Part shown: one piece after another, positions 1 to 64,000 of the stretch
Position numbering within the stretch: the first letter of the stretch is position 1
Layout of the letters: each line of letters begins with the position of its first letter
Origin: Georgenia sp. EYE_87
GTDB lineage: Bacteria > Actinomycetota > Actinomycetes > Actinomycetales > Actinomycetaceae
DNA length: 64,000 nucleotides
Direction: 5' to 3'
Assembly (NCBI RefSeq): GCF_023148685.1
Contig: NZ_JAHXNL010000003.1
Span: forward strand, 226,379-290,378
Translations under genes and position numbers: made by a program
Notes under the pieces: generated by a model
The model's database searches: none
Told to the model about the DNA's origin: nothing
The model's input: only the letters and a program-made list of their open reading frames with translations

Positions 1-296
1 GTGTTGGCGACGTCCGGCTTGTTCTGGTGGTCCGCGCTGACCACGGAGATGTCCTCGACGACGGCGTCGTCGCCGTACTTGGCCTTGAAGTCCTCCACCG
101 CCATCTCGGCGGCCTTGACCGCGTTGGGACCGGCGACGTCCTTGTAGACGCCGGTGGCGTCGTTCAGGACCGCGATGACGACCTTGTCGTCGGTGAACGA
201 CGCCTCGCCGCTCGCCGGTCCCGCGGCGCCGCAGGCGGTGAGCACCATGGCACCGCCGGCGAGCAGTGCCGGGCCGACCAGGATTTTGCTGTTCAT
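1..296 (-). CDS. Branched-chain amino acid-type ABC transporter substrate-binding lipoprotein (N-terminal part)
   Basis: Only the first 98 codons are in the window; the gene runs off the left edge. The start is the ATG at 296, with a purine-rich AGGGAG about 10 bases upstream. Residues 1-22 form a short hydrophobic signal ending in the lipobox LTAC, so the product should be a lipid-anchored extracellular receptor. The mature part begins with DDKVVIAVLNDATGVYKD, followed by a stretch on accumulated substrate species (AVKAAEMAVEDFK), as in type-1 periplasmic binding proteins of the LivJ/Peripla_BP_6 class. It lies 80 bp downstream of the LivF-like ATPase on the same strand, so it is probably co-transcribed. 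The permeases LivH and LivM are not seen and may lie further left. The substrate could be an aromatic acid rather than an amino acid, given the neighbouring esterase and thiolase. Confidence 0.85.
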   Translation of the reverse strand, partial: MNSKILVGPALLAGGAMVLTACGAAGPASGEASFTDDKVVIAVLNDATGVYKDVAGPNAVKAAEMAVEDFKAKYGDDAVVEDISVVSADHQNKPDVAN

Positions 297-376
297 GGAG
301 GACTCCCTTATCGCTTCGTGAACTTGTCTGTTGACGTGGTGGGCGCTCGCACGGTTCTGGGTCGGGGTTCGATCGG

Positions 377-1069
377 TCACAGTCCGAGATAGGTCAAGAG
401 CTCTCCCTGGCGGCGGTGGAACTCCTCGGAGCCCAGGCTCTCCACCAGCCTTCCCTCCGCCAGGACGTAGTGACGGTCGGCGACGGTGGCGGCGAACTTC
501 ACGTTCTGCTCCACGAGCAGGACGGTCCGGCCCTGCGCCTTGACCTTCAGGAGGATCTCCCGGATCTGCTGGACGACGACGGGGGCCAACCCCTCCGTCG
601 GCTCGTCGAGGAGAAGCAGCCGGGCGCCGGTGCGGAGCACGCGGGCGATGGCGAGCATCTGCTGCTCGCCGCCGGAGAGCGTGGCGCCGCCTGCCCGCCG
701 GCGGTCGGCCAGCGCGGGAAAGGCGTCGTAGACGCGCGCCAGGGGCCAGGCCTCGTCGGAGACGACGGGGGGCAGCAGGAGGTTCTCCTCCACGGTGAGG
801 CTGGAGTAGATGCCGCGGTCGTCCTGCACCCACCCCATGCCCAGGCGCGCTCGCCGGTGCGGGGCCTGCTGGGAGATCTCCTCGCCGTCGAGCAGGATGG
901 AGCCCTCGAGGTGGCGGTGGAGGCCGACAAGGCTGCGGAGCAGCGTGGTCTTGCCGGCGCCGTTGCGGCCGACGAGGGTGACGACCTCACCCTCGCGGAC
1001 CGTCAGGGTGACCCCGTGGAGAGCCTGCGCCTCGCCGTAGTAGGCCCGTAGGTCGCGCACCTCAAGCAT
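377..1069 (-). CDS. livF: LivF-like ABC transporter ATP-binding protein
   Basis: A 230-residue cytoplasmic ATPase of a high-affinity branched-chain amino acid (HAAT) type importer. Walker A GRNGAGKT lies at residues 34-41, the signature LSGGEQQ at 131-137, Walker B LLLLDEP at 151-157, and the switch-histidine position is replaced in LLVEQN, which is characteristic of LivF. The ATG at 1069 overlaps the end of livG by 8 bp and is preceded by GGAG, so translation is probably coupled. HAAT-family importers also move urea, amides and aromatic acids, so the substrate cannot be fixed from this protein alone. Length and motifs are normal for the family. Confidence 0.93.
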   Translation of the reverse strand: MLEVRDLRAYYGEAQALHGVTLTVREGEVVTLVGRNGAGKTTLLRSLVGLHRHLEGSILLDGEEISQQAPHRRARLGMGWVQDDRGIYSSLTVEENLLLPPVVSDEAWPLARVYDAFPALADRRRAGGATLSGGEQQMLAIARVLRTGARLLLLDEPTEGLAPVVVQQIREILLKVKAQGRTVLLVEQNVKFAATVADRHYVLAEGRLVESLGSEEFHRRQGELLTYLGL

Positions 1070-1844
1070 GGCTCTCCACCCCGAGGTAGGCCGCGATCAC
1101 GCGCTCGTCGTTGCGTACCTGCTCGTAGGTGCCATGCGTGAGCACCCGGCCGGCCTGCATGACGGTCACCTGGTGCGCCAGCGACCCGACGACGTGCATG
1201 TTGTGGTCGACGAGCACCACGGTGCGGTCCGCCGAGATCCGACGGACCAGCTCGATCGTGCGGTCCACGTCCTCGAGGCCCATCCCGGCGGTCGGCTCGT
1301 CCAGCAGCATGACGCCGGGGTCGAGCGCCAGCACCAGCGCCATCTCGAGGGCCCGCTTCTGCCCGTAGGACAGCGTCGCGGAGCGGCGGTCAGCCTGCCG
1401 GGCGAGCCCGACCTCCTCGAGCAGCTCGTCGGCGCGCGGCCGGTAGACGCGCATGACACGGTCCGAGCGCCAGAACCGGAGCCCGCCGCTGCCGCGCCGC
1501 CCCTGCAGGGCCAGCTCGACGTGCTCCCGGGGGGTGAGGTTCTCGAAGAGGCTGGTGATCTGGAACGACCGGGCCACCCCCTTGCGTGCGATGCGGTCGG
1601 GCTCCTGCCCGGTGATGTCTTCGCCCGCCACACGGATGGTGCCGGAGGTCGGCCTGATGAATCCGGTCAGCAGGTTGAACAGGGTCGTCTTGCCGGCACC
1701 GTTAGGACCTACCAGCGCGTGTATCTCTCCGCCGGCGACGTCAAGGTCCACATTGTTGACCGCAGTGAATCCGCGAAAGCTCTTGGTGAGCCCCCGCGTC
1801 GAGAGCGCCATCGGTGCGGCGCCGCTGGGCAGTTCTCCGGGCAT
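1062..1844 (-). CDS. livG: LivG-like ABC transporter ATP-binding protein
   Basis: The second ATPase of the HAAT importer, 260 residues from the ATG at 1844. Walker A GPNGAGKT is at residues 46-53, the signature LSYGQ at 158-162 and Walker B VMLLDEP at 178-184. The C-terminal third (VDHNMHVVGSLAHQVTVMQAGR) is typical of LivG. No strong ribosome-binding site precedes 1844; an alternative ATG at 1811 would give MALSTRGLT and drop 11 residues. The frame stays open further upstream, but that stretch is the divergent control region and has no family resemblance. It is the first gene of the leftward operon livG-livF-binding protein. Confidence 0.9.
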   Translation of the reverse strand: MPGELPSGAAPMALSTRGLTKSFRGFTAVNNVDLDVAGGEIHALVGPNGAGKTTLFNLLTGFIRPTSGTIRVAGEDITGQEPDRIARKGVARSFQITSLFENLTPREHVELALQGRRGSGGLRFWRSDRVMRVYRPRADELLEEVGLARQADRRSATLSYGQKRALEMALVLALDPGVMLLDEPTAGMGLEDVDRTIELVRRISADRTVVLVDHNMHVVGSLAHQVTVMQAGRVLTHGTYEQVRNDERVIAAYLGVESHA

Positions 1845-1897
1845 GTCAGAAACCGTAGGGAGGTGTCGTCGGGCGACCAATGTCCGGGCGGTCATAA

Positions 1898-1994
1898 AAC
1901 GGCCGTTCGGCATGTGTGACCGTCCACTGCCCGCACAGCGCCGGTGATGTCTCGTCAATTGATGCATTTCTCGCCATGGCATGCGGGACATGCC
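1898..1994. promoter_or_regulatory. Divergent control region with several palindromes (liv operon / esterase)
   Basis: The 245-bp gap between the two divergent transcription units holds three short symmetric sites: AACGGCCGTT at 1898-1907 (perfect, 10 bp), TCAATTGA at 1955-1962 (perfect, 8 bp), and GGCATG/CATGCC at 1978-1994 with a 5-bp centre. TCAATTGA and its surroundings are AT-rich against the local background. These are candidate operators for a catabolic regulator, but no regulator gene is adjacent in the window. I infer function from position and symmetry only. Confidence 0.3.
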
Positions 1995-2089
1995 GGTCGG
2001 CGAGGTTGTGTCCGGTGGCCCATTGGCCGGCATTTGCGCCTCTCGTACGGTCGGAAATCCCATCTCCCCGTCATTTCCAGGAGGACACG

Positions 2090-3805
2090 GTGTCCAGATC
2101 AGTGGCGCGAGCCCTAGCCGTCCTAGCGTCGGCGACGTTGATCACCACGCTGGCGCCGGCGGTCGTCGCAGCCGGCTCGACCAGCGACACCGAGGGCGCC
2201 TCGGTGGCACTGAGCTGTGCAGAGCTCGCCGGCTACCGCGTGCCCGCCGAGCAGATCGAGCCGCCGACCAACGGCGCGGTCGTCACCTCCGCCATACCGC
2301 TGGCCGGCACCGGAGGGCCCTACTGCCGTGCCACGGGGACCATCGCACCGGTCGACCCGACGGCCCCGGACATCAGGTTCCAGATCGACCTGCCCGTCAC
2401 GTGGGTCGGCAAGGCGATGATGCTCGGGGGCGGGGGCTACAACGGCACAATCCCGCGGACCGACGGGCAGGTCGTGGCCGGGCCGACCGCCGGTGCGACG
2501 CCCCTGTCCAGGGGCTACGCGACCTTCGCCAGCGACTCGGGCCACCAGGCGGGCACCGCGGGCAGCCGGGACGGTTCGTTCGCCCGCAACGACGAGGCCC
2601 TGCGCAACTTCGCCGGGGATGCCCTGAAGAAGACGCACGACACGGCGATGCAGGTCATACGGGCGCACTACGGGACGGAACCCGAGCTCACCTACTTCGC
2701 CGGGGGGTCGACCGGTGGGCGTGAGGCACTGCTCGCCGTCAGCGCCTGGCCCGAGGACTTCGAGGGGGCGATCGTGCTGTTCCCGGCCTGGAACGCTGCC
2801 TCGCTCAACCTCAAGGCGGGCCAGATGACCCGGCAGCTGGCTGAGCCCGGCGCCTACCCGAACCGCCAGAAGCGTGGCGCGCTGCTCGCCGCCTCGCTGC
2901 AGACCTGCGACGGCCTCGACGGCGTGAAGGACGGTCTGATCAGCAACCTCACCGCCTGTGACGACGAGTTCGACCCGATGAAGGCGCGGGTGGGTGACGA
3001 GAGGTTGCGCTGCCCGGGTGGCAAGGACACCGGCGACCACTGCCTGTCCGACCAGCAGATCGCCACGTTCGAGGCGATGGACAGCCCGCTGACGCTGCCG
3101 TACCGGCTGGCCAGCGGGGAGCGGGGCTACCCCGGTTTCACCACGTGGGGCACCGACTTCGGGGTCCCGTCACCGCACCCGCTGCAGCCGATCGTTCTCG
3201 ATCTGGCCTGGGGCACCAAGCAGCCCAGCCACCCGATGCCTCCGGTCAACGCGGTGTTCGACAATCCTCCCTACGCCGCGACCTTCTGGGACGAGTGGGC
3301 CAGGCACTTCGTCACCCGTGACCCGGCGTTCAACTCCCTGAGCCTGGACCCGCGGCGTCCGGGGATCTGGCAGTCGCGGATCGTGGAGCTGACCGGCGTC
3401 CAGGACGCGAACGAGACCGACCTGTCCGCCTTCGCCGACCGGGGCGGCAAGATCGTGATGGCGCACGGCGCCCACGACGCGCTGGTGAGCAACCGGGCGA
3501 CCCAGCAGTACGTGCAGCGGCTCGAGGACGAGATGGGCGCCGAGGCCGTGCACGACTTCCTCCGCTACTACGAGATCCCCGGCTACGGTCACGCGCTGAG
3601 CACCCAGTTCAACGCCGAGTGGGACTCCCTGACCGCGCTCGAGGGCTGGGTCGAGCGCGGCGACGAACCGACCGGCCAGGTCGTGACGGACAACGTCGGC
3701 GTGGTGGGCGGCCGCACCCGCCCGCTGTGCGAGTTCCCTTCCTGGCCGAAGTACGTGGGTGGCGACGTCGACCTCGCCACCAGCTTCACGTGCTCCACCA
3801 GCTGA
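2090..3805 (+). CDS. Secreted tannase/feruloyl esterase-family hydrolase
   Basis: Start chosen at the GTG at 2090 because AGGAGG precedes it at good spacing and it gives a clean signal peptide (about residues 1-28, ending AVVAAG). The mature 571-residue protein has the tannase (PF07519) fold signatures: YFAGGSTGGRE with nucleophile Ser207, Asp463 in GAHDALVSN and His501 in PGYGHALS. A Ca-site-like stretch CDGLDGVKDG also matches the family. Most tannase-family enzymes have a disulfide between cysteines next to the catalytic Ser and His; here both are replaced (Gly before Ser207, Ala after His501). It diverges from the liv operon and is followed 46 bp later by a thiolase, suggesting extracellular ester cleavage followed by catabolism. 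The exact ester is unknown. Confidence 0.85.
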   Translation: MSRSVARALAVLASATLITTLAPAVVAAGSTSDTEGASVALSCAELAGYRVPAEQIEPPTNGAVVTSAIPLAGTGGPYCRATGTIAPVDPTAPDIRFQIDLPVTWVGKAMMLGGGGYNGTIPRTDGQVVAGPTAGATPLSRGYATFASDSGHQAGTAGSRDGSFARNDEALRNFAGDALKKTHDTAMQVIRAHYGTEPELTYFAGGSTGGREALLAVSAWPEDFEGAIVLFPAWNAASLNLKAGQMTRQLAEPGAYPNRQKRGALLAASLQTCDGLDGVKDGLISNLTACDDEFDPMKARVGDERLRCPGGKDTGDHCLSDQQIATFEAMDSPLTLPYRLASGERGYPGFTTWGTDFGVPSPHPLQPIVLDLAWGTKQPSHPMPPVNAVFDNPPYAATFWDEWARHFVTRDPAFNSLSLDPRRPGIWQSRIVELTGVQDANETDLSAFADRGGKIVMAHGAHDALVSNRATQQYVQRLEDEMGAEAVHDFLRYYEIPGYGHALSTQFNAEWDSLTALEGWVERGDEPTGQVVTDNVGVVGGRTRPLCEFPSWPKYVGGDVDLATSFTCSTS

Positions 3806-3851
3806 TGACCCCTCGCGAGCCGTCCCGAGAGCCCCAAGACCGGAGAGTCCC

Positions 3852-5066
3852 ATGCCCGACGCCGTCGTCGTCGCCACCGCCCGGTCCCCCATCGGACGCG
3901 CCCACAAGGGATCTCTGAAGGACGCGAGACCCGACGACCTGGCCGCGCAGATGGTGCGCGCCCTGCTGGCCAAGGTCCCCGCGCTCGACCCTCGCTCGAT
4001 CGACGACCTGATTCTGGGCTGCGCCCGCCCCGAGGGGGAGGCGGGGTTCAACATGGCCCGCGTGGTCGCCGTGCTGGCGGACCTGGACGACGTGCCGGGC
4101 ACCACGGTGAACCGCTTCTGCTCCTCCAGCGTGCAGACGTCCCGCATGGCCATGCACGCCGTCCGGGCGGGCGAGGGCGACGCTTTCCTCTCGGTGGGCG
4201 TCGAGGCGGTGAGCCGCTACGGCCGAGTGGCGGCGGCTGGCCCCGAGGCACTGGAGAACCCTGCCTTCGCCGCTGCCCGGGCCCGGACGGAGCGGATCGC
4301 CGCCGGAGGGCAGGACTGGTCGGAGCCGCGGGAGGAGGGGTGGCTGCCCGACATCTACATCTCGATGGGCCAGACCGCGGAGAACGTGGCCCGGTTCAGG
4401 GACGTCAGCCGGGCCGACCAGGACGCCTACGCGGTGCGGAGTCAGCACCGCGCGGAGGCGGCCGGCGCCGACGGCTTCTGGGCTCGCGAGATCACTCCGG
4501 TGACCCTGCCTGACGAAACGGTGGTCGAGACCGACGACAGCCCCCGGGCCGGCGTGACGATCGAGGCCGTGTCCGCGCTCCCGCCCGTGTTCCGGCCCGG
4601 AGGCACCGTGACGGCGGGGAACAGTTGCCCGCTCAACGACGGCGCGGCGGCCGTGCTGATCATGTCCGACACGAAGGCTTCAGAGCTCCGACTCACGCCG
4701 CTCGCCCGCATCGTCAGCACGGGGGTGTCCGCGCTCTCCCCGGAGATCATGGGGCTGGGCCCCGTGGAAGCCAGCCGGCGCGCGCTGCGGCAGGCCGGCC
4801 TCACGATGCGGGACATCGACCTGGTTGAGATCAACGAGGCCTTCGCGGCGCAGGTCATCGCCTCCGCCCGCGAGCTCGGCGTCGACGAGGACCGTCTCAA
4901 CGTCAACGGGGGAGCGATCGCTCTCGGTCACCCGTTCGGGATGACCGGGGCGCGGATGACGACCACGCTGATCAACTCGCTCGAGCGCCACGACAAGCAG
5001 CTCGGGCTCCTCACGATGTGCGTCGGCGGTGGACAGGGCATGGCGCTGGTCCTGGAACGGCTGTAG
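3852..5066 (+). CDS. Thiolase (acetyl-CoA C-acyltransferase)
   Basis: A 404-residue cytoplasmic thiolase from the ATG at 3852. The acyl-enzyme cysteine is Cys90 in NRFCSSSVQ; His360 sits in GGAIALGHPFG and the acid/base Cys390 in MCVGGGQGMA, so all three catalytic residues are present. The usual SGL after the nucleophile is SSV here. The protein would cleave a beta-ketoacyl-CoA with CoA or condense two acyl-CoAs. It follows the esterase on the same strand, which fits beta-oxidation-like shortening of an aromatic or fatty side chain (as in beta-ketoadipyl-CoA thiolase), but specificity cannot be read from sequence. A perfect 12-bp palindrome, CCGGCGCGCCGG at 5075-5086, lies just after the stop and might act as a weak terminator. 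Confidence 0.92.
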   Translation: MPDAVVVATARSPIGRAHKGSLKDARPDDLAAQMVRALLAKVPALDPRSIDDLILGCARPEGEAGFNMARVVAVLADLDDVPGTTVNRFCSSSVQTSRMAMHAVRAGEGDAFLSVGVEAVSRYGRVAAAGPEALENPAFAAARARTERIAAGGQDWSEPREEGWLPDIYISMGQTAENVARFRDVSRADQDAYAVRSQHRAEAAGADGFWAREITPVTLPDETVVETDDSPRAGVTIEAVSALPPVFRPGGTVTAGNSCPLNDGAAAVLIMSDTKASELRLTPLARIVSTGVSALSPEIMGLGPVEASRRALRQAGLTMRDIDLVEINEAFAAQVIASARELGVDEDRLNVNGGAIALGHPFGMTGARMTTTLINSLERHDKQLGLLTMCVGGGQGMALVLERL

Positions 5067-5175
5067 GACGACGCCCGGCGCGCCGGCTGCGATGCCGCCC
5101 TCCGTTCCCCTGTGCGGTCCCGGCGTCGGCGCGATGCTTGTCAGGGCACGTGGACCACAGGAGAGGGGACGGCCG

Positions 5176-5400
5176 ATGACCGGGAAGAAGAAGGGCTGGA
5201 AGGACCTGACCCCCGCGCAGCGCCGGGCGGTGGGGCTGCTGGGCGCCGTCGAGGCGGCCCTGGCGATCGCGGCCTGGACCGACCTTGCGCGGCGCCCGGC
5301 CGAGCTGGTGAGGGGGTCGAAGATCGCCTGGGCCGCGATCATCGCGGTCAACTTCGTCGGGCCCCTCGTGTACTTCGCCCGCGGGCGCGTCCGGACCTAG
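5176..5400 (+). CDS. Small membrane protein with PLDc_N-like domain
   Basis: A 74-residue protein from the ATG at 5176, preceded by AGGGGACGG. The N-terminus is lysine-rich (MTGKKKGWKDL). Two hydrophobic segments follow, GLLGAVEAALAIAAWTDL and IAWAAIIAVNFVGPLVYF, separated by a basic loop; the protein ends in GRVRT. The pattern 'one helix, W-D, loop, W...N..GP..Y' is that of the phospholipase D N-terminal (PLDc_N) family of small integral membrane proteins, whose function is unknown. It is separated from the next gene by only 3 bp, so the two are probably co-transcribed. Confidence 0.7.
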   Translation: MTGKKKGWKDLTPAQRRAVGLLGAVEAALAIAAWTDLARRPAELVRGSKIAWAAIIAVNFVGPLVYFARGRVRT

Positions 5401-5403
5401 ACC

Positions 5404-6243
5404 GTGCGGGTGCGACAGGTCCGGCGCGGCCGCCTCGTCCTGGACGTCCGCGACGAGGGCCCGGTGGACGGCGGGACCGTGCTGCTGCTGCACGGCTTCC
5501 CGCAGGACGGATCGTGCTGGGGGGCGGTGGTGCCTGCCCTGCACGCCGAGGGCCTGCGCACGCTCGCGCCGGACCAGCGCGGCTACTCCCCCGGGGCCCG
5601 CCCGCTCGAGCGCGCGGCGTACCGGCTGGAGTGGCTGGTCGACGACGCGCTGGCCGTGCTCGACGCCTCCGGCGTGGACCGGGCGCACGTGGTCGGGCAC
5701 GACTGGGGCGGGGGCGTCGCCTGGGCGGCGGCGGCCCTCCACCCGGAGCGGGTCGCCTCCCTCACGGCCGTCTCGACCCCGCACCCCCGCGCGCTGGCCC
5801 GGGCGATGGCGAACCCCGCCCAGGCGGTGCGCACCTGGTACCTCGGCCTGTTCCAGCTCCCGCGACTGCCCGAGGCGCTGCTCTCGCGGCGGCTGGTGAC
5901 GTTGCTGACCGCGTCCGGCCTGCCCGCCGCGTGGGCGGAGCACTACGCCGGCCGGATGCGGGAGCCCGGTGCGCTGCGCGCGGCCCTGAACTGGTACCGC
6001 GCGCTGCCGCTGACCCACCTGCGCCCGCCGGGGGACGTCGCGGTGCCCACGACGTACCTGTGGGGCTCGGCCGACCCGGCCCTCCGGCGCGGGGCGGCCC
6101 GCCGGACCGGCGACCACGTCGACGCCTCCTACCGGTTCGTGGAGCTCACGGCCGGGCACTGGCTGCCCGAGACCGAGCCGGACGAGATCGCCGGCGCGAT
6201 CCTCGACCAGGTGACCGCCACGGGCGATGGTGCAGCCGCCTGA
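5404..6243 (+). CDS. Alpha/beta hydrolase, epoxide hydrolase/dehalogenase type
   Basis: A 279-residue cytoplasmic hydrolase. HGFPQ (residues 30-34) forms the oxyanion region. GHDWGG has Asp100 as nucleophile, which separates it from Ser esterases and puts it with epoxide hydrolases and haloalkane dehalogenases. The catalytic His is about residue 252 in TAGHWLPETEP. The GTG at 5404 follows the upstream small membrane protein by 3 bp, so coupling is likely. Substrate unknown. The 165 bp after it contain three imperfect copies of CTGACGGGCGGACGCG but no gene. Confidence 0.85.
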   Translation: MRVRQVRRGRLVLDVRDEGPVDGGTVLLLHGFPQDGSCWGAVVPALHAEGLRTLAPDQRGYSPGARPLERAAYRLEWLVDDALAVLDASGVDRAHVVGHDWGGGVAWAAAALHPERVASLTAVSTPHPRALARAMANPAQAVRTWYLGLFQLPRLPEALLSRRLVTLLTASGLPAAWAEHYAGRMREPGALRAALNWYRALPLTHLRPPGDVAVPTTYLWGSADPALRRGAARRTGDHVDASYRFVELTAGHWLPETEPDEIAGAILDQVTATGDGAAA

Positions 6244-6395
6244 CGGGGCGGACGCCGCCGGCTGACGGGCGGACGCGGCCTGCCGGGGGAAAGCATGCGC
6301 CGGCCCACGGGGTCGCAGCCGCGGCCCGCTGACGGGCGGACGCGACCGGCCGGGGAAGGACCGCCCGCCCGCTCCCGGAGGGGCCCGCCCGCGCG

Positions 6396-6401
6396 TACCC
6401 T
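6396..6401 (+). promoter_or_regulatory. -10 element TACCCT for a probably leaderless mRNA
   Basis: TACCCT fits TAnnnT and ends 7 bases before the ATG at 6409, so transcription should start at or within a base of the start codon. There is no Shine-Dalgarno in between. No clear -35. Confidence 0.4.
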
Positions 6402-6408
6402 CCGTGTC

Positions 6409-6975
6409 ATGGTCACGCGCAGCAACGCCGAGCAGGTCGGCGACGAGCGGCTCCGGGACGCGACCGGACGCTCCCGCGTGGAGTGGTACGCGCTGCTCGA
6501 CGACGCAGGGGCGCAGGAGTGGGACCACACCCGCATCGCCCGGTGGCTGGGCGGGGAGCACGACGTCGACGGCTGGTGGGCGCAGAGCGTCACGGTCGGC
6601 TACGAGCAGTCCCGCGGGCTGCGCGCGCCGGGCCAGCGCAGCGACGGCTCCTGGGAGGCGGGCGCCACCAAGACGCTCTACACCACGCGCGGGGCGCTCT
6701 GGCCGCACCTGGCCGACGACGAGCTGCGGCGGGACTGGCTCGACGTCGACTGGGAGATGGTGGGCGGCACGGAGCCGCGGTCGCTGCGCCTGACGGCCGC
6801 CGACGGCTCACGGATCAGCCTCGTGGTCGACGAGCTGCCGCCCGGGCGGGACGGGCGGCCGAAGGTCCGCCTCTCCGCCCAGCACGTCCGCCTGCCCGAC
6901 GCCGAGGCGGTCGGAGAGACGAAGAAGTTCTGGCGCGACGCCCTGGCCGCGCTGGCCGCCATCGTCAACGGCTGA
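6409..6975 (+). CDS. DUF4287 domain-containing protein
   Basis: A 188-residue protein from the ATG at 6409. Residues 8-70 (ATGRSRVEWYALLDDAGAQ ... VDGWWAQSVTVGYEQSRGL) match the DUF4287 pattern: a conserved W-Y, a G-WW-QS-TVGYE motif and the G-L-R ending. The second half is a beta-rich segment resembling the SRPBCC-like region that often follows this domain in actinobacteria. No catalytic residues are recognised and the role is unknown. A single-gene unit with a -10 element close to the start codon. Confidence 0.75.
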   Translation: MVTRSNAEQVGDERLRDATGRSRVEWYALLDDAGAQEWDHTRIARWLGGEHDVDGWWAQSVTVGYEQSRGLRAPGQRSDGSWEAGATKTLYTTRGALWPHLADDELRRDWLDVDWEMVGGTEPRSLRLTAADGSRISLVVDELPPGRDGRPKVRLSAQHVRLPDAEAVGETKKFWRDALAALAAIVNG

Positions 6976-7062
6976 GCCGCGACCGCGGCGCCCTCACGTG
7001 GAAACGATGCCCGCATCCCGAGATTCCAGAACCGCTTCCGCACCAAGTCCATACCAACGCTT

Positions 7063-7068
7063 TACGGT
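7063..7068 (+). promoter_or_regulatory. -10 element TACGGT for a probably leaderless mRNA
   Basis: TACGGT ends 6 bases before the ATG at 7075, placing the transcription start on the A of ATG. It lies in a locally AT-richer stretch (7040-7070) without a Shine-Dalgarno. Confidence 0.45.
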
Positions 7069-7074
7069 AGAGGC

Positions 7075-7848
7075 ATGGCCGAGGTCGAGATCACCACGCC
7101 CCGTGGGGTCACCCTCGCGGGAACCTTCGAACCCGGCGCCGGGACGACGGCGGTGCTCTTCGCGCACGGCTTCCTCTCCGACCGCCACTCCTCGCTGCGC
7201 TTCGACATCCTCGCCTCCGCCTACCGGACCGCCGGGCACGCGACCCTGCAGATCGACTTCTCGGGCTGCGGCGCGAGCGGGGACGACGTCGTCACGGTCG
7301 CGGGCGAGGTCGAGGACCTGCGCTCGGCGTCGGCCTGGCTGACGGAGCAGGGCTACCCCGTCCAGGTGATCCACGCGCACTCCTTCGGCACCCTCGCCGC
7401 GCTGCGCGCCCAGCCGGCCGACGTCGTCACGATGGTGCTGACCGGGCCGCTCACCGGGCCGATGTCCTACCCGTGGGAGGAGATCTTCTCCGCGGGCCAG
7501 CTCGACGATCTGGAGGTGCGCGGCTTCACCCTCATCCCGGACGACAACGAGGCCGCGGCCCGGCAGTTCTCCGTCATCTCGAGGCAGACGCTCGCCGACT
7601 ACTCCCTGATCAACCAGGCCGAGCTCCTCGGCGCGGTCCGGGTGCCGGTGCTCCTCGTCCACGGGAGCGAGGACGAGGAGGCCACCGAGCTGGTCGACCT
7701 CAGCCGCGAGGGCCTGCCGCTCCTGCCCCCGGGTTCGCGCCTGGAGGTCATCGACGGCGCCGGGCACGGGATGAGGTCGCGCATCGACGCCGTCGCCGAG
7801 CTGGCGCTGGCCTGGGTCGACCAGCACCTGACCGCCTACAGCCGCTGA
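7075..7848 (+). CDS. Alpha/beta hydrolase (serine type)
   Basis: A 257-residue hydrolase. FAHGFLSDRHSS (about residue 24-35) is the HG oxyanion region. HAHSFGTLAAL carries the nucleophilic serine, the Asp is in LVHGSEDEEATEL, and the His is near the C-terminus in GAGHGMRS, so the triad is complete. It resembles the YqiA/BAAT-like cytoplasmic lipases and esterases that use an H-S-x-G elbow (HSFG) instead of GxSxG. Convergent with the following GNAT gene, with a tandem repeat in the gap. Confidence 0.8.
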   Translation: MAEVEITTPRGVTLAGTFEPGAGTTAVLFAHGFLSDRHSSLRFDILASAYRTAGHATLQIDFSGCGASGDDVVTVAGEVEDLRSASAWLTEQGYPVQVIHAHSFGTLAALRAQPADVVTMVLTGPLTGPMSYPWEEIFSAGQLDDLEVRGFTLIPDDNEAAARQFSVISRQTLADYSLINQAELLGAVRVPVLLVHGSEDEEATELVDLSREGLPLLPPGSRLEVIDGAGHGMRSRIDAVAELALAWVDQHLTAYSR

Positions 7849-7861
7849 GCACGGGCCCAGG

Positions 7862-7920
7862 GGCACCGTCTCGGTCCCGGCACCGTCTCGGTCCCGGCAC
7901 CGTCTCGGTCCCGGCACCGG
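7862..7920. repeat. 17-bp tandem repeat, about 3.5 copies
   Basis: The unit GGCACCGTCTCGGTCCC is repeated exactly at 7862-7878, 7879-7895 and 7896-7912, then a partial copy to 7920. It fills most of the 92-bp gap between two convergent genes. 17 is not a multiple of three, so it is not decayed coding sequence. Confidence 0.95.
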
Positions 7921-7940
7921 CACAACCGCCGGCGCCGACC

Positions 7941-9113
7941 TCAGACGGTCGCCACGGCCCCCTGCCCCGCGGCGACCGCCCCCGGCCCGGCGGCCCCGTC
8001 GTCGTACCGGCGCTGCCAGGCCCCCTCCACGCTGGCGCGGACGAACCCCATGCGCTCGTTGATGGCCAGCATGTGGTGGTTCTCCCCGGCGTTCCAGGTG
8101 TGGATCCGGCGCGCCTCGGGCTGGACCCCGACGAGCAGCTGCAGGTTCGCGGCCTTGACGAGCAGGCCGAGCCGCCGTCCGCGGTGCTCGCCGTGGACGA
8201 GCGTGTTGTGCTGGAAGACGACGTCGCGGCGGCCCTGCGGCAGCACCATCTGGGTGAACGCCACGAGCTCGCCGTCCGGCACGTGCTCGACGGCGCTGAG
8301 CACGTAGCGGCGCCCCTCGCGCGCGAGGTCCTCGTCCGCGTCCCGGACCCGCTGCGCGTCCCAGACCTCCTCCCGGAAGTCGAGGCCCCCCAGAGGCACG
8401 TCGACGCTCATCCGGCGCTGCAGCTCGGCGAGGGCGTCCAGCCAGCGCTCCGGGGTGCGGTCGCACCACTGCACGACCCGGTAGTCGGGGCCGGCGGCGG
8501 CCTGCGCGTCGGCCCGCCAGGCGGCCACCGCGGCCGGGTCCACGGGCAGGTGCAGCGTGGACTGCCGCTCGCCCTGCTCGAGGGTGAAGCCGTGCGAGCG
8601 GGCGAAGCGGGCGGCGGCGTCGCGGGCGGGGATGCGGCCGACGCCGGTGGGCGCCACCACCGCCTGCTCGCCCTCGGCCGCCTCGGCCGCGTGCGAGGTC
8701 CAGGTGGTCACGGCGCTCCGGCCGGCGGCGCGGAGGCGCTCCTCAGCGGAACGCCACAGGGCGGTGCCGACGCCCTGGCGCCGGGCGGACGGCCGGACGA
8801 CGACCTCCACCTCGGCGAGGTGGCGGTTGTCGGTGCGTGGGAGCGCGAGCCAGGCGTAGCCGAGGACGTGGCGGACGTCCGGCCGCGAGGCGGCTCCGGC
8901 GTCGTCCCGGACGGCGACGAGGAGCGTCTTCGTCGCGTGCCGCTGCTCGGCGAGGTCGGCGACGAGGGTGGCCGGCGGGTCGGCGAAGTCGTCGTGGCCG
9001 AGGGGGTCGAGCATGGCCTCCGCGAAGATCTCGTGCCACGCCAGGACGGCGGGCGACGGCGGCGCGTCGGCGGCCGGCGGCCTCGGCACCTCGACGATCC
9101 GGACCTCTTCCAT
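7941..9113 (-). CDS. Double-GNAT acetyltransferase (mycothiol synthase-like)
   Basis: A 390-residue protein with two tandem GNAT domains. The acetyl-CoA motif of the first is RRQGVGTA (residues 111-118); that of the second is HRGRRLGLLVKAANL in the C-terminal half, followed by NHHMLAINERMGF. The arrangement and length resemble MshD-type mycothiol synthases and related actinobacterial double-GNAT proteins. The start at 9113 (MEEVRIVEVP) is preferred to an upstream ATG because the extra residues (MAGKTWCGPPRR) are not family-like. Substrate is unknown; mycothiol synthase proper is not claimed. Confidence 0.8.
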   Translation of the reverse strand: MEEVRIVEVPRPPAADAPPSPAVLAWHEIFAEAMLDPLGHDDFADPPATLVADLAEQRHATKTLLVAVRDDAGAASRPDVRHVLGYAWLALPRTDNRHLAEVEVVVRPSARRQGVGTALWRSAEERLRAAGRSAVTTWTSHAAEAAEGEQAVVAPTGVGRIPARDAAARFARSHGFTLEQGERQSTLHLPVDPAAVAAWRADAQAAAGPDYRVVQWCDRTPERWLDALAELQRRMSVDVPLGGLDFREEVWDAQRVRDADEDLAREGRRYVLSAVEHVPDGELVAFTQMVLPQGRRDVVFQHNTLVHGEHRGRRLGLLVKAANLQLLVGVQPEARRIHTWNAGENHHMLAINERMGFVRASVEGAWQRRYDDGAAGPGAVAAGQGAVATV

Positions 9114-9227
9114 GCGGCGAGGATCGCACCGCCGCGGCGGCCCGCACCACGTTTTTCCCGCCACCCGGGGGCCCGGGCCGCGTCACGGGTCAGGGAGATT
9201 CCCGCCCCCGGCCCGCCGCGTGACGTC

Positions 9228-10286
9228 TCAGGAGGGGCCGACCGGCCGCAGCCGGACCACCAGCCCGCGGTGGTCGCTGTCGCCGCGGTCGACGATCCGG
9301 CCGGCGGTCACCTCGTACCGCTCGGCGTCGACGAGGACGTGGTCGATGGCCGTGCCGAGGAGGGCGGGCAGCTGCGCCGGCCAGGTGGCCAGGCCGCCGA
9401 CGCCGGCCTCCACCGCGCCGTCGGCGCAGCGCCCCAGGTCCTGCATCGGCCCGTGGTCCAGGGTGGTGTTGAGGTCGCCCGCCAGGATCATCCCGTCGGG
9501 CCCGCGGCTGCCGCACAGCTCCATGACGGCCTCGATGTCGACCAGCCACTGGGCGTGGGTGTCCCGCAGGGGCGGCATGGCGTGGACGCCCACCAGCACC
9601 GGCCCGACGCCGGACGCCGGCTCAGCGCGCACGGCTCCGCGCTCGGTGGCGGGGCCCGTGACCTGCACGTACTCGCCGAGCGTGGTCGAGACGAGCAGCG
9701 CGGTGGAGCCGGTGTCCCCGATGCCCTCCGGCCCGCCGGTGGCCATGAACACCTGGAACGTCTCGTCCTCGCCCGCTAGCCGGGACGCGACGTCCTGGGC
9801 GAGCTCGGCCGAGGTCTCGCTCAGCACGAGGACGTCCGCACCGGTGTCCTCCGCCGTCGTGGCCAGGTCGCCCGCGCCGGTGCGCCCCTCCCGGGTGTTG
9901 TAGGCGACGAGGGTGAGGGTGCCGTCGCCCGGGTCGGCGGGGCGCAGGCCGCGGTCCGCGGCGAGCTCGGCGGGGTTGGACAGGCCGCGATCCACCAGCA
10001 CCCAGCCGTGCGCCCCGGCGACGACGGCGAGCACGACCCCCAGCAGCAGGGTCCGGGTCCCGCCGTGGAACCACCTGCGTCGGACCGCGCCGACCACCAG
10101 CACGACAGCCGCGACGACGGCGAAAGCGACCGCGAGCAGGGCCCGTAGTGCGAACAGCTGCGCGAGGGGGTACGTCGTGGTGAGCCCGGCCCAGTCGGGA
10201 TTCACGCGGGCGAGCCACTCGGGGTTGAGCGTGAGCACCGCGGCCGCGCCCAGCACCAGGACGAGGACCCACCCGATCACGCGCAC
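9228..10286 (-). CDS. Membrane-anchored endonuclease/exonuclease/phosphatase-family protein
   Basis: 352 residues from the GTG at 10286. The N-terminal 120 residues hold three hydrophobic segments (about 4-20, 48-72 and 80-102). The rest is an EEP-fold domain on the outer face: the metal and catalytic residues are visible in VAYNTREG, LSETS, VGVHAMPP, AGDLNTT and the terminal SDHRGLVVRL (D-H pair). This architecture is common in actinobacteria and may act on nucleic acids or phosphoester lipids outside the cell. No ribosome-binding site is obvious at the GTG. Confidence 0.82.
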   Translation of the reverse strand: MRVIGWVLVLVLGAAAVLTLNPEWLARVNPDWAGLTTTYPLAQLFALRALLAVAFAVVAAVVLVVGAVRRRWFHGGTRTLLLGVVLAVVAGAHGWVLVDRGLSNPAELAADRGLRPADPGDGTLTLVAYNTREGRTGAGDLATTAEDTGADVLVLSETSAELAQDVASRLAGEDETFQVFMATGGPEGIGDTGSTALLVSTTLGEYVQVTGPATERGAVRAEPASGVGPVLVGVHAMPPLRDTHAQWLVDIEAVMELCGSRGPDGMILAGDLNTTLDHGPMQDLGRCADGAVEAGVGGLATWPAQLPALLGTAIDHVLVDAERYEVTAGRIVDRGDSDHRGLVVRLRPVGPS

Positions 10287-10349
10287 GCGGTCATTGAAGC
10301 ATCGAGGCGCGTCGGCTCCGGGACGAACGGGCGCCGGCGGGGCACCCGG

Positions 10350-10871
10350 CTACCGCCGCCGCGGCCGCGGGTGGAGGAGCTCGAAGCGCTCGAGCACCAC
10401 GGGCATGTCGGGGGCGAAGGTGCGGCCCACGCGGGCGAGGGCCGCGGTGAAGTAGGCGTCGTGGTCGCGCCGCCACGCCGCGAGCGACCCGTCGCCCTCC
10501 CCTTCGGCGGCGGCGTGCTCGGCGGGCACCTTGTCGAAGGGCACGACGTCGACGGCGACGGTGCGCACGAGCGCCCGCGGCTCTCCGGAGCCGTCGCAGA
10601 CGATCGCGAGGTCACCGGGCTCGGGCAGGGGCTCGCCGTCGGCCTCCCACTCCCAGCGGGCGCTGGAGGTCGCCGTCTTCCTCCCGGCCAGGACCAGGCC
10701 GAGCAGCTCGTCGGCCATCTCGGCGCTGTCGCCGAAGGACCACGCCGGCGGGGTGAGCGACTCCGTGGCACCGACCCCGATGACGGAGGCGAGCCGGGTG
10801 AGCCCGGCGACCTTCCGGGCCTCCGCCCAGAACAGCTCGAGGGCGTCGTCGCTCGGCGCGGTGGTCTCCAT
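10350..10871 (-). CDS. ASCH domain-containing protein
   Basis: 173 residues from the ATG at 10871. The centre carries the ASCH hallmarks: a helix followed by LVLAGRKTATSSARWEWE (the G-K-T/S-A motif), then PEPGDLAIVCDGSGEPRALVRTV, and the C-terminal VVLERFELLH. ASCH proteins are small beta-barrels related to PUA and are thought to bind RNA or modified nucleosides (some are N4-acetylcytidine amidohydrolases). GACACT stands 6 bases before the ATG and may be a -10 of a leaderless mRNA. The very long open frame running upstream of this start is an artefact of GC bias. Confidence 0.82.
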   Translation of the reverse strand: METTAPSDDALELFWAEARKVAGLTRLASVIGVGATESLTPPAWSFGDSAEMADELLGLVLAGRKTATSSARWEWEADGEPLPEPGDLAIVCDGSGEPRALVRTVAVDVVPFDKVPAEHAAAEGEGDGSLAAWRRDHDAYFTAALARVGRTFAPDMPVVLERFELLHPRPRRR

Positions 10872-10921
10872 GGCTGCAGTGTCCCAGGCGCGGCCCCCGT
10901 CCGGGGCCGGGGCGCCCCGGG

Positions 10922-11596
10922 TCAGCCGGCGTACCGCGCCTCGAGGAAGGCCCGGACGTCCCGGAGGGTGTCCATGGAGATCCCGTGGCCGAGCCCGGGG
11001 TAGACGTGAGATGTGAGGTCCGTGTGCTCGGGCAGCCACTCGTCGGAGCGGGCGACGAGGAACGGTGCGATGACCGGGTCGGCGGCCCCGCGTGCGTAGA
11101 GCACGGGCGGACGGCGAGCGGCCAGGACCTCGTCGCCGGGCAGGTCGCCGGGCGCGAGGAAGCCGGAGAGGATGACGACGTGGTGGGCGGCGTCGGGGTC
11201 CTGCCGCAGGACCTGGAGAGCGACCGCGCCGCCCTGGGAGAACCCGAGAAGCCCGACGGCGGACGGGGCCTCGTCGAGCCCGGCCAGCCACTCCCGCACG
11301 GCGGCGGCCGCGGCGTTCGTGCCCTCCTCGCGGAGCCGGTCGGTGGTGGGCGTCTGACGGTGGCCGAGCTCCCCGGCGAGCTCGCCGTCGAGGGGGAACC
11401 ACTCGTACCCGGAGCGGTTGGAGCCCGGGGCGCGCAGCGAGGCGACGACGGCGTCGTCCGGCAGGTGCGGCACGAGGCCGAACAGGTCGCGCTCGTCGGA
11501 GCCGTAGCCGTGGAGGAGGACGAGGAGCGGGCGCCCGGCCCGGCTGCCGGCCGGGGCGGACCACCGGACGGCGTCGTGGTCGATCGTGAGGGACAT
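10922..11596 (-). CDS. Carboxylesterase/phospholipase-family hydrolase
   Basis: 224 residues from the ATG at 11596, with AGGAG 10 bases upstream deciding the start. HGYGSDERDL is the oxyanion loop, the nucleophile is Ser120 in GFSQGG, the Asp is in ARGAADPVIAP and the His in GLGHGIS. This is the standard layout of the cytosolic carboxylesterase/lysophospholipase (YpfH) family. Substrate unknown. It lies between the MFS exporter and the ASCH gene on the same strand, but the gap to the exporter contains a hairpin, so it is probably transcribed separately. Confidence 0.87.
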   Translation of the reverse strand: MSLTIDHDAVRWSAPAGSRAGRPLLVLLHGYGSDERDLFGLVPHLPDDAVVASLRAPGSNRSGYEWFPLDGELAGELGHRQTPTTDRLREEGTNAAAAAVREWLAGLDEAPSAVGLLGFSQGGAVALQVLRQDPDAAHHVVILSGFLAPGDLPGDEVLAARRPPVLYARGAADPVIAPFLVARSDEWLPEHTDLTSHVYPGLGHGISMDTLRDVRAFLEARYAG

Positions 11597-11679
11597 GCGC
11601 GGGGATCTCCTGGTTGCTCGGGAACGGCTCGGCACGGTCGCTGCCGGGCAGGTCAACCATTCCCGACCGCGCAGATATT

Positions 11680-11695
11680 CCGCCGTCACCGGCGG
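11680..11695 (-). terminator. Hairpin after the MFS gene
   Basis: CCGCCG and CGGCGG (6-bp perfect stem, 4-base loop TCAC) begin 10 bases past the stop codon of the leftward MFS gene. There is no U-run, as is common in high-GC genomes, so intrinsic termination is uncertain. Confidence 0.4.
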
Positions 11696-11704
11696 CGTTC
11701 CCGG

Positions 11705-12940
11705 CTACAGCTCCCGCTCCCGGTGGGCGACGGCGAGCAGCGTCGCGCCCGCGAGGACGAACGCGACGACCATCACGCCGCCCATGGCGAGGACCGATCC
11801 GCCCAGCACGCCAGACAGCGGCGCGCCGAGGGCGGCCATGCCGAACTGGGAGGCGCCGATGAGGGCGGCGGCGCTCCCGGCGTCGTGAGTCTGACGCGCC
11901 AGTGCGATGCCCGGGATGGCGGGGATCAGCATGCCGATCGCGCCGATCGTCGGCAGCAGCACCACCAGCAGCGCCCACAGCCTCCCGGGGCCGGTGCCGA
12001 CCGTGAGGGCGACGGCGACGATGCCCACCGCGCCGCCCAGGGCCACGGCGAGCGCGGCGCCCGCGATGCGCGTCCCCCGGGCTCGTCCGAGCAGGAACCC
12101 GGTGACCTGGGTGCCGAGCGTCACGGTCACCGCGCAGACCCCGAACAGCACCCCGAACTGCTGGGCGCTGAGGCCGTAGGTCTCCTGGAAGACGAACGCC
12201 GAGGCGGTGACGTAGGTGAACTGGCCCGCCATCGCCAGGCCGGCGACCAGGACGAGCCCGAGGAAGGTGCGGTCGGCGAGCAGCGTCCGGTAGCTCCGGG
12301 CGGCCGAGCGGGTGCCGCCGCGGCGCCGCAGCTCGGCCGGCAGCGACTCCGGCAGGACGAGCGCCACGAGCACGACGAGCACCGCCGCGAGCGCGGCCAG
12401 CACCACGAACAGCAGCCGCCAGGACCCGACGAGCAGCAGCTGGGAGCCGAGCGCCGGCGCGAGGACGGGCGCCACGCCGACGACGAGCATCAGCCGGGAG
12501 ATCGTGCGCCCGACGGCGATCCCCTCGGAGGTGTCGCGCACGACCGCGAGCGCGATGACCATCCCGGCCGAGCCGAGCAGGCCCTGGAGCAGCCGCAGGG
12601 CCAGGAGGAGGGTCACGTCCCCGGCGGCGGCGATGCCCAGGGAGACGAGGGCGTAGCCGCCGTAGGCGACCATGAGCGGCGCCCGTCGTCCTGCGGCGTC
12701 GGAGAGGGAACCGAGGACGAGCTGGCCGATGGCGATGCCGACGAGCGCCGCGGTCATCGTCAGCTGGACCTGCCCCTGGCTGGCGCCGAACTCGCGAGAG
12801 ATGACGGGGAAGGCGGGCAGGTACAGGTTGATGGTCAGCGGACCGAGGGCGGTGAGGGCGCCGAGCAGCACGACCAGCGGTCCGCTGGTGCGCCGCGCCT
12901 CGCCGGTCATCGCAGCAGCGTACGGGGCGGTCAGGTTCAT
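11705..12940 (-). CDS. MFS multidrug efflux transporter, Bcr/CflA type
   Basis: 411 residues, predominantly hydrophobic, with about 12 membrane segments. The first loop motif is LGSLSDAAGRRAPLM (MFS motif A), and the opening segment ALTALGPLTINLYLPAFPVI with the P-x-L-N-x-Y-L-P-A pattern is diagnostic of the Bcr/CflA drug:H+ antiporter subfamily. Start at the ATG at 12940; an in-frame ATG at 12910 (MTGEARRTSG) would also serve and neither has a strong ribosome-binding site. Probably exports a hydrophobic drug or metabolite; no adjacent regulator. Confidence 0.88.
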   Translation of the reverse strand: MNLTAPYAAAMTGEARRTSGPLVVLLGALTALGPLTINLYLPAFPVISREFGASQGQVQLTMTAALVGIAIGQLVLGSLSDAAGRRAPLMVAYGGYALVSLGIAAAGDVTLLLALRLLQGLLGSAGMVIALAVVRDTSEGIAVGRTISRLMLVVGVAPVLAPALGSQLLLVGSWRLLFVVLAALAAVLVVLVALVLPESLPAELRRRGGTRSAARSYRTLLADRTFLGLVLVAGLAMAGQFTYVTASAFVFQETYGLSAQQFGVLFGVCAVTVTLGTQVTGFLLGRARGTRIAGAALAVALGGAVGIVAVALTVGTGPGRLWALLVVLLPTIGAIGMLIPAIPGIALARQTHDAGSAAALIGASQFGMAALGAPLSGVLGGSVLAMGGVMVVAFVLAGATLLAVAHREREL

Positions 12941-12999
12941 CGAGGGTGCCTGACCCTGGCCGCCCGGACGCGGCTCCGCCGCCCGGCCGCCCGGGCCGA

Positions 13000-13074
13000 C
13001 GCAACGCGATCGGCCGCCCGGGCGGGCGCAACGCCATCGGCCGCCCGGGCGGGCGCAACGCGATCGGCCGCCTG
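13000..13074. repeat. 27-bp tandem repeat, about 2.8 copies
   Basis: Units at 13000-13026, 13027-13053 and a partial one at 13054-13074 share CGCAACGCGATCGGCCGCCC plus GGGCGGG; the second has one substitution (CCATC for CGATC). Each unit contains the palindromes CGATCG and CCGCCCGGGCGG. It lies in the 290-bp gap upstream of the MFS gene, where no gene is supported. Confidence 0.9.
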
Positions 13075-13133
13075 CACCGCTGCGGCGCGAGCCAGCCGAC
13101 CCGCTGGGACGCGAGCCGCCGTCCGCCGCGCTG

Positions 13134-13195
13134 CAACGAGATCGAGGTTCTGGTCAGCGAGAGCGACTCTGGGAACCAGAACCTCGACCTCGTTG
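13134..13195. repeat. Long inverted repeat, copy 1 of a dispersed element
   Basis: Arms at 13134-13154 and 13175-13195 are 21 bp with one mismatch, around a 20-bp loop; the core is CGAGATCGAGGTTCTGGT. The same 21-mer, with one difference, recurs at 44442-44465 in a second hairpin (44420-44461). It lies just after the stop of the small gene 13232-13486 on the minus strand, so it could terminate that transcript, but the sequence identity between two distant copies suggests a repeat family. Confidence 0.85.
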
Positions 13196-13231
13196 GCGCT
13201 GGTCCCCCGGGCAGGGCTCGCGCCGGTCGCC

Positions 13232-13486
13232 TCAGCGGTCGAGCACACCGAGGGACGCCTGCCCGGCCGAGGCACGTGCGGACGCCGCGGCGACCCGCGC
13301 GCGGGCGGCCTCGACGCCCGCGGACCGGGCGCGCAGGTGCCCGGCAAGGCGGGCGCGCAGGCTCGGCCGCCGGACTATGCGGTCCGGCTGCTCACGCAGC
13401 AGGCGCGCCAGCTCGGCGTTGGCGAGGGCCTCGTCCAGACGGATGCGGCCGATCACCTCGTGCGGGTGCCCGACGTAGGGCTCCAT
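13232..13486 (-). CDS. Small hypothetical protein
   Basis: 84 residues from an ATG with a clear AAGGAG 9 bases upstream, which is why I accept it. The N-terminal half (PHEVIGRIRLDEALANAELARLL) is an ordinary amphipathic stretch; the C-terminal half is rich in Ala and Arg and probably helical. No family recognised. It may be co-transcribed with the small membrane protein gene upstream (13579-13788), and a strong inverted repeat follows its stop. Confidence 0.6.
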   Translation of the reverse strand: MEPYVGHPHEVIGRIRLDEALANAELARLLREQPDRIVRRPSLRARLAGHLRARSAGVEAARARVAAASARASAGQASLGVLDR

Positions 13487-13578
13487 GGGGATCTCTCCTT
13501 CGTTCGTGACGTCGTCGTGCAGATCGGGAGTTCTGTGAGGCCGTCAGGCGCGGTGAGGCCGCCGGTACCGTGAGGTCG

Positions 13579-13788
13579 TCAGGCGGCCCGCCGGAGCGTG
13601 GCGGCGTCCTCGAACCGGTCGTCGCCGGGCGCGCCGACGTCGGCCGGGCCGGCACCGCGGAGGCGCGGCGTCGAGGACGGGGCGGTGTCGGCGGAGCGGT
13701 CGTCGGCGCGCCGTGCGCCGGCGACGCTGACTGCGTACCCGGCGTAGGCGAGCACCAGCAGGACCCAGACCATGTGTGCGAGTTCCAT
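13579..13788 (-). CDS. Small single-pass membrane protein
   Basis: 69 residues from the ATG at 13788. Residues 3-22 (LAHMVWVLLVLAYAGYAVSV) are a membrane segment; the rest is a charged, disordered cytoplasmic or extracellular tail. No family recognised. It diverges from the GlxA-like regulator gene and its start lies inside the palindromic control region, so it is a plausible target of that regulator. The ribosome-binding site is weak (CAGGATTCC). Confidence 0.5.
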   Translation of the reverse strand: MELAHMVWVLLVLAYAGYAVSVAGARRADDRSADTAPSSTPRLRGAGPADVGAPGDDRFEDAATLRRAA

Positions 13789-13836
13789 GGCAGGAATCCT
13801 GCTATCGGCGATCGCCTGCCACCAGTGGCAGGAATG
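13787..13836. promoter_or_regulatory. Candidate operator array between the small membrane protein and the GlxA-type regulator
   Basis: CCTGCCACCAGTGGCAGG at 13815-13832 is an 8+8 palindrome with a 2-bp centre. GCAGGAATCCTGC at 13790-13802 is a second palindrome. The direct repeat GGCAGGAAT occurs at 13789-13797 and 13828-13836, and TGCCA appears again near 13858. The cluster sits in the 93-bp divergent gap. I infer that it is the binding region of the adjacent regulator. Confidence 0.5.
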
Positions 13837-13881
13837 CCGGTTCCCATCGATTTTCTGCCAATGTTGTGCGAGGATGGATCC

Positions 13882-14859
13882 GTGATCAGCGACGTGGTGG
13901 TGATCGTCTACGACGGCGTCTCGCCGTTCGAGCTGGGCGTCGTCTGCGAGGCGTGGGGCGTGGACCGCACCGACATGGGTCTGCCGACGTTCGACCTCGC
14001 CGTCGTCACTCCCGAGCCTGGGCAGGTCCGCACGTCGATGGGCTTCGAGCTGCAGGTGCACCACGGCCTGGAGCGCGTGCGGTCGGCCGACCTCGTCGTC
14101 GTCCCGGCAGTGCCGCGCCACGCCCCCGTGCCGTCCGAGGTGCTGGACGCCCTGCGCGAGTCGCACGAGCGGGGCGCCCGCGTCATGTCCGTGTGCTCGG
14201 GTGCGTTCGTGCTCGGCGAGGCGGGCCTTCTGGACGGCCGGCGGTGCACGGCGCACTGGATGCAGACCGACGAGCTCGCGGCCCGCTTCCCCCGCGCCGA
14301 GGTGGTGCCCGAGGTCCTCTACGTCGACGACGACCGGGTCCTCACCAGCGCGGGCACCGCCGCCGGCATCGACGCCAGCCTGTACCTGTGGCGCGAGGAG
14401 TTCGGCGCCGCCGCGGCCAGCCTGGTGGCCCGCCGCATGGTCGTCCCACCCCAGCGCGAGGGCGGTCAGGCCCAGTTCATCGACAACCCCGTGCCCCAGT
14501 GCGACGGCGAGACTCTCGGCCCGGTCCTGACCTGGATCGTCGAGCACCTCCAGGAGGAGCTGCCCGTCGAGGAGCTGGCCGCGCGCTCCGCCATGTCCCC
14601 GCGCACGTTCGCCCGCCGCTTCCGCGCCGAGACCGGGACGACGCCGCACGCCTGGATCACCACCCAGCGCGTGCACCGCGCCGAGCAGCTGCTCGAGCAG
14701 ACCGACCGGTCGGTCGACCAGATCGCCGCCGACGTCGGCTTCCTCAACGCCGCCACGCTGCGCCACCACCTTCGGCGCGTGCGCGGCCTGAGCCCTCAGC
14801 AGTACCGTCGCCGCTTCCGCACCGGCCCCCGGCGCGAGACGGTCCAGGCCGGCGCCTGA
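13882..14859 (+). CDS. GlxA/FtrA-type AraC family transcriptional regulator
   Basis: 325 residues from the GTG at 13882, with AGGA about 10 bases upstream; an ATG at 13861 would add seven residues (MLCEDGS). The N-terminal 190 residues form a DJ-1/PfpI-like domain: VIVYDGVSPFELGVVCEAWG, then VMSVCSGAFVLGEAGLLDGR with the nucleophile-elbow cysteine and HW following. The C-terminal 100 residues are an AraC DNA-binding domain with two helix-turn-helix units (VEELAARSAMSPRTFARRF and VDQIAADVGFLNAATLRHHL). Such regulators usually control small catabolic or stress genes nearby. The divergent palindromes suggest autoregulation. Confidence 0.9.
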   Translation: MISDVVVIVYDGVSPFELGVVCEAWGVDRTDMGLPTFDLAVVTPEPGQVRTSMGFELQVHHGLERVRSADLVVVPAVPRHAPVPSEVLDALRESHERGARVMSVCSGAFVLGEAGLLDGRRCTAHWMQTDELAARFPRAEVVPEVLYVDDDRVLTSAGTAAGIDASLYLWREEFGAAAASLVARRMVVPPQREGGQAQFIDNPVPQCDGETLGPVLTWIVEHLQEELPVEELAARSAMSPRTFARRFRAETGTTPHAWITTQRVHRAEQLLEQTDRSVDQIAADVGFLNAATLRHHLRRVRGLSPQQYRRRFRTGPRRETVQAGA

Positions 14860-15096
14860 CCCGACCCGTGTCCGCGCCCACCTGTCGACCCGAGGTCACC
14901 GGGCGTCGGTCCCTGGGCCCCACTCCTGGTGCCTCTGTGCCACTTCCATCCCGCACGAACAGGCCGGCTGCGTCACAGAGCGGACGGAGGAACAACCGCC
15001 AGACGTGCGTCCTGCACGCCGTTCTTCGTGGGTGAGCCCTCCCTTCCGAGAGGGACCAGAAGAACCGACGGCGCACATCGGTGACAATGGGGGATC

Positions 15097-18000
15097 GTGA
15101 GCAAGGACCGGGACGACGTGACGACGACGCAGGCTGCGCCGTCGGGGCAACCGACCGGTGACGCACGCACCGACGACAGGACGCGCACGGAGGGTGACGG
15201 CCGCCGTCGGCGAGGCCCGACGGGCGATGCCCCGCGAACCGACGAGGGAGCCCGTACGAGCGGCGGTCGCCGGCGTGGTGGACGCCGTGGCGGTCGACGT
15301 CGCCCGGAGGGTGAGCCCGAGCGGCGCACGGACCAGCCGCCTGCCCGCGAGCTTCGTGAGGGCGGACCGCGCGACGGCGAGCGGCCGAACGGGGATCGCA
15401 GTGAGGGCGAGCGGCGTGGGAGGGGCGGCTTCCGCCCCTTCACCGCAGCGCAGCTCGAGACCCGCCGCGCCGCGCTCCCCCGCATCACGTACCCCGAGCA
15501 GCTGCCCGTCTCGGCACGCCGGGAGGAGATCGCGGCCGCCATCCGCGACCACCAGGTCGTGATCGTCGCGGGCGAGACCGGGTCCGGCAAGACCACCCAG
15601 ATCCCCAAGATCTGCCTCGAGCTCGGCCGCGGGATCACCGGGCTGATCGGGCACACCCAGCCGCGACGGATCGCGGCTCGCACGGTCGCCGAGCGCATCG
15701 CCGAGGAGCTCGGGGTGGACCTGGGCGGCGCGGTCGGGTACCAGGTGCGCTTCACCGACCAGGTCTCCGCGACCACGCTGGTCAAGCTGATGACCGACGG
15801 CATCCTGCTCGCCGAGGTCCAGCGCGACCCGCTGCTGCGCCGCTACGACACGATCATCGTGGACGAGGCCCACGAGCGGAGCCTGAACATCGACTTCCTG
15901 CTGGGCTACCTCGCCCAGCTGCTCCCGAGGCGCCCGGACCTCAAGCTCATCATCACCTCCGCCACCATCGACTCGGAGCGGTTCGCCGCCCACTTCGGCG
16001 TCCGCGAGGGCGGCCGGACGGACGGCGAGCTGCTGCGCCCGGCTCCCGTGGTGGAGGTCTCGGGACGCACGTACCCGGTCGAGGTCCGCTACCGCCCCCT
16101 GGTGCCCGACACCGATGAGGAGGACGACGGCGAGGAGCCCGGCTCCGCCGTCGGGAAGGGTGGGCGGCCCGGGCCGCGCGCGGAGCCGATCGACCAGGTC
16201 ACCGGCATCACGATGGCGGCCGACGAGCTGATGGCCGAGGGACCGGGCGACATCCTCGTGTTCCTCTCCGGCGAGCGGGAGATCCGCGACACCCACGTCG
16301 CGCTCGCCGAGCACCTCGGCCCGCGCTACCTCGCGCCGGGCACCGCCCGGGGGTCCGGGCACACGCTCGACGCCGTGGAGATCGTGCCGCTGTACGCGCG
16401 GCTGTCCTCGGCGGAGCAGCACCGCGTCTTCGAGCACCACACCACCCGCCGCATCGTGCTGGCCACGAACGTCGCGGAGACCTCGCTGACCGTGCCCGGG
16501 ATCCGGTACGTCATCGACCCGGGCACCGCCCGCATCTCCCGCTACTCCAACCGCACGAAGGTCCAGCGCCTGCCCATCGAGCCGATCTCGCAGGCCAGCG
16601 CCAACCAGCGCTCGGGCCGCTGCGGGCGCGTGGCCGACGGCATCGCCATCCGCCTGTACTCCGAGGCCGACTACGCCTCGCGGCCCGAGTTCACCGAGCC
16701 GGAGATCCTCCGCACCTCCCTGGCCTCCGTCATCCTCCAGATGGCCGCCCTGAACCTCGGCGACATCGCCCGGTTCCCGTTCGTCGACCCGCCGGACACG
16801 CGGGCCGTGCGCGACGGCGTGCAGCTGCTCCACGAGATCGGCGCCCTCGACCCGGAGGCGAGCGACCCGCGCAGGCGGCTCACCGACGTCGGCCGCCAGC
16901 TCGCCCAGCTGCCCATCGACCCGCGGCTGGGGCGGATGCTGCTGGAGGCGCAGCGCAACGGCTGCGCCGCCGAGGTCATGGTCATCGTCGCGGCGCTGAG
17001 CGTGCAGGACGTGCGCGAGCGGCCGGCCGAGCACCAGCAGGCCGCGGACGAGAAGCACCGCCGCTTCACCGACCCGACGTCGGACTTCCTCGCCTACCTC
17101 AACCTCTGGCGCTACCTGCGCACCCAGCAGCGCGACCTGTCCGGCTCGGCGTTCCGGCGCCTGTGCCGGGCGGAGTTCCTCAACTACCTGCGCGTGCGGG
17201 AGTGGCAGGACGTGGTCGCCCAGCTGCGCCAGCTGGCGAAGCCGCTGGGACTGACGATGAAGCCGATCGCACTGCCGCACGAGGGCGACATCGCGGCGAC
17301 GGCGGAGAAGACGCAGGACGGCCGGCCGGACACCGCCCGGGCGGTGGTGGCCGTGGGTCGGTCCGCGGACGCGGTGAGCGCCGACGCCCTGCACCAGTCC
17401 CTGCTGGTCGGGCTGCTGTCCAACCTCGGCTCCTACGACGAGCGGCGCCGGGAGTACGCCGGCGCGCGCGGCACACGGTTCGTGGTCTGGCCCGGCTCCG
17501 GCCTGGCGAAGAAGACGCCCGCCTGGGTCATGGCCGCCGAGCTGGTGGAGACCTCGCGGCTGTTCGCGCGCACGGTGGCGCGCATCCAGCCCGAGTGGGT
17601 CGAGCCGCTGGCGGCGCACCTGGTCAAGCGGTCCTACTCCGAGCCGTACTGGTCGACCAAGCAGGGTGCGGCCATGGTCAAGGAGAAGGTCCTGCTGTAC
17701 GGCATGACCCTGGTCGCCGACCGCAACGTCCTCCTCGGCCGGCTCGGCGACCTCCCGCTCGGGGACGTCACGGCGCGCGAGCTCGCGCGCGAGATGTTCA
17801 TCCGCCACGCCCTGGTGGGCGGCGAGTGGCGCACCCACCACGAGTTCTACGCTCGCAACCGCGAGCTCCTGGCGGAGGCCGGGGAGTACGAGAACCGGGC
17901 GCGCCGCCGCGGGCTCGTCCTCGACGAGGACGGGCTGTTCGACTTCTACGACGAGCGGATCCCCGACCACGTCGTCTCGGCCCGGCACTTCGACTCGTGG

Positions 18001-19770
18001 TGGAAGAAGGCTCGCCGCGAGGACCCGGACCTGCTCACGTTCACGATGGACCTGCTGGTGCCGGACGCCGGCGCGGTCTCCGGGGCGGACTTCCCGGACA
18101 CGTGGCGCCAGGGCGACCTCACCCTGCCGCTGACCTACCAGTTCGAGCCGGGCAGCCACGCGGACGGCGTCACCGTGCACGTGCCGGTCGAGGTGCTGGG
18201 GCGGCTGCGCCCGGACGGCTTCGACTGGATGGTGCCGGGCCTGGCTCTCGAGCTCGCCACCGCGACGATCCGCGCGCTGCCCAAGAAGACCCGTGTCCAG
18301 CTGGTGCCGGCGCCCGACGTGGCGGCGCAGGTGGTCGGGCTGCTGCCGGTGTGGTCGGAGGTCGCCCCGGCCCCGCCGGGCGCGCCGTCGTACCACGAGG
18401 CCTTCGCGACGGCGGTGCGCACGCTGCGCGACGTGGAGATCCCGGCCGACGCCTGGGACGAGGAGAGGCTCCCCGACCACCTGCGCGTGACGTTCCGGGT
18501 GCTCTCCGAGCGCGGCGCGGTGCTCTCCGAGGGCAAGAGCCTCGTGGCGCTGCAGCGCGAGCTGGCGCCGCAGACCCAGCACGCCGTCAGCTCGGCCGTG
18601 CGCGGCGCCGTGCGGATCGCGATGGAGGAGGCCGCGGCGCGCTCGGGTCGCGCCACGGAGTTTCCCGCCGGGGCCTCGGGCGACGGCGGTCACGGCGGCA
18701 GCAGCGGCGGCACCAGCGGCCTCGTGGCTGGATCAGCGCCCGACGGCGGGGCCACCGGCGCCGGCGCGTCCGCCCTGCTGCCCGAGCAGGAGAACCTCAC
18801 CACCTGGCCCGACGTGCCGGGCGGGGTGATCCCGAAGCAGGTGGAGTCGACCGGCCCCCACGGGCTCGTGGTCCGCGGGTACCCGGCGCTGGTCGAGGTG
18901 ACTTCCGGCGGGGGCGGCGCGGCGGCGAAGGCCGGTGGAAGGAAGAACGGCGGCAGCAGGAGCGGCACGATGGGCGGGGGTTCCGGCAGCGCCCCGACCG
19001 TGGCGCTGCGCGTCCTCGCCGACGCCACCGAGCAGGTGCGCGCCCACCGCCTCGGCCTGCGCCGACTCGTGCTCGGCGAGACCGCCCTGAACCCCCAGCG
19101 GATCACCACCCGGTGGACCGGCAGGGAGGCCCTCACCCTCGCGGCCAGCCCGTACCCGAGCACCGACGCCCTGGTCGCGGACGTCCAGCTCGCCGCCGTG
19201 GGCGCGCTCGTGGACGGCTGGACCGCCGCCCACGGCGGGCGCCAGGTCCGGGACGCGGCCGCCTACGCCGAGCTGGTCGCCCACGTGCGCACCCTCCTCG
19301 AGGAGCACGTGCACCAGGTGATCCGGCAGGTCGTCGCGGCGCTCGACGCGCACCGCGAGCTCGAGGCCACCATCAAGGGCGCCACGTCGATGTTCCTGCT
19401 CAACACGCTCACCGACGTGCGCGACCAGGTGGCCAGGCTGGTGCGGCCGGGCTTCGTCTCGGCCACCCCGCCCGAGCGGCTCGTGCACCTGCCGCGCTAC
19501 CTCCGGGCCGCCCAGCGGCGGATCGAGCGCGCGCAGCAGAACGTGCACCAGGACGCGAACCTCGCGTGGACGGTGGGGGAGCTCGAGGACGCCTACGAGG
19601 CCGCCGTCGACGCCTCGGACCGGCTCGCCCCCGACCCGGCCCGGGACGCCACCCTCGAGGAGGTGCGCTGGCTGATCGAGGAGCTGCGCGTCAGCCTCTT
19701 CGCCCAGCAGCTCGGCACCCCGGTCAAGGTCTCGGAGAAGCGGATCCGCAAGGCGCTCGCCCAGGTGTAG
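15097..19770 (+). CDS. hrpA: ATP-dependent RNA helicase HrpA (DEAH box)
   Basis: 1557 residues from the GTG at 15097, preceded by GGGGGA. The first 110 residues are a disordered Arg/Gly/Asp-rich tail. Walker A GETGSGKTT is near residue 159 and the DEAH box (VDEAHERS) near 255, followed by SATI, the helicase-C region and QRSGRCGR. HA2, OB-fold and a DUF3418 C-terminal region complete the HrpA layout. Two low-complexity Gly/Ser/Ala insertions lie in the last third (around 18680-18770 and 18900-19000), and the protein is some 250 residues longer than the E. coli enzyme. HrpA resolves stalled or collided ribosomes in E. coli. The 237-bp gap upstream holds no gene; TGACAAT 8 bases before the GTG may be a -10. 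Confidence 0.95.
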   Translation: MSKDRDDVTTTQAAPSGQPTGDARTDDRTRTEGDGRRRRGPTGDAPRTDEGARTSGGRRRGGRRGGRRRPEGEPERRTDQPPARELREGGPRDGERPNGDRSEGERRGRGGFRPFTAAQLETRRAALPRITYPEQLPVSARREEIAAAIRDHQVVIVAGETGSGKTTQIPKICLELGRGITGLIGHTQPRRIAARTVAERIAEELGVDLGGAVGYQVRFTDQVSATTLVKLMTDGILLAEVQRDPLLRRYDTIIVDEAHERSLNIDFLLGYLAQLLPRRPDLKLIITSATIDSERFAAHFGVREGGRTDGELLRPAPVVEVSGRTYPVEVRYRPLVPDTDEEDDGEEPGSAVGKGGRPGPRAEPIDQVTGITMAADELMAEGPGDILVFLSGEREIRDTHVALAEHLGPRYLAPGTARGSGHTLDAVEIVPLYARLSSAEQHRVFEHHTTRRIVLATNVAETSLTVPGIRYVIDPGTARISRYSNRTKVQRLPIEPISQASANQRSGRCGRVADGIAIRLYSEADYASRPEFTEPEILRTSLASVILQMAALNLGDIARFPFVDPPDTRAVRDGVQLLHEIGALDPEASDPRRRLTDVGRQLAQLPIDPRLGRMLLEAQRNGCAAEVMVIVAALSVQDVRERPAEHQQAADEKHRRFTDPTSDFLAYLNLWRYLRTQQRDLSGSAFRRLCRAEFLNYLRVREWQDVVAQLRQLAKPLGLTMKPIALPHEGDIAATAEKTQDGRPDTARAVVAVGRSADAVSADALHQSLLVGLLSNLGSYDERRREYAGARGTRFVVWPGSGLAKKTPAWVMAAELVETSRLFARTVARIQPEWVEPLAAHLVKRSYSEPYWSTKQGAAMVKEKVLLYGMTLVADRNVLLGRLGDLPLGDVTARELAREMFIRHALVGGEWRTHHEFYARNRELLAEAGEYENRARRRGLVLDEDGLFDFYDERIPDHVVSARHFDSWWKKARREDPDLLTFTMDLLVPDAGAVSGADFPDTWRQGDLTLPLTYQFEPGSHADGVTVHVPVEVLGRLRPDGFDWMVPGLALELATATIRALPKKTRVQLVPAPDVAAQVVGLLPVWSEVAPAPPGAPSYHEAFATAVRTLRDVEIPADAWDEERLPDHLRVTFRVLSERGAVLSEGKSLVALQRELAPQTQHAVSSAVRGAVRIAMEEAAARSGRATEFPAGASGDGGHGGSSGGTSGLVAGSAPDGGATGAGASALLPEQENLTTWPDVPGGVIPKQVESTGPHGLVVRGYPALVEVTSGGGGAAAKAGGRKNGGSRSGTMGGGSGSAPTVALRVLADATEQVRAHRLGLRRLVLGETALNPQRITTRWTGREALTLAASPYPSTDALVADVQLAAVGALVDGWTAAHGGRQVRDAAAYAELVAHVRTLLEEHVHQVIRQVVAALDAHRELEATIKGATSMFLLNTLTDVRDQVARLVRPGFVSATPPERLVHLPRYLRAAQRRIERAQQNVHQDANLAWTVGELEDAYEAAVDASDRLAPDPARDATLEEVRWLIEELRVSLFAQQLGTPVKVSEKRIRKALAQV

Positions 19771-19783
19771 CCGGACCGCGCGG

Positions 19784-20458
19784 TCAGGGCTCGAAGCGGT
19801 AGCCCACCCCGGGCTCGGTGATCAGGTGCCGCGGCGCGGAGGGGTGCTCCTCGAGCTTGCGTCTCAGCTGCGCCATGTAGACGCGCAGGTAGTTGGTCTC
19901 GTCCGCGTACTGCGGGCCCCAGACTGCCTGGAGGAGGTCGCGGTGGGTCACCAGGGCGCCGGTCGCCCTGACCAGCACCTCGAGGAGGTTCCACTCGGTG
20001 GGTGTCAGGTGCACCGTGCCGCCCGCACGCTCGACCCGCCGCGTCGCGACGTCGATGGTGAGCTGGCCGGCCCGGACGACGGCGGGCGCCGGTTCCGGCG
20101 TCGTGCGCCGCAGCGCGGCACGCAGACGGGCGAGGAGCTCGTCCATGCCGAAGGGTTTGGTGACGTAGTCGTCCGCGCCGGCGTCCAGCGCGGCCACCTT
20201 CTCCTCCTGCGCCTCCCGGGCCGACAGGATGAGGATCGGCAGGTCCGACCAGGTCCGCAGCGCCCGCACGACGTTGATGCCGTCGGTGTCGGGAAGGCCC
20301 AGGTCGATGATCGCCACCTCCGGGGGGTGCGCGCGGGCCAGCGCCGTCGCCCGGTTCCCCTGCCCGGTCGCCTCCACCTCGAACCCCCGGGCCTCGAGGC
20401 TGATGGAGAGGGTGCGGACGAGGGCGGCGTCGTCCTCCACCAGGAGCAGGCGGGTCAC
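19784..20458 (-). CDS. KdpE-like response regulator (OmpR family)
   Basis: 224 residues from the GTG at 20458, which overlaps the kinase stop codon by 4 bp (GTGA). The receiver domain has VEDDAAL, the phosphoacceptor Asp52 in IDLGLPDTDG, Thr/Ser in LSAREAQEEK and Lys in TKPFG. The C-terminal winged helix (LTPTEWNLLEVLVR ... DETNYLRVYMAQLRRKLE) is very close to KdpE. Family knowledge says KdpE responds to potassium limitation, but no kdpFABC genes are here; the divergent potassium channel gene is the natural target. It is convergent with hrpA, with only 13 bp between stops. Confidence 0.88.
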   Translation of the reverse strand: MTRLLLVEDDAALVRTLSISLEARGFEVEATGQGNRATALARAHPPEVAIIDLGLPDTDGINVVRALRTWSDLPILILSAREAQEEKVAALDAGADDYVTKPFGMDELLARLRAALRRTTPEPAPAVVRAGQLTIDVATRRVERAGGTVHLTPTEWNLLEVLVRATGALVTHRDLLQAVWGPQYADETNYLRVYMAQLRRKLEEHPSAPRHLITEPGVGYRFEP

Positions 20459-21588
20459 CGGTCCGCCACCTCGAGGTCCACCGTCATCGTCAGACCGCCG
20501 CCGGGCGTGACCGAGGGGGTGAGCGAGCCGCCCATCGCCTGGGTGAAGCCCTGCGCGATGGCGAGCCCGAGGCCGACGTTCGACCCCTGACCACGGTCGT
20601 CGAGCCGCTGGAAGGGCACGAACATCCGGTCCCAGCGCTCGGGCGGCACCCCCGGCCCGTGGTCCACGACCCGGAGGCAGATCCGCTCGCCCCGGCCGCC
20701 GCCCGCGCCGCCGTCGAGCTCGGCGGTGATCTCCACCCCGGTGGGGCTGAACCGCAGCGCGTTCTCGACAAGGTTGTCGACCACGCGCTCGAGGAGGCCG
20801 GCGTCCGCCCACGCCGGCGGGAAGTCGTCGGGGATGTCCGTGGTCACCGCCCTGGCACGCTCGGACAGCAGCGCCCGGGAGACGACCTCGACGAGCCCGA
20901 CGGGCCCCGGCCGGACCGTCAGCGCGTCGGACTGCAACCGGCTCATGTCCAGCAGGTTCGTGATCACCCGGCTCAGGCGGTCGGTGGACTCCTCGATGGT
21001 GGCCAGCAGCTCGGCGCGCTGGTCCTCGCGCCACTCGACGTCGTCCTGCCGGAGCGTGCTCACCGCGGCCTTGGCGCTGGCCAGCGGCGTGCGCAGGTCG
21101 TGCCCGACGGCGGCGATGAGCGCGGTCCGCACGCGGTCCGCGGCGGCCAGCTCCCGCGTCTGGGCGGCCTGCGCCGCCAGGCGCTCCTGGTAGGTGACGC
21201 GGTCCCTCGCGGCCAGCTCGACCGTCGCGCTCACGATGACCGCCGCCACGACGAAGACGACGAGCTCGACCACGCTGTCCCGCTCCGCCACGACGAGCGT
21301 GTGGTAGGGCGGGGTGAGGAACCAGTTGGCCAGCCCGAACGAGATCGCCGCCGCGAGCAGCCCGGGCGTCAGCCCGCCGACGGCCGCGACCACCACGACG
21401 GCGAGCAGGTACAGCAGGAGCAGGCTGCCCAGCGCGAGCTCGCCCCGCGCGGCGACGAGCGCCACGGTGAGCAGCGGCAGACCCGCGACCACGAGCACGG
21501 CGGCGATGAGCCGCCGGGCCGGGGAGACCCCGGAGCCGCTGGGGAGCCGCCAGCGAGACCGTGCGGCGACGGGAGCGGGTTCGGACAC
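20455..21588 (-). CDS. Short KdpD-like sensor histidine kinase
   Basis: 377 residues from the GTG at 21588. It has the DUF4118 four-helix membrane region (about residues 25-125, including NWFLTPPYHTL), HisKA with His163 in GHDLRTPLAS, and HATPase with N (NLVENALRFSP), G1 (DHGPGVP) and G2 (GLGLAI) boxes. A full KdpD is near 890 residues and starts with a KdpD sensor plus Usp domain; both are absent here, so this is only the membrane and kinase half. It is coupled by a 4-bp overlap to the KdpE-like regulator and divergent from trkH/ktrB. Sensing of potassium or turgor is inferred from the family. Confidence 0.88.
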   Translation of the reverse strand: MSEPAPVAARSRWRLPSGSGVSPARRLIAAVLVVAGLPLLTVALVAARGELALGSLLLLYLLAVVVVAAVGGLTPGLLAAAISFGLANWFLTPPYHTLVVAERDSVVELVVFVVAAVIVSATVELAARDRVTYQERLAAQAAQTRELAAADRVRTALIAAVGHDLRTPLASAKAAVSTLRQDDVEWREDQRAELLATIEESTDRLSRVITNLLDMSRLQSDALTVRPGPVGLVEVVSRALLSERARAVTTDIPDDFPPAWADAGLLERVVDNLVENALRFSPTGVEITAELDGGAGGGRGERICLRVVDHGPGVPPERWDRMFVPFQRLDDRGQGSNVGLGLAIAQGFTQAMGGSLTPSVTPGGGLTMTVDLEVADR

Positions 21589-21772
21589 GCGTCCAGCCTG
21601 GCACAGCCTCACCCGGCCTGGACGCCGAGGTTTTAACGAAATCCTGACGGTCCCGAAGGCATTCCGGCGGCGTCGGGCCGACCCGTTCTTCCTATGCTCG
21701 AATGGCCCGTCCCGTTCGGCCCCAGCGGCCGCAGGCACGGCGGGACGAGACGACCGGAGAGCGCGAGCACTG

Positions 21773-23257
21773 GTGACCGACACCCACAGGGCACAGGCCC
21801 CGCTCCACCCGGCGGCACGGCCGAGCGCGACGCCGGAGCGAGCGGTCGTCGGCCGCGCGCACCTTCTCGGTCGGCTCGTCAGCGGCCGCCCCGGCCGGCC
21901 CGACCCGACGAACCAGCGACGTCGGCGAGAGATCAACCGACGCCGCCCCGTCCAGGTGGTCATCCTGGGCTTCGTGCTCGCCATCGCGGTGGGCACGGCG
22001 CTCCTCCTGCTACCGGTCGCGGCCGCGACCGGGGATCACGCCAGCTTCGTCGAGGCCTTCTTCACGGCCGTGTCAGCGATCTGCGTGACCGGCCTCGTGG
22101 TCGTGGACACGCCCACCTACTGGAGCACCTTCGGCCAGGTCGTCATCCTCGTCCTCATCCAGATCGGCGGCTTCGGGGTGATGACGATGGCCTCCGTCCT
22201 GGGCCTGATGCTCTCCCGGCGCCTGGACCTGCAGAGCAAGTTCGTCGCGGCCACCGCCACCCGGACGGTGAGCCTGGGCGACGTCACCTCCGTGCTCCTC
22301 GGCGTGCTGCGCACCACATTGATCGTCGAGGCGACGACCGCCCTCCTCCTCACCCTCCGGTGGTCCCTGGGGTACGACGTCCCCCTCGGCGACGCCGCGT
22401 GGCTCGGCGTCTTCCACGCCGTCTCGGCGTTCAACAACGCCGGCTTCGCCCTCTTCGGCGACAGTCTCATGGGCTACGCCGCCGATCCGTGGATCAGCCT
22501 GCCCGTCGCGGCCGCCCTCATCGTCGGCGGCCTCGGGTTCCCCGTGCTCCTCGAGCTCTACCGCCAGCACCGCAAGCCCGCCCGCTGGAGCCTCCAGACC
22601 AAGATCACCCTCCTCATGACCGCGGTCCTGCTCCCGGTGGGCGCGCTGTTCGTGCTGGTCGCGGAGTGGGGCAACGGCGGGACGCTGGGCCCCCTCAGCC
22701 CGCCGGCCAAGCTCCTCGCGGCCCTCTTCCAGTCCGCCACCGCCCGCACCGCCGGGTTCAACACGGTGGACATCGCCGAGATGAACACCGGCACCTGGCT
22801 CGGCATGGACGTGCTCATGTTCATCGGCGGCGGCAGCGCCGGCACGGCCGGAGGCATCAAGGTCACCACCTTCACCGTCCTGGCCTTCGCGATCTGGTCC
22901 GAGCTGCGCGGGAACCGCGACGTCTCCGCCTACCGGTGGCGCATCTCCTCGGTGACGCTGCGCCAGGCCCTCACGGTCGCGCTCCTCAGCGTCGCCCTCG
23001 TCGTGGCCTCGACCATCACCATCGCGATGACGTCACCGTTCACCCTCGACCAGATCCTCTTCGAGGTCGTCTCCGCGTTCGCCACCGTCGGCCTGTCCAC
23101 CGGCATCACCGCCGACCTCGCGGTCCCGTACCAGTTCCTGCTGACCGCCCTGATGTTCATCGGCCGCCTCGGGCCCATCACGCTGGGCACCGCCCTCGCC
23201 ATGCGCACCAGGGAGCAGGCGTTCCGCTACCCCGAGACGACCACCACCATCGGCTGA
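21773..23257 (+). CDS. TrkH/KtrB-family potassium uptake channel subunit
   Basis: 494 residues from a GTG at 21773. A basic 50-residue N-terminal tail precedes about eight to ten membrane segments arranged as four M-P-M repeats; the pore loops AICVTGLVV, NNAGFALFG, ARTAGFNTVD and ATVGLSTG each contain the selectivity glycine. The size fits KtrB (about 450) better than TrkH of enterobacteria. A KtrA/TrkA nucleotide-binding partner is expected, but none is adjacent. The divergent KdpDE-like pair probably regulates it. A -10-like TATGCT at 21693-21698 is the best promoter candidate. The stop is 1 bp from the end of the convergent enoyl-CoA hydratase gene. Confidence 0.92.
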   Translation: MTDTHRAQAPLHPAARPSATPERAVVGRAHLLGRLVSGRPGRPDPTNQRRRREINRRRPVQVVILGFVLAIAVGTALLLLPVAAATGDHASFVEAFFTAVSAICVTGLVVVDTPTYWSTFGQVVILVLIQIGGFGVMTMASVLGLMLSRRLDLQSKFVAATATRTVSLGDVTSVLLGVLRTTLIVEATTALLLTLRWSLGYDVPLGDAAWLGVFHAVSAFNNAGFALFGDSLMGYAADPWISLPVAAALIVGGLGFPVLLELYRQHRKPARWSLQTKITLLMTAVLLPVGALFVLVAEWGNGGTLGPLSPPAKLLAALFQSATARTAGFNTVDIAEMNTGTWLGMDVLMFIGGGSAGTAGGIKVTTFTVLAFAIWSELRGNRDVSAYRWRISSVTLRQALTVALLSVALVVASTITIAMTSPFTLDQILFEVVSAFATVGLSTGITADLAVPYQFLLTALMFIGRLGPITLGTALAMRTREQAFRYPETTTTIG

Positions 23258-23258
23258 C

Positions 23259-24074
23259 TCAGCGCGGGCCGGACCGCCGCAGCAGCCGCTCGAACGCCCG
23301 GGTCGCCTCGGGCGAGCGCAGTCGCGCCATGAAGTGCTCCGCCTCCTCGGCGATGCGTCCCGTCACCGTCTCGGGGTCACGCATGAGCGACCGCGTCAGC
23401 GCGACGGCCTCCGGCGGGCGGGCCGCCACCTCCGCGGCGGCGGACCGGGCGAACGCCTCCACCTCGTCCACGGGCAGGACCGCGTTGGCCAGGCCCCACG
23501 CCTGCGCCTCACGGGCGTCGACCACCTCGCCGAGGACGAGGACGGCGAAGGCCCGCGGATGGCCGATGCGGGCGGGCAGCAGCAGCGACGACGCCGCCTC
23601 GGGCACGAGACCCAGATCGACGAAGGGCGCGGACAGGAGGGCGTCGTCGGCCAGGTAGACCAGGTCGCAGTGGAGCAGCATCGTCAGGCCGATCCCGACC
23701 GCACGCCCCTGCACGGCGGCGACGAGCGGCTTGCGCCCGGCGGCGAGCGCCCGCAGGAACGCGAAGGCCGCACCGGCGGGTCCGTCGTCCGCCAGCCCGC
23801 CCCCGCCGGCGGCACCGCCCGCGGCTGCCGCCTGCCCGCCCGCGCCGCCGTCCCCGGCGGCGGCGAGGAAGTCCGCGAGGTCGTTCCCCGCGCAGAAGCT
23901 GTCCCCGGCGGCGCGCAGGAGGACGCAGCGCACCGCGTCGTCCTCGTCGGCTCCGGTGAGCGCGGCGCCGAGCGTCGCGTACATCTCCCCGGTCAGGGCG
24001 TTCTTCTTCTCCGGCCGGTTCAGGGTGAGGGTCAGCACGCCGTCGGCCTGCTCCACCAGCACGTGCGCGCTCAC
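23259..24074 (-). CDS. Enoyl-CoA hydratase/isomerase family protein with low-complexity insertion
   Basis: 271 residues. I chose the GTG at 24074 because AAGGAG stands 6 bases upstream of it (24081-24086); the ATG at 24089 lies on top of that site. The crotonase fold is clear: FCAGNDLADF (first oxyanion region), GRAVGIGLTMLLHCDLVYL (second), and APFVDLGLVPEAASSLLLP. The second catalytic carboxylate position carries Glu (PEAAS), as in enoyl-CoA isomerases. Directly after FCAGNDLADF there is an unusual stretch of about 35 residues made almost only of Gly, Ala, Asp and Gln, probably a surface loop expanded by repeat slippage. Confidence 0.88.
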   Translation of the reverse strand: MSAHVLVEQADGVLTLTLNRPEKKNALTGEMYATLGAALTGADEDDAVRCVLLRAAGDSFCAGNDLADFLAAAGDGGAGGQAAAAGGAAGGGGLADDGPAGAAFAFLRALAAGRKPLVAAVQGRAVGIGLTMLLHCDLVYLADDALLSAPFVDLGLVPEAASSLLLPARIGHPRAFAVLVLGEVVDAREAQAWGLANAVLPVDEVEAFARSAAAEVAARPPEAVALTRSLMRDPETVTGRIAEEAEHFMARLRSPEATRAFERLLRRSGPR

Positions 24075-24157
24075 GCGGGACTCCTTCATCGACGACGACG
24101 AGCGCCGCCAGCGTAGCGCCGGCCTCCGACCCCGGTCCGCGCGGGACGTGGCCGCAC

Positions 24158-25726
24158 CTACACCGCCCCGACCACCTGCACGAGGACGATCTTCGCGATG
24201 ATCCCGAGCGCGAACAGCGCGGCGTAGCCGGCGTCGACCCGCTCGTCCACGGTCCGGCCGTTGGCGTAGGCGAGGATCGCCGGCTGGCCGACGAACCCGG
24301 CGAGACCGCCCGCGGCGCGGGCCGCGGACGTGCCGACCAGCCGGGCGAGCAGCACGAACAGCCCCGCGGCCGTCGCGACGACCACGACGGCGAGCGCCAC
24401 GATCTTCAGGCCCGTCACGCTGAACGCCGACGAGGCGAACGCCTGGCCGGACGCGAGCCCGGTGGCCCCGAGGAACAGCAGCAGCCCGAGCTGGCGGATG
24501 GTGAGGTTGGCCGAGCCGGGCAGGCCCCACACGAGCGGCCCCGTGCGCTCGAGCCGGCCGAGGATCATGCCGACCACGAGCGGCCCGGCGGCGGAGCCCA
24601 GCGCGAACGCGATGCCGCCGGGCAGCGGCAGGGTCACGAGGCCGACGAGCAGACCGAGCGCGAGGCCGATCCCCAGCGAGAGCGCGTCGATCTCGCTGAC
24701 CCGGCGCTGGGAGTCGCCGAACAGCTGGGTCAGCCCGTCGATCTCGCCGCGCGGGTAGACCACGCGGACGCGGTCGCCCAGCTCGAGGACGAGGTCCTCG
24801 TGGGCGAGGAGGTCGAGGTCGCCGCGCTTGACCCGGGTGACGACGCCGCGGAAGCGCCCGGGCACGTCCAGCTCGCCGACGGTCCGGCCGGCGACGGCAC
24901 GGTCGGAGACGATGAACCGGCGGTAGTCGACCTCGCTGCGGTCGTGGGCGAGGTGGTCGCTGACGCGGTGGCCGAGGTGCTCGCGGGCGCGCCGCACCGC
25001 CGGCTCGGGGCCGACGACGACCACGCGGTCCCCCGCACGAAGCTCCTCGTCGGCGGCGACCACCCGCGTCTGGCCCGCGCGCTCGAGGTAGGACAGCCGC
25101 ACCTCGCGCTCGGCGACGCCGGGGATGTCGAGGAGCCGGGTGGGCCGTTCGACCTCGACGCTGATGTCGATGAGCCCGACGCCGGCCACCGGGTCGGGGT
25201 CCCGGACGGTGCGCCAGGGCCGGGCCAGGACGGCGGCCACGACGAGGATGGTGAGGACGACCCCGACGGGGTAGGCGAGCGAGTACCCGACGGCGGGGTC
25301 CTGGCTCCCGGCCTGCGCCGTCGCCGCAGCGAGGGCGGGGGTAGAGGTGAGCGCCCCGGCGAAGGTCCCGGCATTGAGCGCCGGCGCGAGCCCCAGCGCG
25401 CCGCCCAGCACGAGCGTGACGACGGCGACCAGAGCGAGGACGACGACGGAGCCGCCCATGAGGGGCAGCTGGCTGCGCAGGTCGCGGAAGAAGCCGGAGC
25501 CGGCGGCGAGGCCGACGGTGTAGACGAACAGGGCGAGGCCGAGGGACTGCACGAGCCCGAGCCCCTCCCCCAGCCGCGGGTCGAGGGCGCCGACGGCGAG
25601 GCCGACGAACAGGGCGCCGGCGGGGCCGAAGCGGACGGGGCCGAACGGGATCATCCCCACCAGGGTGCCGAGGGCGACGACGAGCATCATCGTCAGGAGC
25701 GGGGAGGCGGCGAGGACGTCGAGCAC
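24158..25726 (-). CDS. AspT/YidE-type transporter with two RCK_C domains
   Basis: 522 residues from the GTG at 25726, 4 bp after the stop of the upstream flavoprotein. Two five- to six-helix membrane halves (Asp-Al_Ex repeats; about residues 5-175 and 345-520) flank a soluble centre with two TrkA-C/RCK_C domains (ISVEVERPTRLL ... DRVVVVGPEP and FIVSDRAVAGRTVGEL ... DRVRVVYPRGEI). The last half includes GFVGQPAILAYAN, a family motif. AspT itself exchanges aspartate and alanine; related proteins have unknown substrates. Probably in an operon with the monooxygenase. Confidence 0.88.
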   Translation of the reverse strand: MLDVLAASPLLTMMLVVALGTLVGMIPFGPVRFGPAGALFVGLAVGALDPRLGEGLGLVQSLGLALFVYTVGLAAGSGFFRDLRSQLPLMGGSVVVLALVAVVTLVLGGALGLAPALNAGTFAGALTSTPALAAATAQAGSQDPAVGYSLAYPVGVVLTILVVAAVLARPWRTVRDPDPVAGVGLIDISVEVERPTRLLDIPGVAEREVRLSYLERAGQTRVVAADEELRAGDRVVVVGPEPAVRRAREHLGHRVSDHLAHDRSEVDYRRFIVSDRAVAGRTVGELDVPGRFRGVVTRVKRGDLDLLAHEDLVLELGDRVRVVYPRGEIDGLTQLFGDSQRRVSEIDALSLGIGLALGLLVGLVTLPLPGGIAFALGSAAGPLVVGMILGRLERTGPLVWGLPGSANLTIRQLGLLLFLGATGLASGQAFASSAFSVTGLKIVALAVVVVATAAGLFVLLARLVGTSAARAAGGLAGFVGQPAILAYANGRTVDERVDAGYAALFALGIIAKIVLVQVVGAV

Positions 25727-25730
25727 GGCT

Positions 25731-26999
25731 CTAGCGTTCCACCGCGGCGCCCACCAGGCGCCCCGCGCGGGGGTCGGCCTGGTCACGTCGGCCGGCGGTG
25801 GCGGGCCCACGGTCCGTGGCGCGGTGGCCGCCGTCGGAGGCGGAGCGGCCGTCCCCTGCGTGGTGGCCGCCGTCGACCGCGCTCAGGTGGTCGAGGATGC
25901 GCACGACCGCCTCCCGCCCGGCGCGGTTCGCCCCGACGGTGGACGACGACGGCCCGTACCCGATCAGGTGCAGCCGCGGCTCGCCGGCCACCTGGGTGCC
26001 GTCCATCGTGATGCCGCCGCCGTGGCCGCGCAGGTGCAGCGGGCGCAGGTGGTCCAGCGCCGCGCGGAAGCCGGTGGCCCAGAGGATGACGTCGGCACGC
26101 TGGAGGGAGCCGTCGGCCATCCGCACGCCGTCGGGCTCGATGCGGGTGAACATGGGGTGCCGGTCGAGCACGCCACGCTCGGCCGCCGCGCGCAGCTCGG
26201 GCCGCCAGATGAGGCCCGTGACGGACACGACGCTGAGGGGCGCGAGCCCCTGCCGGACGCGCTCCTCGACGCGTGCGACCGCCTGGCGGCCGGCCTCGGG
26301 GTCGAAGTCCTCGTCCCGCCACACGGGCTCCCGGCGGGTGACCCACGTCGTCGTCGCCACGTGCGAGATCTCCTCGAGCAGCTGGACCGCGGAGATGCCG
26401 CCGCCCACGACGACCACGTGCTGCCCGGCGAAGTCCTCCGCCCGGACGTAGTCGGCCACGTGGAGCTGGCGGCCGCGGAAGGTCGCCTGCCCCGGGTAGA
26501 CCGGCCAGAACGGCTTGGTCCAGGTGCCGGTGGCGTTGATGACGGCGCGGGCGGCGAAGGTCCCGGCGTCGGAGGCGACGAGCAGGCGGCCGGAGGGGTC
26601 GTCGTCGACGCGCCGCACGGAGGCGACCCTGACAGGGCGCAGCACGCCGAGCTCCAGCCTCTGCTCGTAGTCGCCGAAATATGCCGGCAGGACGTCGACG
26701 CTCGGCTCGCACGGGTCGATCTCGGGCTGCGGCATGCCCGGGAGGTCGTAGATGCCGTTGACGGTCGCCATGCGCAGGGAGCGCCAGCGGTGGCGCCACG
26801 CGCCGCCGGGGCCGGGCTCGGCGTCGAGGATCACGTAGGTCCCCGCCCCCTCGTGCTCGCCGCCGTCGAGGGCCGGGACGAGACCGAGCCTGCGTAGGTG
26901 GTACCCGGCCGAGAGGCCCGCCTGGCCGGCGCCGATCACCACCACGTCCGCGAGGACGGCGGTGTCCGCGGGGACGGCGGGCGCGCTCGGCGTGGTCAT
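25731..26999 (-). CDS. Flavin-containing monooxygenase-like NAD(P)-binding oxidoreductase
   Basis: 422 residues. The FAD site GAGQAGLSAGYHL is near residue 23, the NADP site GGGISAVQLLEE near 198, and the ATG motif LWATGFR near 300; this is the CzcO/YUC-type flavoprotein monooxygenase layout. The C-terminal 50 residues are a Gly/Asp/Arg-rich low-complexity tail (DGGHHAGDGR ... DGGHRATDRG) in which H-x-A-x-DGR repeats. Substrate unknown; some relatives oxidise xenobiotics or help in metal efflux. The downstream transporter starts 4 bp past its stop. Confidence 0.87.
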   Translation of the reverse strand: MTTPSAPAVPADTAVLADVVVIGAGQAGLSAGYHLRRLGLVPALDGGEHEGAGTYVILDAEPGPGGAWRHRWRSLRMATVNGIYDLPGMPQPEIDPCEPSVDVLPAYFGDYEQRLELGVLRPVRVASVRRVDDDPSGRLLVASDAGTFAARAVINATGTWTKPFWPVYPGQATFRGRQLHVADYVRAEDFAGQHVVVVGGGISAVQLLEEISHVATTTWVTRREPVWRDEDFDPEAGRQAVARVEERVRQGLAPLSVVSVTGLIWRPELRAAAERGVLDRHPMFTRIEPDGVRMADGSLQRADVILWATGFRAALDHLRPLHLRGHGGGITMDGTQVAGEPRLHLIGYGPSSSTVGANRAGREAVVRILDHLSAVDGGHHAGDGRSASDGGHRATDRGPATAGRRDQADPRAGRLVGAAVER

Positions 27000-27110
27000 G
27001 TCGACGACAACGCGGCTTCCGACCGAAGGCTTCCGGACCGCGTCGTGGCATCGGCCACGGTCGGACCGAGCGGGGTCCGAGCACCTTCGTCGACGGCGGA
27101 CTCCCCGCCC

Positions 27111-27470
27111 TCAGTTGCCGGCGGCCCGGTACTGCTCGACCACCTCGGCCCTGATGCGTCCGCGCGGGCTGACCTCGATGCCCTGGCCGGCCGCCCAGGC
27201 GCGCACCGCGGCCGGGTCGAACGCCTGCTTCTTCGTGCTCGAGGCATGGGTGCGGCGGCGCTGGCCCTCGATCTTGCGGCCGGCCTCCAGGTACGGCCGC
27301 AGGGCGTTCTCGAACTCCGCCACCTCCTCGTTGGTGAGGTCGACCCGGTACAGGACGCCCTCGTAGGAGAAGTCGACCGAGCGCCCCTTGCCCCGCTCGA
27401 TCGGCCTGCCGGAGATGTCGGAGACCAGCTCGGTGATCATCTTGGTTGCCACATCGACAACTTTAGTCAT
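27111..27470 (-). CDS. lsr2: Lsr2-family nucleoid-associated protein
   Basis: 119 residues from the ATG at 27470; a GTG at 27452 would give VATKMITELVSD and is the other possible start. The N-terminal oligomerisation domain (TELVSDISGRPIE ... VDFSYEGVLYRVDLTNEE) is followed by a basic linker and a C-terminal DNA-binding domain FDPAAVRAWAAGQGIEVSPRGRIRAEVVEQY; the RGR is the AT-minor-groove hook. Lsr2 coats AT-rich, often foreign, DNA and silences it. The region just upstream (27465-27495) is strikingly AT-rich for this genome, which would fit autorepression. GGAGGG is present but about 19 bases from the ATG. Confidence 0.92.
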   Translation of the reverse strand: MTKVVDVATKMITELVSDISGRPIERGKGRSVDFSYEGVLYRVDLTNEEVAEFENALRPYLEAGRKIEGQRRRTHASSTKKQAFDPAAVRAWAAGQGIEVSPRGRIRAEVVEQYRAAGN

Positions 27471-27650
27471 TTTGTTGGTGCGATTTTTACCCTCCGTCGC
27501 GGGACGGCGGCGGAGTGACGCGCGGTGGCCCGCGCACGCCCCCTCGACCGGCCGTCCACAGGTCCGGCGCACCGTGTCACCCGGTCGTCGTAGTCTCGTT
27601 GCCCTCGGGTCCGGGGGCCGCCCGACAGTGAGCACGGAGGGAGTCTGCGC

Positions 27651-28466
27651 ATGGAGCTGACGGCGGTGCGCGCGCTCGGCGAGGAGCTGCTCGCCCGGCA
27701 CGGCCTGACGTCGTGGCGCTTCGCCCTCGACAACGCCAAGCGCCGGGCCGGGGCGTGCAAGTTCGACTCCCGCACCATCTCCGTCTCGCGTCACCTCATG
27801 GCCCTGTACGAGGAGGCGCACGTGCGGGACACGATCCTGCACGAGATCGCGCACGCCCTCGTCGGCCCCCGGCACGGCCATGACGCCGTGTGGCGCGCGA
27901 AGGCGCGGGCGATCGGCTGCTCGGGCTCCCGGCTCGTCGACGCCGAGGCCCCGCGGGCGCCGGCCCCCTGGCAGGGCACCTGCCCGCGCGGGCACACCTA
28001 CGACCGGCACCGCCGACCGTCCCGCCCCGCCAGCTGCGCGCGGTGCGAGCCCGGGTTCAACGCCGATCTCCTGCTGACCTGGACCTTCCACGGCCGTGCC
28101 GCCTCGCCGGGCCCGCGCTACGAGCGAGAGCTGTCACGCCTGCTCGCCGGGCGCCGACGGCGCGGCGCCGGGCCACCCGGGACGCTGGCGGGCGGGCAGG
28201 CGGACGTCGCGCAGAGCCCGGCCACCGGGCTGTCCGCCGCCGCCACCGCGACCACCGCGGCAGGGACGCGCGCCCCGGAGCGGGACCTGATGCGCGAGCT
28301 GACCGTCGGCGGTCACCTGACACCAGGGACCGTCGTGCGGATCACCGCCCCGGGGAAGTACTTCGGCCGCAAGGTCACCATCGTCAAGAGCGCCCGCACC
28401 CGGTACCACGTGCGCGGCGGCGTCGAGCGCCTCACGGTGCCCTTCGCCTACGTGGAACCCGCGTGA
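27651..28466 (+). CDS. SprT-like zinc metalloprotease-fold protein
   Basis: 271 residues. HEIAHAL (residues 64-70) is the zinc-binding HExxH, with a third His in GPRHGHDAVW. A zinc-ribbon-like cluster follows (CPRGHTYDRH ... CARC). A low-complexity Gly/Ala/Thr linker (about 165-215) leads to a C-terminal 50-residue beta domain (LTPGTVVRITAPGKYFGRKVTIVKS) resembling a KOW/SH3 fold, which is not part of the core SprT family. SprT/Spartan relatives cleave DNA-protein crosslinks; the activity here is not proven. It diverges from lsr2, with -10-like TAGTCT near 27595. Confidence 0.85.
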   Translation: MELTAVRALGEELLARHGLTSWRFALDNAKRRAGACKFDSRTISVSRHLMALYEEAHVRDTILHEIAHALVGPRHGHDAVWRAKARAIGCSGSRLVDAEAPRAPAPWQGTCPRGHTYDRHRRPSRPASCARCEPGFNADLLLTWTFHGRAASPGPRYERELSRLLAGRRRRGAGPPGTLAGGQADVAQSPATGLSAAATATTAAGTRAPERDLMRELTVGGHLTPGTVVRITAPGKYFGRKVTIVKSARTRYHVRGGVERLTVPFAYVEPA

Positions 28467-28553
28467 TCCGACCCCCTCTGAGCGCAGGTTCCAGCACTAG
28501 CTCGTGCTGATCCGCGCCGTCGCGCCGTGAGGCGCGGCCGCACCCGGCAACGG

Positions 28554-29585
28554 TTAGGCGCCGACCGGTGCCTCATCCCGGTCCAGCGCATCCTGGAGAA
28601 TGGGAACGACGTCGGACGCGACCGTCTCGAGCAAGCTCAGGGTGTGGGCGAGCGAGCCGTTCTCGTGCACCTGCACCATCAGCTCCGTGGCGCGCGGGAG
28701 CACCGGGTCTGAGGCGAGCGCGCTGGCGACCGCCGCCGGCGGGCCGGTCGCGATGAACGACAGGTCGAGGTACTCCTCGGTGGTGCGTCCCGGCGGGAAC
28801 TCCCCGGACGAGAGATAGGGCTGGACGTACCGCCGCACGATGTTCGCGACCTCCCGGTCGTCGTCCGGGTCGCCGAGGAGCGGAAGCACAGCTCGCGAGA
28901 CGCCGACCCGAGGCGACGTCCCGGCGGGCAACGCCTGGACATACGCGTCCACGACGGGCTCCTGCGCCTGCGGGGTGGGGATCCCCGCGCCGATCGCCCT
29001 GCGGGCGAGGAGCAGTCCGAGGCCGCGTCGGCCGATGGCCTCCGCGCCGGCGCTGCTGGACGTGGAGTGCCACACCCGGTCCCGCAGCGTGCCCGCCGGG
29101 GGCTGCAGGACCGCTCCGTCGGGTTCGACGGGGTCGCCGTCGAGCGCGCGGAGCAGCGCCTCCAGGACCTCGGCGGCGTGCTGCCGCTGGCGTTCCGGGT
29201 CCCGGCCGAAGGCGCGGAACACGTGCGGCTCCAGGTGGGCGGGCACGCCCGCCCCGACCCCGAGCTCCAGCCGTCCGCCGCTGAGCCGGTCGACGACCAC
29301 GGCGTCCTCGGCCAGCCGGAGGGGGTCCTCGAACGGCAGCGTCACGAGGCCCGTGCCCAGGTGGATGTGCTCGGTCCGCTGCGCCGCCGCCGCGAGGAAC
29401 GGCAGGGTGGACGGCAGCCGGCCGTAGGTGGCACTGAGGTGGTGCTGCGCCACCCACCCGGTGTCGTAGCCGAGCGCCTCGGCGGTCTCAAACACGCGCA
29501 GCGTGCTGGCGTACGCCTCGGTCGCGTCATCCCCGCCGGTGACGTGCGTGAGAAAACCGAGCCGGAGACGCGGGCGAGCGCTCAT
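28554..29585 (-). CDS. LLM-class flavin-dependent monooxygenase (organosulfur operon)
   Basis: 343 residues from the ATG at 29585, which overlaps the stop of the osmC-like gene by 4 bp. The bacterial-luciferase fold is visible in LRLGFLTHVTGG, WVAQHHLSATYG, HIHLGTGLVTLPFEDPLRLAEDAVVVDRLSGGRLELGVGAG. It is the last gene of a five-gene operon with an SsuABC-like importer, and a flavin reductase is divergent, so I infer an FMNH2-dependent oxygenase splitting a C-S bond (like SsuD, SfnG or MsuD). The exact substrate (alkanesulfonate, sulfone, other) cannot be told. The 87 bp after it contain no gene. Confidence 0.85.
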   Translation of the reverse strand: MSARPRLRLGFLTHVTGGDDATEAYASTLRVFETAEALGYDTGWVAQHHLSATYGRLPSTLPFLAAAAQRTEHIHLGTGLVTLPFEDPLRLAEDAVVVDRLSGGRLELGVGAGVPAHLEPHVFRAFGRDPERQRQHAAEVLEALLRALDGDPVEPDGAVLQPPAGTLRDRVWHSTSSSAGAEAIGRRGLGLLLARRAIGAGIPTPQAQEPVVDAYVQALPAGTSPRVGVSRAVLPLLGDPDDDREVANIVRRYVQPYLSSGEFPPGRTTEEYLDLSFIATGPPAAVASALASDPVLPRATELMVQVHENGSLAHTLSLLETVASDVVPILQDALDRDEAPVGA

Positions 29586-30148
29586 CGGGCCACCGCCCGG
29601 TCGACAGCCGTGTTCACGAGCGAGCCGGTGATCGACTGCGGCCGGGTGAGCAGGTTGAGCACCGGGCACACGCGCTCGACCTCAGCGTGGAGCCGGTCCA
29701 GCTGGTCGGCGCCGGCAGGTGAGGAGAGCGTCACGGTGTAGGTGAGGTCCTGGGGCTCCACCGGCACGTCCGGGAAGTCGTCCAGGCCGCCGCGGGGGTC
29801 CAGGCTGCCGCGCACCTCGACGGCGAGCGAGTCGAGCGGCACCTCGAGCTCGGCGGCCTTGATGAGGAAGACGTGGGTCAGGCAGCTGCCGAGCACGCCG
29901 AGCAGCAGCTCGGGCGACGACGGCCCGAGGTCGTAGCCCGCGAAGTCGGCGGGGCTGTCGCTGATCACCTGGAAGTCGCGGATGCGGATGCGGCGGACGC
30001 CGCTGCGCCCCTCCGCGTCCACCCGCGCGGCGAGCTCGGCCCGCGGGTACCCGGCCTGGGCCGAGCGGTCTCGTCGCTCCAGGAGGGCCCGGCGCTTCTG
30101 CTGCAGGTAGCGCCTCAGGCCGCTGGTGGTCTCGGTGTGCTCGCTCAT
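29582..30148 (-). CDS. OsmC-family protein
   Basis: 188 residues from the ATG at 30148, joined by ATGA overlaps to the genes on both sides. The two OsmC cysteines are present: LGSCLTHVFL (about residue 99) and VERVCPVLNLL (about 162). A basic 45-residue N-terminal extension precedes the domain. OsmC/Ohr proteins reduce organic hydroperoxides with two cysteines. In an organosulfur operon it might detoxify a peroxide or handle a thiol or sulfur intermediate released by the monooxygenase; that role is inferred. Confidence 0.87.
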   Translation of the reverse strand: MSEHTETTSGLRRYLQQKRRALLERRDRSAQAGYPRAELAARVDAEGRSGVRRIRIRDFQVISDSPADFAGYDLGPSSPELLLGVLGSCLTHVFLIKAAELEVPLDSLAVEVRGSLDPRGGLDDFPDVPVEPQDLTYTVTLSSPAGADQLDRLHAEVERVCPVLNLLTRPQSITGSLVNTAVDRAVAR

Positions 30149-31170
30149 GCGGAGAGCGCCTCCTCGATCAGCGCGGTGTTCACGACGGTACTCCAGTCGG
30201 GTTCCTCCGAGATGATGCCCAGCTCGACGGAGTCCTGGGCGTCCCGGCTCACCTCGGCGACGAACGCCTCGCCCGGGATGGACAGCTCGTAGTTCCGGCG
30301 GCTCACGGTGAGCTCGGCCGCCTCGAGCGGGAGCTCGTTCTTCTCGGCGAAGAGCGCGACGGCGTCCGCCCGGTTCGCCGTGACCCAGTCGAGGCCCTGC
30401 CGGTACGCGCGCAGGAACGCGACGACGGCGTCCGGGTGCTCCTCGACGAAGGCCGAGTTGCCGGAGATGGTGACGTAGTTGTTGATGTGGTCGCGGCCGC
30501 TGGCGAGGACGCGCGCCTGCCCCGCGACCTCGGCGCGGGCGAAGAACGGGTCCCAGGTCCGCCAGGCGTCGATGGCGCCCGAGACGAGCGCCGCCTGCCC
30601 CTCGTTGTTCTCCAGGCGCACCCACTCGACGTCGTCGACGTCGAGGCCGGCCGTGCGCAGCGCCCGCAGGAAGAAGATGTCGGGCACCGAGTAGGGGCCG
30701 GCGACCTTCTTGCCGCGCAGATCTGCGACCGAGGTCAGCGGGGAGTCCGGCAGCGTCAGGACCGCGTGCGTCTCGGGGCTGCGCTCGACGACGGCGAGGA
30801 TGGTGAGCGGGAGGCCGTTGGCGATGGACACCGTCGGCGTCCCGCTGATCCCGAGGTCTGCCTGTCCGCCCGCGAGCGCCTCGATGATCGGGTCGTAGGA
30901 GAGCAGGCTGTTGAACTGCGGGCTCCAGCCGATCGTCGACAGCTCGTCCGTCAGCAGCTCGCGCTCCTGCAGGGCGTGGGCGACGACGTAGGGCGGCTGG
31001 TACACGAGCCTCAGGGTCCCCGCGGCGCCCGACGCTGCGGCGCCGACAGCGTTGCCCGGCCGGGCGCAGGCGGCCAGGAGTCCGGCCGCGGCCGCGCCGA
31101 GGCCGACGCCGAGGAACCCGCGCCGCGACAGCGACGACGTGACGGTGGTGGTCAGGGATGGAGTGGTCAT
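30145..31170 (-). CDS. SsuA/NitT-TauT-type ABC transporter substrate-binding lipoprotein
   Basis: 341 residues from the ATG at 31170. The N-terminus has SRRGFLGVG, then a hydrophobic stretch and lipobox LLAAC, so export by Tat and lipid anchoring are both plausible. The body is an SsuA/TauA-like receptor: LRLVYQPPYVVAHALQ, ALAGGQADLGISGTPT, LRGKKVAG, WRTWDPFFARAE, VVAFLRAYRQGLDW. The start overlaps the ATPase stop (ATGA). It should bind sulfonates or a related organosulfur compound outside the cell. Confidence 0.88.
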   Translation of the reverse strand: MTTPSLTTTVTSSLSRRGFLGVGLGAAAAGLLAACARPGNAVGAAASGAAGTLRLVYQPPYVVAHALQERELLTDELSTIGWSPQFNSLLSYDPIIEALAGGQADLGISGTPTVSIANGLPLTILAVVERSPETHAVLTLPDSPLTSVADLRGKKVAGPYSVPDIFFLRALRTAGLDVDDVEWVRLENNEGQAALVSGAIDAWRTWDPFFARAEVAGQARVLASGRDHINNYVTISGNSAFVEEHPDAVVAFLRAYRQGLDWVTANRADAVALFAEKNELPLEAAELTVSRRNYELSIPGEAFVAEVSRDAQDSVELGIISEEPDWSTVVNTALIEEALSA

Positions 31171-31934
31171 CTCGTGGTCCTCACGGGAGCTGGGTCGTGG
31201 ATGAGGTGGAAGGCGGCGAGGAGCGCGCGGCGGAGCTCGACGAACTCCTCGCCGGCGCGGTCCCGGGGGTAGGGCAGGTCGATCGGGAGAACCTGCGCGA
31301 CGCGACCGGGCCGTGCGGAGAGCACGACGACCTTCTGCGCGAGCGCGATCGCCTCGTCGATGTCGTGGGTGATGAGCACCGTGGTCACGCCCTGGTCGGC
31401 CCAGATGCCCTGGAGCTCCTCCTGGAGCCGGATCCGGGTGAAGGCGTCGAGCGCACCGAAGGGCTCGTCGAGCAGGAGCACCTCGGGCGCGGGAGCCAGG
31501 GCCCGGGCGATCGCGGCGCGCTGGGCCATCCCGCCGGAGAGCTGGTGAGGGCGGGCACCCTCGAAGCCCTCCAGGCCGACGAGCCGGACCAGCTCCGCGA
31601 CGCGGTCCGGGTCGCGACGTCGGAGACCGAAGCCGATGTTCTCTGCGACGGTGAGCCAGGGCAGCAGCCGGGGCTCCTGGAAGACGATCCCGCGCCTGAT
31701 CGAGGGTCCGGTGACCTTCTCGCCGCCGACCCGCACAAAACCGGAGTGCTGGACGTCCAGGCCGGCGACGGCGCGCAGCAGGGTGGACTTGCCGCACCCG
31801 GACGGGCCGACGAGGGCGACGAACTCGCCCGGGCGCGCGCTGATGTCGACGTCGCTGACCGCGAGCAGCGGTCCGTCCGGCGTCGGGAACTCCCGGCTGA
31901 AGCCGGTGACGAACAGTGAGGCACTCATGCTCAT
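31167..31934 (-). CDS. SsuB-like ABC transporter ATP-binding protein
   Basis: 255 residues from the ATG at 31934, which overlaps the permease stop by 4 bp; a second ATG two codons on (31928) is less likely. Walker A GPSGCGKST is near residue 40, the Q-loop in VFQEPRLLPW, signature LSGGMAQR, Walker B VLLLDEPFGALD and the switch His in ITHDIDEA. PRLLPW and FGALD are typical of the nitrate/sulfonate/taurine ATPases. Part of the importer with the permease and receptor beside it. Confidence 0.92.
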   Translation of the reverse strand: MSMSASLFVTGFSREFPTPDGPLLAVSDVDISARPGEFVALVGPSGCGKSTLLRAVAGLDVQHSGFVRVGGEKVTGPSIRRGIVFQEPRLLPWLTVAENIGFGLRRRDPDRVAELVRLVGLEGFEGARPHQLSGGMAQRAAIARALAPAPEVLLLDEPFGALDAFTRIRLQEELQGIWADQGVTTVLITHDIDEAIALAQKVVVLSARPGRVAQVLPIDLPYPRDRAGEEFVELRRALLAAFHLIHDPAPVRTTR

Positions 31935-32785
31935 CTCCCCGAGTAGGCGTCGCGCCAGGACAGCAGGTGGTGCTCGAGCTGCCGGACGATGACGTCGACG
32001 ACCTTCCCGGCCACCGAGAAGACGAGGAGCGAGGCCAGGACGATGTCGACGCGGACGAACTCGCGCCCCTGGGCGAGCCAGAACCCCAGCCCGCTCGTCG
32101 CACCCATGAGCTCGGCGATGACGAGCGCCAGCCAGGCCACCCCCAGCGCGTAGCGCACCCCGGTGAGCACCTCGGGCAGTGCGGCCGGGATGATGACGCG
32201 GCGGAGCAGGGCGGCGTCGTTGAGCTCGAAGACCTTGCCGACCTCGATGAGCTTGCGGTCCACGTTGCGGATGCCGGCGAACGTGTTGAGGTACAGCGGG
32301 AAGAAGCTGCCGAGCGCGATCAACGTGATCTTGGGTGCCTCGTTCAGGCCGAGCCAGAGGATGAGCAGCGGCGTCAGGCCCATGAAGGGCACGGTGCGCA
32401 GCATCTGGACGGTCGTGTCCAGGAGCGTCTCCGCCCGGCGGGAGAGTCCGGTCAGCGAGCCGAGGAGGACCCCCAGGGCGCCACCGGTCAGGAACCCGGT
32501 GACCCAGCGGAAGCCGCTGGCCCACAGGTGCTCGAGGAGTGTCCCGTCCGTGGCCGCCTGCCAGAGGGTCGAGAAGACGGTCGTCGGGGGCGGGAGCAGC
32601 ACGGGGTTGGCCCAGCCGGAGACCGACGCCGCCTGCCACGCGGCAAGGAGGACGGCAGGGAGCGCGAAGCCCGCGAGCCGTCTGGCGCCTGCTGGTCTCC
32701 TCCGGGTTCGAGCGGGTGGGCCTGCCTCTCGTGCGGGCCCGCGGACGCCGGCGTCCGGCGGCGCGAGCTCGGCGGGTGCGGTCAT
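31931..32785 (-). CDS. SsuC-like ABC transporter permease
   Basis: 284 residues. Start chosen at the ATG at 32785 because GGAG stands 7 bases upstream. After a proline/arginine-rich 40-residue cytoplasmic tail come six membrane segments; the coupling EAA loop is RNVDRKLIEVGKVFELNDAALLRRVIIPAALPEVLTG. The family signature TVPFMGLTPLLILWLGLNEAPK matches SsuC/TauC. It is the first protein gene of the operon, preceded by a 400-nt leader that includes a cysteine-rich peptide frame. Confidence 0.9.
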   Translation of the reverse strand: MTAPAELAPPDAGVRGPAREAGPPARTRRRPAGARRLAGFALPAVLLAAWQAASVSGWANPVLLPPPTTVFSTLWQAATDGTLLEHLWASGFRWVTGFLTGGALGVLLGSLTGLSRRAETLLDTTVQMLRTVPFMGLTPLLILWLGLNEAPKITLIALGSFFPLYLNTFAGIRNVDRKLIEVGKVFELNDAALLRRVIIPAALPEVLTGVRYALGVAWLALVIAELMGATSGLGFWLAQGREFVRVDIVLASLLVFSVAGKVVDVIVRQLEHHLLSWRDAYSGR

Positions 32786-32866
32786 GGTTCGCTCCAACAG
32801 CTTGGTCTGGGCAGGGGGGTCTGGGGTCGGACGGCCGGGAACCCGCGGTCTCCAGGGCCGTCCTCG

Positions 32867-32923
32867 GGTCTCGACCGCATGCACGCCGTCGGCAGGTGGT
32901 CTCGACCGCACGCCGTCGGCAGG
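32867..32923. repeat. Direct repeat in the operon leader
   Basis: GGTCTCGACCGCA followed by CGCCGTCGGCAGG occurs at 32867-32896 (with a 4-bp insert TGCA) and again at 32898-32923. The two copies abut. They lie in the 400-nt untranslated leader between the cysteine-rich frame and the permease start; apart from these repeats I see no gene in 32786-33185. Confidence 0.8.
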
Positions 32924-33166
32924 CTCGTCCGGCGGCGCCCACCGTGGGGCCGGCGGAGAGAACGCGCCGATCAGGTCGCCCGCCGGTCAGGTCGCGCGCC
33001 GGTCGAGGCGTGGCGCTCCCGCGCGGGCCCGAGAGCCGGCGTCGACCCGGACCTCCCGGATCTCGGGTCCAAGGCCGGGCCCGACGGCGGCACGGGTCGC
33101 GGCAGGAGAAGGGAGCACCGGACGCGGACTCGCGAAGCTCGGGGAGCCGGCGTGCCGGGTGGATCA

Positions 33167-33201
33167 GTCCTGCACCAGGTCTTCGTCAGGCGGTGCAGGA
33201 C
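33167..33201 (-). promoter_or_regulatory. Attenuator-like hairpin at the end of the cysteine-rich leader frame
   Basis: GTCCTGCACC (33201-33192 on the minus strand) and GGTGCAGGAC (33176-33167) form a perfect 10-bp stem with a 15-base loop. The fifth cysteine codon of the leader peptide is inside the 5' arm and its stop codon is in the loop. A ribosome stalled at the cysteine codons would cover the 5' arm and prevent the hairpin; a ribosome finishing the peptide would release it. A second small stem, CCGGC/GCCGG at 33147-33158, follows. Confidence 0.55.
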
Positions 33202-33305
33202 CTGCGCATGCAGCGACAACAGCGCGGGGCGGACGTCCCGGGCGCGCAGCTGGGGCGCGCGGCGGAGTGGAGAGAGCGGGTCGAGAAGACCGTCGTTCCC
33301 CTCAT
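33186..33305 (-). CDS. Cysteine-rich leader peptide of the organosulfur operon
   Basis: A 39-codon frame, ATG at 33305, stop TGA at 33186-33188, with GGAGG 4 bases before the start. The product has cysteines at positions 20, 29, 30, 32 and 37, four of them in the last 11 residues (RCCRCMRRSC). It lies about 400 nt upstream of the first structural gene on the same strand. Short frames with clustered cysteine codons upstream of sulfur genes act as cysteine-responsive attenuators in mycobacteria and are widespread in actinobacteria. The stop codon lies in the loop of a perfect 10-bp hairpin. Existence and role are inferred from sequence; a competing 82-codon frame overlaps it but has only a TTG start. 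Confidence 0.6.
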   Translation of the reverse strand: MRGTTVFSTRSLHSAARPSCAPGTSAPRCCRCMRRSCTA

Positions 33306-33388
33306 GGTTCCTCCGTCATCGGTCGTTTGCGGGCGGCCGCTCCTGGGTCCGCCTCGGTCGGGACACTGTCAGCCGCCGCCGCTCGGGC

Positions 33389-33402
33389 GGGACCGAGGTC
33401 CC
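33389..33402. promoter_or_regulatory. Palindrome GGGACCGAGGTCCC in the divergent control region
   Basis: A perfect 14-bp interrupted palindrome (6-bp arms, 2-bp centre), 150 bp upstream of the flavin reductase and 85 bp upstream of the leader peptide on the other strand. It is a candidate operator for the divergent organosulfur genes. No regulator gene is adjacent. Confidence 0.35.
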
Positions 33403-33550
33403 TTGTTTCTCGCATCGCAAGACGCGAACCACCCCCACGACCCTCGGGATCTTCCGGGATGAGACAGGCGAACCAGCCAGGCCGACCGCCACGGGCGGCT
33501 CGGTAGTGTCCGGGCCGCAAGCCTGACGGGACCGAGGAAGGGGCGAGCTC

Positions 33551-34081
33551 GTGACAGTCGAGTGCATCGCGGACCGGCACGCCGCCGCTGCGGGGATCAG
33601 CCCCGACGATTTCAAGGCCGTCTTCCGTAACCATCCGGCGGGCGTCGCGGTCGTCACCCTCCGCGGCCCGGACGGCCCCGTCGGCTTCACGGCGACGTCG
33701 GTCACCTCCGTCTCCGCGGCACCTCCGGTGCTGGCGTTCTCCCTGGCCGCGGCGTCCTCCTCGCGGCCGGCTCTGGAACGGGCCAGCTCCGTCGTCGTCA
33801 ACTTCCTCGCCGAGGACCAGCGGGACGTCGCCGCGACGTTCGCCCGGCGCGGGGTGGACCGCTTCGCGCAGGTGGCGTGGACCTCGCTGCCCACCGGCGA
33901 GCCGGTGCTCCGCGGAGTCACGGCGTGGGTGCGCGGCGAGATCGACGAGCGCATCCCGGTGGGCGACAGCCTGCTCGTGACCGTCCGCGCCGGCCTCTCG
34001 GCACGGCACGACGGCACACGGCCCCTGGTGTACGTCGACCGGACCTACCACCGCCTCGGCGACCACGGCCTGTCCGAGTAG
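33551..34081 (+). CDS. Flavin reductase-family protein (FMN reductase partner)
   Basis: 176 residues from the GTG at 33551, with GAGGAAGGGG upstream. The flavin-reductase-like (split-barrel) domain is plain: DFKAVFRNHPAGVAVVTLRG, GFTATSVTSVSAAPPVLAFSLAAASSS, VVNFLAEDQRDVAATFA and a closing GTRPLVYVDRTYHRL. These enzymes reduce FMN with NAD(P)H and hand it to a monooxygenase. It diverges from the operon that ends in a luciferase-like monooxygenase, so the two probably form a two-component oxygenase. Confidence 0.9.
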   Translation: MTVECIADRHAAAAGISPDDFKAVFRNHPAGVAVVTLRGPDGPVGFTATSVTSVSAAPPVLAFSLAAASSSRPALERASSVVVNFLAEDQRDVAATFARRGVDRFAQVAWTSLPTGEPVLRGVTAWVRGEIDERIPVGDSLLVTVRAGLSARHDGTRPLVYVDRTYHRLGDHGLSE

Positions 34082-34193
34082 CGCCCGCCGGCAACGGCGC
34101 GCCGCGGCGGCTCTTTCCCGCCGCCCGGGATGCCCCGCGCTCTCCACCACGGGAGTACCGGCGCATCAGTTCCGGCGCGTCGGTTTCAACGCA

Positions 34194-37178
34194 TCACTCC
34201 GGGCGCGTGGCCTCCTCGAGCAGCTCGAGGACGTGCCGGTACGGGCGCGAGGTCGCCGCCGTCATACCCATCTCGCAGGTGCGGTTGCACGAGGCGTAGG
34301 CGGCGAACGGTCCGCCGGCACGCTCCGCCGCCGCGATCTCGGCCGCCTCCGCCTCGGTGGCGCCGGACGGCAGCTCGGGGTGCAGCATCCCGCGATCACC
34401 CGCGGTGCCGCAGCAGCCCCACGAGGCGGGCACGGTGACGTCCTCGGCGACGGCGTCGGCCACCGTGACGAGGTCGGCCACCATGCCCAGGTGGACGGCG
34501 GAGCAGGTGGGGTGCACGGCGAGCGACGGCAGGCGCCGCCCGGGCGCCACGGTCACGCGGTCCAGCAGGTGCTCGCGGGCGAAGACGACGGCGTCGACCA
34601 CCCGCACCTGCGCCCACCGCGCGGCGAGCTCGCCGTCGAGGCGGTCCCCGATCCCGGTCAGGCCGTGGGTGCAGCTGGAGGCGTCGCACACCAGGGGGAT
34701 CCGCCCGCCGTCGGTCAGCTCCCACACCAGCGCCGCGACCTTACGGGCCATGGTGGCGGCACCGTCGGACAGGCCCTTCGACTCCCACACCGTGCCGCAG
34801 CACAGGGCGTCGATCCCGGCGGGCACGGCGACGCGGAGCCCGGCCCGCTCGCACAGCCGGAGGAACGCGGCCGCCGCGCCGTCGCCGTCGCCCTCGGCGG
34901 CGAAGAGCGAGCCGATGCAGGCGGGGAAGAAGACGACGTCCGCCCGTCCGGCGGCGGGCACGGCGGACGACCGGTCGGGCGCGGCGGACGACTGGCTGGC
35001 CGGTGGGGCGGACGCCACGACCACGCCGGGTGGAGCCGGCGCCACGACGGCGTCGGACGCCTCCGCGAGCGCCGCGCGTGACCCGCCGGGCCCGGGCAGG
35101 TCCTCGCCCACCTGCGGGATCCAGTCGCGCAACGCCTCCCCCGCCACGGCACGCACCCCCGCCGTCACGGCGGGGAGCACCGGCCCGGGCACGACCTCGG
35201 CGACGCCGAGCGCGGCGCGCAGGACCGCCGTCGTCGGACCCCACCGCCGGGCGAGGAGGTCGCCCGCCACCTTGACCGGGACGGGCCGGGACCCCGCGCG
35301 GAACTCCTTCATGACCTTGCCGGTGTCGATGCCGACCGGGCAGGCGGTCACGCACAGGGAGTCCGCCGCGCAGGTGTGCACGGCCTGGTAGTCGTACTCG
35401 CGCTCGAGCGCGGCCCGCCGCTCCGGGCCGGACCGGGCCATCTCGCGCAGCAGCACGATGCGCTGCCGGGGCGTCGTCGTGGTGTTCCGCGACGGGCAGA
35501 CCGGCTCGCAGTAGCCGCACTCGACGCACCGATCGAGCTCGGGGTGCGCGGCGGGGAAGGTCTTGAGGTTCTTCAGGTGCGCCTCGGGGTCCTCGGCCAG
35601 CAGCACGCCGGGGGCGAGGATCCCGGCCGGGTCGCACAGGGTCTTGAGCTCGCGCATGACCTCGTACAGCTCGTCGCCGTACTGCCGCCGCACGTAGGGC
35701 GCCATGATCCGCCCGGTGCCGTGCTCGGCCTTGAGCGAGCCGTCGGCGCCGAGGATGAGGTCTACGAGGTCCTCGGTGAACGCGGCGAACCGGTTCAGCT
35801 CGGCCCGGTCGTCCAGCCGCGGGTTGATCTGGAAGTGCAGGTTGGCGTCCTTCGCGTGGCCGAAGATCACCGCGTCGTCGTAGCCGTACCGGCCCAGCAG
35901 CCGCCCGAGGTCGCGCACGGCGCCCGGCAGGGCGGGCGGCGGGACGACGATGTCCTCGAGGAGCGCCGTCGTCCCCTGCGGCCGCGCACCGGCGACGGCG
36001 GCGTAGAGCACCTTGCGGGTCACCCACATGCGCGCGCGGGCGGCGGCGTCCGTGGTTAGCTCGGCCGGCGCGGTCAGGTCGAGGCCGGCGACGACGGGAC
36101 GCACCCGCTCGGTCGCGGCCGCGAGCGCCTCGGCGGTGGTGCCCTGCACCTCGACCAGCAGCGCGGTGTGCTCGCGCACGTCCAGCGCCCGCATGAGATC
36201 GGGCGCGTTCGGGTCGCGCCGGGAGACCCGCAGCGAGGAGGCGTCGAGGAGCTCGACGGCGACGGCGCCGGCCTCGGTGAGCGGGATGATCGCGTCGGTG
36301 GCGCGGTCGATGGTGTCGAAGACGCACAGCGCGGTGGCGGCGTGCGGCAGCGCGGGCACCGTCCGCAGCGTCACCTCGGCGACGTAGGCGAGCGTCCCCT
36401 CCGACCCGACGACGAGGTGGGCGAGGATGTCGGCGGCGGAGTCGTGGTCGAGCAGCGCGTTGAGGCCGTAGCCCATCGTGTTCTTCATCGAGAACTGGTG
36501 CTCGATCCGTGCGCGCAGGCCGGTGTCGCCGCGCACGCGGTCGCGCAGGCGCAGCAGCCCGGCGTACAGCGCCGGCTCCATGGCGCGCAGGACGGCGTCG
36601 GCGTCCCGCCGGCCGGTGTCGAGCACGGTGCCCGAGGGCAGGACGAGGACCATCGACTCGAGCGTGCGGTACGCCGTCGCCGTCGTCCCGGACGTCATCC
36701 CCGAGGAGTTGTTCGCGACGACGCCGCCGATCGTGCAGGCGATCTCGCTCGCCGGGTCCGGCCCGAGCCGGCGGCCGTGCCGGGCCAGGGCGGCGTTGAC
36801 CCGCCGCAGGACCGCGCCCGGGCCGCAGCGCACCCGGGCGCCGTCGTCCAGGACCTCGACCTGGGCGAGGTGGCGCCGCACGTCGACGAGGACGCCGTCG
36901 GTCACGGCCTGCCCGGACAGCGACGTGCCGCCGGAGCGGAAGGTCACCGGCGTGCCGGCGCGGGTGGCGGCGGCCAGCACCGCGGCCACCTGCTCGGTCG
37001 AGGTGGCGGTGACGACGGCGGAGGGGGTGAGGAGGTAGTGCGAGGCGTCGTGGGCGAGGCGGGCGCGGTCGACGACGGCGGTGGAGACGTGGTCCCGGCC
37101 GGCGGCGCGCGTGATGGCGGTGAGGTCCGGGTCGACGGCGGTGCTCGCCGCCGCCCGGGCGGGGGTGCGGACTGTCAT
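34194..37178 (-). CDS. FAD-linked oxidase fused to Fe-S and CCG domains (D-2-hydroxyacid dehydrogenase type)
   Basis: 994 residues from the ATG at 37178, with GGAGAGG upstream. Domains in order: FAD_binding_4 (VTFRSGGTSLSGQAVTDGVLVDVRR; IGGVVANNSSGMTSG), FAD-oxidase C-terminal domain ending around residue 520 (HGTGRIMAPYVRRQYG), a dicluster 4Fe-4S segment (CVECGYCEPVCP and CAADSLCVTACPVG), a Pro/Ala/Ser linker, then two cysteine-rich CCG motifs (ALCCGTVWESKG; GCCGTAGDRGML). It thus joins GlcD-, GlcF- and LldE-like parts in one chain, as in the large D-lactate dehydrogenases. It should oxidise D-lactate, glycolate or 2-hydroxyglutarate and pass electrons to the respiratory chain. A SARP regulator is divergent. 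Confidence 0.92.
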   Translation of the reverse strand: MTVRTPARAAASTAVDPDLTAITRAAGRDHVSTAVVDRARLAHDASHYLLTPSAVVTATSTEQVAAVLAAATRAGTPVTFRSGGTSLSGQAVTDGVLVDVRRHLAQVEVLDDGARVRCGPGAVLRRVNAALARHGRRLGPDPASEIACTIGGVVANNSSGMTSGTTATAYRTLESMVLVLPSGTVLDTGRRDADAVLRAMEPALYAGLLRLRDRVRGDTGLRARIEHQFSMKNTMGYGLNALLDHDSAADILAHLVVGSEGTLAYVAEVTLRTVPALPHAATALCVFDTIDRATDAIIPLTEAGAVAVELLDASSLRVSRRDPNAPDLMRALDVREHTALLVEVQGTTAEALAAATERVRPVVAGLDLTAPAELTTDAAARARMWVTRKVLYAAVAGARPQGTTALLEDIVVPPPALPGAVRDLGRLLGRYGYDDAVIFGHAKDANLHFQINPRLDDRAELNRFAAFTEDLVDLILGADGSLKAEHGTGRIMAPYVRRQYGDELYEVMRELKTLCDPAGILAPGVLLAEDPEAHLKNLKTFPAAHPELDRCVECGYCEPVCPSRNTTTTPRQRIVLLREMARSGPERRAALEREYDYQAVHTCAADSLCVTACPVGIDTGKVMKEFRAGSRPVPVKVAGDLLARRWGPTTAVLRAALGVAEVVPGPVLPAVTAGVRAVAGEALRDWIPQVGEDLPGPGGSRAALAEASDAVVAPAPPGVVVASAPPASQSSAAPDRSSAVPAAGRADVVFFPACIGSLFAAEGDGDGAAAAFLRLCERAGLRVAVPAGIDALCCGTVWESKGLSDGAATMARKVAALVWELTDGGRIPLVCDASSCTHGLTGIGDRLDGELAARWAQVRVVDAVVFAREHLLDRVTVAPGRRLPSLAVHPTCSAVHLGMVADLVTVADAVAEDVTVPASWGCCGTAGDRGMLHPELPSGATEAEAAEIAAAERAGGPFAAYASCNRTCEMGMTAATSRPYRHVLELLEEATRPE

Positions 37179-37372
37179 AGATTCCTCTCCGTGGCTCGCC
37201 TCGTCGCGTCGCCCCCCACTCTGCCACCGAGCCCGGTCGGCGAGCGTCCGGATCGCCGGGGCCGCGGGGCCGCGGAGGCCGCCCTCTCCGGCCCGCGAGC
37301 CGGAGTCGCAGCCGGGGTGGCACCCCTGGTTCCGGACGGCATCCCGGGCGTCGCCGCAGCACGTCGGTGCGA

Positions 37373-37401
37373 TTGTCCGCGCCGGGACACAGGGCTACCG
37401 T
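37373..37401 (+). promoter_or_regulatory. Promoter of the SARP-type regulator
   Basis: TTGTCC (37373-37378) and TACCGT (37396-37401) are separated by exactly 17 bp, 52 bp upstream of the ATG. The rest of the 275-bp divergent gap holds GC-rich hairpins (CTCCGGC/GCCGGAG near 37290) but no gene. Confidence 0.45.
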
Positions 37402-37453
37402 TGACGTCACCGGGGGGTCACCGAAGCGTCACGCAGGCAGGCTGGGAGCCGAC

Positions 37454-38323
37454 ATGGTGCCTACACCCGTCCGGAGACCCAGGCCGACGACGGAGCTGCG
37501 TTGCCTGCCCACGTTCGAGCTGCGCGTCGGCGGCGCTCCGGTCCCGCTCCCCCACCGCGCGCAGCGCGTCCTGGTGTTCCTCGCGCTGCGGTCCGGGCCG
37601 GCGGACCGGCCGGAGCTGGCGGGCACCCTGTGGCCCGACGTGCCCGCGTCGCGGGCCTACTCGAGCCTGCGCTCGACGTTGTGGGGCCTGTCCCGGCTCA
37701 CGCCCAGCCCGGTGATCGCCGTCGGGTCGAGCGTCCAGATCAGTCCCGACGTGCGGGTCGACCTCGACGGCGCCCGCCGTCTCGCCCAGCGCATCATCGA
37801 ACGCGGGCCGGGGAAGGTCGCGACGCCGGCCGCGCTGGCCGCGCTGCGCCACGACTTCCTGCCGTCGTGGTCGGAGGACTGGCTCGCCGCCGAGCAGCAC
37901 CACTTCCGCCAGCTCCGCCTGCACGCCCTCGAGGTCCTCAGCCGGCACCTGAGCGAGAAGGGCGACCACGCCCTCGCGGTGGAGGCCGGGCTGCTCGCGC
38001 TGGCCTGCGAGCCGCTGCGCGAGAGCGCCCACCGCACCCTGATGCTGGCCCACCTCGCGGAGGGCAACCGCGCGGAGGCGATCTGGCAGTACCACCGGTG
38101 CCGGGAGCTGCTGGCCAACGAGCTCGGGCTGGCGCCGTCCCCGGAGATGGAGGCGCTGCTCCAGCGGGCGCTGCGGGACGGGCCGGAGCCGGCCGGCGCG
38201 AACGGCGCGGAACCGGAGCCTCCCGCCGGGGTACGCCCGGCAGAGGTGCGCCCGGCAGAGGTGCGTCCGGCCGAGAGGAACGGCGTCCTCAGGAGCCCCG
38301 GCTCGCCTCCCGCCAACCTCTAG
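37454..38323 (+). CDS. SARP-type (winged helix + BTAD) transcriptional regulator
   Basis: 289 residues from the ATG at 37454, with GGGAG 7 bases upstream. Residues 12-100 resemble the OmpR-like winged helix of SARP proteins (LRCLPTFELRVGGAPVPL ... LAGTLWPDVPASRAYSSLRSTLWGLSRL). The rest is the BTAD helical domain (HALEVLSRHLSEKGDHALAVEAGLLALACEPLRESAHRTLMLAHL). The C-terminal tail holds the repeat VRPAE three times, from a 15-bp DNA repeat. SARPs usually activate antibiotic or specialised-metabolite genes; here the neighbours are an FAD/Fe-S dehydrogenase (divergent) and the pnt operon (convergent). A perfect palindrome GGTGCATGCACC (38353-38364) lies in the convergent gap. Confidence 0.82.
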   Translation: MVPTPVRRPRPTTELRCLPTFELRVGGAPVPLPHRAQRVLVFLALRSGPADRPELAGTLWPDVPASRAYSSLRSTLWGLSRLTPSPVIAVGSSVQISPDVRVDLDGARRLAQRIIERGPGKVATPAALAALRHDFLPSWSEDWLAAEQHHFRQLRLHALEVLSRHLSEKGDHALAVEAGLLALACEPLRESAHRTLMLAHLAEGNRAEAIWQYHRCRELLANELGLAPSPEMEALLQRALRDGPEPAGANGAEPEPPAGVRPAEVRPAEVRPAERNGVLRSPGSPPANL

Positions 38324-38402
38324 CGCGACGCGTGCAGGCCCGGGTCCGGGACGGTGCATGCACCACGGCCACGTCGTCGCTCACGTAGGCCGAGACCGCG
38401 CG

Positions 38403-39794
38403 CTAGACCTCCTTGAGCGCCGACACAACGTTCGTCAGCGACTCCTTCGCGTCCCCGAACAGCACCTGCGTGCGCTCGGCGAAGAGCAGCTCGTTCTCGA
38501 TGCCGGCGAAGCCGGGCCGCATCGAGCGCTTGAGGAAGATCGTCTGCCCGGCCTGGTCCGCGTTGATGATGGGCATCCCGTAGATCGGGGCGGAGGTGTC
38601 GGTGCGGGCGGCGGGGTTGACCACGTCGTTCGCGCCCACCACCACCACGACGTCGGTCGACGGCATGGCGGCGTTGACGTCGTCGGCCTCGACCAGCAGC
38701 TCGTACGGAACGTTGGCCTCGGCGAGGAGGACGTTCATGTGGCCCGGCATGCGCCCGGCCACGGGGTGGATGCCGTAGACCGCGTCCACGCCCCGCTTCC
38801 GCAGCGCGGTGACCAGCTCGGCGACCACGTGCTGCGCCTGCGCGACGGCCAGGCCGTACCCGGGCACCACGACCACGCGGCTCGCGTACGCCAGGGTGAT
38901 CGCGACGTCCTCGGCCTGCGCGCGGCGCACCGGCCGGTCCGAGACCTCGGTGGACCCGGCGGTGGAGCCGCCCTTGAGGGCGCCGAAGAGGATGCCGCCG
39001 ACGGACCGGCCCATCGCCGTCGCCATCGCGAGGGTGAGGATCGTGCCCGAGGCGCCCACGAGGGTGCCGGCCACGAGCAGCAGCGTGGAGCCCATCGCCC
39101 AGCCGGAGGCCGCCACCGCGAGCCCGGTGAACGCGTTGAGCAGCGAGATGACGATGGGCACGTCCGCCCCGCCGACCGGCAGCACCAGCAGCGCGCCGAA
39201 CGCCAGCCCGAGCACGAGGAGGATGAGACCGAGCCACACGTCGGCGGTGAGCGTGACGGCGACGGCCGCCCCGAGCCCCGCGCCGAGGGTGACCACCAGC
39301 AGCAGCCCGGCGCCCGGCACCACGATGGGCCGCGAGGTGATGGTGCCCTGGAGCTTGCCGTAGGTCAGCAGCGAGCCGAGCAGCGAGGTGGAGCCGACGA
39401 ACACCGCGAAGGCGGTCGCGCCGGCGACGACGAGGGTCACGTCCCGCCCGCCGAACTCGGTGAGCTCCATGATCCCGACGATCGCCGCGGCGCCGCCGCC
39501 GACGCCGTTGAAGATGGCGACGAGCTGCGGCATCTCGGTCATCTTCACCCGGCGCGCGGCCGGCACGGCGACGGCGGAGCCGAGCCCGACCGCGCCGAGC
39601 ACCACGGCGAGGTTGGCGCCGGCGAAGTCGGTGGAGAACAGCACCGTGACGACCGCGAGCGCCGCCCCGGCGGCCCCGAGCAGGTTGCCGCGGCGAGCGT
39701 TGCGCGGGGAGGACAGGCCCTTGAGGGCGAGGATGAAGCAGACGGCGGCCGCGAGGTAGGCCAGCTCGGTGACGGAGGCGGGCAGGAGGTTCAT
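38403..39794 (-). CDS. pntB: NAD(P) transhydrogenase subunit beta
   Basis: 463 residues. The N-terminal 250 residues have about eight membrane segments. The C-terminal part is the NADP(H)-binding domain III: VVVPGYGLAVAQAQHVVAELV, HPVAGRMPGHMNVLLAEANVPY, DVVVVVGANDVVNPAA and IYGMPIINADQAGQTIFLKRSM, all standard for PntB. The ATG overlaps the pntAb stop by 4 bp. The enzyme couples hydride transfer from NADH to NADP+ to inward proton flow and supplies NADPH. Confidence 0.96.
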   Translation of the reverse strand: MNLLPASVTELAYLAAAVCFILALKGLSSPRNARRGNLLGAAGAALAVVTVLFSTDFAGANLAVVLGAVGLGSAVAVPAARRVKMTEMPQLVAIFNGVGGGAAAIVGIMELTEFGGRDVTLVVAGATAFAVFVGSTSLLGSLLTYGKLQGTITSRPIVVPGAGLLLVVTLGAGLGAAVAVTLTADVWLGLILLVLGLAFGALLVLPVGGADVPIVISLLNAFTGLAVAASGWAMGSTLLLVAGTLVGASGTILTLAMATAMGRSVGGILFGALKGGSTAGSTEVSDRPVRRAQAEDVAITLAYASRVVVVPGYGLAVAQAQHVVAELVTALRKRGVDAVYGIHPVAGRMPGHMNVLLAEANVPYELLVEADDVNAAMPSTDVVVVVGANDVVNPAARTDTSAPIYGMPIINADQAGQTIFLKRSMRPGFAGIENELLFAERTQVLFGDAKESLTNVVSALKEV

Positions 39795-40108
39795 CGCCGC
39801 TCGCTCCCCACGGGCTCCTCGGTCCGCTGCCGCGGACGGCCGGAGAACATCTCGAGCATCCGGTCGGTGACGACGAAGCCGCCGACGAGGTTCACCGTCG
39901 CCAGCAGGGTCGCGAGCGCCCCGAGCACCAGCAGCACCGGCGAGGTGGCGTGCGCGGTCACCGTCACGGCGCCGACCAGGATGATGCCGTGGATGGCGTT
40001 GGCGCCCGACATCAGGGGCGTGTGGAGGGTGGAGGACACCTTGGAGACGACCTCGACGCCGACGAATGCGGCGAGCACGAAGATCGTCAGGACGGTCAGG
40101 CCGCTCAT
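39791..40108 (-). CDS. pntAb: NAD(P) transhydrogenase subunit alpha part 2 (membrane)
   Basis: 105 residues with three membrane helices (about 3-23, 36-57 and 62-83), including VSSTLHTPLMSGANAIHGIILVGA, the conserved transmembrane motif of PntA domain II. In many bacteria this part is fused to the soluble alpha domain; here it is separate, as in mycobacteria and Rhodospirillum. ATGA overlaps on both sides tie it to pntAa and pntB. Confidence 0.95.
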   Translation of the reverse strand: MSGLTVLTIFVLAAFVGVEVVSKVSSTLHTPLMSGANAIHGIILVGAVTVTAHATSPVLLVLGALATLLATVNLVGGFVVTDRMLEMFSGRPRQRTEEPVGSERR

Positions 40109-41340
40109 CGGGACCCCTCCGCGTAGCTGTGGGTGGGCAGCTCCTCCGCCGGGCTCGGCGGGGCGGACCCCGGCGGGGCCACGTCGTCCGGCGTCGCGGC
40201 CGGGACGGGGCGGCCCTCGCGGTCGCGGGTGACGCCGTCGTGGGTCAGCGCCATGCCGGTCACGATGTCGTCGTCGAGCGGGACCACCAGCGCGCCGTCG
40301 TCGCCGGTGAGGAGCGCGACGACGTTGGCGACGTTCTTGGCGAAGAGGCGCGAGGCGTCCGTGGGCAGGTCGGACGCGGCGGAGGCGAGGCCGACGACGG
40401 TGATGGTGCCGCCGCCGCGGGAGCTCGGCACGGCCACGTCCATCCCGGGCATCGAGCCCTCGACGTTGCCGCCGGAGGCGGCCGCCAGGTCGACGACGAC
40501 GGAACCGGGCCGCATCGCGGCCACCATGTCCGCGGTGACCAGCTGCGGCGCCCGGCGCCCGGGCACGGCGGCGGTGGTGATGAGGACGTCGGCGGCGGCG
40601 ATGTGCGGCGCGAGCGCGTCCTGCTGCCGCTCCGCGGCGGTGGCGCCCAGGGCGCGCGCGTACCCCCCGGTGCCGGTGCCCTCGGCGGAGTCGAGGCCGA
40701 CGTCGATGAAGGTCGCGCCGACCGAGCGGACCTCCTCGGCGGAGTCGGGCCGGATGTCGTTGGCGGAGACCTTCGCGCCGAGCCGCTTGGCGGTGGCGAT
40801 GGCCTGCAGGCCGGCCACGCCGACCCCGAGGACGACGACGTTCGCCGGCGGCACGGTGCCGGCCGCGGTCATCGCGAGCGGGAAGAACCGGGGCAGCCGC
40901 ACCGCAGCCTCGAGGACGGCGCGGTAGCCGGCCGCGAGCGCCTGCGAGGACAGCACGTCCATCGACTGGGCGCGGGAGGTCCGCGGCAGCCGCTCGAAGG
41001 ACAGCATCGTGACCCGGTTGGCGTTGGCGGCGGCGAGCCGGTCGGCGTCGTCCAGGGGCGCGTCGAGCCCGAGGGTCACCGCCCCGGGCCGCAGCCGGCG
41101 CAGGGCCGCGGCGGGCACCGGGGTGACGTGGGCGAGGATGTCGACGGCGGCGAGGTCGACGGCGGCGACGATCTCCGCGCCCGCGTCGGCGTAGGCGTCG
41201 TCGTCGTGGTGGGCCCCGGTTCCGGCGCCCGACTCGACCAGGACCCGGTGGCCGGCGCGGACGAGCGCGCCCGTGACCTCCGGGACCAGGGCGACGCGCG
41301 TCTCGGGGGCAGGCTCTCGCGGCGCTGCGATGATGCTCAC
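40105..41340 (-). CDS. pntAa: NAD(P) transhydrogenase subunit alpha part 1 (NAD-binding)
   Basis: 411 residues from the GTG at 41340. Homologous to alanine dehydrogenase: RVALVPEVTGALVRAGHRVLVE at the N-terminus, the QSMDVLSSQALAAGYRAVLEAA helix, and the NAD site VVVLGVGVAGLQAIATAKRLGAKV followed by ANDIRPDSAEEVRSVGA. The last 50 residues are a Pro/Asp-rich tail that may link to the membrane part. First gene of pntAa-pntAb-pntB. Confidence 0.95.
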   Translation of the reverse strand: MSIIAAPREPAPETRVALVPEVTGALVRAGHRVLVESGAGTGAHHDDDAYADAGAEIVAAVDLAAVDILAHVTPVPAAALRRLRPGAVTLGLDAPLDDADRLAAANANRVTMLSFERLPRTSRAQSMDVLSSQALAAGYRAVLEAAVRLPRFFPLAMTAAGTVPPANVVVLGVGVAGLQAIATAKRLGAKVSANDIRPDSAEEVRSVGATFIDVGLDSAEGTGTGGYARALGATAAERQQDALAPHIAAADVLITTAAVPGRRAPQLVTADMVAAMRPGSVVVDLAAASGGNVEGSMPGMDVAVPSSRGGGTITVVGLASAASDLPTDASRLFAKNVANVVALLTGDDGALVVPLDDDIVTGMALTHDGVTRDREGRPVPAATPDDVAPPGSAPPSPAEELPTHSYAEGSR

Positions 41341-41374
41341 GCTCAGAGCCTAGGCCGCGGCGTGTGCGACATAT

Positions 41375-41387
41375 GGGACTTTGTCCC
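41375..41387. promoter_or_regulatory. Palindrome GGGACTTTGTCCC upstream of pntAa
   Basis: 5-bp arms around TTT, 35 bp upstream of the pntAa start in an unusually AT-rich spot (CATATGGGACTTTG). It resembles the GGGACTWWAGTCCC dormancy (DosR) box of mycobacteria but the spacer is 3 instead of 4 bases. Candidate operator only. Confidence 0.3.
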
Positions 41388-41413
41388 CTGTGCCCCGGCC
41401 GGACGGGCGCCCC

Positions 41414-42037
41414 CTAGAACCCGCCCCAGCGCTCGACGTGCGGCGCGTCGGGGTCGCGCATGTCGATGACGACCTCCGACCGGTTCACCGGGTCGGCGAT
41501 CTCGCGGTAGAGCCGCAGGGCCGGCAGGTATCGCTCCTGGTAGCGGGCCTTGACCGCCTCGGGCTCGTCGTCCTCCTCGTTGAGCCGGCCCAGGACGCGC
41601 TCGAGGGTGACCGACTCGGGCACCGAGAGGTAGATGCGCAGGTGCCAGAGGTCCTCGAGCTCGGGGCGCAGCAGGCTCATGCCGTCGACGAGCACCACCG
41701 TCCCGGGTTTCTCGTGGGCCGGGTCGCCGATCGTGATCTCGCGGATGCGCTCCAGCGGGTAGACGTTCTCGTACACCCAGTGCGGGTCCGCCGCCTGGGC
41801 CGAGCGCCGGAGGACGAGCGGAATGATCAGGTCGTCCGCGCTGAACCGGCGCAGCTCCGCACCGTTGGGCAGCATCGGGTACAGGACGTCGTCGAGGTCG
41901 CGGGCGAACGTCGTCTTCCCGGCGGCGTCGGGCCCGTCGATCGCCACGTGGAAGGAGGGCGTGCCCACGGCCCGCTCGCTGATGCCCCGCGCGATGCGCT
42001 CGAGGACCTGGCGGCGCTGCTCCGTCGCTGGTGCCAT
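41414..42037 (-). CDS. Uridine kinase-like P-loop phosphotransferase
   Basis: 207 residues from the ATG at 42037. The P-loop is GPDAAGKTTFA (about residues 34-44), followed by RRFSADDLIIPLVLR (the nucleoside-contact region), VLVDGMSLLRPELEDLWHLRIYLSVPE (Walker B and strand) and the closing lid-like DERYQERYLPALRLY region (here KARYQERYLPALRLYREIADP). This is the actinobacterial uridine kinase-like family; whether it really phosphorylates uridine is unproven. TACGAT 6 bases before the ATG suggests a leaderless mRNA. Confidence 0.82.
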   Translation of the reverse strand: MAPATEQRRQVLERIARGISERAVGTPSFHVAIDGPDAAGKTTFARDLDDVLYPMLPNGAELRRFSADDLIIPLVLRRSAQAADPHWVYENVYPLERIREITIGDPAHEKPGTVVLVDGMSLLRPELEDLWHLRIYLSVPESVTLERVLGRLNEEDDEPEAVKARYQERYLPALRLYREIADPVNRSEVVIDMRDPDAPHVERWGGF

Positions 42038-42043
42038 GCCGTG

Positions 42044-42049
42044 ATCGTA
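42044..42049 (-). promoter_or_regulatory. -10 element TACGAT for a probably leaderless mRNA
   Basis: TACGAT on the minus strand ends exactly 6 bases before the ATG at 42037, with no Shine-Dalgarno between. Confidence 0.5.
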
Positions 42050-42108
42050 GAGTTCCCGGCGGGGAGGTACGAGCGGGACGCACCGGGGCGTGCGCGGCTT
42101 CAGCGGCT

Positions 42109-43188
42109 TCAGCGGAGCAGCAGCACCCCGCCGAGCGAGAGAGCGGCCGCGACGACGGCGGCGGCCAGGCCGAGCAGGAGCGCGGGCCCGCCCCGGCTGA
42201 CGAGCGCCCGGACGTTGACCCCGGCCCCCAGCGCCACCATGGCGACCGTGAGCAGGAACGTCGAGGCGACCTGCACCCCCTCCACCACCCCGGCGGGCAC
42301 GGGCAGCAGCGAGCGCACCGCCACGAGCACGAGGAACCCGACCACGAAGCCGGGCACGAGCGGGGGCCGTGCGGCGGCGTGGTGGGGCGGGGCGGCGCCG
42401 GCGAGGACCGCGTCGGCCGACTCCACCGCCGCCAGCCGTTCCGCCTCCACGCGGGCGCGGCGGCTGCGCGCGAAGCTCACCCCCGCCACCAGCGGCGCGA
42501 GCAGCACCACCCTGCCGAGCTTGGTGAGCACCGCCGTCGCCAGCACCGCCTCACCGACCAGCCCGCCCGCCGCGACGACCTGCCCGACCTCGTGGACGGC
42601 GGCGCCGAGCCACACGCCCGTGGCGTGGGCGTCGAGCGCGAGGGCTGCGGCGAGCGGGGGCAGCGCGAGCATCGAGACGGTGCCGAAGATCGTCACGGCG
42701 GCGACGGCGGTGGTGGCGGCCGCGTCGACGTCCTCCTCGCGGTCGCGGTCGGCGGTACCGGCGACGGCGGCCATCGCGGCGACGGCCGACGCCCCGCAGA
42801 TCGCCGTACCGGTGGCCAGCAGCAGCGTCAGGGTGGCGGGCACACGCAGCAGGCGGCCCAGGAGCAGCGTCAGGGACCAGGTGCCCGCCACCGTGACGAG
42901 GATGACGGCGAGCGCGCCCCAGCCGAGGCCGATCACCTCGGGGACCGAGAGCTGCAGCCCGAGCAGGACGACACCGAGCCGGAGCACCGTGCGGGCGCTG
43001 TAGCGCACCCCGTCCTCGGCGGCAGCGGGGACCAGGCGGAGGTTGCGGAGCAGGACGCCGACGAGGATCGCGACGAGCAGGGCCGAGACCACCGGCACGG
43101 CCCGGTTGAGGGCGAGCGCCGCCACCGCGACGAGCGCGGTGAGCAGCAGCCCGGGAGCGCGGCGGCGCCAGGAGGTCGGGTCGGGCAC
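42109..43188 (-). CDS. YeiH-family putative sulfate exporter / membrane protein
   Basis: 359 residues from the GTG at 43188 (VPDPTSWRRRAPG); an ATG at 43275 would add 29 residues of no family likeness. About ten membrane segments; the family motifs TGTAICGASAVAAMA, AVTIFGTVSMLALPPL, GAAVHEVGQVVAAG and LTKLGRVVLLAPLV are all there. YeiH proteins (UPF0324) are often labelled sulfate exporters on thin evidence. It diverges from a secreted beta-propeller protein gene. Confidence 0.87.
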   Translation of the reverse strand: MPDPTSWRRRAPGLLLTALVAVAALALNRAVPVVSALLVAILVGVLLRNLRLVPAAAEDGVRYSARTVLRLGVVLLGLQLSVPEVIGLGWGALAVILVTVAGTWSLTLLLGRLLRVPATLTLLLATGTAICGASAVAAMAAVAGTADRDREEDVDAAATTAVAAVTIFGTVSMLALPPLAAALALDAHATGVWLGAAVHEVGQVVAAGGLVGEAVLATAVLTKLGRVVLLAPLVAGVSFARSRRARVEAERLAAVESADAVLAGAAPPHHAAARPPLVPGFVVGFLVLVAVRSLLPVPAGVVEGVQVASTFLLTVAMVALGAGVNVRALVSRGGPALLLGLAAAVVAAALSLGGVLLLR

Positions 43189-43320
43189 CGCCCCAGCATG
43201 CCGCACGGCGGGTATCCCCTCTCTACCGCCCGGCCGCGACCGGGGATTCTGCCGCCTCGCGGGCGCGCCTACCATGGACCGTCAGCACGGCTCTGACCGG
43301 CCTCCGGGCCGGAACGGCGG

Positions 43321-44316
43321 GTGATCGTGATGGTGCGACGCTGGTTGGCTGCCCTGGGCGCGGCCCTGCTCCTCACCGCCGGCGCCGCGGTCGGTGCCAC
43401 GGCTCACCCCGACCACCACCGCGGGTTCCCGGACCGGATCGAGCTCCCCAGCGGGTTCCAGCCGGAGGGCATCGCCGTCCGCGGCCGGACCGCCTGGCTC
43501 GGCTCGCTGGCCGACGGCGACATCTACCGGGTGGACCTGCGGACCGGCGAGGGCGAGGTCATCTCCGAGGGCGCTGGCCCGGGCACCACGTCCGTGGGGC
43601 TGAAGATCGACCGGCACGGGCGGCTGTTCGTGGCGGGCGGCTTCGCGGGCGACGCGCGCGTCGTCGACACCGAGACCGGCGAGACGCTGGCGTCCTACCG
43701 CCTGGCGGGCGCGCCGACGATCGTCAACGACGTGGTGCTCACCCGGCACTCGGCGTGGTTCACCGACTCCAGCCAGGCCGTCCTGCACCGGCTGCCGCTG
43801 GGCCCCCACGGCAGCCTGCCGGACGCCGACGAGGTCGAGCACCTGAGGCTGAGCGGCGAGTGGGAGCAGATCCCCGGCCAGTACCCGGCCGGCATCAACG
43901 CCAACGGCATCGAGCGGACGCCCGACCGTCGCGGGCTGCTCGTGGTGAACTCCGCCGCCGGCGTCCTCTTCCGCGTCGACCCGCGCACGGGCGACGCCCG
44001 CCGGGTGGAGCTCACGGACCCCGACGACCTCAACGGCGACCCCGCCGACGACGACGAGGTCATGCTCACCGGCGGCGACGGGCTGCTGCTGCGCGGGCGC
44101 AACCTGTACGTGGTGCTCAACCGCGGCGCGGTGTACGAGTTCGACCTGGACCGCTCCGCCCGCGCCGGCACCCTGGACGAGGTCATCACCAGCGACGACT
44201 TCGCCGTCCCGACGACGGCGGCCCGGCTCGGCCGCTGGCTGTACATCCCGAACGCCCGCTTCGACGTCACGCCGACGCCGACCACGGAGTACTGGATCAC
44301 GCGCGTCGACCGGTGA
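43321..44316 (+). CDS. Secreted SMP-30/NHL-like beta-propeller protein
   Basis: 331 residues; GTG at 43321 (a GTG at 43327 and ATG at 43330 are alternatives). A signal peptide covers about residues 1-28 (MVRRWLAALGAALLLTAGAAVGATA). The rest consists of repeating blades (FQPEGIAVRGRTAWLGSLADGDIYRVDL; VNDVVLTRHSAWFTDS; NGIERTPDRRGLLVVNSAAGVLFRVD; TAARLGRWLYIPNAR) as in SMP-30/gluconolactonase-like propellers. A lactonase activity is possible but the metal ligands cannot be assigned. A 6-bp perfect hairpin (43297-43312) precedes the start, and -10-like TACCAT lies at 43270-43275. Confidence 0.75.
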   Translation: MIVMVRRWLAALGAALLLTAGAAVGATAHPDHHRGFPDRIELPSGFQPEGIAVRGRTAWLGSLADGDIYRVDLRTGEGEVISEGAGPGTTSVGLKIDRHGRLFVAGGFAGDARVVDTETGETLASYRLAGAPTIVNDVVLTRHSAWFTDSSQAVLHRLPLGPHGSLPDADEVEHLRLSGEWEQIPGQYPAGINANGIERTPDRRGLLVVNSAAGVLFRVDPRTGDARRVELTDPDDLNGDPADDDEVMLTGGDGLLLRGRNLYVVLNRGAVYEFDLDRSARAGTLDEVITSDDFAVPTTAARLGRWLYIPNARFDVTPTPTTEYWITRVDR

Positions 44317-44419
44317 CGCGGCCCCCCGGGGAGGGCACGGTCGGCGGCCTCGGTGCCCGGCGGGCCGCGCCCTGGCTCGCGGGCAGCGAGTTCCCCGGTC
44401 CAGAGCCGGCGGGGGAACT

Positions 44420-44461
44420 AGATCGGGGTTCTGGTTCAGATGCGAACCAGAACCTCGATCT
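44420..44461. repeat. Inverted repeat, copy 2 of the dispersed element
   Basis: Arms at 44420-44436 and 44445-44461 are 17 bp with one mismatch around an 8-bp loop. The right arm plus its flank is the reverse complement of the 21-mer at 13134-13154 with a single difference. Located in the 221-bp gap between two rightward genes; no gene is supported in that gap. Confidence 0.85.
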
Positions 44462-44537
44462 CGCTGCAGGCTGCGGCCGGTGCCGCGGCTCGGCGACGCC
44501 CCCACCGCCCGCCGGTGCGACGTGCTTGAGTAGCGGC

Positions 44538-45215
44538 ATGGGATCCAGGCGGGCATGGCGCACGTCGCCGACCCGCCGCACGACCGCCCACCGCACGACG
44601 GCCCGCCGCACGACCGCCCACCGGCGGGCGGTCCGGCGGCGGGTGCTCGTCATGCGCGCCGTCGTGCTCGCGCTGCTCGTCGTCGGCGGCGTCTCGGCGG
44701 TCAACGCCGTCGCCGGCGGGCCGCCGCCGAAGGCGCTGAGCGCGAACGTCGGCCCGGTGGTCGAGCTGCCGGCGCCGCCGCAGGCGTGGACCGGCGGGCG
44801 TACCGGCTGCACCGTGCCCGACCCGAGCGGCACCGGCGGCTGCGTCACGGGCGCGACGGCCTGGCTGGTGGACCAGCTCGGCTCCGCCGTCGGGGCGGTG
44901 CCGGTGACCTGCTGGTCCGAGCACGCGTGGAACCCCGCCTCGGACCACCCCGACGGGCGCGGCTGCGACTTCTTCTTCGGGGCCGCGGGCGAGTTCCCCG
45001 CCGGGGATGACCTGGTGCGCGGGTGGGCCGTGGCGCAGTGGCTGCGGGTGCACGCGGAGGCCCTCGACGTGGACTACGTGATCTGGCAGGGGCGGATCTG
45101 GCAGGCGGACCGGGCCGAGGCGGGCTGGACGCGCTACACCGGCGGCGGCGTCTACGACCCGGAGGACGCCACGGGCGGGCACCACGACCACGTGCACGTC
45201 TCGCTGCGCGGATAG
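44538..45215 (+). CDS. Membrane-anchored M15-like (ARB_07466-type) cell-wall protein
   Basis: 225 residues from the ATG at 44538; an ATG at 44652 would drop the first 38. The N-terminus is a Thr/Arg/His repeat (RRTTAH, RTTARRTTAH) from a 15-bp DNA repeat at about 44577-44625. A membrane segment follows (VVLALLVVGGVSAVNAVAGG). The C-terminal domain has SEHAWNPASDHPDGRGCDFFF and HHDHVHVS, the H-x6-D and H-x-H pattern of LAS/M15-type zinc peptidases and the ARB_07466 C-terminal family. Likely acts on peptidoglycan outside the membrane; activity is not shown. Confidence 0.72.
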   Translation: MGSRRAWRTSPTRRTTAHRTTARRTTAHRRAVRRRVLVMRAVVLALLVVGGVSAVNAVAGGPPPKALSANVGPVVELPAPPQAWTGGRTGCTVPDPSGTGGCVTGATAWLVDQLGSAVGAVPVTCWSEHAWNPASDHPDGRGCDFFFGAAGEFPAGDDLVRGWAVAQWLRVHAEALDVDYVIWQGRIWQADRAEAGWTRYTGGGVYDPEDATGGHHDHVHVSLRG

Positions 45216-45251
45216 CACGGCCGCGATGGCGGTGGCCGCCGCGGAGCCCTC

Positions 45252-45257
45252 TACGAT
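45252..45257 (+). promoter_or_regulatory. -10 element TACGAT for a probably leaderless mRNA
   Basis: TACGAT ends 6 bases before the ATG at 45264, with no Shine-Dalgarno. Same hexamer and spacing as at 42044-42049. Confidence 0.5.
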
Positions 45258-45263
45258 GGCGCG

Positions 45264-45845
45264 ATGAGCGAAGCCACCGCGTTCGACGACGGCGCCACCA
45301 CCTCCGGCCTGGAGGAGCGCGAGGTCCTGGGCTGGGCGGAGTTCGGCGAGGCCGCCCGGGAGCTGGCACGGGAGGTCGTGCGCTCGGGCTGGATGCCCGA
45401 CCTCGTGGTCGCCGTCGCCCGGGGCGGGCTCGTCCCGGCCGGCGCCGTCGCCTACGCGCTGGGCACCAAGGCGATGGGCACGCTGAACGTGGAGTTCTAC
45501 ACCGGCGTCGCCGAGACGCTGCCCGAGCCGGTGGTCCTGCCGCCGCTGATGGACACCTCGGAGCTGCCAGGTCGCAAGGTGCTCGTGGTCGACGACGTCG
45601 CCGACTCGGGCAGGACCCTCGCCCTCGTCATGGACCTCATCCGGTCCAAGGGCCTGCCCGCCGACCTTGACCTCGACCTCGACCTGGACGACGCGGCGGC
45701 CGAGTCGCTCCGCGTGGAGGCCAGGTCCGCCGTCATCTACGCCAAGCCGCGCTCGGTGATCGAGCCCGACTACGTCTGGCGGCGCACCGACCGCTGGATC
45801 ATGTTCCCCTGGTCCTCCCAGCCCCCGGTGACGGAGGAGCTCTAG
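45264..45845 (+). CDS. Phosphoribosyltransferase-family protein
   Basis: 193 residues. PDLVVAVARGGLVPAGAVAYALG is the N-terminal substrate region, and KVLVVDDVADSGRTLALVMDLI is the PRPP-binding loop with the two acidic residues. It resembles Gpt/xanthine-guanine-type enzymes but the purine specificity loop is not recognisable. A short Asp/Leu repeat (DLDLDLDLDD) interrupts the C-terminal part, encoded by a 6-bp repeat. The C-terminus VWRRTDRWIMFPWSS is typical of this actinobacterial subfamily. Confidence 0.83.
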   Translation: MSEATAFDDGATTSGLEEREVLGWAEFGEAARELAREVVRSGWMPDLVVAVARGGLVPAGAVAYALGTKAMGTLNVEFYTGVAETLPEPVVLPPLMDTSELPGRKVLVVDDVADSGRTLALVMDLIRSKGLPADLDLDLDLDDAAAESLRVEARSAVIYAKPRSVIEPDYVWRRTDRWIMFPWSSQPPVTEEL

Positions 45846-46406
45846 CTAGCCCCGCAGCTGCTCGGCCGGCTGGCCCAGGCGCTCGCGCAGGTGCGCCACC
45901 AGCCCGTCCGCGCCGCGCTCGACGACGGCGAGGGTGTCGTAGAACCCGTCGTGCTCGCCGTACCAGGGGTCCGGCACGTCGAGGTCGTACTCCCCGGCGG
46001 TCGCCCTGTCCGGCGCGGTGTCGTCGAACTCGCGCCAGAGGCGGACCTCCGCGGTGCGCGGGTCGGCGTCCCGCTCCGCGCGCAGCCGCAGGGCGCGCGC
46101 TTGCTGGTTGGTCATCGCCAGGGCGAGGTCGTACTCCCCCAGCTCGTGGGCGGCCACCTGGTGCGCGCGGTGGTGCGGCACCGGGTAGCCGTGCTCGGCC
46201 AGCACCGCGCGGGCGCGGCGGTCGATGGGGTTGCCGTGCTCCTCGTCGCTGATGCCGGCCGAGGCCACCTCGACGGCTTCGGCGAGCCCGGCCGCGGCCA
46301 GCCGCTCCCGCAGCACCACCTCCCCCATGGGCGAGCGGCAGATGTTGCCGGTGCACACGACGAGGACGCGGAAGGGCCGGTCGGCGGGGGCGGTCATGCC
46401 GTCCAT
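45846..46406 (-). CDS. Low-molecular-weight protein-tyrosine phosphatase
   Basis: 186 residues. The active-site loop VCTGNICRSP carries Cys18 and Arg24 (numbering from the ATG at 46406; an ATG three codons on is equally plausible). The general acid is in DVPDPWYGEHDGFYDTLAVVE. All catalytic residues are present and the length fits secreted or cytosolic LMW-PTPs (PtpA type). Target unknown. Convergent with the phosphoribosyltransferase gene, whose stop codon it abuts. Confidence 0.93.
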   Translation of the reverse strand: MDGMTAPADRPFRVLVVCTGNICRSPMGEVVLRERLAAAGLAEAVEVASAGISDEEHGNPIDRRARAVLAEHGYPVPHHRAHQVAAHELGEYDLALAMTNQQARALRLRAERDADPRTAEVRLWREFDDTAPDRATAGEYDLDVPDPWYGEHDGFYDTLAVVERGADGLVAHLRERLGQPAEQLRG

Positions 46407-46425
46407 GGTGCCAGGGAAAAAGGTG

Positions 46426-46455
46426 GTGACACGGCCCGGGGGTCCGGCTTACGGT
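46426..46455 (+). promoter_or_regulatory. Promoter for the structured element
   Basis: GTGACA (46426-46431), an 18-bp spacer and TACGGT (46450-46455). Transcription would start near 46462, about 26 nt before the 12-codon frame and about 300 nt before the next large gene. Confidence 0.45.
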
Positions 46456-46461
46456 TGTCCG

Positions 46462-46600
46462 CACACGAGAAGGGAGGTGGTCCAGAGGTGAATATTCTTC
46501 GGACGCGTGAGGTGGCTACCCGCTAGCCCGTCTGTGGACGGACCCCCAAGGTCCTCCCGCCGACGGGCGGCGAGAACCAGGTGGTCACCGGAGTCCGCGG
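46462..46600 (+). ncRNA. Candidate structured leader or small RNA with a 12-codon frame
   Basis: After the promoter comes AAGGGAGGTGG, a near-perfect Shine-Dalgarno, then GTG at 46488 opening a 12-codon frame (VNILRTREVATR) that stops at 46526. The codons AAT ATT CTT are strikingly AT-rich for this genome. Three small stems follow: CCGTC/GACGG (46528-46541), GGACC/GGTCC (46540-46554) and CCGCC/GGCGG (46557-46570). Codon choice suggests that the DNA or RNA sequence, not only the peptide, is under selection. The rest of the 350-bp gap up to 46758 shows no gene. It could be the leader of the ACT-domain gene or a free small RNA; I cannot name the family. Confidence 0.35.
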
Positions 46601-46758
46601 GGCCGTGACATCGTCCATCACGGCACCCGGCCGAACGGCCGGGAACCCGCGGGCTCTCCCATGCTCGGCGGCGGGGATCGCCCACCGGCGGCGCACGGTT
46701 TACGCAACGGTTTCGTCCCGGCAACGCCGCCGGAACGGTCCGCCGTCACCCTTGGGCC

Positions 46759-47622
46759 ATGCCGCACGATCACGCCAACACCGCCGACCTGGCCTGCGAG
46801 GTCTGCGGACGGCTGCCGGAGCCGCGCAAGGGGCGCCTGACGACGGCGAGCATCATCGCCATGCTGCCCGTCGAGCTCGCCGTGCACGCCGCGGTGGTCT
46901 CGAGCGACCTGTCCCTCGTGGCGAAGGTGCTCGTCCTGACGGTCACCGCCACGACGCTCGTGATCTGGGTGGCGGAGCCCTCGGTGATGCGGGTCCTGCG
47001 ACGCTGGCTGCACGCACCGATCCTGCGCGAGCGTCGCCGGCTCGATAGCGCGGGCGCCCTCTGGCGCCTGCGCACGACCGTCGACGACACCCCCGGCGCG
47101 CTGGAGGCGATCACCATGCAGCTGGCCCTGCTCGAGGGCAACATCCTGAGCGTGCAGGTCCAGCCCGGGAGCGACGGCGCGATAGACGAGTTCGTCGTCG
47201 ACGTCCCCGAGCGGATCACCGCCCGCGATCTGGTCGAGGCGGTCGAGGACGGTGGCGGGCGCGACCCGCAGGTCTGGCCGACGACGGCGCTCGCCCTGAT
47301 CGACGGCCCGACGAAGGCGCTCTCCGCCGCGGTACGGGTGGCGGGCGCGCCGCAGGACCTCCCCGACGCCGTGGCCGACCTCCTCGGCGCCGAGGTGGTC
47401 GACGGCGGACCCGGGGCACCGAAGTCCTACCTGTCGGGCGACGCCGCGAGGCTGAAGGTCCACTCCCGCTGGCACGGCGCGGTGGTGCTCGCCCGGCCCG
47501 GGCAGCCGTTCACCGCCGCGGAGTCCGCGCGGGCGCACCGGCTGGCCGAGCTCGCGGAGGTCGTCGAGGGCGCCAGCGTGCGGCCGGGCGAGGCGTCGAC
47601 GGCGAGCTCACGCGACCGGTAG
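46759..47622 (+). CDS. ACT domain-containing membrane-associated protein
   Basis: 287 residues. The N-terminus has CEVCGRLPEPRKG (a C-x2-C pair), then two hydrophobic stretches (SIIAMLPVELAVHAAVV and LSLVAKVLVLTVTATTLVIWVA). An ACT domain begins near residue 98 (WRLRTTVDDTPGALEAITMQLALLEGNILSVQVQPG), and the C-terminal part may be a GNAT-like or second ligand domain. ACT domains bind amino acids; the ligand is unknown. The last 15 bp overlap the convergent M20 gene. Confidence 0.75.
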   Translation: MPHDHANTADLACEVCGRLPEPRKGRLTTASIIAMLPVELAVHAAVVSSDLSLVAKVLVLTVTATTLVIWVAEPSVMRVLRRWLHAPILRERRRLDSAGALWRLRTTVDDTPGALEAITMQLALLEGNILSVQVQPGSDGAIDEFVVDVPERITARDLVEAVEDGGGRDPQVWPTTALALIDGPTKALSAAVRVAGAPQDLPDAVADLLGAEVVDGGPGAPKSYLSGDAARLKVHSRWHGAVVLARPGQPFTAAESARAHRLAELAEVVEGASVRPGEASTASSRDR

Positions 47623-48862
47623 CCAGGTGCGCGCCGCCGTCACGAGCGCGGTCACGCCGAGGCCCAGCGTCGGCTCGACGACCGGGGCGTAGCGGGGCGA
47701 GTGGTTGGACGGCACCGTCAGCAGGGCCGGGTCGGACATGTCCCCGGTCGTGAAGAGGGACGGGTCCGTGCCGCCCAGCAACCAGTAGGACAGCGGTGCG
47801 CCCGAGCTCGTCGAGAGCACACCGACATCCTCGCTCCCGGCTCCGGCCCCCGGGTCCAGGACGTTCTCCGTGCCCAGCCAGGCGCCGAAGGCGTCGAGCG
47901 TCCGCTGCAGTGCCGCGGCGTCGTTCGCCACGACGGGGAACCGCTCGATCTCGGTGATCGTCGGCTCCTTCGGGGCTCCCGCCGTTGCGGCCTCGCCCCT
48001 CACGATGCGCGCGACGGCGTCGAGGATCCGCCGGCGCACGTGCTCGTCGTAGCTGCGGATGTTCAGCCGCAGCTCGGCCTCGCCGGGAATGACGTTCGCG
48101 GCATCGCCGGCGTGGATCGCGCCGATCGTGAGGACCGCGGTCGCCGTGCTCGGGATCTCGCGGGAGATGATCGTCTGCAGCCGGAGCACGGTCTCGGCGG
48201 CCATGACCACGGGATCGACCGAGGCCTCGGGCATCGACCCGTGGGCGCCCGTGCCGAAGAGGCGGACGCGCAGGGAGTCCGAGCCGGCGTACGACGGGCC
48301 CGCATGGCCCGCGACCCTGCCGGCGGGCAGCGGAGCGACGTGCTGCCCCAGCACGACGTCGGGCCGCGGGAACCGGACGAACAGGCCGTCGTCGACCATC
48401 GCCTGCGCGCCGGCGCCGAGCTCCTCCGCCGGCTGGAAGACCAGGAGCAACGTCCCGGCCCACGTGGACCGGTCGCGCGAGAGGACCTCCGCGGCGCCCA
48501 GCAGGCAGGCCGTGTGGAGGTCGTGGCCGCAGGCGTGGGAGACCGGGACGAGCACCCCGCCCTCGTTCCGGGCCGTCGCGGTGCTGGCGTACGCCAGACC
48601 GGTGTCCTCGGCGACCGGGAGCGCGTCCATGTCGGCCCGCAGCAGGGCGACCGGACCGGACCCGTTCCTCAGCAGCCCCACCACCCCGGTGCGTCCGAGC
48701 CCTCCGTGACGTCGAACCCCAGCGCGCGGAGCCGCTCGGCCACGACCCTCGCCGTCCGGTGCTCCTGGAACCCGAGCTCGGGATGGCGATGAAGGTCCTA
48801 CGCGGCGGCCCTCCTCGCAGCGTGCCCGATCTGTCGTCCGCGCCCTGCGGAGCCGGTGGCAT
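47608..48862 (-). pseudogene. M20-family amidohydrolase, frame broken at two sites
   Basis: The gene reads cleanly from about 48700 to the stop at 47608: LLRADMDALPV, the metal residues in HACGHDLHTA, PAEELGAGAQ, GTGAHGSMPE and NHSPRYAP, as in aminoacylase/hippurate hydrolase enzymes. The conserved start DLHRHPELGFQEHRTA ... GFDVTEG is in another frame (48797-48700). One missing G near 48700 (GAGGG) separates it from GRTGVVGLL, and one missing G near 48796 (TAGGAC) would turn an in-frame TAG into ...RRDLHRH and join it to an ATG at 48862. With both restored the protein is 418 residues. Shortened G-runs suggest sequencing error, but real decay is possible; the proposed ATG is only 9 bp from the divergent gene's start. 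Confidence 0.75.
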
Positions 48863-48871
48863 GCTGAAGGG

Positions 48872-50248
48872 ATGGACGCCGTGCTCCTGGCGCGAACCCT
48901 GTCTCTCCGGGCCGCGTGGCGGGCGCGGGACCGCTGGAGCACGGACCGGCTGGGCCGCCATCAGCAGCGCGCGCTGGCGGCACTGCGCCGGCACGCCTAC
49001 GAGCGCTCCCCCTTCTACCGCCGGCATCACGCGGGACTGCTGACCGCCCCGCTGTCGGAGCTGCCCCCGGTCACCAAGGCCGAGCTGATGGCCCGTTTCG
49101 ACGACGTCGTGACGGTGCGCGGGCTGCGGCTGGCGGACGTCGAGTCGCACCTGCGCGAGCTGACGGACGTGGGCGGCGACCCGGGCGAGGCCTGGCGACG
49201 GCGTTGGTGGGTGGCTGCCACCGCCGGGACCACGGGACGCCGGGGCGTGTTCGTCTGGAGTCGCACGGAGTGGGCGGCGGTCCTGGCCTCCTACGCGCGG
49301 GCGAACGACTGGGCCGGTGTGCGCCTCGGGCTGCGGCACCCCCTGCGGCTGGCGGTGGTGCGCTCGCTGAATCCCACCCACCAGTCCGCCGTGGTGGGTG
49401 CGTCCGTGCGCTCCCGGCTCGTTCCGACGTTGCGGGTCGACGCGGCCGCCCCGCTGCGGGAGACGGTGGAGGCGCTCAACGGATTCGCTCCGCGCCTGCT
49501 GGTCGGCTACGCCTCCGTGCTCCGGGAGCTGGCGGCCGAGCAGGCCGAGAGCCGGCTGCACATCCGGCCCGAGGCGGTCATGTCCGCCTCCGAGGTCCTC
49601 TCCCCCGCCATGGAACGAGAGATCGAGGCGGCCTGGGGGACTCGGCCGTTCGACGTCTATGCCGCCACGGAGACGGCCGGGATCGCCTCCTCGTGCGAGC
49701 TGCACCGGCGCCACCTGTACGAGGACCTGGTCGTCTGCGAGGTTGTCGACGATGCCGGTGCGCCGGTCCCCGCGGGCACTCCGGGATCCAGGCTGCTGGT
49801 GACGGTCCTCTTCTCGCGGACGCTCCCGCTCATCCGTTACGAGCTCACCGACAGGGTCGTTCTCGATCCCGAGTCCTGTGCGTGCGGGCGGCCCTCCCGC
49901 GTCGTCGGAGCGGTCGAGGGCCGCACCGAGGACGTCCTCCTGCTGCCCGGGCGGGACGGCGGCCGGGCCGTCCGGGTCCACCCGAACGTCTTCCACGGCA
50001 TCCTCGAGTCCCCGGAGGTGGCGAGCTGGCAGGTCTCCCAGGAGACGGACGGGTTGCACGTCCTGGTGACCGGTCGGCCGGGTCTGGACACGGGCGTCGT
50101 CGCGGTGCGGCTGCGGGCGGCCCTGGGAGGAGCGGGAGCCGAGTCCGGCGCGCTTCGTGTGGAGCAGGTGGAGCACATCCCGCGGACGCCGCTGGGCAAG
50201 CGCCCGTTGATCCGGGCGCTCCCCCCGGGCTCGGCGCACCGCCCGTAG
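48872..50248 (+). CDS. PaaK/CapK-like adenylate-forming ligase
   Basis: 458 residues from the ATG at 48872 (GAAGGG upstream). The opening RHAYERSPFYRRHH is shared by phenylacetate-CoA ligase and CapK-like proteins. ATAGTTGRRGVFVWS is the phosphate-binding loop, YAATETAGIASSCE the adenylate motif, YELTDRVVLDPESCACGRPSRVVGAVEGR the hinge with C-A-C-G, and PRTPLGKRP the C-terminal lysine. The family activates a carboxylic acid as AMP or CoA derivative, in aromatic catabolism or capsule and natural-product pathways. The acid here is unknown. Confidence 0.85.
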   Translation: MDAVLLARTLSLRAAWRARDRWSTDRLGRHQQRALAALRRHAYERSPFYRRHHAGLLTAPLSELPPVTKAELMARFDDVVTVRGLRLADVESHLRELTDVGGDPGEAWRRRWWVAATAGTTGRRGVFVWSRTEWAAVLASYARANDWAGVRLGLRHPLRLAVVRSLNPTHQSAVVGASVRSRLVPTLRVDAAAPLRETVEALNGFAPRLLVGYASVLRELAAEQAESRLHIRPEAVMSASEVLSPAMEREIEAAWGTRPFDVYAATETAGIASSCELHRRHLYEDLVVCEVVDDAGAPVPAGTPGSRLLVTVLFSRTLPLIRYELTDRVVLDPESCACGRPSRVVGAVEGRTEDVLLLPGRDGGRAVRVHPNVFHGILESPEVASWQVSQETDGLHVLVTGRPGLDTGVVAVRLRAALGGAGAESGALRVEQVEHIPRTPLGKRPLIRALPPGSAHRP

Positions 50249-50278
50249 GCGCACGGCCGTCGCCGCCCGGCTCCGCGA

Positions 50279-50949
50279 TCAGACCAGCCCGGCGTCGTGC
50301 ACGCACCGCGCGATCTGCACGCGGTTCGTCACCCGAGCTTGGCGAACAGGTGCCCGACGTGGGTCTTCACGGTCGCCACGCCCATGTAGAGGTCGCGGGC
50401 GATCTCGGCGTTGGACAGACCGCGGCCGACGGCGACCGCCACCTCCCGCTCCCGGTCGGTCAGGCGGGCGAGCCGGTCCCGCGCGGAGCGTTCGCGGCCG
50501 TCGTCGGCCGGCCGCGCGACGGCGGCGATGAGCTGGGCGGTCACGCTCGGCGAGAGCATCGGCTCCCCGCGGGCGGCCCGCCGCACCGCCCGCACGAGGT
50601 CCTCCGGCGGGGTGTCCTTGAGCAGGAACCCGGCCGCGCCGTGCCGCAGCGCCGTCAGCACCATCTCGTCGGTGTCGAAGGTGGTCAGCACGATCACCCG
50701 GGTGCTCGCACCGCGCTCGGCAAGCCGCCGGGTGGCGGCGAGCCCGTCGAGCCGGGGCATCCGGATGTCCATGAGGACGACGTCGGGCCGCTCCCGCTCG
50801 ACGCGGTCGAGGGCCTCGTGGCCGTCCGCCGCCTCGCCGACGAGGTCGAGCCCGGCGTCCCCGCCGAGGATCATGCGCAGGCCGGCGCGGACCAGGGGGT
50901 CGTCGTCGACGAGGGCGACCCGCACCTGCGCCCGCTCCGTCTCGCTCAC
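50279..50949 (-). pseudogene. NarL/LuxR-family response regulator, frameshifted near the 3' end
   Basis: From the GTG at 50949 (overlapping the kinase stop, GTGA): receiver domain VALVDDDPLVRAGLRMIL, phosphoacceptor Asp in VLMDIRMPRLDG, Lys in LLKDTPPEDL; then LTDREREVAVAVGRGLSNAEIARDLYMGVATVKTHVGHLFAKLG. As printed, a stop follows immediately (50329-50331). One extra G in the run at 50332-50334 restores the standard ending VTNRVQIARCVHDAGLV and a 223-residue protein. The break removes only the last helix of the DNA-binding domain, so I regard sequencing error as likely. Confidence 0.82.
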
Positions 50950-52305
50950 CGGTTCTCCTCGTCCGCTTCCCCGTCGTCCTCCCACGGCAGCCACGCTCGC
51001 ACGGCAAAGGACCCGTCGGGTCCGAACCCGTGCTCGAGCACGCCGCCGAGCAGCTCGGCCCGCTCGGTCAGGCCGGTCAGCCCGACGCCGGCGCCGGGCG
51101 GCGCTTCGCGCGGGGCAGCGGCGGCCCCGTTGTGCACCTCGATCGTGAGCAGCCCGCCGGGACCGCCGCCGAGGCGCACGTCGACCGGTGCGCCGGGCGC
51201 GTGCTTGCGCGCGTTGGTCAGCGCCTCCTGCAGGATCCGGTAGGCGGTGCGCGAGGAGGTCACGGGCAGCGCGGCGAGCGCGGACGCGTCCCCGCCGGGC
51301 AAACCGGCGACGTCGAGCCGCACGGTGGTCCCGGTGCCCGCCGTCTCGGCGAGCAGCGGCTCGAGCTGGGCGAGGGTGGGCTGGGGCGGCTCGGCCGACG
51401 CGCCGCCGTCGCCCGGACGCAGGACGCCGAGCACCTGCCGAAGCTCGGTGAGCGCCAGGTGCGCGTTGTCCTGGATGACCCCGGCGGCCTGCGCCGTCTC
51501 CTCCCCGCTCAGGTCGGTGCGGTAGGCGAGCGCCCCGGCGTGCATGGCGACGAGCGAGATGCGGTGGGCGAGCACGTCGTGCATCTCCCGAGCTATCCGG
51601 GTGCGCTCCGCCTCGCGGGCGGCGTCGGCGCGCAGGGCCTGCTCCCGCTCCGCGGTGACGGCTCGCTCGTGCAGGTTGGCCACCAGCTCGCGACGGGCCC
51701 CGACGTAGAAGCCCAGGGCCACGCAGGTCGCGTACACCGCGAGCACCAGGCCAGGCGGCGAAGGAGAAGGCGGCCGGGTAGTCCTCCCCGAGGGAGTGCC
51801 ATGCCTGGCGGTACACGGCCTCGTAGACGAAGGTCGCGGCCAGCCAGAAGAACCCGACCACCACGACGTCCCGGCCGCGCCGCCGCGCGGCCATCGAGAC
51901 GGCCGCGAGCACGCTCGGGCCGAACGCCGCCGCCGACGCGGCGGACAGCGCCACCGTCGCGGACGCCACGAGCACGGGGAAGCGCCTGCGCAGGGGGAGC
52001 AGCGCGAGCGCGGCCAGGCCGAGGAGCAGGTCGATCGCGATGACGCCGTTGACCACGTCCGGCACCGCGGCCGCCGGGTCCTCGGGCATCAGGTCGTCGA
52101 CGACGACGGTCCAGGCCACGAGGGCGAGGCCACCGGCGATGAGGTAGCGCCAGACGCGCGACCACGGCCGCAGCGGCGGGGGCGCCGGCCGACGCCGCTC
52201 GCGCTGCGGCCGGGCGGCGGGGCGCAACGGCGGGGCAGGCTCCAGCGGTGGGGCAGGCGACAACGGCGGGGCAGGCGACAACGGCGGGGCAGGCGGGACG
52301 GTCAC
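50946..52305 (-). pseudogene. DesK/NarX-type sensor histidine kinase, frameshifted in the middle
   Basis: From the GTG at 52305: a proline-rich tail with SPAPPL repeats (18-bp DNA repeat, about 52222-52293), then four membrane segments up to DYPAAFSFAAW. There the frame breaks near 51750, and the downstream frame continues LVLAVYATCVALGFYVGARRELVANLHERA, HisKA_3 with His in AREMHDVLAHRISLVAMHAG, and HATPase (LTNARKHAPG; GVGLTGLTERAELLGG). Two missing bases in TGGCCTGG (for example TGGGCCCTGG) restore a 453-residue kinase. It is coupled to the NarL-type regulator. Stimulus unknown. Confidence 0.8.
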
Positions 52306-52386
52306 GATTTGTCAGCGTACGGATCGCCGCGGGAGGCGGGCTCCGTCGTCGGGCTCGGCGCTCTCCGACCAAAGGCTTACGCGTCG

Positions 52387-53448
52387 TCAGCCGGCCAGGA
52401 CGGCCCGCGCGTTCTCCACCGCGGTCGCGACGGCGGGGGTGAACGCCGTGAACGGCTCGGCCTCGATCCGCCTGGCGGCGCCGCTACCTGCCCGCCGCCA
52501 CGTGCCCACCGCGCGCCCGCCGGCCACCACGACCGGACGGAACATCCCGTTGGCGCCGGGCACGATCTTCTCCTCGTGCTCCGGCGGCAGCGTGGCGGAG
52601 CGGTCCTGGTAGCCGAGGATGATCTCGTCGAACGCGGGCAGGAGGAAGACGCCGCGGGCCTCGGCCCGGTGCTCGGCCAGCAGCTCACGCGTGACCGGGT
52701 CCATGAGCTGCTCCGTCCCGTCCACCTCGAGGCTGGTCAGGTGCGGGCGCGCGATCGCCAGCCCGGCGCGCGCGTCGGCGACGGTGAGCTTGGTCCACCG
52801 CACGAAGTCCTTGAGGGTGGCCGGCCCGTGGCCGCGGAAGTAGCGCAGGGCCCACTCCCCCAGCGCCTCCTCGCGCCCGAGGCGGCGCGGGGCGGGCACC
52901 CACTCGTCCAGCAGGACGATGCGCTGCTCGCCGTCCACGTACGGCCCGAGGCAGAGGAAGCCGCGCTGGGCCAGGTTCCAGAGCAGGTGGTAGCCGCGCT
53001 GCGGGACGCCCAGCAGGTCGGCGTCCTCCCACAGCCCCATCAGCTCGCTGCGGGACAGGGAGCGCCCGCCCGTCAGGGCGACGGCGGCGAGCTCCAGCGC
53101 CCGGTCGAGCATCGCGTCGTCGATGCCGAGCTGGCGGCGGCGCCGCGCCGCGCCAGCGATCAGCCGGTCGGTGGTCAGGTCGAGCATCCACCGCAGGTCC
53201 TCCGCCGGGACCAGGTGGAGGGTGCCGCGCATCGGCCACGACCGCACGACCTCCCCGCGCCCGAACGCACCCACGATCCCGGCGTCGTCGTCGGTGCTGG
53301 TCCGGAGCGTGACCGCGGCGAGGGCCGCGGGCAGGTCCTGCGCCTGCATCGCGCACAGGTGACGCACGGTCTCCGCGGCCGTCGGCAGCGGCGGTCCCGC
53401 GACCCGCTGGGCCACGAGCCGGAGGAGGGCGACGTCCTTGGCGGTCAT
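52387..53448 (-). CDS. Winged-helix AlkZ/YcaQ-like protein
   Basis: 353 residues from the ATG at 53448. CAMQAQDLPAALAAVTLRT is the QxQ-type motif of the HTH_42 (AlkZ/AlkX) DNA glycosylase superfamily, and WPMRGTLHLVPAEDLRWML, RGYHLLWNLAQRGFLCLGP and LLPAFDEIILGYQDRS are shared family blocks. Relatives excise crosslinked or alkylated bases, and some protect producers of DNA-damaging antibiotics. It is not next to an antibiotic cluster here, so general repair is the simpler guess. Confidence 0.83.
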   Translation of the reverse strand: MTAKDVALLRLVAQRVAGPPLPTAAETVRHLCAMQAQDLPAALAAVTLRTSTDDDAGIVGAFGRGEVVRSWPMRGTLHLVPAEDLRWMLDLTTDRLIAGAARRRRQLGIDDAMLDRALELAAVALTGGRSLSRSELMGLWEDADLLGVPQRGYHLLWNLAQRGFLCLGPYVDGEQRIVLLDEWVPAPRRLGREEALGEWALRYFRGHGPATLKDFVRWTKLTVADARAGLAIARPHLTSLEVDGTEQLMDPVTRELLAEHRAEARGVFLLPAFDEIILGYQDRSATLPPEHEEKIVPGANGMFRPVVVAGGRAVGTWRRAGSGAARRIEAEPFTAFTPAVATAVENARAVLAG

Positions 53449-53456
53449 GGCAGAAG

Positions 53457-53462
53457 AGCGTA
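53457..53462 (-). promoter_or_regulatory. -10 element TACGCT close to the start codon
   Basis: TACGCT on the minus strand ends 8 bases before the ATG at 53448, so the mRNA is leaderless or has a 1-2 nt leader. Confidence 0.4.
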
Positions 53463-53492
53463 GGCACGTCCGGCCCTGGCAGGGTAGGACGC

Positions 53493-54416
53493 ATGGACCT
53501 CCGTATCTTCACCGAACCGCAGCAGGGCGCCTCCTACGACCACCAGCTCGCGATGGCGCAGCGCGCCGAGCAGCTGGGCTTCGACGCGTTCTTCCGCTCC
53601 GACCACTTCCTGCGGATGGGCGACGGCGATGCGCTGCCCGGCCCGACCGACGCCTGGACCACGCTCGCCGGCCTCGCCCGGGAGACCTCCCGCATCCGGC
53701 TGGGGACGCTGGTGTCGTCGGCCACCTTCCGCCACCCGGGCATCCTCGCCGTGCAGGTGGCCCAGGTGGACGCGATGTCGGGCGGACGCGTCGAGCTCGG
53801 CCTGGGCACCGGCTGGTTCGCGGAGGAGCATGCCGCGCTCGGCGTGCCGTTCCCGGAGAAGCGGTTCCGGATGCTGGAGGAGCAGCTGGAGATCCTCACC
53901 GGACTGTGGTCCACCCCCGCGGGCGAGACGTACAGCTTCGACGGCCGCCACTACCAGCTGACCGACAACCCGGGCCTGCCCAAGCCGGTGCAGGCGAGCG
54001 TGCCCGTCGTCGTCGGCGGCAACGGTCCGCGCCGCACCCCACGTCTGGCCGCCCGGTTCGCCTCCGAGTACAACCAGTCCTTCCCGGAGAAGGACGCGGT
54101 CGCCCCCCAGATCGCCCGCGTGCGCGCCGCCTGCGAGGAGGCCGGTCGCGACCCCGACGAGCTCACGTACTCCGTCGCCTTCGTGGCCGCCGTCGGGAGC
54201 GACGAGGCGGAGGTGCGGCGCCGGGCGGACGCGATCGGCCGCGAGCCGGCTGAGCTGCGCGAGCACGGCCTCGCCGGCTCCCCGGCCGAGGTCCTCGACG
54301 GCCTGGGGCAGCTCGCCGAGATCGGCGTGACGCGGGTGTACCTGCAGTGCCTCGACCTCACCGACCTCGACCACCTCGACCTCATCGCCGACGCGGTGAT
54401 GGCGAAGGTCGGATGA
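53493..54416 (+). CDS. F420-type LLM oxidoreductase
   Basis: 307 residues. MDLRIFTEPQQGASYDHQLAMAQRAEQLGFDAFFRSDHFLRM, RIRLGTLVSSATFRHPGILAVQVAQVDAMSGGRVELGLGTGW and the later VPVVVGGNGPRRTPRLAARFASEYN are standard for F420-dependent luciferase-like oxidoreductases (TIGR03560-like). The mid-part DGRHYQL contacts the cofactor. It starts 44 bp from the divergent AlkZ-like gene and is followed 30 bp later by the ABC exporter ATPase. Substrate unknown. Confidence 0.87.
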   Translation: MDLRIFTEPQQGASYDHQLAMAQRAEQLGFDAFFRSDHFLRMGDGDALPGPTDAWTTLAGLARETSRIRLGTLVSSATFRHPGILAVQVAQVDAMSGGRVELGLGTGWFAEEHAALGVPFPEKRFRMLEEQLEILTGLWSTPAGETYSFDGRHYQLTDNPGLPKPVQASVPVVVGGNGPRRTPRLAARFASEYNQSFPEKDAVAPQIARVRAACEEAGRDPDELTYSVAFVAAVGSDEAEVRRRADAIGREPAELREHGLAGSPAEVLDGLGQLAEIGVTRVYLQCLDLTDLDHLDLIADAVMAKVG

Positions 54417-54433
54417 CGGCGGTGCGCCGGGAG

Positions 54434-54439
54434 TAGCGT
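54434..54439 (+). promoter_or_regulatory. -10 element TAGCGT for a probably leaderless mRNA
   Basis: TAGCGT ends 7 bases before the ATG at 54447, between two rightward genes; the ABC exporter could thus have its own start. Confidence 0.35.
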
Positions 54440-54446
54440 CGGCCGT

Positions 54447-55340
54447 ATGAGCGCCGTCGCCATGCGGGACGTGGTCAAGCGGTTCGGTTCCACCGTCGCG
54501 CTCGACGGCCTGGACCTGGACGTGGCCGAGGGCGAGGTGCACGGCGTCCTCGGCCCGAACGGGGCCGGCAAGTCGACCGCCATCCGGGTGCTCCTCGGCC
54601 TGCTCCGCGCCGACGCCGGCTCCGTCCGGCTGCTGGGGGGCGACCCCTGGTCCCAGGCGCCGGAGCTGCACCGGCGCCTGGCGTACGTGCCGGGCGACGT
54701 GGCGCTGTGGCCCAACCTCACCGGGGGCGAGGTGATCGACCTGCTGGGCCGGCTGCGCGGCGGGCTGGACCCGGCGCGCCGGGACGCGCTGATCGCCCGC
54801 TTCGAGCTCGACCCGTCCAAGCGCGGGTCCGCCTACTCCAAGGGCAACCGGCAGAAGGTCGCGCTCGTGGCGGCGCTGGCCTCCGACATCGAGCTCCTGC
54901 TCCTCGACGAGCCCACCGCCGGTCTCGACCCGCTCATGGACGCCCAGTTCCGTCAGGTCGTCCGGGAGCGGCGGGACGGCTGCACCGTGCTCCTGAGCAG
55001 CCACATCCTCTCCGAGGTGGAGCACCTCTGCGACCGGGTGAGCATCATCCGGGCCGGCCGGGTGGTGGAGGCCGGGACGCTGACCCAGCTGCGGCACCTG
55101 ACCCGCACGCAGGTGGTCGCCGAGCTGCCCGGCCCGGTCCCGCCGGAGCTGACGTCGCTCCCCGGCCTGCACGACGTCGTCGTCGACGGCACGCGGCTGG
55201 AGTGCCAGGTCGACGACGTCGCGCTGGCCGGGCTGGTCTCGCGCCTCGGCGCGCTCGACGTGCGCAGTCTCTCCACCAGCCCGCCGACGCTGGAGGAGCT
55301 GTTCCTGCGCCACTACCAGGACGCTCCGGCGCCCCGATGA
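54447..55340 (+). CDS. ABC-2 exporter ATP-binding protein
   Basis: 297 residues. Walker [10 protein letters not shown] is near residue 36, the signature is the variant YSKGNRQK (near 132) instead of LSGGQ, Walker [14 protein letters not shown] follows at about 150, and the switch His is in [11 protein letters not shown]. The SKGNRQK form is usual in a subfamily of drug or polyketide exporters of actinobacteria. The last 70 residues form the accessory domain. The stop overlaps the permease ATG by 4 bp. Confidence 0.92.
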
Positions 55341-56935
55341 CCGGCTTGGGCGCGCTCGTTCGGCTCGCGGTCCGGCGCAACCGCTGGTTCCTGGCGGTCT
55401 GGCTGCTGGGCCTGTTCGTCGTCGTGCCCGCCACGGCCGCGGCGTACGAGCAGGTGTTCCCCGACCCGGCGCAGGCCGGGCTCGTCATCGAGGGGCTGTC
55501 CAGCAACCCCACGATGCGGGCGATGCTCGGCCCGCCCTTCTCGCTCACCGAGCCCGGCGGGTTCACGGTCTGGCGGGTGGGCACCTTCGTCGCCACCGTC
55601 GCCGGGGTGATGGCGATCCTCGCGACGATCCGGCTGACCCGGGCCGACGAGGAGGAGGGCCGCACCGAGCTGGTCCGCTCCGGCGTCGTCGGCCGGCACG
55701 CGCCGCTGGCCGCCGCGGTCCTGGTCAGCCTCGCCGCGTGCGCGCTCCTGGGGCTGCTGGTCACCGCGGGGATGGTGGGCGTGGGCACCGACGTCGCCGG
55801 GTCCGTCGCGTTCGGGCTGGGGATGGCGCTGACCGCGACCGTGTTCGTCGGGGTCGGCGCGCTGGCCGCGCAGCTGACCAGCTCCGCCCGCGCCGCGAGG
55901 GGGATCGCCCTGGCCGTGCTCGGGGCGGCGTACCTGCTCCGGGCGGTGGCCGACGGCGTGGCCGACGACAGCCCGCTGCGTCGCCTGCAGTGGCTCTCGC
56001 CCGTCGAGTGGCTGGCGCTGGCCCGGCCGTACGCCGGGGAGCGGTGGTGGGCCCTCCTGCTCCCGGCCGCCCTGACCGCGATGCTGGTGGCTCTGGCCGT
56101 GCGGCTCGAGGCGCGCCGCGACCACGGCTCGGGGCTCTGGCCGGCCCGGCCCGGCCCGCCGCGCGCCGCGCCCCTGCTGTCCTCCCCGGCGGGTCTGGCG
56201 TGGCGGCTGCAGCGCGGCACCGTGCTCGGCTGGACGGTCGGGCTGGTGGTCTTCTCGGCGGCCATCGGCTCGCTGACGCCCAGCTTCGCCACCATGTTCA
56301 GCGACGTCCCGCGCCTGGAGATCGTCCTGCGTCGCATGGGGGCCGGGGCCGAGCAGCTCACCGAGGGCTTCTACGTGGCCATGCTGAGCATCGTGGTGCT
56401 GGTCATCGCGGCGCACGGGCTGCAGCTCCTGGGGCGCCTGCACCAGGAAGAGACCACGGGCCGGGCGGAGGTGGTGCTCTCCGCCGCGGTGCGCCGCACC
56501 GGGTTCGCCGCGTCCCACGTGCTGCTCGCCCTGGTCGTCCCCACCGTGCTGCTGCTGGTGTGCGGGGCCCTGCTCGGGGCGCCCCAGGCGGCGACCGACG
56601 GCACCTGGCGCCCCGTGACCGACGTCGTCGCCGGCGCCGCGGCCCTGGTGCCCGGGGTGTGGCTGGTCGTCGGGCTGGGCGTGCTGCTTCACGGCTGGCT
56701 GCCGCACGCCGGGTGGCTGGCGTGGCTGGTGGTCGGCTGGTCCCTGGTCGTCACCTGGATCGGCGCCCTGCTGAACCTGCCGGAGTGGCTGCTCGAGCTG
56801 ACGCCCTTCGCGCAGCTCCCGCAGCTGCCGGTCGAGGCGATGCGCTGGGCGCCGGTGCTGGTCACCGCGGCGATCGCGGCCGTGCTGCTGCTGGTCGGGC
56901 TGGCGGGCTACCGGCGGCGGGACCTGAACGTCTGA
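55337..56935 (+). CDS. ABC-2 exporter permease (tandem type)
   Basis: 532 residues with two six-helix halves, as in exporters in which one long chain supplies both membrane domains. The motif [28 protein letters not shown] and its second-half counterpart [27 protein letters not shown] are diagnostic for this family (polyketide antibiotic or multidrug transporters such as TipC-like). It is translationally coupled to the ATPase. Substrate unknown. Confidence 0.9.
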
Positions 56936-56976
56936 CGGGCCGTGCCCGCGCCATGCGGCCCCGGCGCGCCGCGCCG

Positions 56977-57025
56977 TCAGCCGGGCGGGTCCCTCAGCCG
57001 GGCGGGTCCTCAGCCGGGCGGGTCC
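56977..57025. repeat. 16-17-bp tandem triplication at the 3' end of the YdeI-like gene
   Basis: TCAGCCGGGCGGGTCC occurs at 56977-56993 (with an extra C), 56994-57009 and 57010-57025. The last copy is the end of the coding frame (DPPG and stop), so the gene's final four codons plus stop are repeated twice downstream. Confidence 0.9.
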
Positions 57026-57609
57026 TCCAGCCGCCGCTTCTGGGGGTAGGGCGACTCGCCGCGGGCGAGCGTCTCGACGAACCCCGCGATGCGGCGCGCC
57101 CGCGTCTCGGGCCGCTTCGCCTCGGCGACCCGGTAGATGACGGCGAAGCGGTTCGACCTCGTCAGGAGGTCGAACATCGCCCGGGCGCGCGGCTCGGCGT
57201 CGAGCGCCGCGAGCAGGTCCGGGGGCGGCTCTGCGTCCGCCTGCCCGACGTACGCCCGCTCCCAGCGCCCGTCGGCCTGGGCGGCACGGACGGCCGCACG
57301 CCCCGCCTCGGTCATCCGGCCCTCCGCCTCGAGCTGGGCCACGCGCCGGACGTTGCTGGCCGACCACGGGCTCCTGGGCCGCCGCGGGGTCAGGCGCTGC
57401 ACGAACGTCTCGTCGTCCCGCCGTCGCGTCTGCCCGTCGATCCAGCCGAAGCACAGCGCCTCCAGCACGGCCGCCTCGTAACCGAGCGCCGTCGTCGAAC
57501 CGCCCTTCTTGCCGATGACCAGCCACACGCCGTCGCTGGTCGCGTGGTGCTCCTCGAGCCAGGCGCGCCAGGCCGCGGCGTCGGGCAGCAGCAGCTCGTC
57601 CTCGGTCAT
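57010..57609 (-). CDS. YdeI/OmpD-associated family protein
   Basis: 199 residues from the ATG at 57609 with GAGGGGAAGGG upstream. WLEEHHATSDGVWLVIGKKGG, ALCFGWIDGQTRRRDDETFVQRLTPRRPRSPWSASNVRRV and the C-terminal AKRPETRARRIAGFVETLARGE are the family blocks. YdeI-like proteins were linked to envelope stress and peptide resistance in enterobacteria, but their biochemical role is unknown. A tandem duplication of the gene's last 16 bp follows the stop. Confidence 0.87.
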   Translation of the reverse strand: MTEDELLLPDAAAWRAWLEEHHATSDGVWLVIGKKGGSTTALGYEAAVLEALCFGWIDGQTRRRDDETFVQRLTPRRPRSPWSASNVRRVAQLEAEGRMTEAGRAAVRAAQADGRWERAYVGQADAEPPPDLLAALDAEPRARAMFDLLTRSNRFAVIYRVAEAKRPETRARRIAGFVETLARGESPYPQKRRLEDPPG

Positions 57610-57705
57610 CGGCCCTTCCCCTCACCGCGTCGGGGCAAGTGTGGCGGGACCGGGGCGCGCCGCCAAGGGAATTGGCCGCCTCCGCCGTCGGGCATGATGC
57701 CTGCC

Positions 57706-58758
57706 ATGGACGACGACGCCACGCCCCTCCGCCTCGGCTTCTCCACGGGCTACTGGTCGGCCGGGCCGCCGGCCGGGGCGGCCGAGGCGGTCGCCGCCGC
57801 GGACGAGCTCGGACTGGACTCCGTCTGGACCGCCGAGGCGTACGGCTCGGACGCCTTCACCCCCCTCGCGTGGTGGGGGGCGGGCACCCGCACCGTCAGG
57901 CTCGGCACGGGGATCGCGCAGATGGCGGCGCGCACCCCGACCGCGACGGCGATGGCGGCCATGACCCTCGACCACCTCTCGGGCGGTCGGTTCGTGCTCG
58001 GGCTGGGCGCCTCCGGGCCGCAGGTGGTGGAGGGCTGGTACGGCCAGCCGTACCCGCGCCCGCTGGAGCGCACCCGCGAGTACGTCGACATCGTCCGGCA
58101 GGTGCTGCGCCGCGAGGAGCCGGTCCGGATCGACGGTGCCCACTACCAGCTGCCCCTGCGCAGCGGCACCGGCCAGGGCAAGGCGCTGCGCTCGACCGTG
58201 CACCCGCTGCGCACGGACCTGCCGATCCACCTGGCGGCGCAGGGGCCGAGGAACACCGCGCTGGCCGCCGAGATCGCCGACGGCTGGCTGCCGTTCCTCT
58301 TCTCCCCGCGCCTGTCCGCCGCCTACGCGGAGCACCTCGCGGACGGGTTCGCGCGCCGGGCACCGGAGCGGTCGCCGTCGTCGGAGTTCGAGGTCTGCGC
58401 GGCGGTGCCGGTGGCGCTCGGCCGGGACGTCGAGCAGGCCGCCGACGCGCTGCGCCCCCACTTCGCGCTCTACATCGGCGGGATGGGCTCGGGGTCGGCG
58501 AACTACCACCGCGAGGCGGTCGAGCGCCTCGGCCACGAGGCCGCGTGCGCGGAGATCGCCCGCCGGTGGGCCGACGGCGACCGGCCCGGCGCCGCGGCGG
58601 CCGTCCCCACGGAGCTGGTGCTCGACGTCGCCCTCGCGGGCAACCCGGCGCAGCTGCGCGAGCAGCTCGCGCCGTGGACGGCGAGCGTGGTGACCACGCT
58701 GATCATCCAGACGGACCCGCGGGCGTTGCCCCAGGTCGTCGCGGCGCTGCGTCCCTGA
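57706..58758 (+). CDS. F420-dependent LLM oxidoreductase (TIGR03559-like)
   Basis: 350 residues from the ATG at 57706; in-frame ATGs at 57694 and 57697 add three or four residues. LRLGFSTGYWSAGPPAGAAEAVAAADELGLDSVWTAEAYGSDAFTPLAW is typical; then VRLGTGIAQMAARTPTATAMAAMTLDHLSGGRFVLGLGASGPQVVEGWYG and ADGWLPFLFSP. The pattern W-x-A-E-A-Y-G-S-D belongs to F420-dependent mycobacterial-type enzymes. Substrate unknown. The next gene, GyrI-like, follows 76 bp later behind a palindrome. Confidence 0.87.
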   Translation: MDDDATPLRLGFSTGYWSAGPPAGAAEAVAAADELGLDSVWTAEAYGSDAFTPLAWWGAGTRTVRLGTGIAQMAARTPTATAMAAMTLDHLSGGRFVLGLGASGPQVVEGWYGQPYPRPLERTREYVDIVRQVLRREEPVRIDGAHYQLPLRSGTGQGKALRSTVHPLRTDLPIHLAAQGPRNTALAAEIADGWLPFLFSPRLSAAYAEHLADGFARRAPERSPSSEFEVCAAVPVALGRDVEQAADALRPHFALYIGGMGSGSANYHREAVERLGHEAACAEIARRWADGDRPGAAAAVPTELVLDVALAGNPAQLREQLAPWTASVVTTLIIQTDPRALPQVVAALRP

Positions 58759-58781
58759 CGGCGGCGGGACCATCCGCCCTG

Positions 58782-58798
58782 GACCGCGGGCCGCGGTC
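58782..58798. promoter_or_regulatory. Palindrome upstream of the GyrI-like gene
   Basis: GACCGCGG-G-CCGCGGTC: perfect 8-bp arms around one base, 37 bp before the start codon. Too tight for an RNA hairpin loop, so a protein-binding site is likelier than a terminator. Confidence 0.4.
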
Positions 58799-58834
58799 AC
58801 GGCACGATCGGGTCAAGGACCTAGGGAGATGATC

Positions 58835-59314
58835 ATGGGCGACATCCACCTCATCGAGCTCCAGGAGCAGTCCGTGGCGGGCGTGCGCCAGCGGATCCGC
58901 ATGGAGGAGATCACCACCGTCTTCGACACCCGGTTCACCGAGGTGCTGCAGGCGCTGCGGTCGGCGGGGGTCGCCCCGGCCGGCGCGCCGTACGCGCGCT
59001 ACCGCGGCGGGGTGGGCGAGACCGTCGACGTCGAGGTCGGCTTCCCGGTCACGCAGCCGTTCGCGGGGTCCGGCGACGTCGTGGGCGAGACGCTGCCGGC
59101 CGTGCGCGCCGTCGAGGCCGTCCACGAGGGCGGGTACGACTCGCTGAAACAGACCTACGAGGCGGTCGAGCGGTGGATGGGCGAGCGCGACCTCAGGCCG
59201 CTGGACCAGTCCTGGGAGATCTACGAGGCCGGCCCGGAGTCCGACCCGGACCCGGCCACCTGGCGCACCCGGGTGATCTTCCCGGTCACCGGACCACAGG
59301 TGGAGAGCCGCTAG
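58835..59314 (+). CDS. GyrI-like effector-binding domain protein
   Basis: 159 residues. I chose the ATG at 58835 because GGGAG then lies 6 bases upstream; the ATG at 58829 touches it. IELQEQSVAGVRQRIRMEEI, PYARYRGG, VDVEVGFPVTQPF and AVEAVHEGGYDSLKQTYEAVERWMGERDL are the blocks of the SOUL/GyrI-like (AraC effector-binding) fold, which binds small hydrophobic molecules. No DNA-binding domain is attached. Role unknown; it may bind or hydrolyse a drug-like ligand. Confidence 0.85.
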   Translation: MGDIHLIELQEQSVAGVRQRIRMEEITTVFDTRFTEVLQALRSAGVAPAGAPYARYRGGVGETVDVEVGFPVTQPFAGSGDVVGETLPAVRAVEAVHEGGYDSLKQTYEAVERWMGERDLRPLDQSWEIYEAGPESDPDPATWRTRVIFPVTGPQVESR

Positions 59315-59364
59315 CCGCCTCGGGGCACCCGGCGCCTCGCGGGCCCCCGTGCGGCGCCGCCCGC

Positions 59365-61008
59365 TCACACCAGGTGACGCTCGTAGGCGTAGGCGGTGGC
59401 CGCGGCCCGGGACTGGACGTCCAGCTTCGTGAAGATGTTGCTGAGGTGCCGGGCGACCGTCTTCTCGCTGAGGCGGAGCTCGTGCGCGATCGCCCGGTTG
59501 GTCCGCCCGGTGGCGACCAGCCGCAGCACCTCGACCTCGCGGGCGGTGAGCCCGCCGGCCGCACGGCCGCCCGCCGCGTACGCACCGTCCGGGTGCTCGG
59601 TGCGAGCCAGGTCGGTCCGGGCGCCGAGCCGGGCCAGCACGGCGCGGGCGGCCTCCAGGTCCAGACCGGCGGCCTCCTCGTCACCCGCCGCCCGCCTCGC
59701 CCGCGCGAGGAGCAGGCGCGTCGTCGCCTCCTCGTAGGGCGCGCGCAGGTCCCTCCAGAGTCCGACGGCGCGGCGCAGCTCGGCGGCCGCGGCGGCCGTC
59801 TCGTCCCGCGCGAGGAGCACGGCCCCGTTCGCCCGTGCCGCGAGGGCGGCCAGCCAGGGCGGGCACGCGTCGCCCGCCGCGTGCTCGCCGAGCTCCACGG
59901 CCGCCCGGTCGGCCGCGTCGACGTCGTCGGCCTCGAGGAACACCTCGACGCCGGCCGGGAGCAGCACGCACCGCGCGAGGGGGTCGGGCGCCTCCTCCAG
60001 CGCCCGGCGCAGGGCGGCGGCCGCCGTCCCGGCGTCCCCCTCGGCCAGGCGGAGGAGCGCCAGGCCGGGCTGGGGGTCGTGCCCGTGCTCGTGCGCCCGG
60101 CGGTAGGACCGCTCCGCGGCCTCCAGGTCTCCGCCCAGCCGCTGCAGCTCCGCGAGCTGGCAGAACGCCGTGCCGAGGGCCGGCTGCTCCTCGGGATCGA
60201 GGAGCCGCTGCACGGCACGCTCCGCCTCGGCGCGCGCTGCCGGCCAGTCGCCCTGGTGCTGCAGCACCTGGGAGCGGTGCACGAGGCACTCTCCCCGGAA
60301 GGGCACCAGGTCGGGCTGCCGGTCGCACCAGCGGCCCAGGGCCGCGGTCCACTCCTCGGCCCGCCGCAGGTCGAACCGCAGGTGGCAGACGCCGATCACC
60401 GTGCAGTAGGTGACGCCCGTCGGGATGTCCGAGACCTGTCCCTCCGTCACCGCGAGCATCACCTCGTCGAGCGCGGCCACCCCCTCGGCCGTCCGCCCGA
60501 GCCGGATTAGCGCCTGGCCGCGACCCGTCAGACCGAGTGCCGCCAGGTCGGCGTCGCGCTCCCGCTCCCCGATCGCGTGGGCCGCGGTGGACCCCTCCAG
60601 CGCCTCCCGGGCTCGCCCGGCGTACAGCGCGTCGAGCGCGCCGGCGACCCGCAGGTAGCCCGCCACGACGCCGTCGCCGGACTCGGGCACGAGCCGCTGC
60701 ACCCGCCCGAACCAGCCGCCCCCCTCGGCGTGGTGGCCGCGGTAGACGAGGTTCATCCCCACCCAGAACGCGCACCTCCCCGCGTCGTCCGGCAGGCCGG
60801 CGTCCCGGAACGCCCGGTAGGCGTCGCCCAGGTACCGGCAGCCCTCGTCGTCGGCGCCGAGCATCCAGGCGGCGATCCCGAGGTCGCGCAGGCCCCGGGC
60901 GCTCAGGACGCCCTCGCCGTCGGCGGCCGAGAGATCGTTGTAGGCCGCGGACCAGTCCTGGCGCAGGACGGCGGCGCTTCCCCGGTCGGCGAGCTGCTCG
61001 ACGCTCAT
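59365..61008 (-). CDS. TPR-containing LuxR-family transcriptional regulator
   Basis: 547 residues from the ATG at 61008 with GGAG upstream. Residues 1-440 are helical repeats of TPR type (AWMLGADDEGCRYLGDAYRAFRDAGL; AFWVGMNLVYRGHHAEGGGWFGRVQRL; LTGRGQALIRLGRTAEGVAALDEV). The C-terminal 65 residues are a LuxR helix-turn-helix (LTAREVEVLRLVATGRTNRAIAHELRLSEKTVARHLSNIFTKLDVQSRAAA). There is no N-terminal ATPase, unlike LAL/MalT regulators. Next to the phosphoribosyltransferase/hydrolase fusion on the same strand. Confidence 0.88.
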   Translation of the reverse strand: MSVEQLADRGSAAVLRQDWSAAYNDLSAADGEGVLSARGLRDLGIAAWMLGADDEGCRYLGDAYRAFRDAGLPDDAGRCAFWVGMNLVYRGHHAEGGGWFGRVQRLVPESGDGVVAGYLRVAGALDALYAGRAREALEGSTAAHAIGERERDADLAALGLTGRGQALIRLGRTAEGVAALDEVMLAVTEGQVSDIPTGVTYCTVIGVCHLRFDLRRAEEWTAALGRWCDRQPDLVPFRGECLVHRSQVLQHQGDWPAARAEAERAVQRLLDPEEQPALGTAFCQLAELQRLGGDLEAAERSYRRAHEHGHDPQPGLALLRLAEGDAGTAAAALRRALEEAPDPLARCVLLPAGVEVFLEADDVDAADRAAVELGEHAAGDACPPWLAALAARANGAVLLARDETAAAAAELRRAVGLWRDLRAPYEEATTRLLLARARRAAGDEEAAGLDLEAARAVLARLGARTDLARTEHPDGAYAAGGRAAGGLTAREVEVLRLVATGRTNRAIAHELRLSEKTVARHLSNIFTKLDVQSRAAATAYAYERHLV

Positions 61009-61063
61009 CGCTGCTCCTCGCGGCGGCCCGTGCGTCCGGGCGCCGAAATGGTTGCCCTCCAGG

Positions 61064-62461
61064 TTACGCCGGTCTTCCGGCGAGCCACCGGTCCAGGGCC
61101 GCGACGGTCAGGCGGATCACCTCGTCGAGCGTCCCGGGCTCCTCGAACAGGTGCGTGGCCCCGGGGACGACGGCGATCTCCACCGGCCCCCCGAGCGCGG
61201 CGGCCGCCTGCCGGTTGAGCTCGAGCACCTGGCGGTCCTCACCTCCCACCACGAGGAGCACGGGCACCCGGACGCGGCCGAGCGCGCCGCCGGCCAGGTC
61301 CGGCCGGCCGCCCCGGGAGACCACGCCGACGACGGCGGGGCGCTCCGCCGCCGCGATCAGCGCCGCTGCCGCGCCGGTGCTCGCCCCGAAGGTGACGACG
61401 GGCAGGTCCGTGCCGTGCCGGGCCGTCCACCAGTCCACCGCCGCGGCCAGGCGGGTCGCCAGCAGGCCGATGTCGAACCGGAGCTCCCGGGTGCGCAGGT
61501 CGACCTGCTCCTCGTCCTGGGTGAGCAGGTCCATGAGCAGCGTCGCGTGACCGGCGCGGCGGAGCGCCTCCGCGACGTAGCGGTTGCGGGGGCTGTGCCG
61601 CCCGCTGCCCGAGCCGTGCGCGAAGATCACGACGGATCGGGCGTGGGCGGGGACGACGAGGTCCGCGTCGAGCTCGGCCGCCCCCACCGGGATGCGGACC
61701 GCCTCCTCGCGGGCGCCTCCGTCGCCGGGGCGGCGCGCACCCTCGCCGTCCGCGGGGCGGCGCGCTCCGTCGCCGTCCGCGGACTGCCCGGCACCGCCGT
61801 CGTCCACGGCGCGGCCGGCGGCCAGCGCGTCGCGTACCTCGGCGTCGGAGGTCTGGGAGAAGTCGTAGTAACCCTGGCCGACCCCGTAGAACGGCTCGGG
61901 TGCCCAGGCGCACACCACCTCGTCCGCCTCGCGGGCGACCACCGCGCAGCTGGACGCCGACCCGACCGGCACGGCGACCACAAGGCGCGCGGGCTCCTCG
62001 CGGCGGAGCGCAGCGATGGCGGCGCGCACCGACGAGCCGGTGGCGAGCCCGTCGTCGACCACCAGCGCGATCTTGCCGCGCACCGGCAGCCGCGGGCGGT
62101 CGCCGCGGTAGAGCTTCTCGCGGCGGCGGAGCTCGGCCGTCTCGGCGTCGAGGACACGCCGGAAGGCCTCCTCGCCGACGCGGGTGTGCGCGAGCACGGT
62201 CTCGTTGCGCACCACCACGAGCGAATCCCCGACCCCGGTGATCGCCCCCATCGCGAGCTCGGGCTGCCCCGGCACGCCGAGCTTGCGCACCACGACCACG
62301 TCGAGCGGCGCACCGAGCGCCCGGGCGACGATCGCGGCCACGGGGACGCCGCCGCGGGGCAGGCCGAGCACGACGACGTCGTCCCGCCCGGCGTACTCCC
62401 TCAGCTCGTCGGCGAGCACCCATCCCGCCTCGCGGCGGTCCGCGTACGGCTCTCGGGTCAT
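61064..62461 (-). CDS. Phosphoribosyltransferase-dienelactone hydrolase fusion protein
   Basis: 465 residues. Residues 1-215 are a phosphoribosyltransferase domain (RREAGWVLADELREY; PRGGVPVAAIVARALGAPLDVVVVRKLG; ALVVDDGLATGSSVRAAIAALR). A repetitive linker (GDGARRPADGEGARRPGDGG) leads to an alpha/beta hydrolase of the dienelactone hydrolase class (VVIFAHGSGSGRHSPRNRYVAEALRRAGHATLLMDLL; nucleophile in VTFGASTGAAAAL; GGEDRQVLELNR; PGATHLFEEPG). This fusion is known from actinobacteria, with mycobacterial relatives in the hypoxia (DosR) regulon. Function is not established. Only 25 bp separate it from the upstream VOC gene, so the two are probably one operon. Confidence 0.87.
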   Translation of the reverse strand: MTREPYADRREAGWVLADELREYAGRDDVVVLGLPRGGVPVAAIVARALGAPLDVVVVRKLGVPGQPELAMGAITGVGDSLVVVRNETVLAHTRVGEEAFRRVLDAETAELRRREKLYRGDRPRLPVRGKIALVVDDGLATGSSVRAAIAALRREEPARLVVAVPVGSASSCAVVAREADEVVCAWAPEPFYGVGQGYYDFSQTSDAEVRDALAAGRAVDDGGAGQSADGDGARRPADGEGARRPGDGGAREEAVRIPVGAAELDADLVVPAHARSVVIFAHGSGSGRHSPRNRYVAEALRRAGHATLLMDLLTQDEEQVDLRTRELRFDIGLLATRLAAAVDWWTARHGTDLPVVTFGASTGAAAALIAAAERPAVVGVVSRGGRPDLAGGALGRVRVPVLLVVGGEDRQVLELNRQAAAALGGPVEIAVVPGATHLFEEPGTLDEVIRLTVAALDRWLAGRPA

Positions 62462-62486
62462 TGGCCCCGTCCCCTTCCCCGGGTGA

Positions 62487-62849
62487 CTAGCCCGCCGGTT
62501 CCTGGTACAGCCCGAAGGGTGAGCCCTGGTCGTCCCGGCACAGCACGAAGCGGCCGTAGGTGGCCTGCACCTCCTCGTCGCCCTCGACGTCGGTGCCGTC
62601 CACCGACCCGCCCAGCAGGCGGACCCTGGCGACGGCGTCGTCGATGTCGTCCACCCGGAAGAACAGGTAGGGCGAGGCGCCCGCGTCGCCGCCGTGGATG
62701 CCGCCCGGCACGTTCGGCGTGGTGATCATGCCGCCGTCACCACCGGAGGGGCCGGGCGAGAAGCTCCAGCCGAACAGCGACTCGTAGAACTTCCGGCCGC
62801 GGGCGGCGTCCCCGACGCCGAGCTCGAAGAAGGCCAGCTCACCGGACAT
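62487..62849 (-). CDS. VOC (glyoxalase-like) family protein
   Basis: 120 residues from the ATG at 62849 with GGGAGGG upstream. A single bleomycin-resistance/glyoxalase module: GELAFFELGVGDAARGRKFYESLFGWSF, GGIHGGDAGASPYLFFRVDDIDDAVARVRLLGGSV and ATYGRFVLCRDDQGSPFGLYQ. The family covers lyases, dioxygenases and drug-binding proteins; which applies cannot be told. First gene of a two-gene unit with the fusion protein downstream. Confidence 0.88.
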   Translation of the reverse strand: MSGELAFFELGVGDAARGRKFYESLFGWSFSPGPSGGDGGMITTPNVPGGIHGGDAGASPYLFFRVDDIDDAVARVRLLGGSVDGTDVEGDEEVQATYGRFVLCRDDQGSPFGLYQEPAG

Positions 62850-63109
62850 CGTCGTCCCTCCCGTCGTTCGGACCACGCTACGGAGGTCCGCCTGGCCCGG
62901 CAAGGGCTCCGAGCGACGGCGCACCCACGGGCCGGGGCCGGCCGGGAACGTCGGAACATACCCATATCGGGCGTGGGCGGTCCCGGGTACGGTGGGAGCG
63001 GCGACGGGGCCAGGCCACGAACCGGGGACGACAGCTCCCGCCCCGACGCCGAGCCCGAACCGGCGTGCGGGGCGATCCCCCGGCACGTGATGCGAAGGAG
63101 CGTCCAGGG

Positions 63110-63868
63110 ATGGAACTGCAGGGTTGTGCCGCCGTCGTGACCGGCGGCGCCTCAGGGATGGGGGCCGCCACCGTCGCGGCCCTGGCGGACGGCGGGGCCG
63201 CCGTCTTCGCCGTCGACCTGCCCGCCGCGCTCGAGCGGGCCACGCTGCGCGACGGCGTCGAGTACCTGACGGCCGACGTGACCGACCTCGAGGAGCTGGG
63301 CTCCGCCGTCGCCACGGCCGCGGACGGTCCGGCGCCGCTGCGGATCGCGGTGAGCTGCGCCGGGATCGCCCCGGCCGCACGGCTGCTCGGGAAGCAGGGG
63401 GTTCACGACCCGGCGCTCTTCGCCAGGGTCGTCGGCGTCAACCTCGTGGGGACGTTCCACCTGCTCGCCCTCGCGGCGGAGCGGATCGCCGCCACGGAGC
63501 CCGACGGCGCGGGGCAGCGCGGCGTCATCGTCAACACCGCGTCGGTGGCGGCGTTCGAGGGGCAGGTGGGCCAGGTGGCGTACGCGGCCTCCAAGGGCGG
63601 TGTCGTCGGCCTCACCCTGCCCGCGGCGCGCGACCTCGCCCAGCACGGCATCCGCGTCTGCACCATCGCACCGGGCCTCGTGGACACCCCGATGATGGGG
63701 CAGATCGACGAGGAGTTCCGCGCCCGGCTGGCCGCCGGCGTGCCTTTCCCGCAGCGGCTCGCGCGGCCCGAGGAGTACGCGAAGCTCGTGCTCGCGATCG
63801 TCGACCACGACTACCTCAACGGCGAGACCGTCCGCATGGACGGCGCCCTGCGCATGGCGCCGCGCTGA
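63110..63868 (+). CDS. Short-chain dehydrogenase (3-hydroxyacyl-CoA dehydrogenase type II-like)
   Basis: 252 residues from the ATG at 63110, with GAAGGAG upstream deciding the start. Cofactor motif TGGASGMG (residues 11-18), NNAG-equivalent VSCAGIAP, catalytic Ser in NTASVAAFEGQ and Tyr/Lys in VAYAASKGG; then IAPGLVDTPM. FEGQVGQVAYAASKGG is the form seen in HSD17B10-like 3-hydroxyacyl-CoA dehydrogenases. A further gene starts 11 bp after its stop and is likely in the same operon. Confidence 0.88.
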   Translation: MELQGCAAVVTGGASGMGAATVAALADGGAAVFAVDLPAALERATLRDGVEYLTADVTDLEELGSAVATAADGPAPLRIAVSCAGIAPAARLLGKQGVHDPALFARVVGVNLVGTFHLLALAAERIAATEPDGAGQRGVIVNTASVAAFEGQVGQVAYAASKGGVVGLTLPAARDLAQHGIRVCTIAPGLVDTPMMGQIDEEFRARLAAGVPFPQRLARPEEYAKLVLAIVDHDYLNGETVRMDGALRMAPR

Positions 63869-63878
63869 GGGGGCCGGG

Positions 63879-64000
63879 ATGACCGACACCCTGCCCCGCG
63901 CCGCGTCCGCCGCCGGGCCCGCCGCCGGGCCCGCCGACCCTGCCGTCCCCACGCCGCCCGCGCGGCCGACCTCCGCCTTCACGGACCTCGACCTGCTCGG
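63879..64000 (+). CDS. Unidentified protein, N-terminal 40 codons only
   Basis: ATG at 63879, preceded by GGGGGCCGGG, 11 bp after the dehydrogenase stop; the frame is open to the window edge. The start (MTDTLPRAASAAG) is followed by a Pro/Ala-rich stretch with AAGPAAGPA, then PTSAFTDLDLLG. A partner enzyme in acyl-CoA metabolism (for example an acyl-CoA dehydrogenase) would fit the neighbour, but too little is visible to say. Confidence 0.55.
   Translation, partial: MTDTLPRAASAAGPAAGPADPAVPTPPARPTSAFTDLDLL

Follow-up and report, generated by a model that had tools for sequence, protein, structure and literature searches.

The window, meaning the whole stretch of DNA analysed here (64,000 nt, 64 kb), carries on its minus strand an organosulfur-type operon, as judged from profile matches, in which three ssu-like transporter genes are followed by genes for an OsmC family protein and a luciferase-like monooxygenase (ssuCBA-osmC-LLM), and a divergent flavin reductase gene lies on the other side (Table 1). 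Ahead of the operon stands an uncalled cysteine-rich frame for the peptide MRGTTVFSTRSLHSAARPSCAPGTSAPRCCRCMRRSCTA, with its ATG at 33305 and its TGA at 33188-33186. The elements that an earlier note had listed are all present: a 39-codon minus-strand frame with GGAGG before its ATG and five Cys codons, four of them within the last 11 codons, and a perfect 10-bp inverted repeat, whose 5′ arm includes the last Cys codon (33197-33195) and whose loop includes the TGA. The note's view of this frame as a leader with its own Shine-Dalgarno sequence (SD) and ATG, preceding an organosulfur-type operon, is also supported. In the spacer before ssuC, 16-nt direct repeats form two sets that overlap (32867-32923), with spacings of 27 and 31.

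Table 1. Features of the window at the cysteine-rich leader and its operon (positions of the whole window)
Feature	Position	Strand	Remarks
Cys-rich leader ORF	33186..33305	(-)	39 codons, ATG to TGA; frame open in seven copies
Shine-Dalgarno GGAGG	33310..33314 (33314-33310)	(-)	4 nt 5′ of leader ATG
Putative sensing Cys codons, five	span 33195..33248	(-)	codons 20, 29, 30, 32, 37
Hairpin	33167..33201	(-)	5′ arm 33192-33201, TGA-bearing loop 33177-33191, 3′ arm 33167-33176
Spacer, leader stop to first gene	32786..33185	(-)	400 nt, without U-tract
ssuC-like sulfonate ABC permease, first gene of operon	31931..32785	(-)	PRK11365 SsuC E 6e-72, under cut-off; SD-led start 32785
ssuB-like ABC ATPase	31167..31928	(-)	ABC_tran in frame 31167-32942
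ssuA-like substrate-binding protein	30145..31170	(-)	TIGR01728 E 3e-45, 154.6 bits, cut-off 163.5 not reached
OsmC family protein	29582..30148	(-)	profile match
Luciferase-like monooxygenase	28554..29585	(-)	nearest NCBIfam TIGR04027 LLM_KPN_01858, 252 bits, cut-off 413 not reached
Divergent flavin reductase	33551..34081	(+)	adjoins window leader

Each part of this arrangement, taken singly, is not rare in the GC-rich window. Short frames with at least four Cys codons number 11 in the 64 kb, at least four Cys within the last 12 codons are found in 5 of 1042 stop-ended frames, and there are 14 overlapping perfect 10-bp repeats. The local hairpin of 48 nt has a folding energy of -21.5 kcal/mol, a value matched by 3 of 200 shuffles (z -2.7), and the folding of the 241 nt around it is unremarkable (z -0.08). 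It is because the combination is conserved that it goes beyond chance, and the noted feature is in this respect confirmed as real at the sequence level. Another Cys-rich short ATG frame of the window, MSVCSRRARAHRCPTGCWAARTRPSSRPGTCPTRPC (47718-47828, minus strand), is probably an out-of-frame reading.

The element, comprising an SD, a Cys-rich frame of 37-40 codons and a hairpin that encloses the TGA, was found in seven copies in six of the nine genomes of the window genus. Two copies, W at the locus described above and C4, belong to the window genome, and the others are named here after their genomes, G119, G076, G094, G052 and G022. C4 was found by BLASTN of intergenic DNA of the same genome (33 bp, 91%, E 1.9e-5, in the SD-start region); it has an SD, an ATG, a 40-codon Cys-containing frame and the arms GTCCTGGACC...GGTCCAGGAC, whose loop contains the TGA. 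The G119 copy was found through the SD-start pattern, and those of G076 and G094 were reached through orthologues of the C4 binding protein. A covariance model of the first three copies (R1) recovers the unseen copies of G094 (E 1.5e-17) and G076 (E 2e-8), and a five-copy model finds G052 at E 6e-23 and G022 at E 8e-4. The start context GGAGGAAC[G/C]ATG occurs in six of the seven copies, and G022 has GGAG. The G022 copy is weaker, without a Cys cluster near the stem, and scores below L138, a false match that lies within coding sequence; it was accepted because its frame ends in MRRSCAG followed by the stop, its 9-bp stem is perfect and it precedes an SBP_bac_5 transporter operon. Twelve borderline loci in the genus were inspected: L132 (G052) and L133 (G022) were retained, L138, which ranked above L133, was rejected together with L139 and L146 as coding sequence, and L134-L136, L140-L142 and L147 were also rejected on inspection. 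The remaining genomes, G107, G126 and G133, had no match with an E below 0.0035; four of their matches were inspected, and all four were rejected.

No homologue was recognised outside the genus: in a covariance search of 396 genomes of the order, the window genome alone gave a clear match. Weak matches at E 7e-4 to 0.1 were found in 68 other genomes, about 40 of which chance would account for if the rough E-values are right, and none of the 29 weak loci inspected (L100-L128, including L116, which lies near a contig end and yielded no sequence) is a leader. When the 39-aa peptide was compared by tBLASTn with 200 genomes of the family, the matches besides itself were of E 0.0048 or more and indistinguishable from chance. 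The window operon is not found in other members of the genus (best SsuC 43%). In an SsuC search of the 396 order genomes, three besides its own genome pass E 1e-65, and the regions upstream of 16 SsuC homologues, scanned for Cys-rich frames, contain nothing leader-like.

Within the genus, the GTCCTG of the stem starts 13 nt before the leader TGA, and the arm letters GGTCCTG and CAGGAC are invariant, in all seven copies; the spacing between the arms ranges from 10 to 25 nt, and the isolated hairpins have energies of -17.3 to -30.3 kcal/mol. On the model-fitted alignment of the seven copies, 97.1% of the stem cells are paired, and sliding the partner by 1-3 columns lowers the paired cells from 97% to 26-41%. 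Seven of the ten stem pairs never vary. Two of the three variable ones show compensatory changes (G-C/C-G in one, and G-C/A-U with a G-U in the other), and the third departs by an unpaired cell; the pair 143-183 is unpaired or gapped in three copies. The covariation score is matched by 22 of 500 shuffles and the number of doubly changed pairs by 333 of 500. Stem covariation thus appears modest, supportive and not decisive, because there are only seven sequences and they were aligned to fit the structure. The conservation of Cys leader and stem that the earlier note had proposed looking for in relatives is nevertheless found, with these copies in six of nine genomes and the two compensatory pairs.

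Signals expected of a classical attenuator were sought around the stem. Of the seven copies, only G094 has a U-tract (T4 or longer) in the 600 nt that follow the leader (at +273), and no terminator-like site was found on the leader strand between 32700 and 33600 of the window. Neither arm showed a conserved excess of competing pairing in the 45 nt upstream and 30 nt downstream (mean z 0.3 and -0.1), a span beyond which longer-range partners would fall. None of the Rfam covariance models matched the window from 32780 to 33560, containing the W copy, at E up to 1. Elsewhere in the window, at 46463-46662 (plus strand), the actinobacterial sRNA Ms_IGR-5 of Rfam is matched at 74.3 bits (gathering 45).

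Cysteine accounts for 30 of the 272 in-frame codons over the seven leaders, a number reached by none of 2000 composition shuffles; one antisense frame of the leader DNA has 21 Cys in 265 codons. The choice of codon is also unusual, with TGT at 16 of the 30 Cys codons in the leaders versus 0 of 30 in a reference of twelve window-genome genes comprising 4471 codons (Fisher 1.9e-6), and at 4 of 8 in the two window-genome leaders versus the same reference (Fisher 9e-4). Most of the Cys codons (25 of 30) begin 11-83 nt before the stem. The nearest upstream Cys codon lies 11 nt from the stem in five copies and 20 nt from it in C4, and in G022, apart from the in-stem codon, no Cys is nearer to the stem than 77 nt. 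The in-stem codon itself is TGC in five copies and TGG (Trp) in the other two, C4 and G119; in G076, G052 and G094 the TGC is kept despite having no stem partner.

Codon usage does not support coding of the leader frame. Its codon score is -19.0; for 74 gene windows the median is 25.3 and the minimum -18.9. The same DNA scores higher when read in other frames (-0.2 sense, 6.4 antisense); the absence of the usual G/C skew has also been reported for Cys-rich regulatory sORFs of M. tuberculosis (PMC9094748). The frame 32971-33219, considered as a gene remnant on account of the better coding score elsewhere, has no Pfam match. Only three of the 41 alignment columns of the leader peptides are invariant (M1, M33, S36), lengths vary from 37 to 40 residues and Cys positions shift, a loose sequence with few invariant residues that looks like a leader peptide rather than a protein. 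The seven peptides gave zero matches to NCBIfam and Pfam. They also leave the putative leader peptide model NF042934 (19 positions) unmatched at E up to 10, a range in which the HMMER filters drop most matches above about 0.1.

Behind the leaders, the next gene starts 208-568 nt from the leader stop in six copies and 311 nt from it in G052. The C4 operon encodes a TIGR04028 binding protein, two permeases, a double ABC ATPase, a TIGR04027 monooxygenase and TIGR04029/TIGR04030 proteins. The leader lies directly upstream of the TIGR04028 protein in all four genus genomes in which this protein is at least 82% identical to that of C4, the C4 genome included; those of G119, G076 and G094 are 82-93% identical to it, and all four exceed the TIGR04028 cut-off. 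TIGR04027 is matched above its cut-off downstream in C4, G076 and G094, the DNA of G119 not being covered that far. In G052, the leader precedes a shortened TIGR04030-like gene, across the join of a contig taken as circular, and the locus is perhaps a decayed operon. A flavin reductase is present there (L158/L159, contig end and start), and the G052 genome gave no close TIGR04028 relative when searched. As at the window locus, divergent flavin reductase genes adjoin the leaders of G094 and G052. The neighbouring gene is a 2-phosphosulfolactate phosphatase-like gene in C4 and proB in G119. All seven copies sit upstream of sulfur-type genes or transporter operons, and the downstream genes are predicted to be organosulfur-type by their SsuA/SsuC-like, TIGR04027, TIGR04029/04030 and flavin reductase matches. 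The same type of leader is thus found before different operons, in the manner of a cassette that can be reused. PF01507 (PAPS reductase) was detected in 0 of the 9 genus genomes versus 11 of 14 control genomes. The whole genus may therefore lack assimilatory sulfate reduction, and organosulfur compounds may be a main sulfur source for it.

The element is likely to be a cis-acting, ribosome-dependent cysteine sensor, or leader-peptide attenuator, for organosulfur-type uptake/monooxygenase operons, which probably lets the cell switch its sulfur-scavenging operons on when cysteine is short; the cysteine dependence and the direction of control are what we infer from the codons and the gene context. 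By geometry, a ribosome at the TGA would cover the 5′ arm, so that the hairpin and a terminating ribosome look mutually exclusive. When Cys-tRNA is plentiful, the ribosome would reach the TGA, open the hairpin and leave, and operon expression would be low. When Cys-tRNA is short, the ribosome would stall at the UGU/UGC codons before the stem (in five copies also within it), and readthrough into the operon would rise. Stalling would occur mostly before the stem and leave the hairpin able to form. Because 25 of the 30 Cys codons precede the stem, we favour a hairpin that exists during the stall, when it would be the ON form or would protect the RNA surrounding the stop codon, rather than one that acts as terminator. 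Candidate read-outs are Rho, RNA polymerase pausing, RNA decay or translation, with Rho as the natural suspect. A wider interpretation is offered tentatively: the element may be a genus-wide, reusable stop-codon gate without an intrinsic terminator, reused before unrelated organosulfur-type operons (ssuCBA-osmC-LLM, the TIGR04028 transporter operons and the lone TIGR04030-like gene) in a genus apparently without sulfate reduction. It would then represent a distinct class of ribosome-gated attenuator with a Rho or RNA-decay read-out, and would supply the structural element that has been missing from actinobacterial Cys leaders.

Among more specific explanations, Rho-dependent attenuation of the tnaC type is a reasonable possibility, if not the expected outcome. 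The leader ribosome would control access of Rho to the untranslated spacer, and the hairpin would tune this access or slow the polymerase. Such control was suggested for mycobacterial cys leaders in 2005, in a paper that reports no conserved hairpin for them (PMC1262725), and it would suit spacers of 208-568 nt in which no intrinsic terminator is seen. The C-over-G skew of the spacer is larger than that of the following 1500 nt in six of the seven copies. However, the excess is small in most of them, with downstream windows equalling the spacer in 6 of 22 cases for W, 10 of 21 for G076, 6 of 25 for G094 and 10 of 24 for G052; only in C4 (1 of 23), G119 (1 of 19) and G022 (3 of 26) is the spacer skew rarely reached downstream. 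A consistently C-rich spacer was not found across the seven copies, and the 120 nt after the stop, aligned for all seven, show no shared motif by eye.

The mechanism of the earlier note, in which a ribosome stalled at the in-stem Cys codon occupies the 5′ arm and thereby allows the polymerase past a hairpin that is itself a terminator-like or roadblock attenuator, is unlikely. The note is partly supported, in its leader, operon and hairpin; support is lacking for the in-stem stall as a shared trigger and for simple termination. The hairpin is stable in isolation in every copy, and the retention of the in-stem TGC in five copies, unpaired in three of them (G076, G052, G094), fits such a role. 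However, in C4 and G119 the codon specifies Trp, so that stalling there cannot be the shared trigger, and a ribosome stalled at the upstream positions, where most Cys codons lie, would leave the hairpin mostly free. U-tracts are lacking except for the run of T4 or longer in G094, and the gene start is distant, so that the sequence shows no sign of simple intrinsic termination or of SD masking.

Still less probable is that the inverted repeat serves as a DNA operator for a sulfur-responsive repressor and that the Cys frame is incidental. The identity of both arms in all copies would agree with this, but the SD, the open frame, the position of the TGA and the Cys excess with its TGT codons are conserved together with them, the variable arm spacing is unlike an operator, and in two of the pairs both partners change. 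A small Cys-rich protein with a function of its own, for example a metal- or thiol-binding one, would also be SD-led and conserved within the genus, but is highly improbable given the few invariant columns, the varying lengths, the shifting Cys with replacement by Trp in two copies, the lack of NCBIfam or Pfam matches and the position of all seven frames upstream of sulfur-type genes or transporter operons.

As a putative leader-peptide cysteine sensor, the family can be compared with known systems. Mycobacterial polycysteine leaderless sORFs are reported to attenuate downstream translation according to cysteine supply (Canestrari et al., 2020, as cited in PMC9031893, PMC9094748 and PMC13236596). 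As described in those citing papers, they share with the window family a short ORF rich in Cys codons (here 30 of 272) upstream of sulfur genes. The window family differs in being SD-led, in its 37-40 codons, in its stop-enclosing hairpin and long spacer, and in preceding organosulfur-type uptake rather than cysteine biosynthesis operons. An SD precedes all seven leader frames (only GGAG in G022), none of which is predicted to have a leaderless start, in keeping with the distinction from the mycobacterial cases that had been drawn for the window copy. Candidate Cys leaders of actinobacterial cys/cbs operons (Seliverstov et al., 2005) likewise have Cys codons in runs close to the stop codon and no obvious terminator; their mode of regulation is called unknown there, and they are reported to have no recognisable regulatory RNA structure or conserved hairpin, whereas all seven copies here have a hairpin (PMC1262725). 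As in attenuators of the trp/ilvB1 type, so far as ilvB1 is outlined in PMC13236596, the control codons precede a hairpin that can be blocked by a ribosome at the stop codon, which is an antiterminator geometry; unlike in those, no U-tract terminator was found, nor any competing hairpin within the 45 nt upstream and 30 nt downstream. The uORFC-8-2 before cysS of Rhodobacterales also combines conserved Cys codons with RNA structure, but its first stem holds the Cys codons, the motif as a whole ends in a U run, and it belongs to other genes in another phylum (PMC8632094). A description of the window-family element was not found in the literature covered, which included few subscription papers.

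To the actinobacterial Cys leaders, the family would add a conserved hairpin, and since this lies at a fixed distance of 13 nt from the stop, the mechanism is directly testable. It would also connect the sensing of cysteine with organosulfur-type scavenging, in bacteria for whose genus no PAPS reductase was detected. For the operons of TIGR04028/TIGR04027 (KPN_01854/KPN_01858), which NCBIfam names only as hypothetical equivalogs, it suggests a regulatory signal and hence a role in sulfur metabolism. NF042934 (cis_reg_atten) describes similarly short putative leader peptides, and frames of RLHVDL type that match it weakly precede TIGR04028 genes in other genera. The window family does not match it, and the resemblance of TRSLH/WRRLH is insignificant (hhalign probability 1%). 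Outside the genus, other leader-like frames occur at 4 of 29 non-own TIGR04028 loci among the best 30 from matches in 79 genomes; only RLHVDL and RHVDHC were counted, because a loose H-V-D motif occurs in 8 sense and 4 antisense places. The RLHVDL-type frames at three of these loci match NF042934 weakly (E 7e-4, 0.033 and 0.059, all under the cut-off). In G244, which belongs to another family, an SD-led leader-like frame without an NCBIfam match, MLNRCDRGFFASRRRHVDHCRCGATACR (RHVDHCRC; L164, 873-960, plus strand), lies upstream of a TIGR04028 gene.
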